Source of the DNA: Halichondria panicea
Lineage: Eukaryota > Porifera > Demospongiae > Suberitida > Halichondriidae
Reading direction: 5' to 3'
Assembly: GCF_963675165.1 (NCBI RefSeq)
Contig: NC_087382.1
Span: forward strand, 1,550,001-1,614,000
DNA length: 64,000 bases
Shown here: positions 1 through 64,000 of the stretch, one piece after another
How the letters are laid out: each line of letters opens with the position of its first letter
Numbering within the stretch: position 1 is the first letter of the stretch
The notes under the pieces: model-generated
What the model was told of the DNA's origin: nothing
What the model saw: the letters and a program-made list of their open reading frames with translations, nothing else
Databases searched by the model: none
Made by a program: the position numbers and the translations under genes

Positions 1-386
1 ACCTCGAATCTAATAACTACTTTTGCGGTTCTTGTCTCGAGGATAATGAAGGATAATGAATCATTCTGTTTCTATTTAAGTGTAATCCAATTTTATTTGC
101 TAAACCACACCCAAAACGTCCTATCCGGCCGTATAATATACATATAAAAACCTTGTTTGGGACACAGCCAGCACTGGCCGGTAAACGGAATAGCGAGTAG
201 CCATACTTCAGGGTGAGTTTTGTGCAGAAAACATATAGATAGTATTCCGTGCCAAGCCAAATGGCCGGTATATCGAGGTGGCCGTACTTCAGAGAGCCGG
301 AATAGCGAGAGTCTACTGTATACACATGCAGAATTAATCCATTTTGATAATTAGATGATTATATTAAATCAATGCACAACTTTTAC

Positions 387-764
387 CGGTTGGGATGATG
401 CAAATCCGAGCACAAAGAGCAACCATGTGAGAGCATGCAGTGACTACAGCCAGGACCAATCCAATCTAACATGGTATATAGGTGCATGCTAACTTTGACG
501 TCAAAATGATCAGCATGCATGAAAGTATATTTTAGCTGTAATAATAATAATAATTATTATAGGAGCAATAGAATTCAATGTTGCATTCTATTGCTCCTAT
601 ACTATATCACTCCTGACTACAGTTAAAATCGCATCGAGGCATCATTACTGGTAAAACTGCTTTATACAAGCAGCTAACTTCAATGTCAGACATTTAATAG
701 CTATGCTAGTATAGAAGCAATAGAATGCAACAACATGCACCTTTCTTGCTAGTCCTTCCAACAT
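387..764 (-). pseudogene. Small 4-TM protein, copy 1 (broken, exons 1-2 only)
   Basis: This is the first of nine minus-strand copies of one small membrane-protein gene. Exon 1 (764-741) encodes MLEGLARK and ends at a GT donor. Exon 2 (465-387) encodes the first membrane span, but it is 79 nt long instead of the 75 nt seen in intact copies. The extra 4 bases (ATGC) inside it shift the frame. Exons 3-5 are not present between 1 and 386. They would lie beyond the window edge, because the exon 2-3 intron of copy 6 is 1.2 kb. The flanks match those of copy 7 (34110-34760), so the two are segmental duplicates. Seen: exon homology and the 4-bp insertion. Inferred: loss of function. Confidence 0.7.
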
Positions 765-859
765 CTTATTGCAGAGCGCAGTAGAAGCAACAGCAGAAGT
801 ATTCACTCAGTCAGTAGTGAACAGCATGTAAATTGTGAGACACTCTCCAAAAGGAATTG

Positions 860-867
860 TTTTTATA
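860..867 (-). promoter_or_regulatory. TATA-like box upstream of 4-TM copy 1
   Basis: TATAAAAA reads on the minus strand about 96 bp upstream of the copy 1 start codon. The block around it (CTCTCCAAAA next to TTTTTATAGAGG on the plus strand) recurs at the same place upstream of copies 5, 7 and 9, with weaker versions at copies 2 and 6. The conservation across duplicates may be simple co-duplication. Confidence 0.45.
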
Positions 868-979
868 GAGGCAACAGGCTTCATCTTCCACTAGCCTCGC
901 ACTTTCCCCATCTTCCTTTCTTCATTATATATAAGGAGGCTACATCTCCACCTCAGATGATTATTCTCAAGTTTCCCAT

Positions 980-1519
980 TAGCCTCGAGACCAGGCCGAT
1001 TAAAATACGCCTCGAGACCAGGCCGAGTCTCTATTGCATGGCCAGTATCTGGGTAACTCGTTATACTTTAGTAAATCTTTGTAAAATTATACCGTAAACT
1101 AGTTGTTTACTATTTTCTTTCCGTATCAAATATTTGTCTCCTGTGAAGCTGTGGCTTATGCTCTCTATTGCGTTGTCTAGAAGACTTGCTGGCTAGCTGT
1201 GGCCCTCTATGGTGTTGTCGAGAAGGCTTGCACACTAGTCTGAAGTCAGAAGAAGCTCTCATTTGTACAGAAACCAAGTTCAAAACATCACGACCATCCA
1301 ACCATCATAGAGGTAGATGAGAGCCTCTTTTTGTTTCAGACTAGTGTGCAAGCCTTCTCGACAATACCATTGAGTGCCACAGCTAGCTAGCTAGGCTATA
1401 AAGCTTCAAGTACATAGACTATGTCATAGTGGATAGTACGTGGGCGTGTATGGACCACGCCTATGATTAATTACACATGCATGCCAAGGCCGTATTTTAA
1501 TCGGCCTGGATTCGAGGCT
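980..1519. mobile_element. 540-bp TAGCC-family element with 10-bp TSD
   Basis: The ends are TAGCCTCGAGACCAGG on the left and its near-perfect inverted copy on the right, giving inverted repeats of about 30 bp that finish in GATTAAAATACG. AGTTTCCCAT flanks both ends (970-979 and 1520-1529), an exact 10-bp target duplication. The related locus at 34690-34740 lacks the insertion. Inside is a second inverted repeat (around 1190-1245 against 1338-1390) and no convincing ORF. It is the largest exactly delimited member of the family described at 20214. Confidence 0.8.
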
Positions 1520-1611
1520 AGTTTCCCATAGGAACGCTGAAACAGTTTGTTTTAAATACGATCTTTACCTTATTGCGCGTTGTTGAACGCCATCCTACAT
1601 TGTAGCCTTTT

Positions 1612-1628
1612 GGGGGGGGGGGGGGGGG
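1612..1628. repeat. Poly-G run
   Basis: A run of 17 G. Its exact length is unreliable in a draft assembly. Confidence 0.9.
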
Positions 1629-1784
1629 CCTCGAATCCCAGAACTAGCTGCTCTCTCACAAGTATATCTTGGCCGCATATTCTGCAATAAAAAAGTACTA
1701 AGCCGATATAATTATATAATAATTATGTATAGGATTATAATTCTATAACACACATAATATTGTTGTTTTTATGTCATAGGATGA

Positions 1785-2402
1785 GTACGCAACTCCAATA
1801 GACTGTATCAAGAGTTCATTAGGAAGAGTACGCAACTCCACTTAAAACCATAGGGGGCGTTTCTCCAACCTGCGTCACAACCACATGTTGACAACATTGT
1901 TGTTGTATAAACTGTGAAATCAAATTTGCAATGAATAACATAGTGAAGATTGTGATAATTATCACTAATGTTATTCATTTACAACTGCCAGTAGGAAGGC
2001 AACGAATAACATAGTTACTCATTGCCTTTCCTGCTAGTTGCGGTTACAACAGCCAGTATCTGTGACGTAAGATTGGAGGAATGCTTTTTGTACAGTCTAT
2101 TGGAGTTGCGTACTCTTCCTAATGAACTCTTGACTATTACACAAAAAGCATTCCTCCAGTCTTACGTCACAGATACTAGCTGTTGTAACCACAACTAGCA
2201 GAAAGGCAATAGTAACTATATGCCTTTCCTATACTGTGGCAGTTACTGTGGCAGTTGTAAATGAATAACATTAGTGATAATTATCACAATCATCACTATG
2301 TTATTCATTGCATATTTGATTTCACAGTAAGTTTTATACAACAGCATGTGGTTGCGACGTAGGTTGGAAGAAACGCCCCCTATATTGGAGTTGTGTACTC
2401 TT
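1785..2402. mobile_element. Foldback element with nested inverted repeats
   Basis: The left arm (about 1823-2090) reads back as the complement of the right arm (about 2100-2402). The shared blocks include GGGGGCGTTTCT, AACCACATG, a 40-bp stretch around AATGAATAACATAG, and GATAATTATCACTAATG. The outer unit GAGTACGCAACTCC occurs at 1785-1835 and inverted at 2092-2131 and 2384-2402, which suggests one foldback element inserted in another. No ORF of note. Confidence 0.7.
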
Positions 2403-2416
2403 CCTCTTTTTTTTAT

Positions 2417-2830
2417 TTAACCTGCATGGGAAAGGGTAGCACAATAGGCTGTTAGGCCTCTTAAGGGTGCTCCCCATAACACAAATAAAAACGCAAATAA
2501 AAATACTGTTTGAAATGCATGAGAGGTTAAAAGGTGAGATTGTAGGGCTACTTTAAAACTAGTGAGAGAACTACTACATACAACAGAGCTAGGCAGAGAG
2601 TTCCACAAAAAACAATTATTTACAAAAAAAGAATATCATTCTATAACAGTTAACTCCAGCATGTTTACAAAGTAATAAGGTATTTGTGTGATCTTATGGT
2701 GGATGTTGGGGGTATAAAAATGATTAAAGGACAGACAGTCTACAGGTTGTTAATTATCTTATAATTATATTTGACAGCTTGAAAGAGAAAGATAGTCTCT
2801 ACGCTGTTCAAGTGATAGCCATTATTATAA
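2417..2830 (-). pseudogene. 3' remnant of a non-LTR retrotransposon (reverse transcriptase C-terminus)
   Basis: The minus-strand ORF at 2608-2417 contains WNSLPSSVVCSSSLTSFK, the very common C-terminal motif of LINE reverse transcriptases (usually RVWNSLP followed by SSLSSFKxxL). Broken frames upstream to 2830 read like LEQRRDYLSF and KIINNL, which also belong to that region. An A-rich stretch on the minus strand (T-run at about 2406-2413) follows, as expected for a LINE 3' end, and abuts the foldback element. Stops and frame changes show it is dead. The clade (CR1, L2 or RTE) cannot be decided from this piece. Confidence 0.6.
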
Positions 2831-4549
2831 TATCTTGATATAATGAATAAAAAATTATTATGAGAAACCGCCCCAGTGTGCATGTATATAGGGGAATCTA
2901 CCATCAATATTCATGGTGGGAAGATCAAAGACAAGATTCTGCATGGCAACAACAAGTATGCTCGGTATTTACGTCCTCTCAATTGATTTTTAAGAGTTGC
3001 TACATAATATGTTATTGTAGATCTATAACCCTTATTTTATGTTATGAACACTCAACACAATGCATGGCCATGCATGCATGCAGGCCACCACCTCTCAAGC
3101 TCACCAGCCATGCATGCAGCATGCAATATAGCAATCACTATGCATGATATGAAGAAATAAACTCACCGCAGAAAATAAACGTTCATTGTGGACAGTATAT
3201 ACAAACACAGCTTTTATAATCAGTTTTAGCATAATTATTGGTGTCTAAAGGGAATAATTATAATAGGCATCAATGTTCATTTTTGGTAAAGATCATTACA
3301 TTAAGTTTTGCATAACGATGTTCTCATTGCAAAAAAATTAATGGCTGAAAGTGAATATTCGTCAGCAAGATAATTAACACTGAAAATCTTGATTATAAAG
3401 TCCGTTGTGTGCTATATTTATGTCTACGTCTTAATTTTGTTATGTCACATCTTTTGGGAATAATCTGAGAATAATCGGATTTTTTATGAGAATACGAACA
3501 TTTTTCAGAATAGAATAATGAGTTAAAAAAAGCCTAATTTATCATAAAGGGCCTATATAATAGTTAGCTCTTATTGACTAGTGTACTATATGCCATGGTG
3601 GTTGATGCCCGGATAGCAAAATTAGCAGCACTCAAGCGGTTTGACATAATTATTATTAATTATGTGATTTAGCTATAATTATATAGGCGATACAGGATCT
3701 GTGGAGTAAGACGCTCCATCCTGGTTTTGTATATCGACGTTCCCATGGCTTGAAGGTGGACAGTTCCAGTCAGCTAGATAGTGCATGAACACTGACTCAG
3801 AGAATTACACTGTGTGTTTATATTATCTGCGTCTTAATTTTGTCTTATGTCACATTTTGGGGACTATATAATGTGGTGCACCATGCATGCACTTCATAAG
3901 TTATGCGCCTCGCAGATGTCGTAATTAGGAGTTGAAGCTAATATACATGATAATTATGTGTCTATATACTGTATTAATACCGGTATATATATAAGGTGCC
4001 ACTCATATACATGCAGTCTCTATATAATCTTGAAACAGTTTATACAATCTGTTTTGAATCTAGAGTTGCATGGGCGCCAAATGAAACCATCAAAGCTGGA
4101 ACTTTGACGTGGCCATTACTCTAAATAAGGCGACAGTTAAGTGAGGCTCATGTGTTTTTCTCCGTTCCCTTTGTGCGCTCATTTTTGTGGCGCAAAAATT
4201 ACAGTAAGAGCTGACCATGCACTATAAATGCACTTAAACTTTGCATGAGGAATGCAACACACCATTAGATAGACACTATACAAAGGGCAACACAATGCAT
4301 GGATGAGGTTTGTGGATCTGAATATGTATTTATACCTGCATGTTCTCTATAACAACATAATGGTGGCATGTACTGGGTGTAAGAATGTTGTGCGGGATCT
4401 AAAAGGAAACGCACCCACAACATATAATTATAATTAATATAGTAGACTATTATAAAGGTCAAGACTTTTTTGTTTTAAATTTCTGCTTTGCATGGACTGC
4501 ATGTAAAAAATAGTTTTATCATGGTGCTTGCTTGAGCACTTCATATAGA
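2831..4549. other. Gene-poor spacer rich in GCATGC words
   Basis: I find no exon that can be joined to a gene. The stretch is AT-rich with many TGCATGCA and TATAATTATA words. Part of it (about 4260-4420) resembles the TACTGGGTGTGAG module described at 16593. Confidence 0.5.
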
Positions 4550-4761
4550 TACCGTATATAGAGGGTATATTTCGAGGGTGTAAATGTTCGTGGTTTTTGC
4601 GGATTATGCATGAATCGCGAACATTTATAACCGCGAATTTAATATTCCATGCATGCATGCTGCAAAAAAGGCGCTATTCCACGAAAATTAAATCCGCGAA
4701 AACCTTTCTAAAGGCACATCCACGAAAATGTATACCCTCGAAATATACCCGCTATACGGTA
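4550..4761. mobile_element. MITE with TACCGTATA termini (TA target)
   Basis: The left end TACCGTATATAGAGGG and right end CCCGCTATACGGTA are imperfect inverted repeats, followed inward by GTATATTTCGAGGGTGT and ACACCCTCGAAATATAC-like blocks. TA at both borders suggests a Tc1/mariner-type TA duplication. A related element is at 25399-25603. Confidence 0.6.
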
Positions 4762-5207
4762 GTCCATATAATTTATTATCATCATGCAGACTGCATGTAT
4801 AATAGTCTCTATAATAAATGCATGTATCGATAGAGAGATCGAGGGGTGTACATGCATGCATGCACACAAAAACAGTATAATTATGATAATGTGCATGCAT
4901 ACATGTAGTGTTTATTCATAACATGCATGCCATGCTATTATATCAAGTGAGTAATCAGATAAACAGTTACCACACATTGTGCGAGCTGTTTTTCTATTAT
5001 TGGTGCTGTTGCTGCTGCCGGCCAAACGTTGCATTATAATTATCATTGTTAAAAAAAATTATTATTGCATACAGTAAAAGTATAATTAGCTATAACTATA
5101 ACACAATTGTTGTATTCTATTATCAACAAACTAAAAGTCAATAACAATGTTTGTTAAGTTTAAACAATCATGCATGCATGCAGGTTCAAGTCACTTTTCT
5201 GACTTTG

Positions 5208-6307
5208 CTAGTATTTTTCGCTGTTGCTGTTGGCTTCAGGAACTTCATAAAACGTCCATGACATCATCATACTAGTCTGCATGTATAATAAAATGATTAT
5301 ATAATTATATATAATTATAGAGACTGAGGGGGAGTTATTGGTATAATTATACAGTGCATGGTTATACATGTAAACTATATCCCTCAGTGCATGCATGCAC
5401 ATAATAGCTAATTATATATCTGTGGTTACTATATATATACAGTTGGTTTGTAGATCCTATATATATATATTAGTCTGTCTAGGATAATTATGGCATTTCT
5501 GCATGGGTATACAACAACAAAAACTACACTGCACAGTCCACACTCACCCATGACAGTGTGGCTAGTAGTGCACCAGCAAACTGGAGGTTCAGAGAATGGC
5601 TCACAAAACCAGATCTGATGGAAAGTAATCCTATCCCATTGATGTATAAGATCATTCCCAGACAGAGAAGAAACAGGACGCTGAAAAATGTTGTCTGAAA
5701 TAAACTGTTAAGGACCACATGCATGCAGTGTATATTGAAGACTATATAATAGTGTATGCACATGCATGCAGGTCTATAATATAATATATTCGGGCAAAGT
5801 AACTATAATTATATAGGTCTTATAATTATAACGGATACAATGGTCCCGATAATCTTAGCCACAGATCCTGACATGCTGAGAGCATGAACAACTCCCAGCA
5901 CAATGGTTGGAATACCCAGCAGGGAGATAATAAAATGAGGGAAGAACACAGAGCCTTGTGCAGCAGGTATACCTGAGAAATTCTGCAACAGAAATAACCA
6001 TGCATGCATGCAGTTAATTTTAATATTAGTGCATGAGCCATGCCACAGTATATAGCTCAGCTGCGTCCTCATGCATGCATGCACTATAATCATAGATTCA
6101 GTGTAGCAAGCTATACATAATTATATATAATTCTTGTATATACCGGGGCAGCCAATCCAAATCCAATCACGAAGAGCAGCCATGGGAGAGCAGTGACTCC
6201 GGCCAGGACCAATCCAATCTAGAATGGCAAATTATTTATAGCATGGTAAAAGTTAAGGAGCAATAGAATGCAACAAATGATACCTTTCTTGCTAATCCTG
6301 CCAACAT
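5208..6307 (-). CDS. Small 4-TM protein, copy 2 (intact, 152 aa)
   Basis: Five exons join cleanly: 6307-6284, 6218-6144, 5982-5839, 5694-5548 and 5276-5208. Their lengths are 24, 75, 144, 147 and 69 nt, and every intron is phase 0 with GT-AG borders. The 152-aa product starts MLAGLARK. It has four hydrophobic stretches: exon 2 (LPWLLFVIGFGL), exon 3 (FIISLLGIPTIVLGVVHAL), the start of exon 4 (FFSVLFLLCLGMIL) and the end of exon 4 (LQFAGALLATLSW). The tail WTFYEVPEANSNSEKY is short and probably cytoplasmic. Function is unknown and I do not recognise a named family. Exon 4 is identical to that of copy 5 while exon 3 is closest to copy 9, which suggests gene conversion. The start was chosen because the same ATG context AATAAAATG recurs in other copies. 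Confidence 0.8.
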
Positions 6308-6388
6308 TTTTATTGCAGAGCCCAGTAGAAAAGGTAGTAGGAAATATTCAGTCAGTAGTACATGTAGCAATCACAAATTAAATCCATG

Positions 6389-6396
6389 TTTTTATA
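6389..6396 (-). promoter_or_regulatory. TATA-like box of 4-TM copy 2
   Basis: TATAAAAA on the minus strand lies about 85 bp upstream of the copy 2 start codon, matching the position of similar boxes in copies 1, 5 and 9. Confidence 0.45.
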
Positions 6397-6871
6397 GAGA
6401 TCAGAAGATCATACTGAGCATGCGCAGAAAGCAACTGCTATAACAACTATTTTTTGTCTGGAAATTTTTTTTGGAGGTTGCAGGGCCTTACCACCAGTCC
6501 GGAAACCTTGATCACTTTTTCCTAGGTGAATAGGCAATGGTCGTCACTACAGTAAACACATAAGCAAAAAAATGCTGTGAACTTCTTCTGCAGTGCAAAA
6601 CATACAAGCATGCTAGAACTATAAGTGATCAAGACTATTAGTCTATAAGTGTTGCATGCTATCATTGCTATGGCAAGAGAGAATCACTTTCAAGTCTTCC
6701 AGACCAAGCTCCCAGCTAACAATTTTTTGTTCCCCAAGCAATCATTTGAAAAGTCCAAACCAGTTCTGGTCTTGCAAAATATACAACTTTGCTGTTTCTC
6801 CATCATGATGAGAATCAAGATGTTGTGTTCTGTAACATTTGTGTTAGGCTAAATAGAATCTAGTCCAGCAG

Positions 6872-6916
6872 TAGCCTCGAATCAAGGCCGATTTTAATCG
6901 GCCTGGTCTCGAGGCT
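6872..6916. mobile_element. TAGCC-family palindromic micro-element
   Basis: A 45-bp near-palindrome that starts TAGCCTCGA and ends TCGAGGCT, with GGCCGATTTTAATCGGCC at its centre. The flanks AGTCCAGCAG and AGTTCAACAG match at 8 of 10 bases, consistent with an ageing 10-bp target duplication. Confidence 0.7.
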
Positions 6917-7182
6917 AGTTCAACAGTAGAGAAGGGGCGTAACCAACAATAACCTGAAGTGGGCGTGGCCCAGAAAAATTCTGCGCGCTGCGCGCGCCTA
7001 TTTCATAACTAGCCTGAATCCAGGCAGTTTTTTTGTTTTTTTTGCAGGCCCCAGGTGAGGTAAAAATAATTATTAGAGAATGACAAGGGTATACACGTAA
7101 AATAGTAGATTATTATTGTTACTGTCCTGTGAGATGGGGTTTCAGGTCGATCTCAATGGGTGTCCTGGCTGCATGTCCCACC

Positions 7183-7382
7183 NNNNNNNNNNNNNNNNNN
7201 NNNNNNNNNNNNNNNNNNNNNNNNNNNNNNNNNNNNNNNNNNNNNNNNNNNNNNNNNNNNNNNNNNNNNNNNNNNNNNNNNNNNNNNNNNNNNNNNNNNN
7301 NNNNNNNNNNNNNNNNNNNNNNNNNNNNNNNNNNNNNNNNNNNNNNNNNNNNNNNNNNNNNNNNNNNNNNNNNNNNNNNNNN
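7183..7382. other. Assembly gap (200 N)
   Basis: 200 undetermined bases. The gap sits at the left edge of the first of two direct repeats, so the copy number of that repeat is uncertain. Confidence 0.99.
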
Positions 7383-8144
7383 TTGTCTTTATTTGCTCCA
7401 AGCTCATGTGATGTCTAACCTGCAACTACACCCAGTTGATCAGTCATAATGTGTCACAGGGGCGTGGCAATTTACACTACTACACAACAGAAACCAATAA
7501 AATCAGCTAAAATCACCATTTTTGACAAGAAGGGCCGCTCGAGCCAAGACAGAACTCTTTCAGCTACTGTGAGTTAGTACACACGAAAAGTATACTATTG
7601 GAGTACATGCTCTCCAAAAATCAGACCTTAACTAGCATGAACTCGAAAAATCAATGCCTAACACATTTGGCACTATAAATTTACAAAACTTTGTATATCT
7701 CAGAACTTACTAGTAGCCTGTGGTGATTTTGCTCCATTTTGCTGCTCTTTGCCCGTTTTTGCTGACGTAAGCAATGATATTCATTGATTTGTGACATCAC
7801 AAATCATCTTGTCTTTATTTGCTCCAAGCTCATGTGATGTCTAACCTGCAACTACACCCAGTTGTCAGTCATAATGTGTCACAGGGGCGTGGCAATTTAC
7901 ACTTCTACGCAACAGAAACCAATAAAATCAGCTAAAATCACCATTTTTGACAAGAAGGGCCGATCGAGCCAAGACAGAACTCTTTCAGCTACTGTGAGTT
8001 AGTACACACGAAAAGTATACTATTGGAGTACATGCTCTCCAAAAATCAGACCTTAACTAGCATGAACTCGAAAAATCAATGCCTAACACATTTGGCACTA
8101 TAAATTTACAAAACTTTGTATATCTCAGAACTTACTAGTAGCCT
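7383..8144. repeat. Pair of long direct repeats
   Basis: About 335 bp starting TTGTCTTTATTTGCTCCAAG at 7383 recurs almost unchanged at 7809-8144, separated by about 90 bp. Both contain ACAGAACTCTTTCAGCTACT and end in CTTACTAGTAGCCTG. Because one copy touches the N gap, the pair could be real or a misassembly. No protein-coding sequence is evident. Confidence 0.8.
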
Positions 8145-8465
8145 GCACTTCTGTAAGAGCTCAAAAAATGCGCAAGGTGATGAAGTACTTGCATAACAAA
8201 TTTCAGATCTTAACTCAAACATATAAGATAGTTCTATGCCTAACATATTTTCAATGTACACATATTGTAGCAGCCATCTTGGAGTGATGATGTCATATGA
8301 TGTAACAGGTGGTGGTCCAATGGAAGCGCCAAGAGTTGAACTTTCAGTACCTGCACTCAAATTGTTCCAATCACATTTAGTTTAGAAGATATTCACAAAA
8401 ACGTAAAAAATCAAAAGTTCTACTCTCTTTGGTTGTTGCACTGTAGGCACTATCAAGTAGCAACT

Positions 8466-8509
8466 TAGCCTCGAGACCAGGCATATTTATTTGGCCTGGA
8501 TTCGAGGCT
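8466..8509. mobile_element. TAGCC-family palindromic micro-element, exact 10-bp TSD
   Basis: A 44-bp near-palindrome, TAGCCTCGAGACCAGG on the left and CCTGGATTCGAGGCT on the right. AGTAGCAACT occurs directly on both sides (8456-8465 and 8510-8519), an exact 10-bp target duplication. Confidence 0.8.
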
Positions 8510-8566
8510 AGTAGCAACTGTGAACTTTTATGTGGTTGTAGCAACTGCATGTGATCTACCAACTAG

Positions 8567-9130
8567 GAGATCTACCATGATGTTGAATTAGAGCCAACGC
8601 TGCAACCGCTCACCGGTGAAAGGCTATCTCACCGCATAGCAAACACAGAAGATGGAGTGAGGCTGGATGTTAAAGCCCGTGGGTTTTGGGACAGGATGCA
8701 ATGTGCATTTTTTGACATTAGGGTTTTTTACCCCAACGCACAAAGTAATCGCTCAGCCCAGTTATCCACAGCATACAACAAACACGAATCGGAAAAAAGA
8801 CGCGTATATGGCCACAGAGTCAGGGATATAGAACATGGCTCATTCTCTCCCTTGGTATTCTCCTCATCTGGAGGTATGGGCAAAGAAGCCAAGATTGTGT
8901 TCAAGAGGATAGCATCACTCGTGTCTGTTAAGAGGGACACCCCATACTCCAAAGTGATTAATTGGATTCGCTGCAGGCTCTCATTTTCGCTCTTAAGATC
9001 ATCACTTCTATGCATTCGTGGCACACGCTCCCACACCCACAATGCGCTGAAAAACAGTGACATTTCAATTTTCTGCGCACTTAAGGCCCGGGTCCAGATT
9101 TCACTACCAAAATTTACACTATGTTCATAC
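8567..9130 (+). pseudogene. C-terminal fragment of a retroelement-type protein (endonuclease-like)
   Basis: One open frame runs from 8567 (after a TAG) through 9130. It holds EPTLQPLTGE, then RLDVKARGFWDR, AFFDIRVF, FSSSGGMGKEA, FKRIASL and RCRLSFSLLRSS. I recall this string of motifs as the C-terminal part of polyprotein-like, retroelement-related genes in cnidarian and mollusc genomes, next to reverse transcriptase. The D-x-K and FDIRV spacing resembles a PD-(D/E)xK endonuclease, but that is inference. No reverse transcriptase is upstream, so the copy is truncated. The first reading is family memory and was not tested by a search. Confidence 0.5.
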
Positions 9131-11318
9131 TGCTGTATTATTTGCAATATACAGTGTATGCTGCATCAAAATGATCCAAAATGAAGCTCAATGTTTTCTT
9201 TTTCCAAAAAACTAATTAGCTTAATTCAATTATGCTAATTAGTCCCATAAATGGTGATGACGTCATGCCACTTTCAGAAAGCAAATACGGCGTTGAAGAT
9301 GCTAAGATCAAGCTTCAAAAACAAGGCTAGATGAACATCTCATAGCTAGGTAGACTCTACTAGTATCCTTGATGGGAAGAGTAGGAGTTATTGTATTTTT
9401 GAGATACACAAAATAGCCTACCTCTAGGGTGGCTGTCAGAGCTAAAGAAGCTAGCATAGCTAAGAAAGTTTTGGACATTTTTACTTCCCATCAAGGAAAC
9501 ATAATCATAACAACATACTCTATCTTTTGAGGGCCTAAACAGCTACTCTTACCTTGTTTAAGTCCGCCGTATTTGTTGCCAAAGATAATCTATAACAAAG
9601 CAGCTAGACACAGGAGTTTCCTGCTGCGCAAGACAGAGTGCAGCCAAACAAGAAAGTTAGGAGGAGATCTCAGGGACAATTCAGGTAAATCTTAGCATGT
9701 TGTTTGTGTAGACCATGATTACCTATGAATCTGCTTTTGCGCAGCTGGATTTCATCAGTATATGATATGTACATCAGGATTCCAGGAAAAGATAGGATCT
9801 AACTAAGCTGGAACAAATCCTCTTTTTATAATTTAGTTTTACAAGGAAAGTTCATGTTAATTGGTCACATGATCTTTATTTTCATTTAAATTATTATGAC
9901 AAAACATTATGTGCAATTACTATGTTTAATATTGAATACTTTTCGATGTATGTGATGGCTAATTTTTGATTCTGGACGTGCCTTAATACCCCTGAGAGGC
10001 CGTATTTTAATCGGCGTGGATTTGAGGCTAGCATAAGACTATACCTATATAATTATAGACTGAGATACAATTGGCTCGATTATCTTAAAAGCACGAGCAT
10101 GTATACGTGGGTTGAACATGCACTGTTGCCGCATGTGTCACCTATATATATATATACTTTTGTGCTCTTTTCCATAATTATTGTGGGGTTTTCAATTTTC
10201 TATAGTGGTGGTTTGTATCTAGTTGGTTGGATTCCACCCAACTAGTTTGTACCAGAGATTACGTTGACTGTATTCCTGTAACTGTGTACTTTTAAGATTG
10301 GCAACAGTTTTCTTACGCTTTTGGGAGTCCTGGCTGAATGAACAGTTTATCTATTATTTTAAGATAACATTCATTCATGGACTGACTCTCAAACAACTAT
10401 AGAAAAGTGTTGAATTGTCAATCCTAAAGTACATTTGCATGCATATAGTTTATAGCACCTTATAGTTTGAAAGATTTTCCCAAAAGTTATATTCATGCAT
10501 GAGTTGGGGGCCAGTGTCATCATTGCTGCCTTCATGCACACAATTCTTTTTGGCACATATATCTTGCCTTTGATTTGGCAATTTTTTTACTTGCTATTCT
10601 CATTTGCTAGACCTGTTTGTGTTGCATGTATGGATTCTATTATATACAAACCCCTTATACATATTGACTTCATGGAATTGTTTACTCTGTGGTTGATAGA
10701 GAACTTCAGTGCTGCATAATCAGAGACAGGAGTGTGTCTATAAGGTATGTTGGGGATCATATACCCTGATTTTTAAGCCTTGTTTGCAATGTAGATCTAA
10801 TTTAAATTGTAATCTCTCTTTGTGTTATACATGAACAGTCTATAGGCCTCCTATGCCAAATATTCCGAAATAATTGTTTGATAATACGCAGCCTTTTTTA
10901 CAATTTGAAATAGGCACTGTGAAAATTGTATTTAATATTGTATGTCCATTACGCCTGTGCCAAATATTCACCTATTTATATTCATATTCGCCTCTCAAGC
11001 TCACCAACCAGCATGCAATATATATAGCCTGATATAATTTTATGCATGGCTATATTCAACTACAGTGTATATAGCAGCACTCTTTAAACAATAGTAGGCC
11101 TATATGGAGGTTGATTTCACCCATCAGAAATATACTTTAGTTAATTTTGACAATGCAGTGCGAACAATAATAATTATTGTTTTGTATAATGTTCAATAGT
11201 ATTAACAAATCATGCAATCAACAGCTAATCTAATCTACAGGACTGGTCACTGTTATTATATCTAGTATATACTGTTGATTGTTGATGATAGCTTCCTCTG
11301 GCATTTCATAGAAGGCCC
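9131..11318. other. Gene-poor spacer with one TAGCC-family end
   Basis: No joinable exons. GGCCGTATTTTAATCGGC followed by GAGGCTA at about 9997-10028 is a solitary right end of the TAGCC family. A 74-codon hydrophobic ORF at 10495-10719 has no splice context and is probably chance. Confidence 0.4.
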
Positions 11319-11400
11319 TAGCCTCGATCCCAGGCCGAGTTTTCACTTTTATAAAGGTTAGGCGAACAACTATAGGCCTGGTACTAGTTGTCTGCGCATG
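11319..11400. mobile_element. Left end of a TAGCC-family element
   Basis: TAGCCTCGATCCCAGGCCGAG followed by TTTTCACTTTTATAAAGG matches the start of the 79-bp member at 37647. The matching right end was not found nearby, so the element is truncated or much larger. Confidence 0.4.
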
Positions 11401-11859
11401 CGTCAGTCGTTCGTCAGATTCTGCATGACGAATGGATATTCTCGTTCACTTTCGTGACATTTATATTCGTGTACTATCGTGTACTAGAAGTCAGTTCCCG
11501 TTTTATCATTATTGGAATGGCTCTTAGCTGAAGCTTCTCTCTTCTCTGAAGCTTAGAAAACATTATTCTGAAGACTGAACAACAAGGGAAGAGGTATAAA
11601 GCTTTGTCAAGCTTGTTAAGGTCAGATATTTTTGTGTGGGCCCTATGCTATCAAGTCTTGTTCATGTTTGGTATTAAAGATCTAGGTAGACTATAGTATC
11701 ATCATTAATATGGTGGATCAAGTGAAGAGTGTGAGCTAGAGAACTTGGTGCTGCCATCATCAGCTCGTCGACAATGACACTATAACCTGTTTAATACGAG
11801 AAATTTAATATGTATAGATCTACACGTATTTTGAATGTCTACTTCTCTGTACAGGAGCA

Positions 11860-12077
11860 ATGGCTATACTATCCAGCTATCCCAACATTGTTCCTCTTGG
11901 CTATATACTAACGGACGAGACTGGACAGTTTAAGGTAAGGGTTGAACCGTGTTTGGTTTCTTTAATATTGTCCTATACTTACAGGACTGCATGGAGTATG
12001 ACCTGCTCGTTCGAGCGTTGCTGGGTAGCTCAGAGGCATCAAGAGAATCTACGTTTTCTCAAGCAAAGTTTAACTGA
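11860..12077 (+). CDS. Possible two-exon small ORF (55 aa)
   Basis: Exon 11860-11934 (ATG to AAG, then GTAAGG) can be joined in phase 0 to 11985-12077 (after TTACAG), ending in TGA. The product begins MAILSSYPNIVPLGYILTD and ends SREST then FSQAKFN. The 50-bp intron has good GT-AG borders. I do not recognise the product. It may be a real small gene, part of a larger one, or a fragment carried by a repeat. A second frame (12086-12313) follows and is probably untranslated. Confidence 0.3.
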
Positions 12078-13153
12078 GTTACGAGTTGGGGCCTAGAATC
12101 AGAAAAGTCCAGCAGCCTGCTAAATCGTTGAAACGTAATTTGAAGGCATTCAATCATCTTGAAGTTGCCCTGGGTCACTGTAATCGTGCTGCAGCACAAC
12201 TGGCAACTCCCCAGGCCCTTGTGAAGCAGCTCCCTGTGTACATCTTTTGTGTACTCACTCTGTGCATTTTCTGTGTACAAATTTCGATTATTTCGAATTG
12301 CATTGCATTATAAGAAAAGTGTGTAAGTACTGTGTACATAAATTACAGACCGCGGTCAGCCTGTGAATATCATTATAAACGGATTTTGCTATGTAGTGCA
12401 GCAGCAAGAGAGCTAGGTTGAGCCAGAAAGAGCTAAAATGAATAGCTAGATCTTTGATGGATGTTGGTATACATCATGGAAGAGACTGTCATCGGTGAGG
12501 TACAGAAAGTTCTAAAACAGGAGCACATCCAGTCACTTTGTACAGAGAAAGTTTGCTAGACTTAGACTAACACATACTAGGCGTTTTGTTTTTGCAGTAG
12601 GGAGTCTTACTGGGGTTCTTAGAAGAGAGAGCTTACTACCAGGCCTATAGCTAGCTAGCTAACTGTAGCTTTTCACTTTTATTGACCCATGCTTGGTAAA
12701 AGTGCACCGTCAGCTCAATTAGCACTCGCCCGCAGACCCACTTAGTGGTTTTGCATATAAGGTCATGCTTTGCAAACTTCCACGAGATGCGATTCTCGAG
12801 GTAAGACGCTCCTTCTGTAATGTGCTCCTGATGTTATGAACACTCAATATTTAATAAGATGCACATTATGGCCATGCATGCAGGTCATCACCTCTCAGCT
12901 TCTCAAGCTCGCCTGACATCTGCAGCACACAATAGCCTGATAAGATATAATATTATTATCAAGAGTTTATTTCACCACAGATTATGAACGTTCATTGTGA
13001 CAGCTATATAATTATAATAGTACGCAACAAACAACAATAACTCACTAAATTGAACTGCATGTTGAGTTTTAATAATCAGCTAACACTATAGCTCTTATAG
13101 ACGCTTAGCATGTTAACTCAATAAAGCTAATAGTGTACAAAATAGTGTATTGG

Positions 13154-14660
13154 TTAGTTATTGATGATAGCTTCCTCATAGAAGGTCCATGCCATCAACT
13201 GACCAGTCTGTATAATTATTATAATTATAAGAGAGAGAAAGAATAACATGTTTTCATGACTGTGCAGTACAAGTAATTATAGCCAAACTTTTGCCGTTGT
13301 ATTTTGTAGTTATCAGAGTTATATAATAGTGCCACAATTAAGCTGACAATGCATGCACTTACCCAGGACACAGTGGCAATTAGTGCTCCTGCAAACGCCA
13401 AGTTTACAGGATGATAGAAGGCATGACCATAGGTTGATTGGTAAATAATGAAGCTTCCTGCACCGAATAAGATCATCCCAAGACAGAGAAGGAATAAAAC
13501 ACTGAACACTGTCGTCTGAGGAGATGTTAAAGAACACATGCAGTCATAAGTATATACATGTATTAATCGCATGTTGTCCTATTATTCACTGTGATTCGTA
13601 CAGTGATTAATTGCGTATCAGTAATTGCATGTCGTCATTAACGACGTGCAATTACTGCCTTGACGACCGCACGCTCGAATAACGGCCACGGCTAATTTTT
13701 TTACTGAAACTGCAGCTAAAAATGTCCTTAAAACTGCGTCACAAACGATTAACAATCAATAGTATGGCTATTATACTCGTGCAATAAGGGATTAATAGCA
13801 CTGGCAAGGTTAATAGCACTCGGCTACGCCTCGTGCAATTAGTAGCCTTGCCATTGCTTGTTACTCGTGCTATTAATCCCATAATTATTGCACTCTTAGC
13901 TAATTATACACATAGACATTATCATGACTGTGTATGTGTGTTGACAAATCACAGTTTGTAATGGGCAGAAAATACATTTTAACAGTATTAAACTAATCAC
14001 TCTCCAACAAAATCAGTTGGAAGTTCCAATGCAGAGAAATTGATCGTCTCTCCAGTCAGTGAGGTCTCTATAGATAAAGCATTAATGAGGATATACAATG
14101 GTCCTGAGGATCCTAATTGCAGATTGTGCACTGATAACAGCATGAACAGCTCCCAGCACGATGATTGGAATACCCAGCAGAGAGATGAACCAATGGGGGA
14201 ACCACGCAGAACCCACTAGTGTATAACCGTCGCCCTGGAAACAGGGGAGTAGAGTGCATGCACACAGATTATGGTAACACCAACTGAGTTACACATGCAA
14301 TACGTTCCAGTACTCTTGCAGCACTAGGTCAATGCCGGCATTGAATACGCATGCATATAATTATAACTGATATAGCTGTGTGTGCACACAGTCACATGCA
14401 CGCATATGTATACTTACAACAGTGGTCCATCCAAATCCGATCACAATGAGCAGCCAGGGTAGAATAGTGAAGCCAGCCAAGCCCAATCCAATCTGCAAGG
14501 TCAGAGATACATTAATAATTATTTCAATTCACAAGACTCTTGTCAAGAGCTGCATAAAATCATAAAAATTAATAAAATGCAACAACACCTTTCTTGCTAG
14601 TCCTTCCAACCTTTTAATTACAGCTGTAGTAGAAAAGAAGAGGCAGCAGGAAATCTTCAT
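13154..14660 (-). CDS. Small 4-TM protein, copy 3 (divergent, start moved)
   Basis: The exons are 14660-14589, 14492-14418, 14234-14097, 13515-13363 and 13207-13154, all phase 0 with GT-AG borders. The usual ATG is mutated to AGG. An in-frame ATG 48 nt upstream (14660) would give an N-terminus MKISCCLFFSTTAVIKR and a 163-aa product. Exon 3 (46 codons, GDGYTLVGSAWFPHWF) and exon 4 (51 codons, GAGSFIIYQSTYGHAFYH) are the most divergent of the family, but the hydrophobic pattern and the SWT junction to MAWTFYEE are kept. It is the oldest-looking copy. Whether the upstream ATG is used is unknown, so it could equally be non-coding. Confidence 0.6.
13779..13893. repeat. Foldback sequence in the copy 3 intron
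   Basis: GTGCAATAAGGGATTAATAGCAC-like and GGCAAGG blocks on the left are repeated inverted on the right (CCTTGCC, GTGCTATTAATCCC, TTATTGCAC). A small hairpin-forming element. Confidence 0.55.
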
Positions 14661-14670
14661 AAAATTAATG

Positions 14671-15690
14671 TTTAGCACGAATATTGGTGTTTTTATCGAT
14701 GTCATCTCTAGCCTAGAGCCAGGCCGATTTTAATTGGCCAGGTCTCGAGGCTAATGTCGTCTCGAGGCTAATGTCATCTCTAGACAACCTTTCCCCTTTA
14801 ATACTTTCTTGTGTAGAATTGTAGTGCATCAAAACAACATTCACAGAACAGGCACAGCATTGCATGTGTGAAACATAGATTTATGTGTTTGCATCTGTAC
14901 TCTGGAATTTGCAGTCCTCACAGGTATTGTTGCGGGGACTTAGCTTTTATGATATCTGTATTGCATTGCAGTAGCCAACAAAGTACTACCCAACAAAAAA
15001 TGTACAGAGCACTGAGGAATTATGACTAATTTGTATACAGAAGATATTTAATATAGTGATTTACCTCGACAGTCACACAGACATGATGTGATGATGAGTC
15101 TGATATATATAGGGTATCCATGGCATAGCATGTAATGAGTGTGAGAATTAAAGTTGCGTCAGGTCTGAAAAATCATACCCTCAACAATTGAATTTTAGGA
15201 GAAATACCTTGGTGTTCAAGTGGTTGTATATAGGCACTCTCACATTCAACATTGAAACTTAAGACACATGTATAGTTTCATGTGAGTGTTGAACTGTGAG
15301 TCAGGTTCTGTATCAGTAATACACGATACAACTGGTTAACTACAGTGCAACCCCATGTTAGCAACCACATCTGAATAAAGGCCAGCTGCTATGTAACGGC
15401 CAGGCATCCAGGTCCCAAATGAACAGTTTGTGTATAAAACAACCTCTCAACAAAAGCCATGCACCTCTGTATAAAGGCCAAAACATTGTTCCCCAAAGGT
15501 GTCCGTTATAGAGGGGTTCCACTGACTGCATATCAGTTATTTAGCAAATTAATGTGTGCCGGCATGCACAACAATAAAGCAACTCAAGGCTCTTTACGTT
15601 CAAATGCACGAACGTATATTGAGTGAATTACTCAACCCAGAGCATCTATATATATATAAGTGCACGAGCATTAAACATTAAAACACTTAT
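14671..15690. repeat. About 1-kb segmental duplicate (partner 20161-21187)
   Basis: The block starts TGTTTAGCACGAA and ends near GCATCTATATA. It matches 20161-21187 almost throughout, including a TAGCC palindrome at the same site (14709-14753). The palindrome therefore inserted before the duplication. The 14.7-kb copy carries an extra duplicated GAGGCTAATGTC piece. Confidence 0.75.
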
Positions 15691-15741
15691 TGCTATAGAC
15701 AACAGTGAACAAGAAAGGTTAGCAAGAAGGAGGGAGCGAGA

Positions 15742-16388
15742 GTGACAGGCGTTGCAATTTTGTCTGTATGTATGTATATGTATGTTCTGCATCTCGAAGA
15801 CACTGCAGTTGTTTTTCAGGTGCATGGCCAATCTCTCCAGAACGTTATCATTTCAGACTCCACTATAGCCACAAAAATTGATCTCTGGAATAATGACATT
15901 GGAAAGTTGAACGTCGGATCGTCTTACCACTTCAAGCAAGTCATCGTCAGTCCTATCAAGATGAAAAATGTCTTCAGTTCCCAAAGCATGGAGCGACTAT
16001 TGAAGAGCTTCCTGATATTGGAACTGTGTCAGCTGATGATGTAAATACATACGACCAAATCAGTGACTCTGAAGTTGTAGGAGTACTATCATTTGACAAT
16101 TTTCTGATCTGCTTGGTCTGTAACAGCAAAATCCAACCAACAGATGACACATCTGGAACCTGCACAACTTGCTGTTTGGTTCAAAAAATCACCCTCTGCA
16201 AGAGACAAGTACAAGCTAAACTTCTACTTACCCGCCCCGGAGGAGACTATATCACACTAAGTGTTTTCGGTGATCATCTAAAGGAAATTTGTCTACAACA
16301 ACCAATAACTACAGATGCACTTCTGCAAGCCTCTCCTTTTAATTTTACATACAACCACCAGATTATCAACACTGTATCTCGGAATTAA
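15742..16388 (+). pseudogene. RPA-like OB-fold ssDNA-binding protein, frameshifted
   Basis: The first frame (to about 15970) contains IDLWNNDIGKLNVGSSYHFK, the typical strand pattern of a replication protein A OB fold. The second frame (from about 15975) continues HGATIEELPDIGTVS, then a zinc-ribbon-like CLVCN ... CTTC pair inside KITLCKRQVQAKLLL and ITLSVFGDHLKEI, ending at TAA in 16388. A splice-like CAG at 15819 could begin the exon. The two halves belong together but are in different frames, so one indel has broken the ORF unless a tiny intron removes it. RPA-like proteins of this form are often carried by Helitrons; here no helicase or Helitron end is visible. Confidence 0.55.
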
Positions 16389-16592
16389 CTATTTCCCAGA
16401 ATTAACTGTGCTAATTCCATACTTTACTAATTCACTGTTTCAATTTTACAATTCATTGAAATGTTAACAGCAATTCGCTTGCTTGCCCCAAACATGCCCT
16501 GCATGCTCCTAGTCTATACTCTAGTTGTTCACCTAAAAGCGAAAACTCGGCCTATATAGTCTATGCCTGCGTGTTGATGAGTCTTAGGTATA

Positions 16593-16817
16593 ATAATAGG
16601 GTATATCCATGGCATGGCATGCATATAGAGACAATTAAGATGGTGTGATGTACTGGGTGTGAGAAAGTTGTCTACATGCATGGGGAGGTCTAAAAGAGAT
16701 ATACCCTCAACAATCATAATTATTATGCATGCAAGATGGCGCGATCTATACTGGGTGTGAGAAAGTTGTGTCTGCATGCAGCCATGCATGGGGAGGTCTA
16801 AAAGAGATACCCTCAAC
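16593..16817. repeat. Tandem TACTGGGTGTGAG module
   Basis: A unit of about 110 bp (ACTGGGTGTGAGAAAGTTG ... CATGGGGAGGTCTAAAAGAG ... CCCTCAACAATCAT) occurs at 16593-16700 and 16725-16817, and a third time at 17582-17690 beyond the inserted TAGCC element. Relatives are at about 4260-4420, 15110-15190, 25060-25260 and 35390-35470. Function unknown. Confidence 0.65.
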
Positions 16818-16830
16818 AATCATATTATGC

Positions 16831-17580
16831 TAGCCTCGATTCCAGGCCGCTTGAAAAAGGCGGCCTGGTATACCTTGTATGCGCATGCGCGAAATAATTG
16901 ACAACAATTTCATCATACAAATTGTAAAAAAACGGCCAAATTTATACAAAAGGGTATGACAATGTGACCACAATGGCAGCTTTCAGAGACACTAATCAAA
17001 ATAGAATAATTATACTGCAGCAGTTCAGTGTTGCTTCTTCTAGCTCTGTTTATCAAAGAGACAGTTCAAGAAAACCTCCCAGACAGCTAGAGCTGCCAGC
17101 TAGGAAGAGTGGTGGACTTTTTAATACATCAGTAGATCTTGAGTGAATAACTTCCTGAGTGTCGAGTTAAAGCTTATTAAAAGCTTTCAGGAGTAATTAT
17201 TAGCTTCTTTATCTTCAGCAATGACTTCTTGTCGAACATAAAGGCAAGATTTAGTAGCAGAACACTTGCCTGGTCTATATTACCACAGCCTCATCAGGGG
17301 ACCCACAGGAACACATCATGCCGTTCCTATAACATCTGTAGCCTTACAGTGTAGGGTGTCGTTAAGTAGAGACTTGGCTTGATACAATAAAGGGCGTAAG
17401 AACTCAGTCATCTTTGCACAATACTCGGACTGTAAAATCAGAATACAAATAGTATACGGTTTATTTTACTGACAGTATCCACAAATACACGGATTACCCC
17501 CTTTTTGGGGTAATGTACACGCATGCGTAAACAAGGTATATACCAGGCCGCTTTTTTCAAGCGACCTAGAATCGAGGCTA
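16831..17580. mobile_element. 750-bp TAGCC-family element
   Basis: Inverted ends of about 60 bp, TAGCCTCGATTCCAGGCCGC on the left and GAATCGAGGCTA on the right, continuing into CTTGTATGCGCATGCG and its counterpart. It separates two units of the 16593 repeat array. The flanks (ATATTATGCT and AGTGTATGCT) match at 7 of 10 bases. A 60-codon ORF at 16964-17146 (MTTMAAFRDTNQNR) lies inside and has no recognisable domain. This may be closest to the parent form of the micro-elements. Confidence 0.65.
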
Positions 17581-17756
17581 AGTGTATGCTTGCAAGATGG
17601 TGCGATGTATATTGGGTGTGAGAAAGTTGGGTCTGCATGCAGCAGCCATGCATGGGGAGGTCTAAAAGAGATACCTTCAACAATTATTTATTTTTGGAGA
17701 ATTACTTTGCTGTGACCGAGTCTGTTTAACCTCGATCTCTCGTATACGTGTATACG

Positions 17757-17900
17757 GTAGAATAGTGAAACCAGCCAAGCCCAATCCAAGCTGCAAGGTG
17801 TCGGACGTAATTATTAGCAACATGCATGCAATAGATACGAGAGCTGTAAATAGTAGCAATGTAAACGAAACAACACTTTTCTCGCAGGTCCTTCCAACAT
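17757..17900 (-). pseudogene. Small 4-TM protein, copy 4 (remnant)
   Basis: Exon 1 (17900-17877) encodes MLEGPARK before a GT donor. Exon 2 starts at 17790 with LGLGLAGFTI but the homology to copy 3 stops after 11 codons at GTATACACG. Exons 3-5 are absent. It is clearly a truncated duplicate of the copy 3 type. Confidence 0.65.
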
Positions 17901-18232
17901 TTAGAGTGTTTGAGTATAATATAGGTATAAGAAATCTTCAGGCAATCATGGATCAGTAGTTTTGCAGCATGTAAAATTATGAGACACTACTCTCATGTTT
18001 TTATAGAGGCCAGATCATCTCCTGAGACTTCTCTGGTGTCATAACTATGGTCCCTAGACACAAGAAGAATATGGCACTATATATACAGAATGTTGAATCA
18101 GTACTGTTCAGAGTATATCACTACAATCATGCAGGCTTCATTTCATGCATGCGCAAAAAGTCCGTGCACATAATTATACAATAGTCACACCCTATTATTC
18201 GTTTGTGTTGTTGACAATCTTTACCATAATTA

Positions 18233-19004
18233 ACCCGAGGCGCGTGGGCGGCCACGGGTTATAGTAGTCGTTTGGTGTTTGTTTGTTTGTGACAGGTGAA
18301 TCTACTCACCTGGATGCCACAGCACTGCGTTTACAGCATGGATAGCCTTCATACAACAAGTTATTAATTTTAATAGTGGCAGAATTTCATGTTAAACCTT
18401 CGTTGTCAAATAAAAACGAGCAAAAGCTAAGAAGCTTGTGACTGGGTCTGCTTACCTGGATGCTCTAGCACTGCGTTTACAGCATGGGTAGCCTCCACAC
18501 AACAAGTCAGTACTTCTAATAGTGGCAGCTTTCGGTGTTAAAGCTTCGTTGCCTAATAAAAGCGAGCAAAATGTAGCTTGAACAAAACTTGCACATGCGT
18601 TACTTATAACTGAAGTGATTCTGTACCAGGTCCAGAAACAATGGAACAGGGTCACTAAAGTAGAAAGCTGTATATACCAGGAACAATATTGGAACAGGGT
18701 CACTAAAGCAGAAAGCTTGCTTTAGCTGACTGGGATCCATGCAGGACCTGGAGCCATACTTCTCTGAGACTCCATGCTTCTTTGCTGTCATCCTAATCCA
18801 CAGTGCATATATTTATAGTACTACTACCTGTTCTCAAATGTTTCAGCATGCCTCCAGTCTGGTTTAGTTTTATTGCTCCTGAGTTGCTGTGCAATTCATG
18901 CACGATGATGATAACAACATCACTATATGCACTGCATTATATCAGTCTTCTGGTTTCTTTATAATCATGTCACCAGCCGAGGGTTTGCACTTTAGTGCTC
19001 TAGT
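18233..19004 (-). mobile_element. Dispersed repeat with a conserved 83-codon ORF
   Basis: Read on the minus strand, the unit begins ACTAGAGCACTAAAGTGC and ends in a CAAA-type tail followed by CCCGTGGCCGCCCACGCG. It recurs on the plus strand at 43750-45125. The minus ORF 18703-18452 (VTLFHCFWTWYRITSVISNA then ALTPKAATIRSTDLLCGG and CCKRSARASR) has a close counterpart at 44020-44280. The ORF ends at ATCCAG followed by a GTAAGC or GTGAGT donor-like signal. The class of element is not clear; the A/C-rich tandem tail could suggest a SINE-like origin. Confidence 0.55.
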
Positions 19005-19015
19005 TATACTCCTTT

Positions 19016-20150
19016 GTAGTTTTAGCCACACCCTATAACGCGGAGAGTTTCACGCGAACATTTTCGTTTCCAATCGCTCTTACTGTTCTATCTATGGAAT
19101 CCAGTAGCTCTAAGAGAGTTATGCATGGGCCCTAGGCCTCCACCACACACATTTTTATTTAAACACATCTCATGCAATCTTTGAGGGATTCCTAAAGGTT
19201 ACTCGAATGACTTCTTGTTTTACTTACTGTAGCTTGTTCGAAAACCAAATTATTGTGTGCAGGCCTATAATAATTATATACTGTCTTGCTGATTCTGAAA
19301 CTACATTTTTGGGCACTATAGCCATGATGCGTAACAGCCGGACCTACATGCTTGTGGTTGATATGTGAGAACTCTATGCAGTGTGTGGGGGAATCTACCA
19401 TCAATACTTATCCCTTTCCAGGTCAATCGCAGGAACCTGGAACAGTTCCATCACTTTAGTTTGCATCTGAGCCCAACCCACCAAATTAGCTTGATGTTAT
19501 CGCCGCCCCCAATGAAGTGGCTATGGCTTGTAGAGATGGGCGTGGGTCAATGGCTGTGCACAAACTAATCATCGATTTTATGCCTTGCTGCTGCCTCGAT
19601 GGAAGTATGTGTGGCCTTTAAAAGCTGCACTCTGGTAAACTAAGCTGCTTAGCAAGCATGTAGACTATTGTAGAGCTTGTGTCCACTTGTGAAGTGCCTG
19701 CATGTGTAACACAAATGGCTTGCTGCTTCCTCTTCGAAAGCATTCTATGGCTACCAAGATAGTCCAGAGGGTCTACCAATTGATACTACTCAGTCCTACA
19801 CGCTGTAATAGCTTGTTTTAAACCTTTTTTTTTCAAGTGTCCTAATTGAACAGCTCAGCAGAACTTCAAAGGATAATCGGATTCATGATACTATCCAATC
19901 TGCCACAGAATCCAATATCATGCAACATTCACAAGTTGATAACACGCTCCCTCCCAGATTGTTGTTGTAAAATTTACAACAGTAAAGGGTTATCGGAGAC
20001 AAGAGTCTGCTTGGCAACAACAAGTATGATTACTAACGGTATATGCATGCATACGTCTTCTCAATTGATTTTTAAGAGTTAACTACTAGGTTACGTGTAT
20101 ATAGACCTAAACCCCCCTCTATGTTATGAGAAAAATCATATGAACACTCA
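19016..20150. other. Spacer without recognisable genes
   Basis: No exon chain. The few short ORFs show no family motif or splice context. Confidence 0.4.
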
Positions 20151-20160
20151 ATATTTAATA

Positions 20161-21187
20161 AGATTTAATAAAATGTTTAGCACGAAAATCGGTGTTTTTA
20201 TCGATGTCATCTCTAGCCTCGAGACCAGGCCGATTTTAATCGGCCAGGTCTCGAGGCTAATGTCATCTCTAGAACAACCTTTCCCCTTTAATACTTTCAT
20301 GTGTAGAATTGTTGGATTTAATAGTGCATCAAAACAGCATTCACAGGCAACACGCACAGCATTGTTTAGAACATAAATTTATGTGTTTGCATCTGTATAC
20401 TCTGGAATTTGCAGGTTTTGTTGCGGGGACTTAGCTTTTATGATATCTGTATTGCATTGCAGTAGCCAACAAAGTACAACCTAACCCTATACACCACAAC
20501 AAAAAATGTACAGAGCACTGAGGAATGACTAATTTGTATACAGAAGATATTTAAGTGTACCTATAGGGATTTACCTTGACAGTCACACAGACATGATGGC
20601 GTGATGATGAGTCTGATATAGGGTATCCATGGCATAGCATATGCATGAGTGTGAGAATTAAAGTTGCGTTAGGTCTGAAAGATCATACTCTCAACAATTG
20701 AATTTTAGGAGAAATACCTTGGTGTTCAAGTTGTACAGGTCAACATTGAAACTTAAGACACATGTATAGTTTCATGTGAGTGTTGAACTGCGAGTCAGGT
20801 TCTGTATCAATAATGAATGATACAACTGGTTAACTACAGTGCAACCCATGTTAGCAACCACATCTGAATAAAGGCCAGCTGCTATGTAACGGCCAGGCAT
20901 CCAGGTCCCAAATGAACAGTTTGTGTATACAACAACGTCTCAACAAAGGCATGACTGTATTATAAAGGCCAAAACATTGTTCCCCAAAGGTGTCCGTTAT
21001 AGAGGGGTTCCACTGACTGCATATCAGTTATTTTAGCAATTTAATGTGTGCCGGCATGCACAAGGATAAGGCAACTCAAGGTTACGTTCAAATGCACGAA
21101 GTTCAACGTATATATATTGAGTGAATTACTCAACCCAGAGCATCTATATAAGTGCACCAGCATTAAAACATGCACTTATTGCTATAA
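20161..21187. repeat. Segmental duplicate of 14671-15690
   Basis: Same order of blocks as at 14.7 kb. This copy lacks the RPA-like sequence that follows the other one, so that sequence lies outside the duplicated unit. Confidence 0.75.
20214..20259. mobile_element. TAGCC-family palindromic micro-element (46 bp), exact 10-bp TSD
   Basis: A 46-bp sequence that is almost its own reverse complement: TAGCCTCGAGACC at one end, GGTCTCGAGGCTA at the other, GGCCGATTTTAATCGGCC in the middle. ATGTCATCTC flanks it at 20204-20213 and 20260-20269, an exact 10-bp duplication. It has no coding capacity. Confidence 0.85.
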
Positions 21188-21537
21188 TTATAGGTGTTAT
21201 AACGGTTTTATTGCTGATCATGAAAAACTACCCTATATAGCTTCAAGCTGCACTTTTTAGATGGCAGAATGACTTAGATGATCATGAATCATGAGTATAA
21301 TTATTATTATATAATTATAAGGGGGAAAATAATTATATGCTGTAAAAACTTGCTATAATGTTGCACATGCACTTAACTGTTGACATTATGCATTATTCGA
21401 TAAATCTCATTATAGCTGCAAGTCACATGATCATGCATGCAGCAATATAGAGTAGTAATGTTTTGTTGAGTTTCATATAATTATTATAGCTATATCTATA
21501 GTCTGCATGCAAGTCCTTTCTTTGCATGTACTGTTAG

Positions 21538-22968
21538 TTAGTTACTGGCCCCGGGCACGTCATGATAAAAGTTCCATGTCATCATCACACCAGTCTGCAG
21601 AGAGAGAGAGTGCACAATGAATAAGTTTTAATAGTGTGAACAGTTTGCATACATGGCACAATATTCTCCCCTCTGTTATAACCCTTTCCTTGCCATTCGT
21701 GAAATCTGGAACAGGAGCGTCTTTAGGTCGATCAATTAGTGTGGATCCGGCCTCACCACGCCTCCAAGTCATTCTATTAGTCTAGATCCGGCTAGCAATT
21801 CTAGCTGGGACTCCCAGTTCTAGCTCCTTTTGTTTAGCGTGTCAGAGACTGGGAGAAGATGATTGGCACTCCCTGGCTCCTTTGGATGTACAGCTGTCCA
21901 GATCCCTAGAACATACCCTCCATTCTGACGAGTTATCAGTGCATAGGGTGCTTACTAGATTCTTGCCAGCCAGTACAGTTCAAGCTACACACAGCACCGC
22001 TCAACTATTCTCTACCCCATTATCTAGCTAAATCTGGTCCAACTAGACAGCAGACACAGCTAGTTAATTCAGTAAAGCCAGGGGTAGCCCTACTTCTACG
22101 GTTGTTCAGTACCCACGGTAACAATTCCTCTGGGCTGGGCTAACTAGTTGAGCCACGCCTCCCAATTCTCAAGGCTAGGTACATGTCTCTGTCTAGCTGC
22201 TTCTTCAGCTTCTTGCTCAGTTTTGTGAAAGGCCAGCTACTCAGGGGGAAGAGTCCAGATGAAAGTCTGGCAGCCAGGTGACGTCCAAACGGTCAGTTAT
22301 TCTTTCCACCAACTTTTTAATCTAGTCTAGTCCTGCTTGCACTGCTACTACTACTGCTGCCTACTGCTGCTACTCTTCCTAGCTAGTCAAAGGTTTCTTT
22401 TTTTTTTTTTTTTTTTTTTATAACTACATATGCACAAAGAGACATCAAAGCTTACATCAAAGGACACAGATTTTTAGCCTACTTGACTGATAAGGCGGTT
22501 ACCTAGACTACAGTTTGTTTGTCAGGGAGGAGCTCACATACAACTTCATCTAATTCATCATAACGATTCCTTACCCATTGTTGTAATTTCTACAACAGAT
22601 TGCCAAGGAAAGAGTTATGAAACAACAAATTATGCTATGGAACACTTAATAGACATGCATGCATGTAGTAGTTTAAGAATGTGGCAAGTATTATTATGTT
22701 ATGACATATGATAATAAGTTCCAGGAGTGGATCCAGCAGGGGTCCAGGGGGACCCGGTCCTTCTCTCTTTCTAACATGCATGCATGGGTAGTTCATTGGC
22801 ATGTCCACGATGTGGCAATCAAACTAGGATGCATGGCTATATATAATTATATATATATAGGCATGCAGACTCCATACACACGTATATATATATACTGACT
22901 ATAGTTTGATACAAAATGCATGACTGCATGATGAGAGCCATGCAGACTCAGCACCAAAACCCTCAAGA

Positions 22969-23017
<49 letters not shown>

Positions 23018-24471
23018 CACCAGGGGCGTAGCCAGGATTTTGGAGAAAGAGGTGCTATCACAGATAAAAGAGGGCGCAAAGCGCCCCATTTTTAGCCGCG
23101 CAGCGCCGAAATTTGGTTGACCGGAAGCCACACCTCTTATTAATGATGTCATAATTAACTTATCTGCCAAGTTGGGCGTGGCTGAACGTTTATTAATTTG
23201 CATAGAGAAGCTGGCCATGATCACAAAAGAGAACTAGTTTATAGATTTAAGCCAGAATACCTCACAGTTTAGAGACTAAATCGTTTTCCTTGCTATACTA
23301 GCTAGCTAACAGCCTAACTGCAGCAAGATCTGGAAGAGAAAGGGTGCTCAGCTGGACAATCAGATACATTTCTGTATACTTGACTCAGACTGCATGGTTG
23401 GGGGTGCTCGAGCACCCCTAGCACCCCCCTGGCTACGCCCCTGTGCACACACACACAAACCGACATAATTATATCCATCAATCACTCTACCTCTGCATGC
23501 GCAAGTACAAGTACAAGGTATTTATGAACATATGCATGCACGTATATATATACACTCACCCATGACAGTGTGGCTAGTAGTGCACCAGCAAACTGGAGGT
23601 TCAGAGAATGGCTCACAAAACCAGATCTGATGGAAAGTAATCCTATCCCATTGATGTATAAGATCATTCCCAGACAGAGAAGAAACAGGACGCTGAAAAA
23701 TGTTGTCTGAAATAAACTGTTAAGGACCTCAGTGTAATATACAGATACATGGCATGCTGCATATATAGATATAGATTCAATACATGCATGGAAACAAACA
23801 AAGTATATATCTAGTTTATATATAGCCATGCATGCAGTATATAATTATATACAGTTATACGGTAGACAGAAAGTACACACATTGGTGACATGCACTGCAT
23901 GCTGTTCCACTTCACTTATAACATAGCACTATACATGCAAACTGCATCCTCTCATTCATTGTATCCCTCGAGCTCATGCATATTAATAGTTAAAAAAAAA
24001 GATGATACAATGGTCCCGATAATCTTGGCCGCAGATTCTGATACACCAAGAGCATGAAGCACTCCCAGCACAATGGTTGGAATACCCAGCAGGGAGATGA
24101 TAAAATGGGGGAAGAGCACAGAGCCAGCTGCAGCAGGTACTCCTGACAAATTCTGCAATAAAATGATTTGTGCCGTATATAGGGCTATAATTATAATGCC
24201 TAAATAGCTAAGTTATAATTGCTATCACATTATATTGGTAGGCCAAGTTTATTTTACCGGGGCGGACAATCCGAATCCAATCACAAAGAGCAGCCATGGG
24301 ACAGCAGTGACTACAGCCAGGACCAATCCAATCTATAGCATATAATACAATAATTATTGATTATAATAAAACATACATGCTTAGGCTAACTTCAATGTCA
24401 GACATTTAATACCTATTATGCTATATAGCAATAGAATGCAACAACACCTTTCTTGCTAGTCCTTCCAACAT
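21538..24471 (-). CDS. Small 4-TM protein, copy 5 (148 aa, long last intron)
   Basis: The exons are 24471-24448, 24332-24258, 24152-24009, 23706-23560 and 21594-21538, each phase 0. The product starts MLEGLARK and ends TGVMMTWNFYHDVPGASN. Exon 3 (NLSGVPAAAGSVLFPH) differs from copies 2 and 9, yet exon 4 and about 20 bases of intron beyond it are identical to copy 2. The last intron is about 2 kb and holds a dinucleotide repeat and a 423-bp hAT-like element, so the assignment of exon 5 to this copy rests on order and orientation only. Confidence 0.65.
22398..22419. repeat. Poly-T run
   Basis: 22 T in a row. Confidence 0.9.
22971..23014. repeat. (AC)n microsatellite
   Basis: 22 AC units. The hAT-like element at 23021 appears to have inserted in this array, since CACACACA resumes right after its other end. 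Confidence 0.95.
23021..23443. mobile_element. hAT-like non-autonomous element, 423 bp
   Basis: The terminal inverted repeats are CAGGGGCGTAGCCAGG and CCTGGCTACGCCCCTG, a familiar end sequence of hAT-type MITEs. Internally it has GGCGCAAAGCGCC and GCGCAGCGCCG hairpins shared with the elements at 56577 and 59481. TGCAC flanks both ends, but the microsatellite context hides the true target duplication. It lies in the last intron of 4-TM copy 5. Confidence 0.75.
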
Positions 24472-24592
24472 TTTATTGCAGAGCGCAGATAGTAGTATAG
24501 AAGCAGCAGGGAGTATTCACTCAGTCAGTATATAATTATAGTTCTCCAGCATGTAAATAAAATTATTGTAAGGCACTCTCCAAAAGGAATTG

Positions 24593-24600
24593 TTTTTATA
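24593..24600 (-). promoter_or_regulatory. TATA-like box of 4-TM copy 5
   Basis: TATAAAAA on the minus strand about 122 bp upstream of the copy 5 start codon, in the conserved block CTCTCCAAAAGGAATTG. Confidence 0.45.
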
Positions 24601-25398
24601 GAGGCAACAGGCTTCTCCACTAGCCTCGCATTTTTTCATCTTCCTTTCTTCATTAGAGAAACAGTTTGTTCTAAAGACGACCTTTCCCTTTAATTAGAAA
24701 GAGTTTGTTTTAGACACGATCTTTACCTAATTCCGTGTTGTTGAACGGTGCATTGTAGATAACGATTGGTATTTTAATGATTACCCCAGAACAGAACTTG
24801 TTGCCCTCCCAAAAGTATTTCTGGTACCTTACGCTTTTCGTGAAATTAATGGATGACCTCAACCCTCAACTTAATTCAAATGCCAGTTACAGTATAATAA
24901 AACTAAACCGTCCTATAGAGGATTGTTCTCAAAAAATAAGATCGCAAGAGACTATGACATAATTATGATCACAATCTTTGTCAAATTTTCTGTTGATTTG
25001 ACTCATGTTTTGACTATAATATGGTTAGACGGGTTACACAGCATACAGTGTGCATGCATGCATACCGTAATGGTATATATAGGGCATGGTGTGATGATGA
25101 GAGCAGATAGTGGCAAGGCAGCCTCCTATCAGTGCATGCATGGGTATAATACACTGTATTATGCCTACTATAATGGTGTGGCATGTACTGGGTGTGAGAA
25201 TGTTATGCATATGTCTGCATGGGGTTTAAAAGGAAACACGCCCTCAACATAATTATGTACAATTGAATTTTAGGAGAAATAATATAGAAGAGGCCTTTGT
25301 TGTTTTCCTGCCATGCTATGGTAATTAGTTTTTATCGGTGCTTACTGCTGGCTTCGAGAATTTGATAGAAGTCCATAATTATTATCATCTGCATAGTA

Positions 25399-25603
25399 TA
25401 CCGTATAGCGGGTAATTTCCGTGGGATAAAAAATTCGTTCAACTCAAAAACGGTGGTTTTCACTGAGTAAAAATTTCATTGCCTGCACTGCATTCATACG
25501 TTCCGGTAAGCCACGCCTAGGTTAAATTTCGTGAAGGTCAGCTTGCCCATGAAAATAACGAATATTTTACCCCACGAAAATTATACCCGCTATATATACG
25601 GTA
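25399..25603. mobile_element. MITE with TACCGTATAGCGGG termini
   Basis: The left end TACCGTATAGCGGGTA and right end TACCCGCTATATATACGGTA are inverted repeats with TA borders. Inside are paired TTCGTG and CACGAAAAT blocks. It is related to the element at 4550. Confidence 0.65.
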
Positions 25604-25827
25604 GTCTCTATAATTATGTATAGAGAGAGAGGGGAGTACACAATAAACAGTGCATGTGCATCCAGTACTGGTATAATTATAATTATGCATATCCATAATA
25701 TGCGATGTTATAAGACTCATGCATGCTATATCAATACACTTCTAAAAAATGAGTTTAACAAACAATAAACATTAAGCGAGTTGTCTTTCTATAGTTATAA
25801 TCATCGGTGCTGCCGGCTTCGGGCACT

Positions 25828-28066
25828 TCATGCATAGAACGTCCACATCATCATCACACTAGTCTGTATAGAGAGAGAGGGAGTACAATATAAACCTCTG
25901 ATTTAATGACTACGATTATATAGGTATAATAATTATACGTATCTTAATTTTTGGGGAAGTTAAAAACTGCAAGAGGCAATCATTTGCGACATGATTTCTA
26001 ATGATTTTCTAGACTATATACTTCTATATCCAATCAGATTGCAGGATTTATGGCTGACACGAACATGTATATATACTGTGCACTCACCCATGATATAGTG
26101 GATAGAAGTGCACCATAAAACTCGAGGTTCAGAGAAATAAAACCAGGGGAGGATCTCGAATTACTGCCACCAGTCTGAGAAAGCAATCTTGTTCCATTCA
26201 AGTATAAGATCATCCCCAGACAGAGAAGAAACAGAACGCTGAAAAATGTTGTCTGATATTAATTGTTAAGGACCTCAGTGTAATACAGCATTATATAAAG
26301 ACCATGCATGCTTGCATGCATGAGTCTATATGACTGACTCGAGAAGAAAAAGAATCTAATGTACATGGCATTGCATATATATAGTTCTAAATTAATGATG
26401 CTGAATAGTATACGTGTATATATGGTGGATAGAAACTGCTATACACACTTTCCACTGCCAGTATATATACACTAGCATTCTGACTGCATGTATAATAGCA
26501 TTATAATTATATAATACATGCATGAGTATTTCCTTATTGAGCTCATATAATTTGTGATACAATGGTCCCGACAATCTTAGTTGCAGATCGTGACGTAAAT
26601 CTGTCAAGAGCATGAACCACTCCCAGCACAATGGTTGGAACACCGAGTAGAGAGATTGTAAAATGGGGGAAGAACACAGAGCCTACTGCAGCTGATACTC
26701 CAGAGAAATCCTGCAATGAGTAGAATCATAGCAGACTGTATATAGTATAGCGAGCCATGAATAATTATATATAGCCCGTTTGACACGAGGTCTTTTATCT
26801 GGATTTAAACTTCTGCGTTTGTGCATGTATATAAATGGGCCTATAATCCAGTGTCTAATAATTATAGTCCACCTATAATTATATATACCTCTGAAGGTGG
26901 TTTAGCTGTGCATGCATGAACATAGATTATTACTGTGACTCAGTCTATATGCTGTAAGTACAAAGGGCTTCTGAGGTGTAGTACATAATTGTGAGCTGTA
27001 TAGATACAGCTTCCTATCAGCCAATGTTTGCACAAATTCAATTAGTGGTGTTTTACTATGCCTTTGTATTTTGGCATGCAGAGGAGGTACGACATGCATG
27101 CAGGCAGGGTGCACAGCTCAAGCAATTAGCCCTTTGATTGGAGCATAATTATCTGCCCCCGCCCCGTCCACGTTGTATGTTTTTGCTGAGAGTATAATTA
27201 GAGGCTATAATTACTTGAGCTGCACTGCACCTGTCGTACCTCCTCTGCTATACAGTGGATTGCAGTGCAGACATTTGCCTGAGTGACAGCAAAACCACAA
27301 TTATACAGATATCATTATCAATTGAAACTATAATTCAAGCCTATAATTATATATAAGAGGTTGCACATTTATTATAGGGCCAAACTGAAAGATTTAGCGT
27401 ACATATAGTTGAATAATTTCGGCCACTTCTACAAAGATATTTATCTAAAAAGGGCAACTAAGCCACCACCCAACCACTAAGCCACACCTATTCTGTAATG
27501 CTGTATAAGTATACAAAGGGCTAATTCTGAGGTGTATATAGTATACATAATTGCATGCGGGCTGCATATGTATCAAAATATTCGTGGTTCAGCAATAATA
27601 TTGAGACCTTTTGTGGGTAATATTTTCGTAGTTGCAGCTTGCACTGCAGGTAAAGGTAGGCAAGGTCTCTTCATTTGTGGGTAAAATATTCGTGGTTAGA
27701 CCTTCAACCACAAAAACCACGAATATTTTGCCCCACGAAGATTACATTCTAGCCGGTAGCTTCCTATCAGCCAATGTTTACACTAGTGGTGTTTACTATA
27801 CGTACATGCATACACGCATGTATACTCAGACAAATGATTAATAGCTGAGCTATAATTGTATTTACAGAATTAATCCGATAAGCTATAATTATATCAATGC
27901 ACAAGTTTTACCGGTTGGGACGATGCAAATCCGATCACAAAGAGCAACCATGTGAGAGCAGTGACTACAGCCAGGACCAATCCAATCTAACATAGGTATA
28001 GGGGCATGCATGATGTCACTGTATAGGAGCAACAACACGTACCTTTCTTGTAAGTCCATCCAACAT
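25828..28066 (-). CDS. Small 4-TM protein, copy 6 (149 aa, shortened C-terminus)
   Basis: The exons are 28066-28043, 27986-27912, 26710-26561, 26252-26088 and 25863-25828, all phase 0. It starts MLDGLTRK. Exon 4 has 55 codons because the loop is longer (SQTGGSNSRSSPG). Exon 5 reads TSVMMMWTFYA then TGA. Compared with copy 2, a 4-base GCAT insertion after TTCTAT creates this early stop and removes the EVPEA tail. Another weak exon-5-like piece lies near 25345-25395. The ORF is otherwise intact, so the loss of the last residues may be tolerated. Confidence 0.65.
27570..27760. mobile_element. MITE-like repeat with ATTCGTGGT / ACCACGAATATT ends
   Basis: AAATATTCGTGGTT near the left, repeated internally, and AACCACGAATATTTTGCCCC near the right form an imperfect inverted repeat in the intron of 4-TM copy 6. 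Borders uncertain. Confidence 0.4.
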
Positions 28067-29030
28067 TTTATTCGTCAGATTATGTGTTAGCTATTATATA
28101 TATAGACAAGGTAGCAGGAAATCTTTAGTCAGTAAAAGTTTGCAGCCTGTTAATGTGAGACACTCTCCAAAAACATTTATTTTATGGGGGGGTAAATTCT
28201 GATGTAATAACAATGATAAGTAAATGTATAGCTCTACTAAAAGTGTATTGCATGCCCTCAATCGCCCTTGATTTAATCATCTATGATCTCCCAGACCATG
28301 GGATGGTGATATCATAGACCATGATGTGATATCATAGCCCATCACAATCACAATCACAATAGTCCCCACACAAACTTTGACCTATGATCAATATTGTAAC
28401 TGACATGCACTGTGACCTATTATATAATGGCTACACATGACCCATGACATTGGTGCCCACACAACCACTGACACCAAACTGCATCAACCACATTTCCCTG
28501 TTTGTAATGTGCTAAGTGCTAAGTGCTCTGTACATGTGTGAGTAATGTTAGTAGCACTTACATGTAGCGGCATAATTATATGGCATAATGTACATATCCA
28601 GACGATACAGAATCCGCGTAGTAAGACGCTCCATCTCCTCATCTGCTCCTGCATGGTGATTATGTATGCAGTGCGTGGGGCTTCATGCTTTTACATGTAA
28701 GCTTCTAACAGGATGCGCTAGCTGTACAAGTACAACTTATCTTCTGGGAACCACATGTGAGGTCTACCATGCACAATAGGTTATGCCATTATGTGGTTGA
28801 TGGTGCCAAACTTCTCTGGCTAAGCGCATCCATGGTATATGTATATATGTAGCTAACACAAGTGTTCGTCGACTAGCAAAAGTATAGTGAAACAGAAAAG
28901 AGTGCAGCATCCATTAAACAGTGAGTTTAAAGATATTGCAGTTACTGTAACTATAATTATAACACATGCTTTGTAACATAACCATTCTTGGAGCAGCATA
29001 TAATTACGTTGCAATGCACCTCATGCAGAT

Positions 29031-32000
29031 ATGCTGTCTAGAAATATTCTCAGCTGCATGGTTAGTACTACTGACGCTATAGCTACTGTTACAAGGAGTG
29101 AGCACTATCACATCGTGCCAGTGGATTCAACTGATTTGTGCATGTCGTGACTATCAAAATGGAACTTGCTTCACTCTCGAACAACTTGTTCAAACAGACG
29201 GTGGAGACAATCTCACCTTGAGCTTTCTACCTGGAGATCATGTGTTAACTGAGCAGTTATTGATTCGTAATTTTTCACATGTGAAAATCACCGACCAGAA
29301 CACAAACGAATTTTGGACCACAAAACCAAAGTTTGATCATCATTGACAGTATTCACAATGTCTGTATCAACGACTGCATGCTATTTTATGGGCTTTGTAC
29401 TACTCAATCCAACGGAAACCAACGTAGTTAAGATTGCTAATACTCAAACTGCAACAATTGAAAGCACTCTCTTTATGAACAACACTGGTCGGGCACTGCA
29501 CGTTGAGGCTGATGATGTGTACATAACAAATAGCAAGTTCAATAGAAATGATGGAGGTGCAGTTTACATTCAATCAAATCGCTCTCTGATCAGAAACACA
29601 AAGTTTCACTACAACAGTGCTGAGAGTGGAGGAGCAGTAGAAGTGGTATCTGGTATGTAGTGATCACTTGGTGTACCTTCACAAATAACAAAGCTTTACT
29701 ATAGTGGAGCGATTAGTGTAGACTCAGGTAGTAGTATGTCCATCTTTGACGGTGAGCTGACAAACAACAGTGCTAAGTACATGCAGTGGTGGAGCGATTG
29801 GTGTTCTGTCAGGTAGTGTGTCCTTCTCCAACAGTGAGCTTACATACAATAGAGCTGGCCAGTGGGGTGGAGCGATTATTGTTCCAACAGTGAGCTGACA
29901 AACAACAGAGCTGACAATGGTGGTGGAGCGATTATTGTTGGCTCAGGCAGTGTGTCTATCTCCGACAGTGAGCTGTCAAACAACATAGGTGACTATGGTG
30001 GAGCGATTAGTGTTTTCTCCTCTAGTAGTGTTGATATCTCCAACAGTGAGCTGACAAACAACAGTGCTGACTATGGTTGAGCGATTGAAGTTCAATCAGG
30101 TAATGTGTCCATCTCCAACAGTACGCTGACATACAATAGAGTTGATTGGGGTAGAGTAATTCATATTGGTTCTGGCATCGGCAGTGGATACATGCAGTAC
30201 AGCTAGTAGTGTGTCCATTTCCAACAGTGAACTGAACAACAACTCTGGTAGATTGATTAATTTTTACTCAGGAAGTGTATCCATCTCCAACAGTGAGCTG
30301 ACATACAACAATGGTGAAGTGATTTGTGTTGGCTCAGCCAACACGTCCATCAATTCATTAACAGTACGATTCCCAACAACAATGCTTTCTATGGTAAAAT
30401 GATTTACATTTTTCAGTCTGCCTTGATCTTTGAAAGACACTAACATTACTAATAACATGGTCAGTTCTATGGAGGATGGAGGCATTATTTATGTTTTCGT
30501 CAGTCGAGTCGATTTTAATGGCCCTACAACACTCAGTAACAATCGTGGTGTGTTTGGTGGAGCTATCAGCGTTGACCGGAGTGAAATCTACATTAACACA
30601 GAAGGAGTGATCATAACAAATAACACAGCTACCTCTGGAGGAGGGATATTTCTGAGAGAGAGTACACTCTTTGTAAATGAGCCAATTAAGATCTATCACA
30701 ACACAGCACATGCACAAGGACGGTGGAGGAATTTATGAATATTCTAGCAGAGTTTTTTTTTCAATCATTAAGTGATTATTCAATTTTTTTGGACAAAGTG
30801 AGATTGTTCACAACATTGCTGAGAATGGTGGAGGTATTTTTGCAGTATCTTCAACTGTCGAACTTACTCAATCATAATTATGTCAACATTGACTTAAATG
30901 TATACACTGTATAGAAACAGCTATAATCGAGACAATCTTAACCATTTCAACACATTCATGACTAATAATACAGCTACCCAGTCAGGAGCAGAATGAGATA
31001 TCTATGGAGGTCTGTTGGACAGGTGTACAGCACATCATAATGCTGAATATAGAACTTCGAAAGGACTGGACTACATCCATAAAATCGTAAAATCTTCCAC
31101 CGAACCAACATCTATCTCCTCTATAGGCCTGTTCAGGTGTTGTTTTGTAACTATTCACAATAATTATTATGAAAGTCACTACGGTTCTACAAAAAAGGGA
31201 CATACGTTTACACTCAGTGTTATGGCTGTTGACCAAGTTAGAAATCCGCAACAATTCACAGTTCTGTTATCAGTGAGAGTGGACATGATCGTTTCAAAGA
31301 AGGACGGGCAAAACAAGAAGTTGGCAATCAGTGCACAGAATTAGAGTACAATGTATTCTCACAAGACAGCTCTGCTCAAGTGGAACTCTATGCCGAGGGT
31401 CCATGCAATAATTTAGGAATTTCAAGACGACTTATTAATATTTCTTTTCTACCCTGCACATGCCTTATCGGACTAAAACCAATTCAGTCCGATATTGAAT
31501 GCAAATGTGACTGTGATCAAGTCCTGCAACAAAACTTCCATGTAATGAACTGTTCTGAGGAAAATGGTACCATAAAGCTGGAAAGTAACATATGGATAAG
31601 ACTTGCAAATACCACCAATGGAACGGGGTATGTCGTTAGCAATTGTACATTTGATTATTGTGTAGAAAAACCAGTCAACATCAGTCTAAGCAACCCTGAC
31701 GAACAGTGTGCCTACAATCGAAGTGGTATTTTGTGTGGAGAATGCGAACCGGGACTCAGTCTTGTGTTGGCTACGTCAAACTGTAAAGAATGCTCTAATC
31801 TTCACCTTCTTCTGCTAATTCCATTTGCGCTGGCAGGCATATTGCTAGTTGCTTTAATTCTCGTGCTCAACATCACTATAGCAACTGGAAATATTCATGG
31901 CCTCATATTTTACGCCAACATAGTAGCTGCTAATAGAGCAATTTTTCCCTTACTTTAAACAACTTTTTAATAGTTTTCATATCATGGTTGAATCTAGCCT

Positions 32001-33027
32001 CGATCCCAGGCCGAGGCTAGGTTGAATCTTGACCTAGGAATCGAGACATGCTTTTACGGTGGAATGAACTCGCAAGCAAAAGTAACTCTTCTAATCATTT
32101 TGAGCAAGTACTTTGACTCACTTGCAAAGCTCTTCTTGAAATATCCTGACGGTTCAACCAAGACTGTTTGGTTGTTTGATGGTAACGTGCAATACTTCAC
32201 TCCTAATCACATCCCTCAGTTTGTTGCTGCTATCATAATTCTCATTGCTGGTGGATTGTTCACTGTACTGCTCTTCTTTGGACAATGGTTTCGAACATGT
32301 TCCAAGGTTATGACATGGACCAATAACACAAAGTACAATGGCTTCATGGATGTATACCATGCTCCATTCACTCCCAAGCATCGCTACTGGGTGGGACTGC
32401 TCCTGTTTGCTCTCATTGCTCATAATCTAGTAGCTGCCATGGCTCCAGACACATCTCTCCCTGAGTTGCAGTTGGACTGATATCATTGAACAACCGAGTG
32501 TACAAAAAGCAACTCAATGAATATCTAGATTATACTTAATGTCAGCATTCTATCCATCGGAACTTCCTATGTTGCTGAAACACACCGACAACAAGAAACA
32601 CTGACTATTGTTTCAATGTCTATAGCTTTCATTCTCTTTGTGACAATCATCAGCTACCATTTCCACCGCTTCATACTAAAGAACACCAAAATATGGCTCA
32701 AGATAAAACAAGTCACAAATAACTTGTTCACTGGTGTTGCAGACAAAAAGAACGGACACCCTAACAACGCCATGCATGGTAATTCATCAGCTGGCAGCCA
32801 ATGATGATGAAGATGATCAACTTAAAGCTGAACAAGTAAACATTGTGGACCCACCACAGGATCAGCTGAGAGAGCCTGCCCTGGACGTACTAGCCCCCCT
32901 CATCACAGAGGACTACAGAAGACCAGCCCCTCCCCCTCAAAGAGTTACCGTCGTCCTGTTACGCACACAGAAATTGGCCCCATACGCAATGAAGTGTAAA
33001 CCGTGTCTTATTTACATAGCTGCATGA
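29031..33027 (+). pseudogene. PMP-repeat / multi-pass membrane protein gene, decayed
   Basis: ATG at 29031 begins a signal peptide that is broken by an indel and a TAG before VSTITSCQW. A parallel beta-helix region follows (29100-30900) with about 25-residue repeats such as SELTNNSADYGGAISV, the GGAI/FxxN pattern known from chlamydial polymorphic membrane proteins. From 31380 a Cys-rich region (CECKCDCD-like, CGECEPGLSL) leads into several membrane spans (LLLIPFALAGILLVALILVL, FVAAIIILIAGGLFTVLLFF), then an acidic and proline-rich tail. Sponges have large families of such proteins. This copy changes frame many times (near 29340, 29700, 30080, 30430, 30720, 31000 and 31960) and carries a 24-bp insertion at 31996, so it is a pseudogene unless the assembly is poor here. 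Its 5' flank (28805-28935) recurs at 36690-36816. Confidence 0.7.
31996..32019. mobile_element. 24-bp TAGCC-family insertion in a coding exon, exact 10-bp TSD
   Basis: AGCCTCGATCCCAGGC then CGAGGCTA, flanked on both sides by GGTTGAATCT (31986-31995 and 32020-32029). Removing the insert and one flank restores a continuous reading of this stretch (ISW then LNLDLGIET). The net addition is 34 bp, so it shifts the frame. Confidence 0.8.
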
Positions 33028-34110
33028 GGTATACTTTTATACAACTTAAAATAATGTTTGTAGACAATGCATGATCTGTATAATAGTTCCAACATGCAGT
33101 TAGCTACTGTTATTGGCAATTATTGTTACTAGAGAGAATTTTTGTAGAGTCAAAAATGGTTGAGCTACGTGTATTGATTGTATACTTATTTCGATTCCCA
33201 CAAAAAGAGTTTACACTACATATGGCATTAATTTTGAGGTCAATTACGGTATAATAATATGAAAAAAGCATTCATTGTTCATGCCGACAATAATGATCAC
33301 AAGACAAAATTATATAATACCGTTACATAGTGTATATAATCCCATTGCTATGCTGTTGCTATGTGCAATATGCACCATAATGCACTGAATCTTATATTCT
33401 GCACTGAATCTCATATTCTGCACTGAATCTCATATTCTGCACTGACCACAAAGCCTTGAGGGATTTAATGATATACATGGCATTCTTACAAAAAAATTAA
33501 ATGCCACATAGCACATGCAGGCTTACAGTATATCTATAGGTTTGTCCAGTTCTTTACTGTCTGCTTGAACAGTCCTAGGACACAATCACTGCGTGGTTGG
33601 AGGCATGTCAGAGTTGAGAGTGGCTTTTTTCATTGAGGTGGGCTGCTCGAGTTGCTCTGTAGCTTTGCCTTTGGGGTGGGGCTGTTTTGCAGCAGTAGCG
33701 TAGGGAAGATAGTGTTTTTGCAACATTCAGGGGGTGGGGCTGCTTTACTCTTGTAGCGTCAAGCGAGGAGCCCAACGTTTTGTGACAGTAATCTGAACGG
33801 TCAGATACTGGTGTCTTTGAACAGAGATGCAAGCAGCTGCATGTGACTAGTCTCTTTCAGTAATTTTTGTAGAAGCTGTGGTGTATTTTGTGTTACTATA
33901 GGGATATAAACTAGTTATAACACATGCACTCGGGATGCATCATGGTGTATATTGCACTCAGCCCTTGGGGCTGGCGCCCTCGTGCTTCAGTGAAATATAC
34001 ACCATACAATCCCTTGTGCCCATGTTATAACTATTACATATTCCTACTATGATAATACATAGCTATACATGTACTCAGAAAAATTATAATAGGTGAGCTA
34101 TTATGTGTAT
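33028..34110. other. Spacer without recognisable genes
   Basis: A 20-bp unit (CACTGAATCTCATATTCTG) is repeated three times at about 33383-33441. No exons found. Confidence 0.45.
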
Positions 34111-34167
34111 ACATGCAGAATTAATCCATTTTTTGATAAGCTAGACAAATGAATGCACAAGTTTTAT

Positions 34168-34532
34168 CGGTTGGGATGATGCAAATCCGATCACGAAGAG
34201 CAACCATGTGAGAGCAGTGACTACAGCCAGGACCAATCCAATCTAACATGGTATATAGGTGCATGCTAACTTTGACGTCAAAATGATCAGCATGCATGAA
34301 AGTATATTTTAGCTGTAATAATTTTATTATACGTAGGAGTAATAGAATTCAATGTTGCATTCCTATACTATATCACTCCTTACTACAGCTAAAATCGCAC
34401 CGAGGCATAATTACTGGTAAACTGCTTTATACAAGCAGCTAACTTCAATGTCAGACATTTAATAGCTATGCTGGTACAGAAGCAATAGAATGCAACAACA
34501 TGCATGCACCTTTCTTGCAGTCCTTCCAACAT
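34168..34532 (-). pseudogene. Small 4-TM protein, copy 7 (broken, exons 1-2)
   Basis: Exon 1 (34532-34510) has lost one base (CTAGCA to CTGCA), which shifts the frame. Exon 2 (34242-34168) is intact in length, but its donor is AT instead of GT. Exons 3-5 do not follow. A plus-strand PMP-type pseudogene lies on the other side instead. The surrounding 650 bp match copy 1. Confidence 0.75.
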
Positions 34533-35529
34533 CTTATTGCAGAGCGCAGTAGAAGCAGCAGAAGTATTCACTCAGTCAGTAGTGAACAGCATGTGAATTG
34601 TGAGACACTCTCCAAAAGGAATTGTTTTATAGAAGCAACAGGCTTCATCTCCACTAGCCTCGCACTTTTTCCTCTTCCTTTCTTCATTTATAGAGGCCTG
34701 TGAAGGAGACTACATCTCCACCTCACCCAGATAGGAACGCTGAAACAGTTTGTTCTTAAGACGACCTTTCCCTAATTCAATACAGCAAGACAACTGAAAG
34801 AGTTTGTTTTAAAGACAATCTTTACCTAATTCAATACAGCAAGCCACTGAAAGAGTTTGTTTGAAAGACGATCTTTACCTAATTGCGCGTTGTTGAACAC
34901 AAGGATTGGAAAATGATATAGTAATACCCCAGAGACAGAACTCGCTACCCTCCCACAAGTATTCTTGGCACATAATGTTAACCTTACGCTTTTTGTGAAA
35001 TGAATGACCTCAACTAATATCATACAGTACAGTATAAAACTATTGTAAACCCTAGAGGATTGTTCGCAAAAATAAGATCGCAAAAAACTATGACCTCAAT
35101 TATGATCACAATCCTTGTCAAGTATCAAATTTTCTGCATGTTTTGACTATATGCATGATTAGACGGGTTACACAGCATACAGTGTGCACATTTTGTATAC
35201 AATAATTATAGTGGTATAATTATATAGGGCATGGTGTGATGATGAGAGACAGATAGTGGCAAGGCAGCCTCCTATCAGTGCATGCATCATCCGCGTGTCA
35301 TCCGCGTGTCTTTAACACACACATTCCGAACTTTGACCTAAGGAATGTGTGTCCTCTGGGGTAATATACTGTATTATGCCTACTATAATGGTGTGGCATG
35401 TACTGGGTGTGAGAATGTTATGCATATGTCTGCATGGGGTTTAAAAGGAAACACGCCCTCAATATAATTATGTACAATTGAATTTTAAGAGAAATAGTAT
35501 AGAAGTGGCCTTTGTTGTTTTCTGCCAAG

Positions 35530-35855
35530 CATGTAATTTAGGTGCTGGCTTCGAGCACTTCATGCATAGAAGTCCGTATCATCATCACACTAGTCTGTAC
35601 ATAATTAGAGAGAGAGAGAGGGAGTACAATATAAACCTCTGACTTAAGAGCAACCATGTGAGCTAGCTAGAGCAGTGACTCCAGTCAGGACAAATCCAAT
35701 CTATAATCCAATCGTGACATCAAAGTTAGCATGGAGATGCACGCTAACTTTGATGTCACAGTCACATGCATGGATCCGAAGTAGATTTGAGTATAGTACA
35801 TAAGCAGCAATAGAATGCAACGCCTTTCTTTATTTTCTGTCCAATATTTTATTCA
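35530..35855 (-). pseudogene. Small 4-TM protein, copy 8 (remnants of exons 1, 2 and 5)
   Basis: A degraded exon 1 is at about 35855-35822 (start changed to ATATTGGAC), and a degraded exon 2 at about 35702-35647 contains an extra CTAGCTAG. An exon 5 at 35594-35540 carries the same GCAT insertion as copy 6. Exons 3 and 4 are missing, so an internal deletion followed duplication of a copy 6-like gene. Confidence 0.6.
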
Positions 35856-36289
35856 TGGCAGAGTAGTTAGTATAAAAATTATATAGACAAGTTTGCAGCC
35901 TATAATTAATTATTGTGTGAAACACTCTCCAAAACTATTAATTTTTATTTATCCTCTGATGTCATATAACAATGATAAGATTTAAGTAATAGCTCTCTAC
36001 AAAAGTGTACTGCCCTTATAATCGCTCTTGATCTAACCATCTCTATGACATCACATCATGGTCAGGCAGTGGGAGATCATATAGATTCTATGATCTCCCA
36101 CTGCCAGACCATGATGTGATGTCATAGCCCACCACAATCTCGCAATCACTATAATAGTCCCCACACAATTTTTGACCTATGATCAGTATTGTAACTGACA
36201 GTGTCACTCACTGTGACATTATAATTATGGCTACATATGACTCATGCATTGGTATACCCATGCACATGCACAACGTACCACAAACTGGA

Positions 36290-36420
36290 TCATCGTGACT
36301 CATGCATCGTGACATGTCAGCATCAAACTGCATCATCGTGACTCATGCATGTGACATGTCAGCATCTAACTGCATCATCGTGACTCATGCATCGTGACAT
36401 GTCAGCATCAATATTAAATT
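36290..36420. repeat. Minisatellite, about 42-bp unit x 3
   Basis: CATCGTGACTCATGCATCG then TGACATGTCAGCATCAAACTG repeated three times with single differences. Two of the units differ by loss of a CG-containing dinucleotide in GCATCGTG. Confidence 0.8.
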
Positions 36421-36816
36421 AGTGTGGTTGCACATGATCAAAGCAGCATTACACTAAGAATGAATGGTTTATCACATTATTATTAGATAACATAATTCTC
36501 TAACTTGTGCATGCATGGGAGGACAGCTAATCCAGGTCAGTAAAATGTTATAATTATGATCTCACAGCTTCATGCTTTTACTCCCAACAGGATGTTTAAG
36601 CTCCCAACAGGATGGCCATGTACAAGTACAACTAATCTTCTGGGAACCACGTCTACCACAATAGGTCATGCCATTATGTGGTTGATGGTGCCAAACTTCC
36701 CTGGCTAGGTGCGTGGTATATGTATATGTTGCTAACACAAGTGCATGCTCGATTGACTAGCAAAAGTATAGTGAAACAGAAAAGAGTGCAGCATCCATTA
36801 AACAGTGAGTTTAAAG

Positions 36817-36905
36817 CAGGGGCGGATCCAGGGGTGGTTTTGAAGGGCTGAAGCCTGAAGCCCCCCCTTTTGAAAACTACCTATGTATTGCTAGTCTAGG
36901 CCGGA
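36817..36905. mobile_element. Solitary hAT-like end
   Basis: CAGGGGCGGATCCAGGGG begins exactly where the duplicated 5' flank of the PMP-type gene stops. The opposite terminus was not found in the next kilobase, so the element is truncated or its end has decayed. Confidence 0.5.
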
Positions 36906-37646
36906 ATTCCGACCTGACCAATCAGATCAAGGATTGAAGGAAAAAAGAATGACAAGAAGCGTATGCGTTCTCTATACAGTAGGACGTATTTATAGCTAGC
37001 GCTATAGTCAGTGGCTATATACTGTTATAGCCAGTCAAGGATCTATAGTTAGTTGAGCTGACTGCAACTAGTGCTGTGCAACCTTAGCAACGTTCTTGGA
37101 GCAAGCCAAACAAAAATTCATAGCTGCTAGTCAAGCATTCGCGGTTGACCTTTTGCATGCAATTGGTTTTGACACTGACGTAATGACAATTAACATTCCA
37201 TTGTGGAATGACTAAAGTGCTCAGACTGACTCTCCAAGGCAGGCTGATTCATGAGACTATAGCACTCTATAATTATGATGCCCATGTTTGTAGTAAAATA
37301 TAAGGAACCATGGATAACTTAACATATTATAGAGATCATATAAAATGTGTTACTGATGGTTGCACCCGCTTCAGTTTCAACAATAAACTCTCACTGTCAA
37401 AGTCAATATTACAGAGCAAGTAAACACTTTTACCTCGTGCAATCGTATGATTGGAACTTAATTGCATGATGTCCATGCATGCATGCATATAATTATAGCA
37501 GCGCACCATTATTATACTCACCCTAGCTCTATAACTATATCACTATATACTTCTGGGAGTATACTTTAAATTAACTCAGTCAGACAACCCTGCATGCCAT
37601 GCATCTATACTTATACCATGCACTTATGATGTGCATGCTCATATGC

Positions 37647-37725
37647 TAGCCTCGATCCCAGGCCGAGTTTTCGCTTTTATAACGTGTACGATTATAAAAG
37701 CGAACAACTACTGGGATCGAGGCTA
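37647..37725. mobile_element. TAGCC-family element, 79 bp
   Basis: TAGCCTCGATCCCAGG at the left, CTGGGATCGAGGCTA at the right, with CGCTTTTATAA and TTATAAAAGCG as inner arms. The flanks ATGCTCATATGC and ATGCTCATGCAT share the first eight bases. Confidence 0.75.
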
Positions 37726-37915
37726 ATGCTCATGCATATAATTATGGCAGAGAAAGTTGAGTTTTGAATAAGGTTCATTGCATGTCAGTAAACATTATAT
37801 GACACAATTAATTGTTGTATTCTATTATTACAGTTCACTAACTATAAAAGTCAATAAACACAATCAGGTACACTCACAAGTCACTTTTCTGACTTTGTTT
37901 TTTTATACTGCATGG

Positions 37916-39005
37916 TTAATTGCTGCTGCTGCCGGCTTCAGGAACTTCATAGAATGTCCATAACATCATCTGACTAGTCTGTGTATATATATAATTATAG
38001 AGGGGGGAGTACAAAATAAACAGGTGTGCAGTGATGACATGTATCCCTCTGGCTCTCAGTGCATGTATCTGCTAATCAGCATGCATGGATAATTACGGTT
38101 AAATTAATAGTCAAATTGTGTGGCACATATATACAGTATATTATAGTGCACACATTTTTGTTCATTAATGTTAGTAAAAACACTTCTATATGCATGCATG
38201 CATAATTATTATACTGCATGCACGTATACATGTACTCACCCATGACAGTGTGCCTAGTAGCGCACCAGCAAACTGGAGGTTCAGAGGATGGCTCACTAAA
38301 CCAGAACCAGAACTGGAGACTAATGCAATTCCATTGATGTATAAGATCATTCCCAGACAGAGAAGAAACAGAACACTGAAAAATGTTGTCTGAAATAAAC
38401 TGTTAAGGACCACAGTGTATATTGAAGACTATATATAATTATTTATGCATGCATGGGTCTATAATATATATTCGGGCAAAGTAACTAATATTATAGGTCT
38501 TATAATTATAACGGATACAATGGTCCCGATAATCTTAGCCACAGATCCTGATACACCAAGAGCATGAACCACTCCCAGCCCAATGGTTGGAATGCCCAGC
38601 AGGGAGATGATAAAATGGGGGAAGAACACAGAGCCTTGTGCAGCAGGTATACCTGAGAAATTCTGCAACAGAAATAACCATGCATGTATGCATTAACTTT
38701 AATATTAGTACATGAGCCATGCCACAGTATATAGCTCAGCTGCGTCCTATTACATTGCATGCACGATAATTATAGATACAGTGTAGCAAGCTATATACAT
38801 TGTATATACCGGGGCGGCCAATCCAAATCCAATCACGAAGAGCAGCCATGGGAGAGCAGTGACTCCGGCCAGAACCACTCCAATCTAGCATGGCAAATTA
38901 TTTATAGCATGATATATAAAAATTAGAACTTAAGAAGCTATGATATATAGCTGAGGAGCAATAGAATGCAACAAATGATACCTTTCTTGCTAATCCTGCC
39001 AACAT
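37916..39005 (-). CDS. Small 4-TM protein, copy 9 (intact, 151 aa)
   Basis: The exons are 39005-38982, 38884-38810, 38662-38519, 38389-38240 and 37978-37916, all phase 0 with GT-AG borders. It starts MLAGLARK and ends MMLWTFYEVPEAGSSSN. Exons 1-3 and their intron edges are very close to copy 2. Exon 4 has 50 codons with IALVSSSGSGLVSHP in the loop. Four hydrophobic segments are predicted. This and copy 2 are the best candidates for active genes. The function and protein family are unknown to me. Confidence 0.8.
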
Positions 39006-39105
39006 TTTTATTGCAGAGTCCAGTAAAAAAGGTAGCAGGAAATATTCAGTCAGTAGTTTTGTAGCAATCAAATTAATAATTGTGAAATACTCTCCAAAAA
39101 CATTG

Positions 39106-39113
39106 TTTTTATA
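39106..39113 (-). promoter_or_regulatory. TATA-like box of 4-TM copy 9
   Basis: TATAAAAA on the minus strand about 100 bp upstream of the copy 9 start codon, next to the conserved CTCTCCAAAAACATTG. Confidence 0.45.
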
Positions 39114-39206
39114 GAGGCCAGCGCTAGCGCATCACTCCCTGATGTCAACCCACCTCCTAAATAATAGAAGTTAATTTAGCGATCTCTACCAAATATTTAT
39201 CAAGAG

Positions 39207-39262
39207 AGCCTAGCTTGATTCCAGGCCGCTCTCAATTGTGAGAGGGGCTGGGATCGAGGCTA
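39207..39262. mobile_element. TAGCC-family element, 56 bp, exact 10-bp TSD
   Basis: AGCCTAGCTTGATTCCAGG at the left and GGGATCGAGGCTA at the right, with CTCTCAATTGTGAGAG in the centre. TTATCAAGAG lies at 39197-39206 and 39263-39272. Confidence 0.8.
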
Positions 39263-39791
39263 TTATCAAGAGTTCATTATCTTGTGCACATGTGAGTCTT
39301 GGATCCAGTGGCATTATCCCTGTGTTAAAAAAACCCATAGTAACCTGAGGAGATCTGATTCTCTTCATGCATTTGCTCCTGTATTTTATCTGCGTGCAAC
39401 AGCCATGCATGCAAGAGGATTTTTGGCTACGTTATACATGGTAAAGATGGTGATGATTGTGATGTCATATTGCCCATCACAATCATGCAGGTCCAATAGC
39501 CCACACATACTATATACACTGATCACGACCATGAATTGATATCATGTGTACTCTAGCTATACTAGCTACGTACTCTGCCACATGAGATAATTATATGACC
39601 ATAATTATATTCATGAGAACCTTGACCTATGACGTGTACACTTTGAACTCCACTATACATGCATGTACTTTGAACAATGCCCCATGACATAATAATTGAT
39701 AATTGCAATAGGTATTATACCCACACATGTACTACATGACACAAACTGCATCATCGTGACTCATTGTGACACATACATACAACAAACACTA

Positions 39792-42700
39792 TTATAATTG
39801 AGTTGCTGTCTCTAGGGGCATGCAGCGATTGTTCCTCTTCCATCTCTTTGCTTCCTCCACTTTAGGCCGATGTACGAGACAAGTGCCTGTATTGAGTACA
39901 TGAGCTTTACTGACCTTGCTCCTCGTGGGTAACTTCACCAGCACTGTACTAACAGATACACCACCATCATTGCACACCTCTTGAGCTATCGGCCATGGCT
40001 CTATACAACCAGGTTCAACAATCCTCTTTATATCCCGCTTTCGATATTTCTTTGTAGGTAAGTTCGTAGTTCGCAACGCAATTGCCTCTTCTTTAGTCGT
40101 GTGTAATGCTACACCGACAAATGATGTCTCTTTCAAAGGCTCCTTAAGCAATAAAAGTGGATTTGATTTTTTCCAATCAATAAGTTTTTTTCTATCAAAA
40201 TAGACTTTCACCTTAGCAAACGGTCGATTGGCACGAGCTTCTCGTAGTCTCCTGTTATTAACTCGAGCCCTCCTCCTTATCTCAATCTTTATTGCCTTCC
40301 AAATAAACAGCGCAATTGCAAAAGTCAGGAAAAAACAAGACAATAAAATACTCGAGAAAACGAAATAGTTCAATCGAGCCACTTCTTGGTCGTAATAAAC
40401 ATAGAAGTGAGCGCCCAAAGGTCCAGTTACGATTGTCAAAAAATGTTGCAATGATTGGAAATCAGTCTGTTCATGTGATATTACTAAAGCCAGTTGATTA
40501 TCAGTGGAAAAATCGCGAACAAAAACGTCAGAAATCCCCAAAACTCCTTCAGCCTGCCTCTTTGATACGACTTGTTTTCTTACTCTAGTTACTTGAAAAG
40601 CCGTTCGAATATTTGCCACGTGCTGAAATGTATCAGCATCAACAGTCACTGAAACTGCTCTATTATTCAGGGCATCATAAATTGTCATATCTCCAAACTG
40701 TCGCACAAAATGCACTGTAACGTCGACATTTGATGCAATGTAGTCAAGACCGATGGCCAGAGCTATTGATTGTCGCGGGAGGATTGTGAAGTTGGCTATT
40801 TGATTGATTAAGAGTTGTTTATAGCACTGGTTGTTGTTGGAGGGGGCGCCAATGTAGCCAGTCACACATGCAGAGCACTGTGTGTGTGCATGTGTGTGGG
40901 GTGTGTGAGGTATGGGGTGTGTGGGTGTATGGGGTGTGTGAGGTGTGGGGTGTGTGGGTGTATGGGGTGTGTGGGTGTGTGAGGTGTGGGGTGTATAGTT
41001 ATTAAGTGTTTTGTACACACATAGCTAAAATTACTGTAAGTTAAGTATAATTATGGTTATCTACAAGCTTAGTTCACAGTGTATAATTAAATTAAGCTGT
41101 AGAGACCTGCACACAGAATATTAAGCTATAGTCTGTATTACACACACTGACAGTATTATATTATTATAACCCTGTATATACATGTACTGTGTACCTGTAT
41201 ATTAACGGAGCAGCCATCGCACGTTGTGGTTTGGTTCTGACAAGAGCAGGCTCCAGTCACGGGATGGCAGGGACCATGACCATTGCACTGACACCTGTAC
41301 ACACAACACACATCATTGTCAGTATACATCTCACAGGCTCATCAAAGCCACAGCACACAGCTGTGATTATTCCTCAGCCACAAGCATGCCGATTAACAAT
41401 TGTTGTAAGAGGTCAACTCTGGCTAGACATACACCCACACATACTCCGGAACCTATTCCAACTACAGGTACAGTTACATGCACAGGCGGGACAATCAAAT
41501 TAGTGCCTCAAAAATGTGGCCATGAAATCATTGTTGATTTAAGCACAAGAGCTACAGCTGTGCGTATGAATGAGCGGTATAAAATGCACATTACAAACTC
41601 TCTGTTGTTGCTCACAATAACTACCATTTGCTCATAAGAGACTGTATATACTTTAAAAAATGCACATTCAATGGTGTGGCTTTAAAGCATTTACATGTAC
41701 CGTAGTTTTGCGAGCATCAAACATTTGCGAACTTTGCGATGGTTGATCAATTTGCAACAATAAAATCCGCAAAACCTATTATTACTAGTAAATACACACG
41801 ATCCTTGCCAGAACGCAATAGTTAGATCACAAAGGGTCAACATTTCTGCTGATTTGGCTTATTCGCAAAAGTTTTTCACCCGCAAAATATTCTAGTAATA
41901 ATTATGGTAATATTAATACCACACTAACTATACACTAACTATATACATGTACAATGTACTTACTCAACACATCTCGTGGACTGTCCGCTGAAGTAGTCGT
42001 CATAGTAACCAGGACGACAGCTATCACACAACTCCCCAGTGGCACCACCCTCACACTCTGCACACACCGCCTCCGTCTCATCAGGCCCACTCGTCACAAA
42101 GGAGTCAAACTGCACAGGGAACAAGAATTAAGTGATACAATGAACACAACGTACTTTGGCCTCTGAGATCAAAGGAATAGCAGTGCCAATATATGGCATA
42201 TTGCACTGTGGTATGGCATACAGAAATATGACCTTTTGGTTAAGTTATTTATATACTACTAAGTATTAGTTAGACCATGTGTAGTAGGTTTCTTAGCTGG
42301 ATAGTGGCTTGCAGAAGCCACTAATCACTCCTGAAAGAAGCGGTACTACACATGGTCTATCTACACTTAGAAAAAATTTGCATATTCAAGCTTTGAAGTG
42401 GCCACTGCTAATGAGGTGTCTATCCAACTAAGAAACCTGCTAGCAGGTCACTATCTGAGTTAGTGACCTGCTAGCAGGTTTCTAACTAGTACCCACAGGT
42501 TTCTAACTAAAACCACAGATGCATGAATATAATTAAACTCAGACAGATTACAATCATTTTTAAGCACAAAATTAATTAGAAGACAAATTGATTGTTATAT
42601 TAGTTCCACCAGAAATAGAAATAGTAGGCAGCATGGTCTTCTGAGCAGTTAGGTCATTGATAGAGGTGCTGAATGCGTTTTCTCCAGCTAGTAGCGCTTT

Positions 42701-45700
42701 ATTTCTTGACATAGCCCAGTCAATCCATAACTTGACAGCCCATTGTGTACAACTCTTAGTTTTTTGCGGAATGCTGCTTTTCTTAATACTATCAATATAT
42801 TTTTGTTTTTTTGGGGAAGCGTAACGAGAAACTGTAGCTGTAGTAGAGACAGCAGTGACAGCAGTGGTGGAAGTAGTACCAGTAGTGGAGTCAAAGCTTG
42901 CAGTTTGAGAATTGGTTATAGCAGCATCAATTAAATAGTCGACTTGAGTGAGCAAATCATCACTTATCGGAGGGAAATCCAATAGATTTTCTTCAAATTG
43001 GTTCAAATACTCGTCAGTTTGTTGCGTTGACAGGGCCTTGTAGGGATCGCCCATTTGGGAGCTGGTTACTTGTATTCCACCAACGATACGGTCATCTGGT
43101 TCATCAAAAACTGACTCCCAATTAAGTCTGATGGGGTGCTCCGCTCTCCAACTACAAAAGGTACATCCAGGACCAGTACAGTCATGGTACATTGAGCTAA
43201 AATCTTTGGGCTCTCTAAATTTGAAAGACATCTCTTTTTACTAGCTTGAAACTCTCTTTTTTGCATGAAACTAATCTCATTAAACCTTAAAAATGCATTT
43301 TCTAAGCGAGATAGACCATGTGTAGTACGGCTTCTTAGCTGGATAGTAACCCTCAGGAGTGGTTAGTGGCTTCTGCAAGCCACTAATTGTCCTCGGCTGC
43401 GCCTCGGGTCAATTAGTGACTTGCCTCAGCCACTACACTCCCTCAGGTTTACTATCCAGCTAAGAAACCTACTACACATGGTCTAACTAATACACTATCT
43501 GCTTAGAAAATGCATTTTTGTGGGTACTAGTTAGAGCCCTGCTAGCAGGTCACTAACTCAGATAGTGACCTGCTAGCAGGTTTCTTAGTTGGATAGACAC
43601 CTCATTAGCAGTGGCCACTTCAAAGCTTGACAATGCAAATTTTTTCTACTAAATAGCTTCAAAATGGACAATCCCAACTTAGTCTAGGTATACAATATGG
43701 GTTGTAAAAGATAGCTCTCGAAACAGGCTAATTTCAGAGACTAGAGCACTAAAGTGCAAACCCTCGGCTGGTGACATGATTATAAAGAAACCAGAAATAT
43801 AATTCAGTGCATATAGTGATGTTGTTATCACGTATGACTTGCACAGCAACTAAGGAACAATAAAACTATTTAAACCAGACTGGAGGCGGCATGCTGAAAC
43901 ATTTGAGAACAGGTATCTAGTGGTAGTATATGCACTGTGGATTAGGATCACAGCAAAGAAGCCTGGAGTCTCAGAGAAGTATGGCTCCAGGTCCTAGATT
44001 CCAAAAGCAGGAGCTATAATTGAAGCTTTCTGCTTTAGTGACCCTGTTCCATTGTTCTTGGTATATACAGCTTTCTACTTTAGTGACCCTGTTCCATAGT
44101 TCTTGGTACAGGATCACTTCAGTTATAAGTAACGCATGCGCAAGTTCTGTTCAAGCTACATTTTGCTCGCTTTTATTAGACAACGAAGCTTTAACACTGA
44201 AAGCTGCCACTATCCAAAGTACTAACTTGTTGTGTGGAGGCTACTCATGCTGTAAACGCAGTGCTAGAACATCCAGGTAAGCAGACCTAGTCACAAGCTT
44301 GTTCAAGCTTCTTAGCTTTTGCTCGACAAAGAAGCTTTAACATCAAAATCTGCCACTATTTAAATCAAGATATTGTTGTGTGAAGGCTATCTATGCTGTA
44401 AACGCAGCGCTGTGGCATCCAGGTGAGTAGATATACCTGTGACAAACAAACAAACAAACAAACTAGAGCACTAAAGTGCAAACCCTCGGCTGGTGACATG
44501 ATAATAAAGAAACCAGAAGAGTGATAATGCAGTGCATGTAGCATGTATGACTAGCACAGCAACTCAAGAGCAATAAAACTAAACCAGACTTGGAGGCATG
44601 CTGAAACATTGAGTGGTACATGTCACATTAGACATGCACTGTGGACAGGGATGACAGCAAAGAAGCCTGGAACTTAGACTTAAAGAGGTATGGCTCCTGC
44701 CAGGCTGGAGTATAGGATCCAGAGTCAGCCAACAACCAGTCACAATTTTAGCTTTCTACTATAATTATATTTGGTAAGGATCACTTCAGCTGCAACTACG
44801 TAATCAAGGCCACGTGTAGCTAGCTAGCTGCCAACGTGGAAGTTCAAGCTTCTTAGCTTTTGCTCGACAATGAAGCTTTAACATCAAAATCTGCCACTAT
44901 TTAAATCAAGATATTGTTGTGTGAAGGCTATCTATGCTGTAAACGCAGCGCTGTGGCATCCAGGTGAGTAGATATACCTGTGACAAACAAACAAACAAAC
45001 AAACAAACAAACAAACAGACCAACATACTACTATACCCGTGGCCGCCCACGCGCCTCGGGTAACAAACAAACAAACAGACCAACATACTACTATACCCGT
45101 GGCCGCCCATGCGCGCCTCGGGTAAAAACACAAAAAGGATATTTGCACCAGAGTGCACTACTGTCACAACATGTATGAACATACTATATAGGAGGAGGCT
45201 TACCCCAGCTCTGTCAAGGGAGATGTTGCGTTCCATGGCTTCTCTGAACTCTGACCTCCGCACACACAAGTCGCTGTTTCCATGGCAATGTTGCCGACAA
45301 GGGACACAACCAGTTCCGTTTCCAGGGCTACCAACAGAGAACGGTCTGCACTGACCACAATCAGATCCCTGTGTGTAGTAAGAAAAAACACAACTGAAAT
45401 TAAAATATTAATTTTAATGACAGTCATGCATGGTAGACTACATCAGGAGGAGTATGTAACTCCAACGCACATTCCAATATACGTCTAGGTCACTAACACT
45501 TGTAGTTGTGTAAACTGTTAGCCATGAATAAAATTTAATGTGGCCACTACATCTACGCACCCACTTAAAATGCGGCTGAGAGTGGCTGGCGTGATATGAC
45601 ACATGACATACTTGTACCGTAGCGTAACTGCCACAGTTGAATACTCCTCTTAATGTACTCGTGATTACATGTGTAATTAGTATCTATAATGTAGCATCTT

Positions 45701-48700
45701 TGAGTAGCTACGTGTACATGTATAACGTGCGTTACAATGAACATATAAAAAGAATCACAAAGTACAACTGACAGATATTCTTCTAATCTTTGCCGATAAG
45801 CCAATTATAATGATAGCTTAGAAAGAGCTCTGCCCATACATGTACAGTGCACATACAGCAAACATGTACATGTACTACAGTGAGTGTTCAAAGGCTTAGA
45901 ATGAGCTATATTCTCTTAGCTGTCCATAAAAATAACAATAACATACCTGAGTGTTTAGCCGACACTGCAGACAGGTGTTGCGTCCAGGGACACTAGAATT
46001 AGCGCAGTAGCTGAGCTGGTTACACCCACACTCGACACTACACTGTTCCCCAATATAGCCCAGGTCACAGTCACAGCTCAGGGCACTGATAACACACACA
46101 CCACGCCCATTACAATTGTCAGCACACCCGGGGCACTCTGTAGTGTAATACTGCCGTAGTTCAAAGGTCGAATACAAGTCATCAACCAGTGTAGATAGCG
46201 TGTCCAGTGAACGTAACTCATCCGTGCAATATCCAACTATCTTATTATCAGTAAATCCGAGATACCACGAACATTTCGGGTCTGTTTGACATGAGGTACA
46301 ATCTAAATGCGCTGAGCACGGTAGGGGGCATTGTTCCTGGTTGTTGTTGGTTACGTACCCCCCACACAGACCCCCTGCACAGATCAAAGGAGCTACGTCT
46401 TGTTGAATACACATCTGCGAGTAGGTCTCCCACACACAGTTTAAAGGTCCGGCAGCGGAGGCCCTCGATTGGACGCATTCATGACATGTCCTAGCAAAGT
46501 TACAAGGTGACGGACAGGTTGCTATGGTTGCAGAACGAAGTATCTCATTACTTACAATCGAGTTGATCCCATTCCTATAACATCCCCATTCTCTGCCTGT
46601 AATAATGATAGTAGTTTGTAGAATGTTAGGTTGTATTTTAATGAAACTCCAACCACAAATTGGATCGGAAACACATTCTTGACACGACGCTGAAACACAA
46701 GCATCAACTGGGCATACACTAAACTGGTCGTCATAGTTACTCGCCGTTCTACTGCATGATACATTACTTGTAGAATTGTCTGTACAGATTCCAAAACATC
46801 CATTCCAAATACAACCGTTGTCCTGGGCAACATCGGCACTCAAACATTCGAGACAGTTTGAAAATTGTGAACACACCTCGGTTGTGCTGACTGTGCAGTT
46901 ATTAGTCGATTCGATTAGAGTGTCACTACATAACCAGCTCTCGTTGCTATGGTAGCAGCCGATAAACGTTGTAACATTGACGACGCAAGACTCACAAAAA
47001 GGCAATAATTGACAGGCCTTTAGAGTTTGGGCGATGGAGCACGAAAATATCGGAGGTTCGATAGTAAATATAGAATCAACTGGAGCACTGTTAAAACCAC
47101 CACTCACGATAATTTTAGCATTGTATTCAATATAGGCAACTATTGAATGGCCCCATAAGCGGATATCATGATCGGCTATTAGTACAGTTTTGCCAGTGTT
47201 GCATTGCGAGGTTAGGTCGATCAGTACGGAGTTGTTGGCTGGAGCTAGACCAGCTAGTCCGGGATATGGAGTGGGTGTGGCTTGTGGGTGTGGTTTAGTG
47301 AGGCCCCCGCTGATGTAGAGGGTGTGGTTTAGTAGGAGCATTGCGTGAAACAGTCGACCAGGAGGCTATAGGGGAGATAGAGAAATGTATGGCAGTGCAT
47401 TTATAATAATTACGTGTTTTATATTGTGATGACCCTTTACCAAATCATGCCTTGAGGCTACGCAACCGTGTAATAAACAAATATAACATCACAGAAAAGT
47501 GACTGTGATATATAATTACGGTCATTATAAGTCATTATAATCATGATGAACGTTTTTATAAGTTTGGCTGGCATGCAGAACAGAGAAACTCAACAAGTGG
47601 GTAATGATCAACCATAATTGTTGTTACAATGTCAAAAGTCCAAGTCTGGAATGATCTGAATGGCTGCATCAGCAGAGCGTTGCAGCTTGCAGCTACCAAT
47701 AGCTAGTGTTCTAGTGCAGAGCTAACTAGTAGCAACACTCTATGGACAAGTTTGGCTACGCACTCTTCTGAAAAGGCTGCAATGGCATTCCAAGTAAGCA
47801 AAAGCAGGCATATCTCAAGAATGAAGCATTATTTTGTAAATCCACGAATTACAATCCAAGAAAACGTTACTAGAAGCCTATAGAAACTCTTCATTGATCC
47901 TTGAGCAGCTGTAGCAATCTACACAGACAGACAGACACGCACACACACACACACACACACATACACACACACACACAACACACGTACCTCAGTGGATAGT
48001 ATCACTTTTGCCCAGTTTCTTGTAGCCACGTTAATGACGTACAAAGAATTGCTGAGGTCAGCAACGGGACGAGAGTAAACCACACCCCCAAACAAGTACA
48101 CAGAGTGCGTATTGGCGTCGTACACTGCAGAGTGACCATACATTCCTGGAGGGGGGAGGGCAGAGATCAAAGCATGCTCCAATTGATTTAGTCAAATTAG
48201 TCAAATTTTCCCAGACAAAACGTCTCTATCATGTGTGTCTAACATCTAAACAGACATTCAATGGATGTGGCTAGAATTGTCAAAATGGTTGTAACCTCAA
48301 CATGACACACACGTTTACCTCTTTTATAGCCTATAATACGTATATTATGAATGGTACCGTATTACTAGAATGTTTTGCGAGCATCAAACATCTGTGAATT
48401 TTACGAGGGTTGTTCAATTTGCAACAATAAAATCCGCAAAACATAAATTATTACTAGTAAATACACATGATCCTTGCCAGAACGCAATAGTTAGTTATAG
48501 ATCGCAAAGGGTCAAATTTTCTGCTGATTTGGCTCGTTCGCAAAGGTTTTTCACCCGCAAATATTCTAGTAATACGGTATAGGCCTAAGAGGTAGCCCAG
48601 TGTGGGCACACACGTCCTCGATAATAATTAATTATGCTGTCAGCTCAGGAGTTGGGGTCGGTGTGGTTACAAGTAATAATAATATACCTAAGAGCTGCAA

Positions 48701-51700
48701 AATGTGTCCTTTAGTTTTAAACTAGGTCATTGTATTTAGACAATAGTTGTTATACTGACTCACCAGGCATGTTTGTGCGGCTCCAAGGCTCCCAGTGATT
48801 GCTATGGAGATCGTAGCTTATCACCTCTGAAGAGATCTGTCCGTCCTTCACACCTCCCACCACCAACATCGATCCGTTACCCGTGGCAACAGCGGAGTGA
48901 GCAGCCAGGGAAATAGGCTAGAAAAAAACACAAACTTATAATTATAAACAGAACGTAAAAATCAAAAAATTGATCTGAACACAAAATTAATGATGGTCTC
49001 TCAAAGATACAAAACAATAATTGAATTTAGAAACGACTTTTGTTTAGGATTTCGACTAATCACAGAAAGATCATCCCAAGAGCTATAGAATATTGGACCA
49101 CTAGAATTAAAGTTATTCACATCACGCAAATGATGAATATAATTATAATAACACGTACCAGATAAGAGACTAGTGTAACACTCACCGAGTCTTGTAGTAC
49201 TGTCCACAACTGGAGGAGATGGTTGTACAGCCACAGCTCACTACTGGGCGTGCTCAGATCCCCCACAGAGGGGAATCCCCCAAACACCAACATGCAACCC
49301 CCCACAGTCGCATTAGGGCACTGCAAGGAAGAAGAGCATTATAATAGCAATAAAATTCTAATTATGTGGTATTTTAAGTTTTATATGTGTGTACTGTGGA
49401 ACCCTCTGAACCTGAAGATAGGCCAACTGTGATAACCATAACGGTCAGGCACTACTACATTCTTCAGCGGCCTGACCTCGAGGACACCCGGCATAATTAC
49501 CCACAACCCCCGGTTTGACCTCCACAACTTACACAACTAACAATAAATATTAAACAAATCAACCCCTCAATAAATGCCACTTATGTGTATAATGGTCTGT
49601 TCCCCAATGGTGTCCGTTAGAGAGATGTCCCACTGTGTCCACTTACGGGAGTAGCCACTGCAGTATGCAAGTAGCGGCCATCGGGCTCCACACCATCACT
49701 TCTTACACGCCACACACACCCCTCACACGACGTATCCATGGTAACCAGAGACGTATTAACGGCCACTAAACCTCGACACACAACACCTTCCAAATCTAGA
49801 CCACCAAGTAACCATAGCAACTCGGAGTTGGTATCATACACAGACGAGTGCCAATATCGACCAGAGCAATCTGGGTACGAATAATTTTTGTTCAGGGTAG
49901 AATTTGAAGTTAAATTAGCGTCTTGATTTTGATTGGACGGATAGTGAATAAATTGCTGACTCAGTAGTTTTGACAGGGAGGATACGAGGAGGTGTGGTCT
50001 TAGAGATGGGATTTCCCCAGCAATTACATCATAGGGTGTCTGTGCGAGAAATATGAGCTGTTATAATAATGTTATATAAGCGTGTAATAACAGTCCTTTC
50101 CTCATTACAATGTCATGTGCTTTTGCCTCCATGAACAATATCTTATAAAACACTCAGTCTTATAATTATGCCACACGTTGTATATCTAGCTACTACATAC
50201 AATAATATGGCATTTTTGGAATTGTGCCAAATTCAACAATCAACACCATAACATTATCCAAGATTGATTCAATAATTATCATGCCATGATCCACGCACCC
50301 AATATAGAGTTCAGAGCGTGAGGCGCTAACAATGAGTGGTACCATTATTTATTTTTTACTGTAGATATATAATTAAAGCTCACCTGATTCAGGTCCGAGC
50401 TGTTGTCCCCATTCCATACGGTCACGCTCACGTTGAGGGCGGCCCTGTCCATTCCAGTTCCGTGATACAAGTACACCAGCGTAACGACATCGTAACCATT
50501 GACAACGACGAGAGGATTGTCCAGCAAACGATCTCCAGCGAGCGATAAAAATAAATTAGCACGAATATTCGTCGTAGAAATTGAGTTTTGGTTTAGTTGA
50601 GATTGATGGGTGAGAACTGACTGATTATATAATATTGAGTTCGAGAGTGCAAAGTTTAAAAATGACGGCAAGCCTCGATAGATTAGCAAGGTCTTGTTGA
50701 GACTGGAAGGATTTGTGCTGATTTGGAAACGAAGAGATGCATTGTTGTTTGAATTATTATGAGTCTGAAAAGTATTTGAGTCATCGAAAGGGTTGAGATG
50801 AAAGGGGTCGATAATCCACAAGCAAATGTTACCCCCTGACTTTGGGGGGTTGTCCAGTAAATGTTGATTGCTGACCCCCACACCTCCAATGGTGAAATGA
50901 GTGAGGTGTTTTGAGCGACCACACGACAGGTAGCAGAGTCCACCGTTGCTACGGGGAGGCGGAAATATATATTCCTGTACAATTTAAGCTAGCTATAATA
51001 ATTATAACATCAGAGATGGTTGGAGGTGGTTGGTACTAGAACCAACCTCTACATTAATTTTATGCAAAAATAACCTTCTAGGCCTAGCCTATGTAACAGG
51101 CATACATTTGTGTGTTGAATTGAATTGAGATTCAGAATTGAAAACAGCCACTACCGTAACACCTCTATTTAAGGCGACCCTCTAAATAAGCGACACTTGG
51201 ACATTTCGCCCATATAGCACCATATAAATTCATTTTTTTGTGTACATTAAAACTCTACTTTCGCAAAACGTAATTATTTAAAAGTGTCGCTTTAAATCGA
51301 GTATTTGGGCACTTCACTGTTACTATTAAATACGTACATTGGGTTGCCGTAGTAGCCGTGATTACAGGTTTGACAAGTATCCCCAGTGTATGGCTCCTGG
51401 CACACACACAGAGTGGAGTTACCAGGTCCCCCTCTAGCCGTACCGTGACCATTGCAGACTAGGACCGCTGTACAGGGACGGGGGAACAAGCATACAAACG
51501 TTAACATTTTACAACGATATTCACATTAAATAAACCGGGATGCATGAATACAGATAACTGTCATACTTACCAGGTACGTACATATATAAGATCTAGAGAC
51601 TCCACTAAAAGGTGATCGCACACACGTACTTGTATAGGTACGTACCTCCAGTTAGTGCTTTAGTAGCAAGCAATGAAGACAAAGCCGTCCACACCAACAG

Positions 51701-51733
51701 ACAGGTCCAGGGAGAGCTAGCCTGTGTGGTCAT
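39792..51733 (-). CDS. ATRN-like: Attractin-type receptor, complete 12-exon gene (1512 aa)
   Basis: The exons are 51733-51646, 51467-51338, 50948-50384, 50039-49647, 49320-49186, 48917-48764, 48145-47988, 47365-45947, 45368-45204, 42109-41964, 41294-41195 and 40877-39792. All borders are GT-AG and all phases agree. The domains in order are: signal peptide; EGF (CNGHGTARGG ... CVCQEPYTGDTC); CUB (CGRSKHLTHFTIGG ... NICLWIIDP); kelch blades (YWHSSVYD ... LLGG, GCMLVFGG, GSMLVVGG, SVYLFGG, LYISGG); PSI-type Cys modules with CxW and NGC motifs; EGF (CNGRGVCV); laminin-type EGF modules (CQCNGHGPCHPVTGACSC); one membrane span near residue 1315; and a basic tail. The tail carries NRPFAKVKV and STVLVKLP then NTGTCLV, matching the conserved cytoplasmic region of attractin and MEGF8. 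In vertebrates the related MASRPFA motif recruits the ubiquitin ligase MGRN1. No C-type lectin domain is visible, unlike vertebrate attractin. By length it fits attractin rather than MEGF8. Confidence 0.9.
40890..41000. repeat. GTGTGGG-rich low-complexity intron
   Basis: GTGTGGGGTGTGTGGGTGTAT-type repeats just upstream of the last attractin exon. They stay open when translated on the minus strand (THTPHTP), but they are intron. Confidence 0.8.
41698..41909. mobile_element. MITE (TACCGTA termini) in an attractin intron, copy A
   Basis: The same element as at 48355-48579. Shared blocks are TTTGCGAGCATCAAACAT, TTGCAACAATAAAATCCGC and TTTTTCACCCGC. This copy lies between exons 10 and 11 and has lost part of its left terminal repeat. 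Confidence 0.65.
42262..43660. mobile_element. Large foldback transposon in an attractin intron
   Basis: Inverted arms of about 300 bp or more. TTTGCATATTCAAGCTTTG, TCTATCCAACTAAGAAACC and CACTATCTGAGTTAGTGACC at 42378-42480 return inverted at 43540-43640. TAGACCATGTGTAGTAGG occurs repeatedly in both orientations (42273, 43312 and, inverted, 43465-43490). The arms themselves contain hairpins such as TGACCTGCTAGCAGG. The element sits in the intron between attractin exons 9 and 10 and encloses a 219-codon ORF. Confidence 0.75.
42572..43231 (-). CDS. Transposon ORF, Crypton/DUF3504-like N-terminal region (219 aa)
   Basis: The uninterrupted 219-codon frame is framed exactly by the foldback arms. 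Residues about 1-40 contain a Cys/His cluster (YHDCTGPGCTFCSWRAEH). A Ser/Thr-rich spacer follows. At about 135-175, KKSSIPQKTKSCTQWAVKLW then IDWAMSRN resembles the helical N-terminal, core-binding region of Crypton-derived tyrosine recombinases, found in KIAA1958, QRICH1 and ZMYM proteins (pattern: P-x-N/K-T-x(3)-T-x-W-A-V ... W). The catalytic R-H-R-Y domain is missing, because the ORF stops shortly after. It may be a non-catalytic accessory protein or the first exon of a longer gene. The similarity is from memory and weak enough to need a profile search. Confidence 0.5.
   Translation of the reverse strand: MSFKFREPKDFSSMYHDCTGPGCTFCSWRAEHPIRLNWESVFDEPDDRIVGGIQVTSSQMGDPYKALSTQQTDEYLNQFEENLLDFPPISDDLLTQVDYLIDAAITNSQTASFDSTTGTTSTTAVTAVSTTATVSRYASPKKQKYIDSIKKSSIPQKTKSCTQWAVKLWIDWAMSRNKALLAGENAFSTSINDLTAQKTMLPTISISGGTNITINLSSN
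43750..45125 (+). mobile_element. Dispersed repeat (partner 18233-19004), partly duplicated
   Basis: Starts at ACTAGAGCACTAAAGTGC and ends in AAACAAACAAAC then CCCGTGGCCGCCCACGCG. Within it a module of about 110 bp (GAAGCTTTAACA ... TGTGTGAAGGCTA ... TGTAAACGCAG ... GCATCCAGGTGAGT) occurs at about 44160-44285, 44330-44430 and 44850-44975. A second start of the unit is at 44463. The ORF at 44020-44280 is homologous to the one at 18703-18452. It lies in the attractin intron between exons 9 and 10. Confidence 0.6.
47937..47978. repeat. (AC)n microsatellite in an attractin intron
   Basis: A dinucleotide array directly after the donor of exon 7. Confidence 0.9.
48355..48579. mobile_element. MITE (TACCGTATTACTAGAA termini) in an attractin intron, copy B
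   Basis: The ends TACCGTATTACTAGAATG and TATTCTAGTAATACGGTA are inverted repeats of about 18 bp with TA borders, suggesting a Tc1/mariner-type element. It lies between exons 6 and 7 of attractin and shares most of its length with 41698-41909. Confidence 0.75.
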
Positions 51734-53953
51734 TGTGTGTACTCAGTGTACTGTAAGTAGCTCAGTGTAGGATGATGAATACTCTCAGTGGCAAGAATGG
51801 AGCAGTTCTTCCATTGTCGACAGTGGCTATGAAAAATGGTTCCCAAGAGGTAGTTAGGCTAGGTGTGGGGTTAGAGCTTGAACACTGAAGATATCTATAC
51901 TTCTTTTTTTCTATAAACAAACAATTCCTTTATTAGAGGGCGGCGACACGCTTAGACTATTCTCATTTAAAGGGCGGCGGCTAACTAATTCCTTCATTTG
52001 AGGGCGGCGACACGTACACCCTACATTTCTACAGTACATGCATGTCACAATTAATTTTGTTCATTTTTATTGCGAAAAGTACACTAGGGAGCCAGTAATT
52101 ATTGGTGAAGTATATTGAAGTTAGATCAACTTGAAAACCCTGGGATCCACTATATGCTAAGTTACAGTCATTTTTCCTGGGTGAAGACATAGATAGTAGA
52201 GGAGAGGGATTGGAAACGCATATGTAAATGCCCGGCCCATGCGTGTCACGGTTAAATTTCTTCCTTTCCTGCCTCCGTCACTAGAAATTGACCTTTGTCC
52301 TATGATAATTTTAGTATTTTAATCTTTAACAGCCAAAAGACAGGCAGGAAGGCTACTACTGACTAGCCAGAAAGAGACATGAGACAGGCAGGAAGGCTAC
52401 TAGGATCAAGTTAGGCTACTAGCTTCCAATCGTGTTTCAGAAGTTAGTATTAGAGGAGTTTTCGCCATTGTATGAAATAGTTTACAGTGGGATCAGACAC
52501 AGTGTTAATAGAAGTTCAAGAACATGTTAACTTCTCTTTTATAGATCTAGATCATAAACAATTCATTATACAAACAATTTAACGTATGTCTACTCGTGAT
52601 GTAAAGACAGAAATAATGATGCAATTTTCTTGAACGTCCTCTTTGGTATATAGTGGTTCAGTGAACGTGCTACAGTCTGCCGATGTAAACTCTGAAGAAG
52701 CATCATCAGATGCACACAATCTGAGATTAAAAACAGTATCAGTTTGAGATAACAGTTACCTTGGGTCTTCCACAACTGACACTTCCGTCGTTTATTCTCT
52801 CATAACTCTTCCCCAAAAAACTTGCCGATCCATTCGTATAACTACAAATAAAGTGTACAATAGCATGTAGTAACATTAAAGGGTCACTTCTAGCCTATAT
52901 ACATTTGCTACTTCAACACCTACACTTCCACAAAATCCCACAAGTGAAAGTCATGAGTGTGATAATAAATTTGTCAGCAAATACTACCATGGAGAGTCAA
53001 TCACAAAGTTGCTACATTTAAAAAACACTTAACATACCACTGTACTTGTCTTCAATCTCAAACAGGCTGTACTTCTTTTTGGAGAGATAAAAAATCCCAC
53101 AATCCTCAGCCAGTCAAGGAAAGCTTAAAAAAACTCATGAAACTCCTTTAGTAGACACTTCTAGGTTAAGGTTACAACTATACTAGGTACTAAGAGCATA
53201 GTACTAACTGGCATAGCCCTGTGCAATATCCCTGAGGCCAAGGCACCACTTCTCTGTCCTTCTAAAAAGATGCCTTGCTTCAGTTACCGCTACAGCATTG
53301 CGTGGGCGTAGGCGAGACACGGATGGGCCGAAATTGTACTGAGTCCCACGCATGCGTTTCCACTATCTATGGCGAAGACCAGTGACACGTTTCCACTAAG
53401 GCCAAGCAAAGTCAATTTGTAGTTTCTCAGGCTATTATTCCTAAAATAGCAAGCGGATGGAGGCATTTGATAAATATTAATGATAATGATATTCATAGAA
53501 TTTTAATTGAAAACACACCCCTAACTTCCTCAATAAGCGGAAGTGCATAATTTTTACCTATTAATTTTAGTCATTAATTTATATTCATGACCAAAAACCA
53601 TACAAATTTATCCTTTTCTTTTCTTTTAGTGCCTTTAATTTGAGGTCACGTGATATTTAACTTTTTTGTAAAGCTGCCAATTTCCAAGCGCGAGGGCCTG
53701 AGAAACTACAAATTGACTTTGCATGGCCTAAATAAGACAGAGAGAGTACTTTATGTGTGTGTTCATGTGTTAGAAACATAACACATAATAATTATATTTA
53801 TCTTCATAATGCAAGTACTACACAATGTCATATTAAAGGTTGCGAATTAGCAAGTTGTGTCAATTATTACTCGATCGTCTTTATATATATATCATATAAA
53901 AGGAAGGTTAACTTCATAAGGTGTTCGAATTGGAGTTCGTTCTTTCAAAGTAA
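51734..53953. other. Attractin 5' flank and intergenic region
   Basis: It should contain the attractin promoter, but no clear TATA box is seen. A short tandem (TTCCTTTATTAGAGGGCGGCG, about 65-bp spacing) occurs at 51925-52015. An inverted repeat pairs about 53395-53435 (GTCAATTTGTAGTTTCTCAGG) with 53695-53725. No exons found. Confidence 0.5.
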
Positions 53954-55564
53954 TCATAGTAATTTCTCCATTTCTTCTTTTTTCCTCTTTTTCAGTCTCT
54001 TTCTCCAGGCAGGTTCAATTTTATCTTTTGCATTGATGAGAATCTGAACAAGTTCGTGTTTGTCGTGCTTGAAAAACAGTTTATAGGTCACAGCCGTAGT
54101 AATCAGTGCCAATATGGTTTGGTTAATACTGTTGATTCGAGTTGGACCATCTTCAGTAGCTAGGTTGATAGGCACAAACAGGAGAAGAAGATATATGATT
54201 ACGAAGCCAGCAAAAACGATAACAGACAACACCATTAAACATAGTATGACATAGAGTTTGCACTGAACACATTTTCCTAAGCAGTGATATGTGGATCTCA
54301 TAGCAAACATGTACACAAAAAAAGCCACAGAATACAGCACCAAGATGCTCGTTGCATGGTACGGTGCATGGATGAAACCAACAAGAATATGAAATGAATG
54401 AACAATAATGCAAGAGACAGGACCGAGAATAACATAAGCATTGCTAACCTAGCACAACGCAGACAAAACTTCAAACAAACAAAAGCAATAGTTAGTGCCA
54501 TAAGAAGGTCTTCAAACAGCATTAAGATAGGGATGCCTAATTGCACACCAGCATACCCTCGTAAACTTGAGAACCAATGGAAAATGTTCCCTCTGGTTAC
54601 AGCGGCACTTCTCCATAGAGCAGCAATATCCAAGCCTAGCACATAGACAACAACCGTGCAAGAGCAAACACACATAATAATGCCGTTCATCCTATTACTA
54701 GCTGAATTATGATCACTCTCAGGTGTATTATTTGGACTGTCGCCGTTACTTGTAGGAGATGCAATATTTGTAATGTCACTTGGATTTTACAAGAAAAATA
54801 TGCTGCTACAAAAAACCAAGATAAGAGGAAATACAATTTGAAAACCAAACGCATATCCAGAGCTAACGTCCCCAAACATCACCGACTGACCAGAATAGTA
54901 GCGAGTTATTGTACTTACGCTCGCTGCTTTTGGGCTGTATCCATCATTAATCACAGCAAAAGTGCTCAATGGCCGTATTGCAAATAGCTTCAACTGTGAA
55001 AAAGGAATCAGACAGATAATAAACATGACATTTATTGTACAGCAGTATATAATCATAGAAAGTTTTATATACCCCATGCATTCACAGGCTTACCCTTTGA
55101 GTTAGAAGTTGTATCATTTCATCCCTTTCAATGTCGTTCTCTTTGTAGCAGTTACGTGGCATATAGAGAGTTAAAAATTCCTTTCGCAGTTGGTTGTCCG
55201 TGAATAGTAGAGATGTGAACTGAAGAGACTCAATTGGTTGAAAAAGATAGAATGTAGATTCGGACCAATACCAAGCTTCACCTAATGAAGTATCAGAGTA
55301 GTTTGTACTACCATTCGCAAGATCATTCAGAGAAAAGTAATACATAATCTCAATAAACACAGGATTTGCTTTGTTGGGAGGAAAGAAGGCCTTTTTCATG
55401 TTGTACTGATTTCTACCGTTCGTTATAACGTCCTTGACAAGATGAGGGAAGCAACGGCAATCTTCTATCTCTTCAGAGGTACATGGCATAGAAGTAGCAC
55501 CACATCCTAATATCAACAGGGTTACGGCAATCACAAATTCGAGAACAATGCGTCGTGAGCTCAT
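53954..55564 (-). pseudogene. Multi-pass membrane protein gene, disrupted or mis-assembled
   Basis: Exon 1 (55564-55097) encodes a signal peptide (FVIAVTLLILGCGATSMPC) and a 130-residue extracellular region with CTSEEIEDCRCFPHLV. It joins in phase 0 to an exon beginning at 54993 (LKLFAIRPLSTFAVINDGYS). Then come about five hydrophobic spans, ending in a Lys/Arg-rich tail (WRKRLKKRKKEEMEKLL) at 53954. Two lesions interrupt it. An in-frame TAA lies at 54787-54789, which a 42-bp GT-AG intron (TTCTT|GTAAAA to CTACAAG) could remove without changing frame. A frame change near 54400 is the second. I do not recognise the family, though the layout looks like a receptor-like sponge protein. It may be live with unusual introns, or a recent pseudogene. 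Confidence 0.5.
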
Positions 55565-55912
55565 CTTGGTTGAGTGAGATCAAAATGTCTGTTGCAACTA
55601 GCTATATTATAATAGCTGCAAGCTAACCACACACAACAGACTATAGTATTGATCTAAGCACTGGAACAAAAATCAAACTAAGAAGAAACTGAAATGCGAA
55701 ATTCTATTTTCTTTTTCAACACACGCTGCTAGAGTAGAGGGAATACCAGGGAAAATCCTCAGGCATACGTATACACTTCCGCGACACTGAAGGTAGTCAG
55801 TACATGTAACTGCATGTATATACTGGAATCAGTCACTGGTCAAGCACTACACAGAAGGCTTCAAGGAAAGCAACTTACAGTACCTATATATGTCACGGGA
55901 ATCTCCGGTATG

Positions 55913-57364
55913 TGTCATAAAATTTTGGGCCCCCCCCATGTTTAGGCCCCCGGACCTAGATTTTAAAATTTTGGGCCCCCGGGCTTAGAATGTTAACAGT
56001 TTAGGCCCCCAGGGGTCCAAATTGTTAACATTCTAGGCCCCCACTGTGAGATTAGGCCCCCCTCTTCTGCTATCGATAGAACGAAGTCAAAGAGATATAA
56101 TAATATGGTAAGGTTAGCTCTATTAGTTGACAAAGCATCAAAGAGACTGCATGCATGCAAAGACTCTGTATCAAAGTAGCAAAAATGTTTGCATTATTAT
56201 TCTGAATTCAAAGTGAAGGAAGATTTACCTTTCAAGTTACTCATGCTTTACCTATAAGAGTTAAATGCTTTGATGCAGCTCTGCAATGTTGGATCTGCCT
56301 GTAAGACAATCGATGTTGTTGCATAGCTATCGCCATATTTGCAACTTCGTGCTTACTTTCTCAGCCAAATTTCAGGACAAAAAAAGTATACAACACACAA
56401 TTTCAGTGCAAAGACAACAATTCATATCTTCCTCCATGTTTTCCTATACATAGAAGATGTAAATTGTTGTGGGGATGCTCCAATAGCATCACTGGCTCAG
56501 CTCTCAAGTAATGTGGAATCACAGATAGAAGTCAAGAGAGAAACTGTTGTATCATGGTGGAATCACAATAGCAGTTCAGGGGCGTAGGCAGGAATTTGAG
56601 GAAGGGGGGGCTGAGCTGTTCGCGCCAGAAACTACTTGGCGCGGAGCGCCGAAAATTCCGGTGACCAGGAGCCACATCCCCTAATTAATGACTCATTGCG
56701 CATGTGCAAGAAATAGCCACACCTTGCTTCAATTAATAATACTGCTAAAGCTAGCTAGCTAGCCGTAGCTAGCTAGCTTAGTTCTGTTGCACTAAAGAAT
56801 CAAAGTTACTAGTATAGTATAGCTAGCTCTTGGACATGCTGTTTGTCTGCCACTAATCTATACCAGTAATTCCCAGGCTGAAGACTCATCAGAGAAGGTG
56901 GGGCTCTTAGTGTAGTTTTTGCAGAGAAAGGGGGGGCTCCAGCCCCCAAAGCCCTCCCCCTCCCTACGCCCCTGGCAGTTTCCTTTTGGGACAAGGGTAA
57001 TCTTAGACAGTCCTGACCAATTCGGGACAGTTGGCACCTATGTGCTTCGTGCTGCATGAGGCCTGATTCATAGAATGACATGGTGCAGTGTGATGGCTGT
57101 GAGACCAGTGGTATACTACTGTATACATGCATGAAATGTGTGTGTGTGTACACGTGTGAGGAGAGCTGCATTCAGTAACTGGCACTGCATAGACTGTGAA
57201 GACCATAGAAGACTGTATTGGTGTATTTTGAGAATGCACTGTCACATAATGTTACCGCTGTTGCGCTGTTAATGGGGGGCCTAAAATTTTAAGAGGGGGC
57301 CTAAAATGTTAAAATTCTAGGCCCCTGGGGGCCCAATCTCGGGGGGGCCTAAAATTTTATGACA
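55913..57364. mobile_element. Ginger1-like non-autonomous DNA transposon (1.45 kb)
   Basis: The left end TGTCATAAAATTTTGGGCCC and right end GGCCTAAAATTTTATGACA are inverted. Each terminus is built of several TAGGCCCCC-type subrepeats. CCGG follows the right end directly (57365-57368), and CCGG precedes the left end four bases away (55905-55908). Ginger1 elements are known for TGT...ACA-type ends, long inverted repeats and CCGG target duplications. No transposase is inside; about 400 bp of the interior is a nested hAT-like element. Confidence 0.7.
56577..56974. mobile_element. hAT-like element nested in the Ginger1-like element (398 bp)
   Basis: CAGGGGCGTAGGCAGG and CCCTCCCTACGCCCCTG form the ends. 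GCAGTT flanks both sides (left TAGCAGTT, right GGCAGTTT), a degraded 8-bp duplication. It shares GGCGCGGAGCGCCG with the element at 23021. Confidence 0.75.
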
Positions 57365-57573
57365 CCGGTCATTCCTATTATAGAAACAGCCTCGGTTAGG
57401 ACGCCCTTTTTTTATAACACCCATATACCACCATATAAAATCTTTTTTTTGGTACATTGTTTCTAGAAAAATAATTATTTTTTATTGGTTCTATAATTAG
57501 AACGATTACGGTAGTAGAAGAAAGAGCCAGGATGAAGAACAAGGTTAGTAGCAAGGTAGCAATGAATCAATAT

Positions 57574-58352
57574 GGCCAGTATTGGCGAGGCAATAGGTGA
57601 GCCAAAAACTGAGCCGGGACAAGCAGGGCACTATCTCGACTTGCACATGCGCACAAGGGCAATTCTAGCTGGAACACAATCCAAGCCGGGACAATAACTG
57701 AGCCAGTAACTGAGCCACATGGCGGGCCATATCCTGGGACACAATCTAGGGCACATGCATGTGCGTAATATAAAATATAAACCAGAGAGAGTTTCTGATT
57801 ATTTCATTCTGCCAAAGTGCTTCCATGTTCTATAATTTAGAGGACTTTGTATAAGAAAGGATTGGGTGCATTAATGGTGTGCAATGAAGACTGGTTGGAA
57901 GTGCCTAACTAGGCTACACTGTTGCAAGTTCACTAAGTTATATAGCGATCTTTACCCACTATTAAACAGGAACTTTCTGATAACCTTAAGATAACCTTAA
58001 GATACCTTAAGGCAATCTTTTTATCTCTCTCGGCAGACCAAACAGTGTTGTATTGTGCTCAGGAGGAACATTATGACTCTCTCTTTGCTATTAAAACTCT
58101 GTTCATTTTATTGTTATGGTCAGAGTATTGTTAATTGAACATTTTATAGAACAAAACAGTAAAACTTTTCTATAGATTGTGTCCTAGGAAATGGCCCGCC
58201 ATGTGGCTCACTTATTGGCCCGCCATATATGGCTCACTTGTTGGCTCAGGTAGTATTGTCCCGGCTCAGATTGTGTCCCAAATGCCCTTGTGCACATGCG
58301 CAAAGAGATTGTGCCCCGCTATTGTCCGGGCCTGGTTTGGCCAATACTGGCA
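57574..58352. mobile_element. Inverted-repeat element, about 780 bp
   Basis: The left arm contains GGCCAGTATTGGC, GAGCCGGGACAA, CACATGCGCACAAGGGCA, GGCGGGCCAT and GGACACAATCTAGG. The right arm carries the same blocks inverted and in reverse order, over about 190 bp each. The centre has no ORF. Confidence 0.7.
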
Positions 58353-58938
58353 CGGATACCGCTCCATAAAGCAAGCTCCATAATAATTATTCATCCTGCA
58401 TGTAGTAGACACAAGTGACGGCTGGAATGTAGACCTATCCGACTAGAAAAATATTTACAATGCGTTAAAAAATTGCAGGATTGGCCGGGGGAACCACCAA
58501 AAAGCGTGGAAACAAGAAACTTGACGAGAGCATAACTCCAATCCGTTACAATGTTATTCACATGTACTGGTAGTTTTCCATATTTTCCCGGCCAATCCAA
58601 GCAAATTTTTACTGGTGGGGTGATGACCGATCTTATATATTATATAATAACTATAATAATATCAATTTTGGAATGTGCGGGCATATAATCATGATGATTT
58701 GTGATGAATTGATGTTCCTAATACACCCATTGGGGTAGAATAATTTCATACTTGTAACTTTCGTATGATGTTTTACATCACGAAAAATATGAAAATTTCT
58801 ACCATACGAAAATAACCAGTGTCACAAAAACTCAATTCATTTCAAAACTGAAACTACATGCAGTCATGTAAAAGCACAACACAAAATCACAAATATCCTT
58901 TACCAAGTTGTTATGGTAACTACTGGTCGCTAGGGGTG

Positions 58939-60676
58939 TCAGGTGACCTCGCTGGATTGGCCCCCACCAGCCGAGCAATGAGAATGAACATACTTCCAAT
59001 ATCCTGCCAGATCCTGGTCTCTGGAATACTCACTGAGTGAGCCACGCCTTCCCTACACGAAATACAAGTCATGTGATATCACAGCTCACCATACACTCAG
59101 AGGAGGTTTGACACGAGTACCTCGATTAGGCTAAAAAAATTGAGTTAATTAGTCACAGCAATAATGACTTTACTGTTGATTTTGCACGTGACCAATCGTA
59201 ATCGAGGTGCTCATGTCGCACCAGTACACTATACATGATATGTACATGTACATTAATATATAAAGTTATTTTAAACAGACCTTTCGAAAAGCTCTACAAA
59301 ATGCAAAATTAGACAATACTTATCAAGTTACGGGCACTCAAATGGAAGTTACCTCTCAAAACAGGCCATTTTTCGACAACAAAAAAAACACCATGGACTG
59401 TGAGATAATTATATGATTGTGCTTACTTGACGACTGTTTGGATGAGGCGGATGTAGGCACAATAAGCACCTGAGTCCGGCCAGGGGCGGATCCAGAGGTA
59501 GTTCGTTGGGTTTGTACGAACTACCCTTCCACTAAGTTGATACTTTATATTACACCTGGCTAGCTAGCTTACTGTCATGACAATAGGGTACAAAGTTCTC
59601 TCTGTATAATGTGAGGGTGGGGCTGGTACTCTCTGCATAATATGAGGGTGGGGCTGGCTATATTGACTCATCCAGCCGTGGTCGCAGTGATAATTGAGCC
59701 TGGCCACAAATCCTAACAAAAGGTCTAGATTGCAACCCTCCATTGACTCCTGGTTTAAGAAGAGTAAAGTTTCAGGTAAGGGAGAGTTCATGGCACTGCA
59801 TACTGAATGATAGACACTGTATAGATTAATTATAATTGCTATAATAATTATATTGACTAATATAATAATCTAGATGATGCGTCAAGTCTACAGCCAGTCT
59901 CCTCTTCAAGAGAACCACCAGCCACCACCGTCTCTCCTCCAGTCATCAACGTCTCTCCTCCAGCCACCACCGTCTCTCCTCCAGCCACCACCGTCTCTCC
60001 TCCAGCCACCCCTCCAGCCACCACCGTCTCTCCTCCAGTCACAACCATCTCTCCTCCAGTCACAACTATCTCTCCACTGGAACCACCAGCCACCTCCATC
60101 ACCCCTCCGTGTTCATCGAAGCAAGCAACGAGATCTTCCGCTGAGGATCAGCCAATGGACATTGGTGCTCTCCTGAAAGAGAAGAAAGTGCAATCACTAT
60201 CCCAGAGCATGAGAATGGCTTTGCCTTGTGTTCTTTCAGATATTATATAATTAATTTTCTGTTTTTTTGTATAATGTTTTTGTTGAAGGGGAATGTGGTT
60301 AATTAATGGGCGTGGCACGTAAAAGGGGGCGTGGTCAGCCGAAAAATTTCGGCGCTATGCGCCGAGTAACACTTCTTATTTGCGCTTCGCGCGGCCAAGA
60401 AGTAAGAACCCCCCTTTCCTAAATCCTGGATCCGCCCCTGGTCCCCCAACATCTGAACCTTGGGTGTGATCATGGACTGTTGTATGGCAGAGGGGGACGC
60501 AGGCACAGCGTGTGTGTGGGTGGGTGGGTGGGTGGAGTGTGTTAAGGTAGGGGTGGACAGTGTGTAAGGTGTGTGGAGAGTGTGGGGGTGGACAGTGTGT
60601 GTGTGTGTGTGGGGGGGTTGGAACTTACAATGATGGTCAAAGTAGAACTTGTGGAACTCCATTCCAGTGACTAGTT
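58939..60676 (-). pseudogene. CaMKII association (hub) domain pseudogene
   Basis: The exon pieces on the minus strand are TQLVTGMEFHKFYFDHH (about 60674-60617), then SMITPKVQMLGD (about 60478-60441), SGAYCAYIRLIQTVV (59480-59432), SIPETRIWQ and, in another frame, YWKYVHSHCSAGGG (59016-58939). These follow the order of the CaMKII hub domain: GMDFHKFYF, HVHVIGED, ACIAYIRL, EETRVWH, WxxVHxHCSG. No kinase domain is present. A 960-bp hAT-like element (59481-60440) splits the second piece, and one lost base shifts the frame in the last piece. Upstream the sequence switches directly to an attractin fragment at 60677. It is therefore a dead, partial duplicate. Confidence 0.75.
59481..60440. mobile_element. 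hAT-like element inserted in the CaMKII hub exon (960 bp)
   Basis: The ends are CAGGGGCGGATCCAGAGG and CCTGGATCCGCCCCTG. The flanks read, on the minus strand, GGGGGAC before and GCCGGAC after, a partly degraded target duplication of 7-8 bp. Inside are GGCGCTATGCGCC and CTTCGCGCGG hairpins shared with related elements and a 21-24-bp minisatellite at about 59920-60085. The minisatellite (CCACCACCGTCTCTCCTCCA) is open on the plus strand as PPPSLLQ repeats, but I see no evidence that it is a gene. Confidence 0.75.
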
Positions 60677-61505
60677 GAGTCCACCGTTGCTACGGGGAGG
60701 CGGAAACATAATAAATATATACTCCCGTAGCTATAATAATAATAATATAAGATCAGAGATGGTTGGAGGTGGTTGGTACTAACCACCCAGGGTGTCATAC
60801 AGGATTTTGAAGAAGTACAGGGGGGAAATAAGAAAAGTAACTAGAAAATTTTGCTAAAAAAAAGGTCAACTGTTATTTCAATACCCTGTTAGTATGTAAA
60901 ATTGCCAGCTAGGACTCCAACTAGTACCTAAATGCAAATTTTAGGGGGTGGGAATGTCCCTCCCTGTATGACACCCTGCCACCTCTACACATATGCAAAA
61001 ATAACCTTCTAGGCCTAGCCTGTCTACTATAATAATAGGCATACATTTGTGTTAATTGAGATTAAGGATTGAAAAATAGCCACCACTTTGAAAATTCTGG
61101 GCACATCATGATCTGTTACTATTAAATACGTACATTGGGTTGCCGTAGTAGCCGTGATTACAGGTTTGACAAGTATCCCCAGTGTATGGCTCCTGGCACA
61201 CACACAGAGTGGAGTTACCAGGTCCCCCTCTAGCCGTACCGTGACCATTGCAGACTAGGACCGCTGTACAGGGACGGGGGAACAAGCATACAAACGTTAA
61301 CATTTTATTAATAATATCAATGATATTCACATTCGTGAGGCATGAATACAGATAGCTACTTACCAGGTACGTATGTATATACATGTAAGATCTAGGAACT
61401 CCACTAAGAGGTGATCACACACACTTGTATAGGTACGTACCTCCAGTTAGTGTTTTAGTAGCAAGCAATGAAGACAAAGCCGTCCACATCAACAGACAGG
61501 TCCGG
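60677..61505 (-). pseudogene. Duplicated 5' end of the attractin gene (exons 1-3 start)
   Basis: This holds the attractin exon 2 again (61263-61134), with all 130 bp and the flanking intron bases matching 51467-51338. It also has part of exon 1 (61505-61441, the signal peptide half; one T for C change and one substitution seen) and the first bases of exon 3 (60690-60677). The duplicate ends abruptly on one side in the CaMKII fragment and on the other in a Ginger1-type transposon. It cannot make attractin. Confidence 0.85.
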
Positions 61506-61512
61506 TGTCATA

Positions 61513-61675
61513 GGAATGAATGACTCCCCTAAATAATGACTCCCGGTCACTCCTACCTAGGCACCAGTGACTCCCGGTCACTCACGCCTAGGAATAAATG
61601 ACTCCCCCGGTCACTGACTCCTAGTCACGAATGACTCCCCCCTGGAAAAAATGACTCCCCCGAAATTTATATATG
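61513..61675. repeat. Subterminal ATGACTCCCC repeats
   Basis: At least six degenerate copies of AATGACTCCC(C) mixed with GGTCACT and CCTAGG, in the terminal region of the Ginger1-type element. Confidence 0.75.
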
Positions 61676-62091
61676 AACACTGATCCATAGAGCTAAAGAG
61701 ACTTCAGGGGCTATACTAAGTACATGCATCCTCAAAACCTGTCACAGTGTGACTATACAATCAAGCTCAAGACTGTTATCAGGACTGCATGCATGCTATC
61801 TGTGAGAGACCTGTTTAATACATAGTATGACTATAATTACAGCTGTTCCTTATATACTGTAAACTGGTTCAGTTTAGCTATTAGTACCTATAGTACTTAT
61901 ACTACATTGTACACTCTGTTCACATTTTCACACGTCTCACGGTCACTGTAAAGCAAAACTTATAATACAACAACATCCATCAAAATAACAAATAGATCTA
62001 CAGTGCATGAAAAACAAACAAAACAACAGTGCAAATTAACAGTGTATAAACAAAAACAGCTAGTGGAAGATAACGAAATGCTAAAAAAATT

Positions 62092-63986
62092 CTATCTAGA
62101 TCTACAAGTAGGACAAAACCAATCTCCAAGTGGAGATACTTTAATACGAACACATTTATAATGATACCACACAGTACATGTGTCGCACTGGACCATTTCA
62201 TCATAACAGTCAGGGCGGAGACAAGGGCAGTATATCGTAATTACTATGCTGGAAAATCTTTCTGGTCTCTTGCGGCTACTAACATCTTTTGACTTTGGAA
62301 ATCTTCTGAGTTTCTCATTTTCAAAGCAACGCACAAGATGTGGCCTCATTTTGTCTTCATTTAGGGTGATGGTATCCAGATTGTCTCCTTGCAATGCGTG
62401 GTATGCAGCGGCAATTGCAAACAAACCACAGTTGTTACTGCCACTGCTCTGCTGTTGAATGGAGGCCACAGATAGTAACAGCCCATTGTGCGCTATTAAA
62501 GGCTTATACATCTGTGCGATTTGCAGCTCAGCACTTGGCTCCAGGTCTTTCCCATATTGGAAGCAGCTATCAAAGAGGAAAAGTTCCCCCTTGATCTTGA
62601 TGAGTGCTGTCGCAATCCAGTGATGCCTCTCTGTTACAAAGAATATCTGCACGGCTGTATAGGATATATATGATATAATTATTATACGGTACGGCCAAGG
62701 ATGAGGATGAGGTATAATTATACCAATACTATAATAATACTACTATTAATTTAAGTAGAAATTATACCTGTGGCTTCACTACTAGTGACTGCAGGAAAGG
62801 ACATCTTCTGAACCAGAAGAGTAGAATAACAGCCTTCAATATTTGGAAATTGCATTCGCATCAGTTTGTGCGCAGCATACATATGACGGTCAGAAAGCAT
62901 CCCGCTCTCAGCAAGAACTACATCCTTGTCTCCCGTCCTCAGGTCCAAATCCTTCACCCAGTAACTTGAATTCTGTCGAATGTGCACACAATAATAATCA
63001 TAATGAACGGTTTATAGTGTGCATGCACATAATTATTAATAATAATTGTAATTAACGATAGCTCCTGTTAACAAGTATATAACTATATACCTTTCTTGTT
63101 ACAGATTGAGTAGTCCTTTGCTTCTTCAAAGGTGGCTCCATAGAGGATGCAGTCTTAACCTGAGAGAAGGGGGCGTCTCGCTTGCGAGAGGAGTGAGCAT
63201 CTGGCTTGTGAGAGGAGGGGACGTCTGGCTTGTGAGAGGAGGGAGCGGCTGGCTTGTGAGAGGAGGGGACGTCTGGCTTGTGAGAGGAGGGAGCGGCTGG
63301 CTTGTGAGAGGAGGGGACGTCTGGCTTGTGAGAGGAGGGGACGTCTGGCTTGTGAGAGGAGGGAGCGGCTGGCTTGTGAGAGGAGGGGACGTCTGGCTTG
63401 TGAGAGGAGGGAGCGGCTGGCTTGTGAGAGGAGGGGACGTCTGGCTTGTGAGAGGAGGGAGCGGCTGGCTTGTGAGAGGAGGGGGCGTCTGGCTTGTGAG
63501 AAGAGGGAAAATCACAATTTTTTTCCCACAGCTTCTAAAAATGGAGTGTATAATTATAAAGAAACATGAAACATTAAATTAATATCGTAAAGAGAAATGT
63601 AATGTAATTATAATTAGCTTCAAAATCTAGAGACACATGCATTATACCTTGCTTGGGTCTTTCATAGGAGTACTCGTCAAAGAAGGGTTAAACTGATCGA
63701 GAGATTCATCGTGATGGTTGTCTGATAATTCGGAAGGATCCGAGAGAGAACTATGTTGATCAAAGATAGGTTTTTCGGAGTCTGAGCCATGGTAATGCTT
63801 TAACCGCTGTTGGTTAACAGCCTTTTTTAAGGTCTTTCCAGTCTTAGGGTTGGCAATCTTAAAGACTCCCTTGTCCAAGCACTCCACCACCGTGTATGGG
63901 CCTAACCACCGAGGCTTCAGCTTGTCTCCCTTCTTACATTCCCTGGCTGAATTCCTCAGCCAGACCAAAGTCCCAGTCTTAAACAC
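62092..63986 (-). CDS. Ginger1-type transposase, C-terminal half: GPY/F, linker, Ulp1 protease, PHD finger
   Basis: Four exons join with GT-AG borders and consistent phases: 63986-63648, 63534-63091, 62972-62768 and 62654-62092 (516 codons plus stop). Exon a: integrase C-terminal GPY/F region (WLRNSARECKKGDKLKPRWL, GPYTVVECLDKGVFKIANPK then TGKTLKK). Exon b: SSHKPDVP/SSHKPAAP repeats and a basic KKQR. Exon c: SDRHMYAAHKLMRMQFPNIE, typical of the segment before such proteases. Exon d: Ulp1-type cysteine protease with His (ERHHWIATAL), Asp (LFLFDSCF) and Cys (SNNCGLFAIAAA), then a PHD-like zinc finger (YDEMVQCDTCTVWYHYKCV ... WFCPTC). The catalytic DDE core and zinc-binding N-terminus must lie beyond 64000. 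No frameshift is seen, so this copy may be recent. Confidence 0.8.
63188..63500. repeat. Coding minisatellite, 24-bp unit
   Basis: About 13 units of GGAGGGGACGTCTGGCTTGT / GGAGGGAGCGGCTGGCTTGT (plus GAGA). On the minus strand in the transposase frame they read SSHKPDVP and SSHKPAAP alternately. The unit length is a multiple of three, so copy number can change without breaking the frame. Confidence 0.9.
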
Positions 63987-64000
63987 CTATATAATTAGAA

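Follow-up and report, generated by a model that had tools for sequence, protein, structure and literature searches.

A Ginger1-type DNA transposon encoding a Ulp1-like protease and a PHD finger in the genome of the sponge Halichondria panicea

The window analysed in this study is a 64,000-nucleotide stretch of the Halichondria panicea genome (NC_087382.1, forward strand, positions 1,550,001 to 1,614,000), whose last 2,495 bp (61506-64000, minus strand) form the 3' part of a transposable element of 4,446 bp. The whole element (G000:C6:1611506-1615951, corresponding to L009:506-4951; minus strand) is bordered by CCGG on both sides. The copy of this target-site duplication on the 3' side is read in the window sequence (61502-61505, unstranded), while its partner lies outside the window, on the other side of the element (L009:4952-4955), and the remaining portion of the element occupies window-equivalent positions 64001-65951. 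As described in an earlier, sequence-only reading of this DNA, TGTCAT directly follows CCGG (from 61506); at the second end, beyond the window and in the opposite orientation, CCGG is followed by TGTCAG. Both termini therefore carry TGTCA, and their first 24 bp agree at 23 positions, the inverted ends being imperfect overall (73% identity over 104 aligned columns). The 10-kb locus contains ten copies of the motif TGACTCCC (0.34 expected by chance). All of them point inward from positions no more than 155 bp away from an element end, and six belong to the 3' terminal region (61506-61660, minus strand).

The element resides in a local duplication, next to host sequence with a laminin/attractin-type EGF match (61106-61414, minus strand). 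On its left side the flank is 99% identical to C6:1646701-1647310, and on its right side 100% identical to C6:1647307-1647395, the two matches sharing four overlapping bases. When the joined flanks were aligned to this paralogue, it was found to contain a single CCGG and no element, i.e. an empty site, which bears out the earlier observation that the homology of a duplicated attractin fragment breaks at CCGG. Two less similar paralogues (L039 and L040) also lack the element, and their letters at the site differ. Elsewhere in the window, a Pro/Ser/Thr-rich repeat with PPATTVSPP-like units (59880-60230) looks, by eye, to be coding on the plus strand.

Nine exons separated by eight GT-AG introns, with splicing predicted from sequence, yield a protein of 874 aa whose frame contains no stop. 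The four exons visible in the window had been described as open and correctly phased, which they are (minus strand). Exon 6 (63986-63648) encodes the GPY/F (SH3-like) module, with LGPYTVV (G387), and the stretch preceding the repeat, exon 7 (63534-63091) a linker of 14 SSHKP-type eight-residue units, and exon 8 (62972-62768) the first part of a Ulp1-like domain. Exon 9 (62654-62092) comprises the rest of this protease, with H699, D716, Q755 and C763, and a PHD finger (residues 830-871), and terminates with TAG. The SSHKP linker, which had been singled out as an addition to the known layout, was confirmed and proved to be a minisatellite: the number of units in its 24-bp coding tandem repeat (window 63161-63507; L009:2161-2507) varies among closely related copies of the element.

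Extension beyond position 64000, proposed earlier as the way to find the catalytic core and the other end, brought both to light: the core is of the D,D(35)E type and is accompanied by a zinc finger, and the second inverted end is bordered by CCGG. In the predicted protein, the Pfam Integrase_H2C2 profile is matched at 5.7e-20 (zinc ligands H76, H83, C113 and C116) and rve at 1.3e-9 (D146, D205 and E241, 35 residues separating D205 from E241), and within residues 1-50 YP, F and YY stand at places that might correspond to a YPYY motif. The SH3_Tf2-1 profile stays below its cut-off (21.6 vs 30 bits); LGPYTVV is nevertheless aligned with the C-terminal module of the Ty3 integrase, the best solved match (residues 31-422, E 3.5e-30). 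The element thus appears to encode one apparently intact transposase, with the predicted order H2C2 zinc finger, D,D(35)E core, GPY/F module, SSHKP linker, Ulp1-like cysteine protease and PHD finger.

Profile searches, as had been suggested, placed the integrase zinc-binding, rve and PHD (4.6e-7) domains above cut-off, but the protease piece remained below it for Peptidase_C48 (12.3 vs 20.7 bits, E 0.15), and this family was not listed for the whole protein; two relatives in the same genome come closer (L059, 19.9 bits; L060, 19.7 bits). A profile built from seven sequences of this genome (alignment A1, which omits L057 and L058) matches a Ulp1-like SUMO protease (6dg4) at 2.5e-6. The catalytic residues of Ulp1 (Peptidase C48) follow the order His-Asp-Gln-Cys, and H, D, Q and C are invariant across the seven profile sequences. 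It is on these two grounds that we assign the protease, whose His, Asp and Cys had already been noted in place, with the PHD finger behind them. Even families with as little as 28% identity preserve the protease residues and most of the zinc ligands, with the exception of L058 (which lacks the Asp stretch), L057 (with a stop in the PHD) and L054 (without an aligned first PHD cysteine).

With its own sequence as the query, the PHD finger finds YNG2, ING1-5 and TAF3 as the best solved matches, and with the seven-sequence profile PHF8, PHF2 and Spp1; most of these PHD proteins read H3K4me3. Y829, M841 and W850 stand at the Y, M and W places of the ING1 alignment and may form an aromatic cage for H3K4me3. 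The tryptophan is kept in eight of nine aligned sequences (L057 has the stop), and the methionine in seven, being replaced by tryptophan in L058 and L060. For exon 9, a structure model made from one sequence gave no usable fold (mean pLDDT 33.4, every residue below 50).

A search of the genome assembly (131 Mb, 39 contigs) provided 21 regions for examination, i.e. the window copy and 20 others. Both ends are present in 16 of them, and 15 of these 16 have identical 4-bp flanks; at least one end was not recognised in L029, L032, L033, L035 and L036. The sole both-ended region without identical flanks, L023, is adjoined at a distance of 16 bp by a shorter element sharing its ends (C2:3344666-3346243). 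The 15 duplications are CCGG (8), ACGG (3), CCGT (2), CCCA (1) and TCGG (1). Since the preceding base is A in 11 of the 15 insertions and the following base T in nine, the preferred target resembles ACCGGT. Targeting of CpG islands was rejected, because the CpG observed/expected ratio near the 15 insertions is not raised (0.51 vs 0.55 at 221 control sites in the window); G+C content is 0.434 near the insertions and 0.405 at the control sites.

Over the aligned element, the window copy differs from nine other both-ended copies (L017-L025) by only 0-5 substitutions, and from L026 and L027 by 2 and 12, respectively. With the exons as predicted, the reading frame is intact in 13 of the 21 copies (the window copy, L017-L027 and L032) and broken in eight, although automatic alignment may cause some of the breaks in the older ones. 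The near identity of the copies, together with the number of intact frames, indicates that the family has moved very recently. Six in-frame base pairs in exon 9 are unique to the window copy (absent from all 20 others). Between element positions 1001 and 1500, a block that includes intron 3, eight older copies (L028-L034 and L036) are only 0-0.8% diverged from the window copy, while in the other blocks they mostly diverge more; recombination or conversion is a possible cause.

A pattern derived from the element termini has 68 matches in the genome, compared with none for a reversed control. Pairs of ends 1.1-1.6 kb apart were found at C12:3836691-3838205, C9:4083091-4084649, C1:14675963-14677451, C15:1714343-1715472 and C2:3344704-3346240, the last within the interval of the short neighbour of L023. 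These five pairs look like short derivatives, and at least three of them (those on C9, C15 and C2) retain a decayed Ulp1-PHD piece. A perfect match to the terminal pattern is also located upstream of a Ulp1-PHD relative of 50% identity (G000:C4:6379185-6379209), which may reflect shared ends or a nested insertion.

According to the founding description by Bao, Kapitonov and Jurka (2010; PMC2836005), Ginger1 elements have inverted ends of 40-270 bp beginning with TGTNR, duplicate CCGG or CCGT/ACGG, and encode proteins with a YPYY motif (upstream of the zinc finger), H2C2, DDE and GPY/F parts and a C-terminal OTU or Ulp1 domain. The element described here has TGTNR ends, 4-bp duplications of the CCGG or CCGT/ACGG type, the H2C2, DDE and GPY/F parts and a C-terminal Ulp1 with PHD. 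The CCGG duplication, the empty site and the 874-aa frame uphold the earlier classification as a Ginger1-type transposon with an apparently intact protein, ordered GPY/F, Ulp1, PHD. We therefore consider that it is an autonomous cut-and-paste Ginger1 DNA transposon which has moved recently, with a probability of roughly 0.93.

The suggestion that a PHD finger behind Ulp1 is an addition to the Ginger1 layout did not hold: Table 1 and the Fig. 1 legend of PMC2836005 already give "Ulp1, PHD" for Ginger1-9_HM of Hydra (3,758 bp, TIR of 120 bp, more than 22 copies), and a new layout is thereby ruled out. The sponge element shares with this entry the C-terminal Ulp1 and PHD, and differs from it in its eight predicted introns (vs two), its length (4,446 vs 3,758 bp) and its imperfect ends of about 100 bp (vs a TIR of 120 bp). 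The SSHKP tandem repeat is present here; the Hydra element was compared by its published description alone, and such a repeat may exist there too. Since the combination of Ulp1 and PHD has been described before, the present transposon exemplifies a known kind of element well and does not represent a new one. Its distinctive traits are the eight predicted introns (intron counts in Table 1 of PMC2836005 range from 0 to 4), the variable 24-bp SSHKP repeat, the many Ulp1-PHD relatives within one genome and a strong excess of synonymous changes in Ulp1.

The Ulp1-PHD part of the protein, used as a query, has at least 161 matches in the genome. Leaving the window family aside, 89 of the matches listed extend to query position 225 or further, and these were counted. 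Among those with 42-61% identity, 51 of 66 are preceded on the same strand, at no more than 4 kb, by one of the 97 DDE matches listed; several Ginger1-like lineages of this genome therefore carry Ulp1-PHD. For those with 28-40% identity the corresponding count of Ginger-like DDE matches, within the same distance, strand and set of 97, is provisionally 0 of 23, and a related Ulp1-PHD module may thus belong to another kind of element. These more distant coding loci include L059 with L061 (G000:C2:4763200-4765426), L056 and L060, several with long open frames; the 507 aa encoded upstream (C2:4763200-4764721) matched no family above the cut-off. A Mutator origin of the distant loci was rejected, as all 31 MULE matches lie away from the five loci checked by eye (L056-L060); the nearest, at C11:3521230, is about 4.2 kb off and on the other strand.

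Selection was assessed in seven stretches of the coding sequence by comparing eight older copies (L028-L034 and L036; L035 was omitted as too broken), with uncorrected p values and with unique changes counted, which removes shared ancestry only in part. The Ulp1 domain shows the strongest synonymous excess of all seven (23 synonymous vs 15 nonsynonymous among the unique changes, compared with an expected synonymous share of about 21%; p 1.7e-7). An excess is also seen in GPY/F (p 0.0039), is marginal in PHD (p 0.049) and reaches p 0.06 in the SSHKP repeat. No excess was detected in the zinc finger (p 0.41) or DDE (p 0.79), both with few changes, or in the stretch preceding the repeat (p 0.53, pooled pN/pS 3.07).

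These results bear on the question of whether the Ulp1-PHD tail is a passenger module that plays no role in movement. The module is present at 23 loci with no nearby Ginger-like DDE among the matches listed, and so may be transferable; selection on PHD is marginal; and Ginger1-1_BF is reported to have no C-terminal domain, although its authors were unsure whether that copy is deleted (PMC2836005). A mere passenger would, however, hardly be expected to display the synonymous excess of Ulp1, or to retain protease residues and most zinc ligands down to 28% identity (L054, L057 and L058 excepted), and we judge this explanation unlikely.

Far less probable is that the sequence is a fragment of a Gypsy LTR retrotransposon, or a gene captured from one. 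The integrase and GPY/F are Gypsy-like, and H2C2, DDE and the C-terminal module align with the Ty3/Gypsy integrase (7q5b_A); moreover, integrases in frames of 1,452-1,962 aa, presumably Gypsy pol, exist elsewhere in the genome. In contrast to Ty3/Gypsy, the element carries Ulp1 and PHD; neither its predicted protein nor the ten other frames searched match reverse transcriptase, and it has no LTR. A search for direct repeats of at least 40 nt detected only the 24-bp array and, at one end, a short repeat, and no direct terminal repeat of this length. A 4,446-bp element with a second inverted end followed by CCGG is not what a Gypsy fragment predicts. For the DDE domain, the matches listed show 56-67% identity in the main hits of other Ulp1-PHD elements of this genome (75-76% across the first 52 residues for one group), vs 34-44% in the integrases with long frames. 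Reverse transcriptase with LTRs, or a missing second end, had been named beforehand as grounds for abandoning the Ginger1 assignment; the sequence beyond 64000 presented neither, and a Gypsy retrotransposon was rejected. A domesticated host gene of Ginger1 descent, for which GIN1 and Imagin are given as precedents (PMC12863088) and with which the intact frame and the synonymous excess in Ulp1 would agree, is equally improbable, since the element exists in many near-identical copies that are dispersed and have both ends and target duplications, as would not be seen for a host gene at a single locus.

A PHD finger also occurs in the RAG recombinase, where it reads H3K4me3, but there it is on a separate subunit (RAG2), the transposase is of another family and Ulp1 is absent. 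In both cases, a DNA recombinase works with a PHD finger (PMC4411706).

For the Ginger1 transposon, the following mode of action may be proposed. The transposase would bind the inverted ends, where the ten inward-pointing TGACTCCC motifs are likely to be its sites. It would join these ends to targets resembling ACCGGT, cut with a stagger of 4 bp, in keeping with the 4-bp duplications observed; the joining chemistry is taken from known retroviral and Ty3 integrases. Because of its catalytic residues and synonymous excess, the Ulp1 domain is proposed to cleave SUMO or a related modifier off the transposase or host factors during transposition, and the PHD finger, which resembles those of ING and TAF3, might dock the complex on histone H3 tails. 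Chromatin binding or removal of SUMO-like modifiers had been envisaged in the sequence-only reading, and both are inferred here too. A functional role of the protease in movement seems to us somewhat more probable than not, while docking of the PHD on histones is put forward tentatively, at somewhat less than even odds. It is conceivable, but doubtful, that an H3-tail-reading PHD and a SUMO-type protease together steer integration to marked chromatin and remove SUMO locally for insertion or repair, and that this module has radiated through several Ginger1 lineages of this genome and in elements of another kind.

A role of the protease in transposition was already suggested in the Discussion of the founding paper, where the function of the protease and the manner of Ginger1 excision are left as open questions (PMC2836005). 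With its many near-identical, apparently intact copies, the family described here offers a convenient system in which to ask if Ulp1 and PHD domains assist the movement of a DNA transposon.
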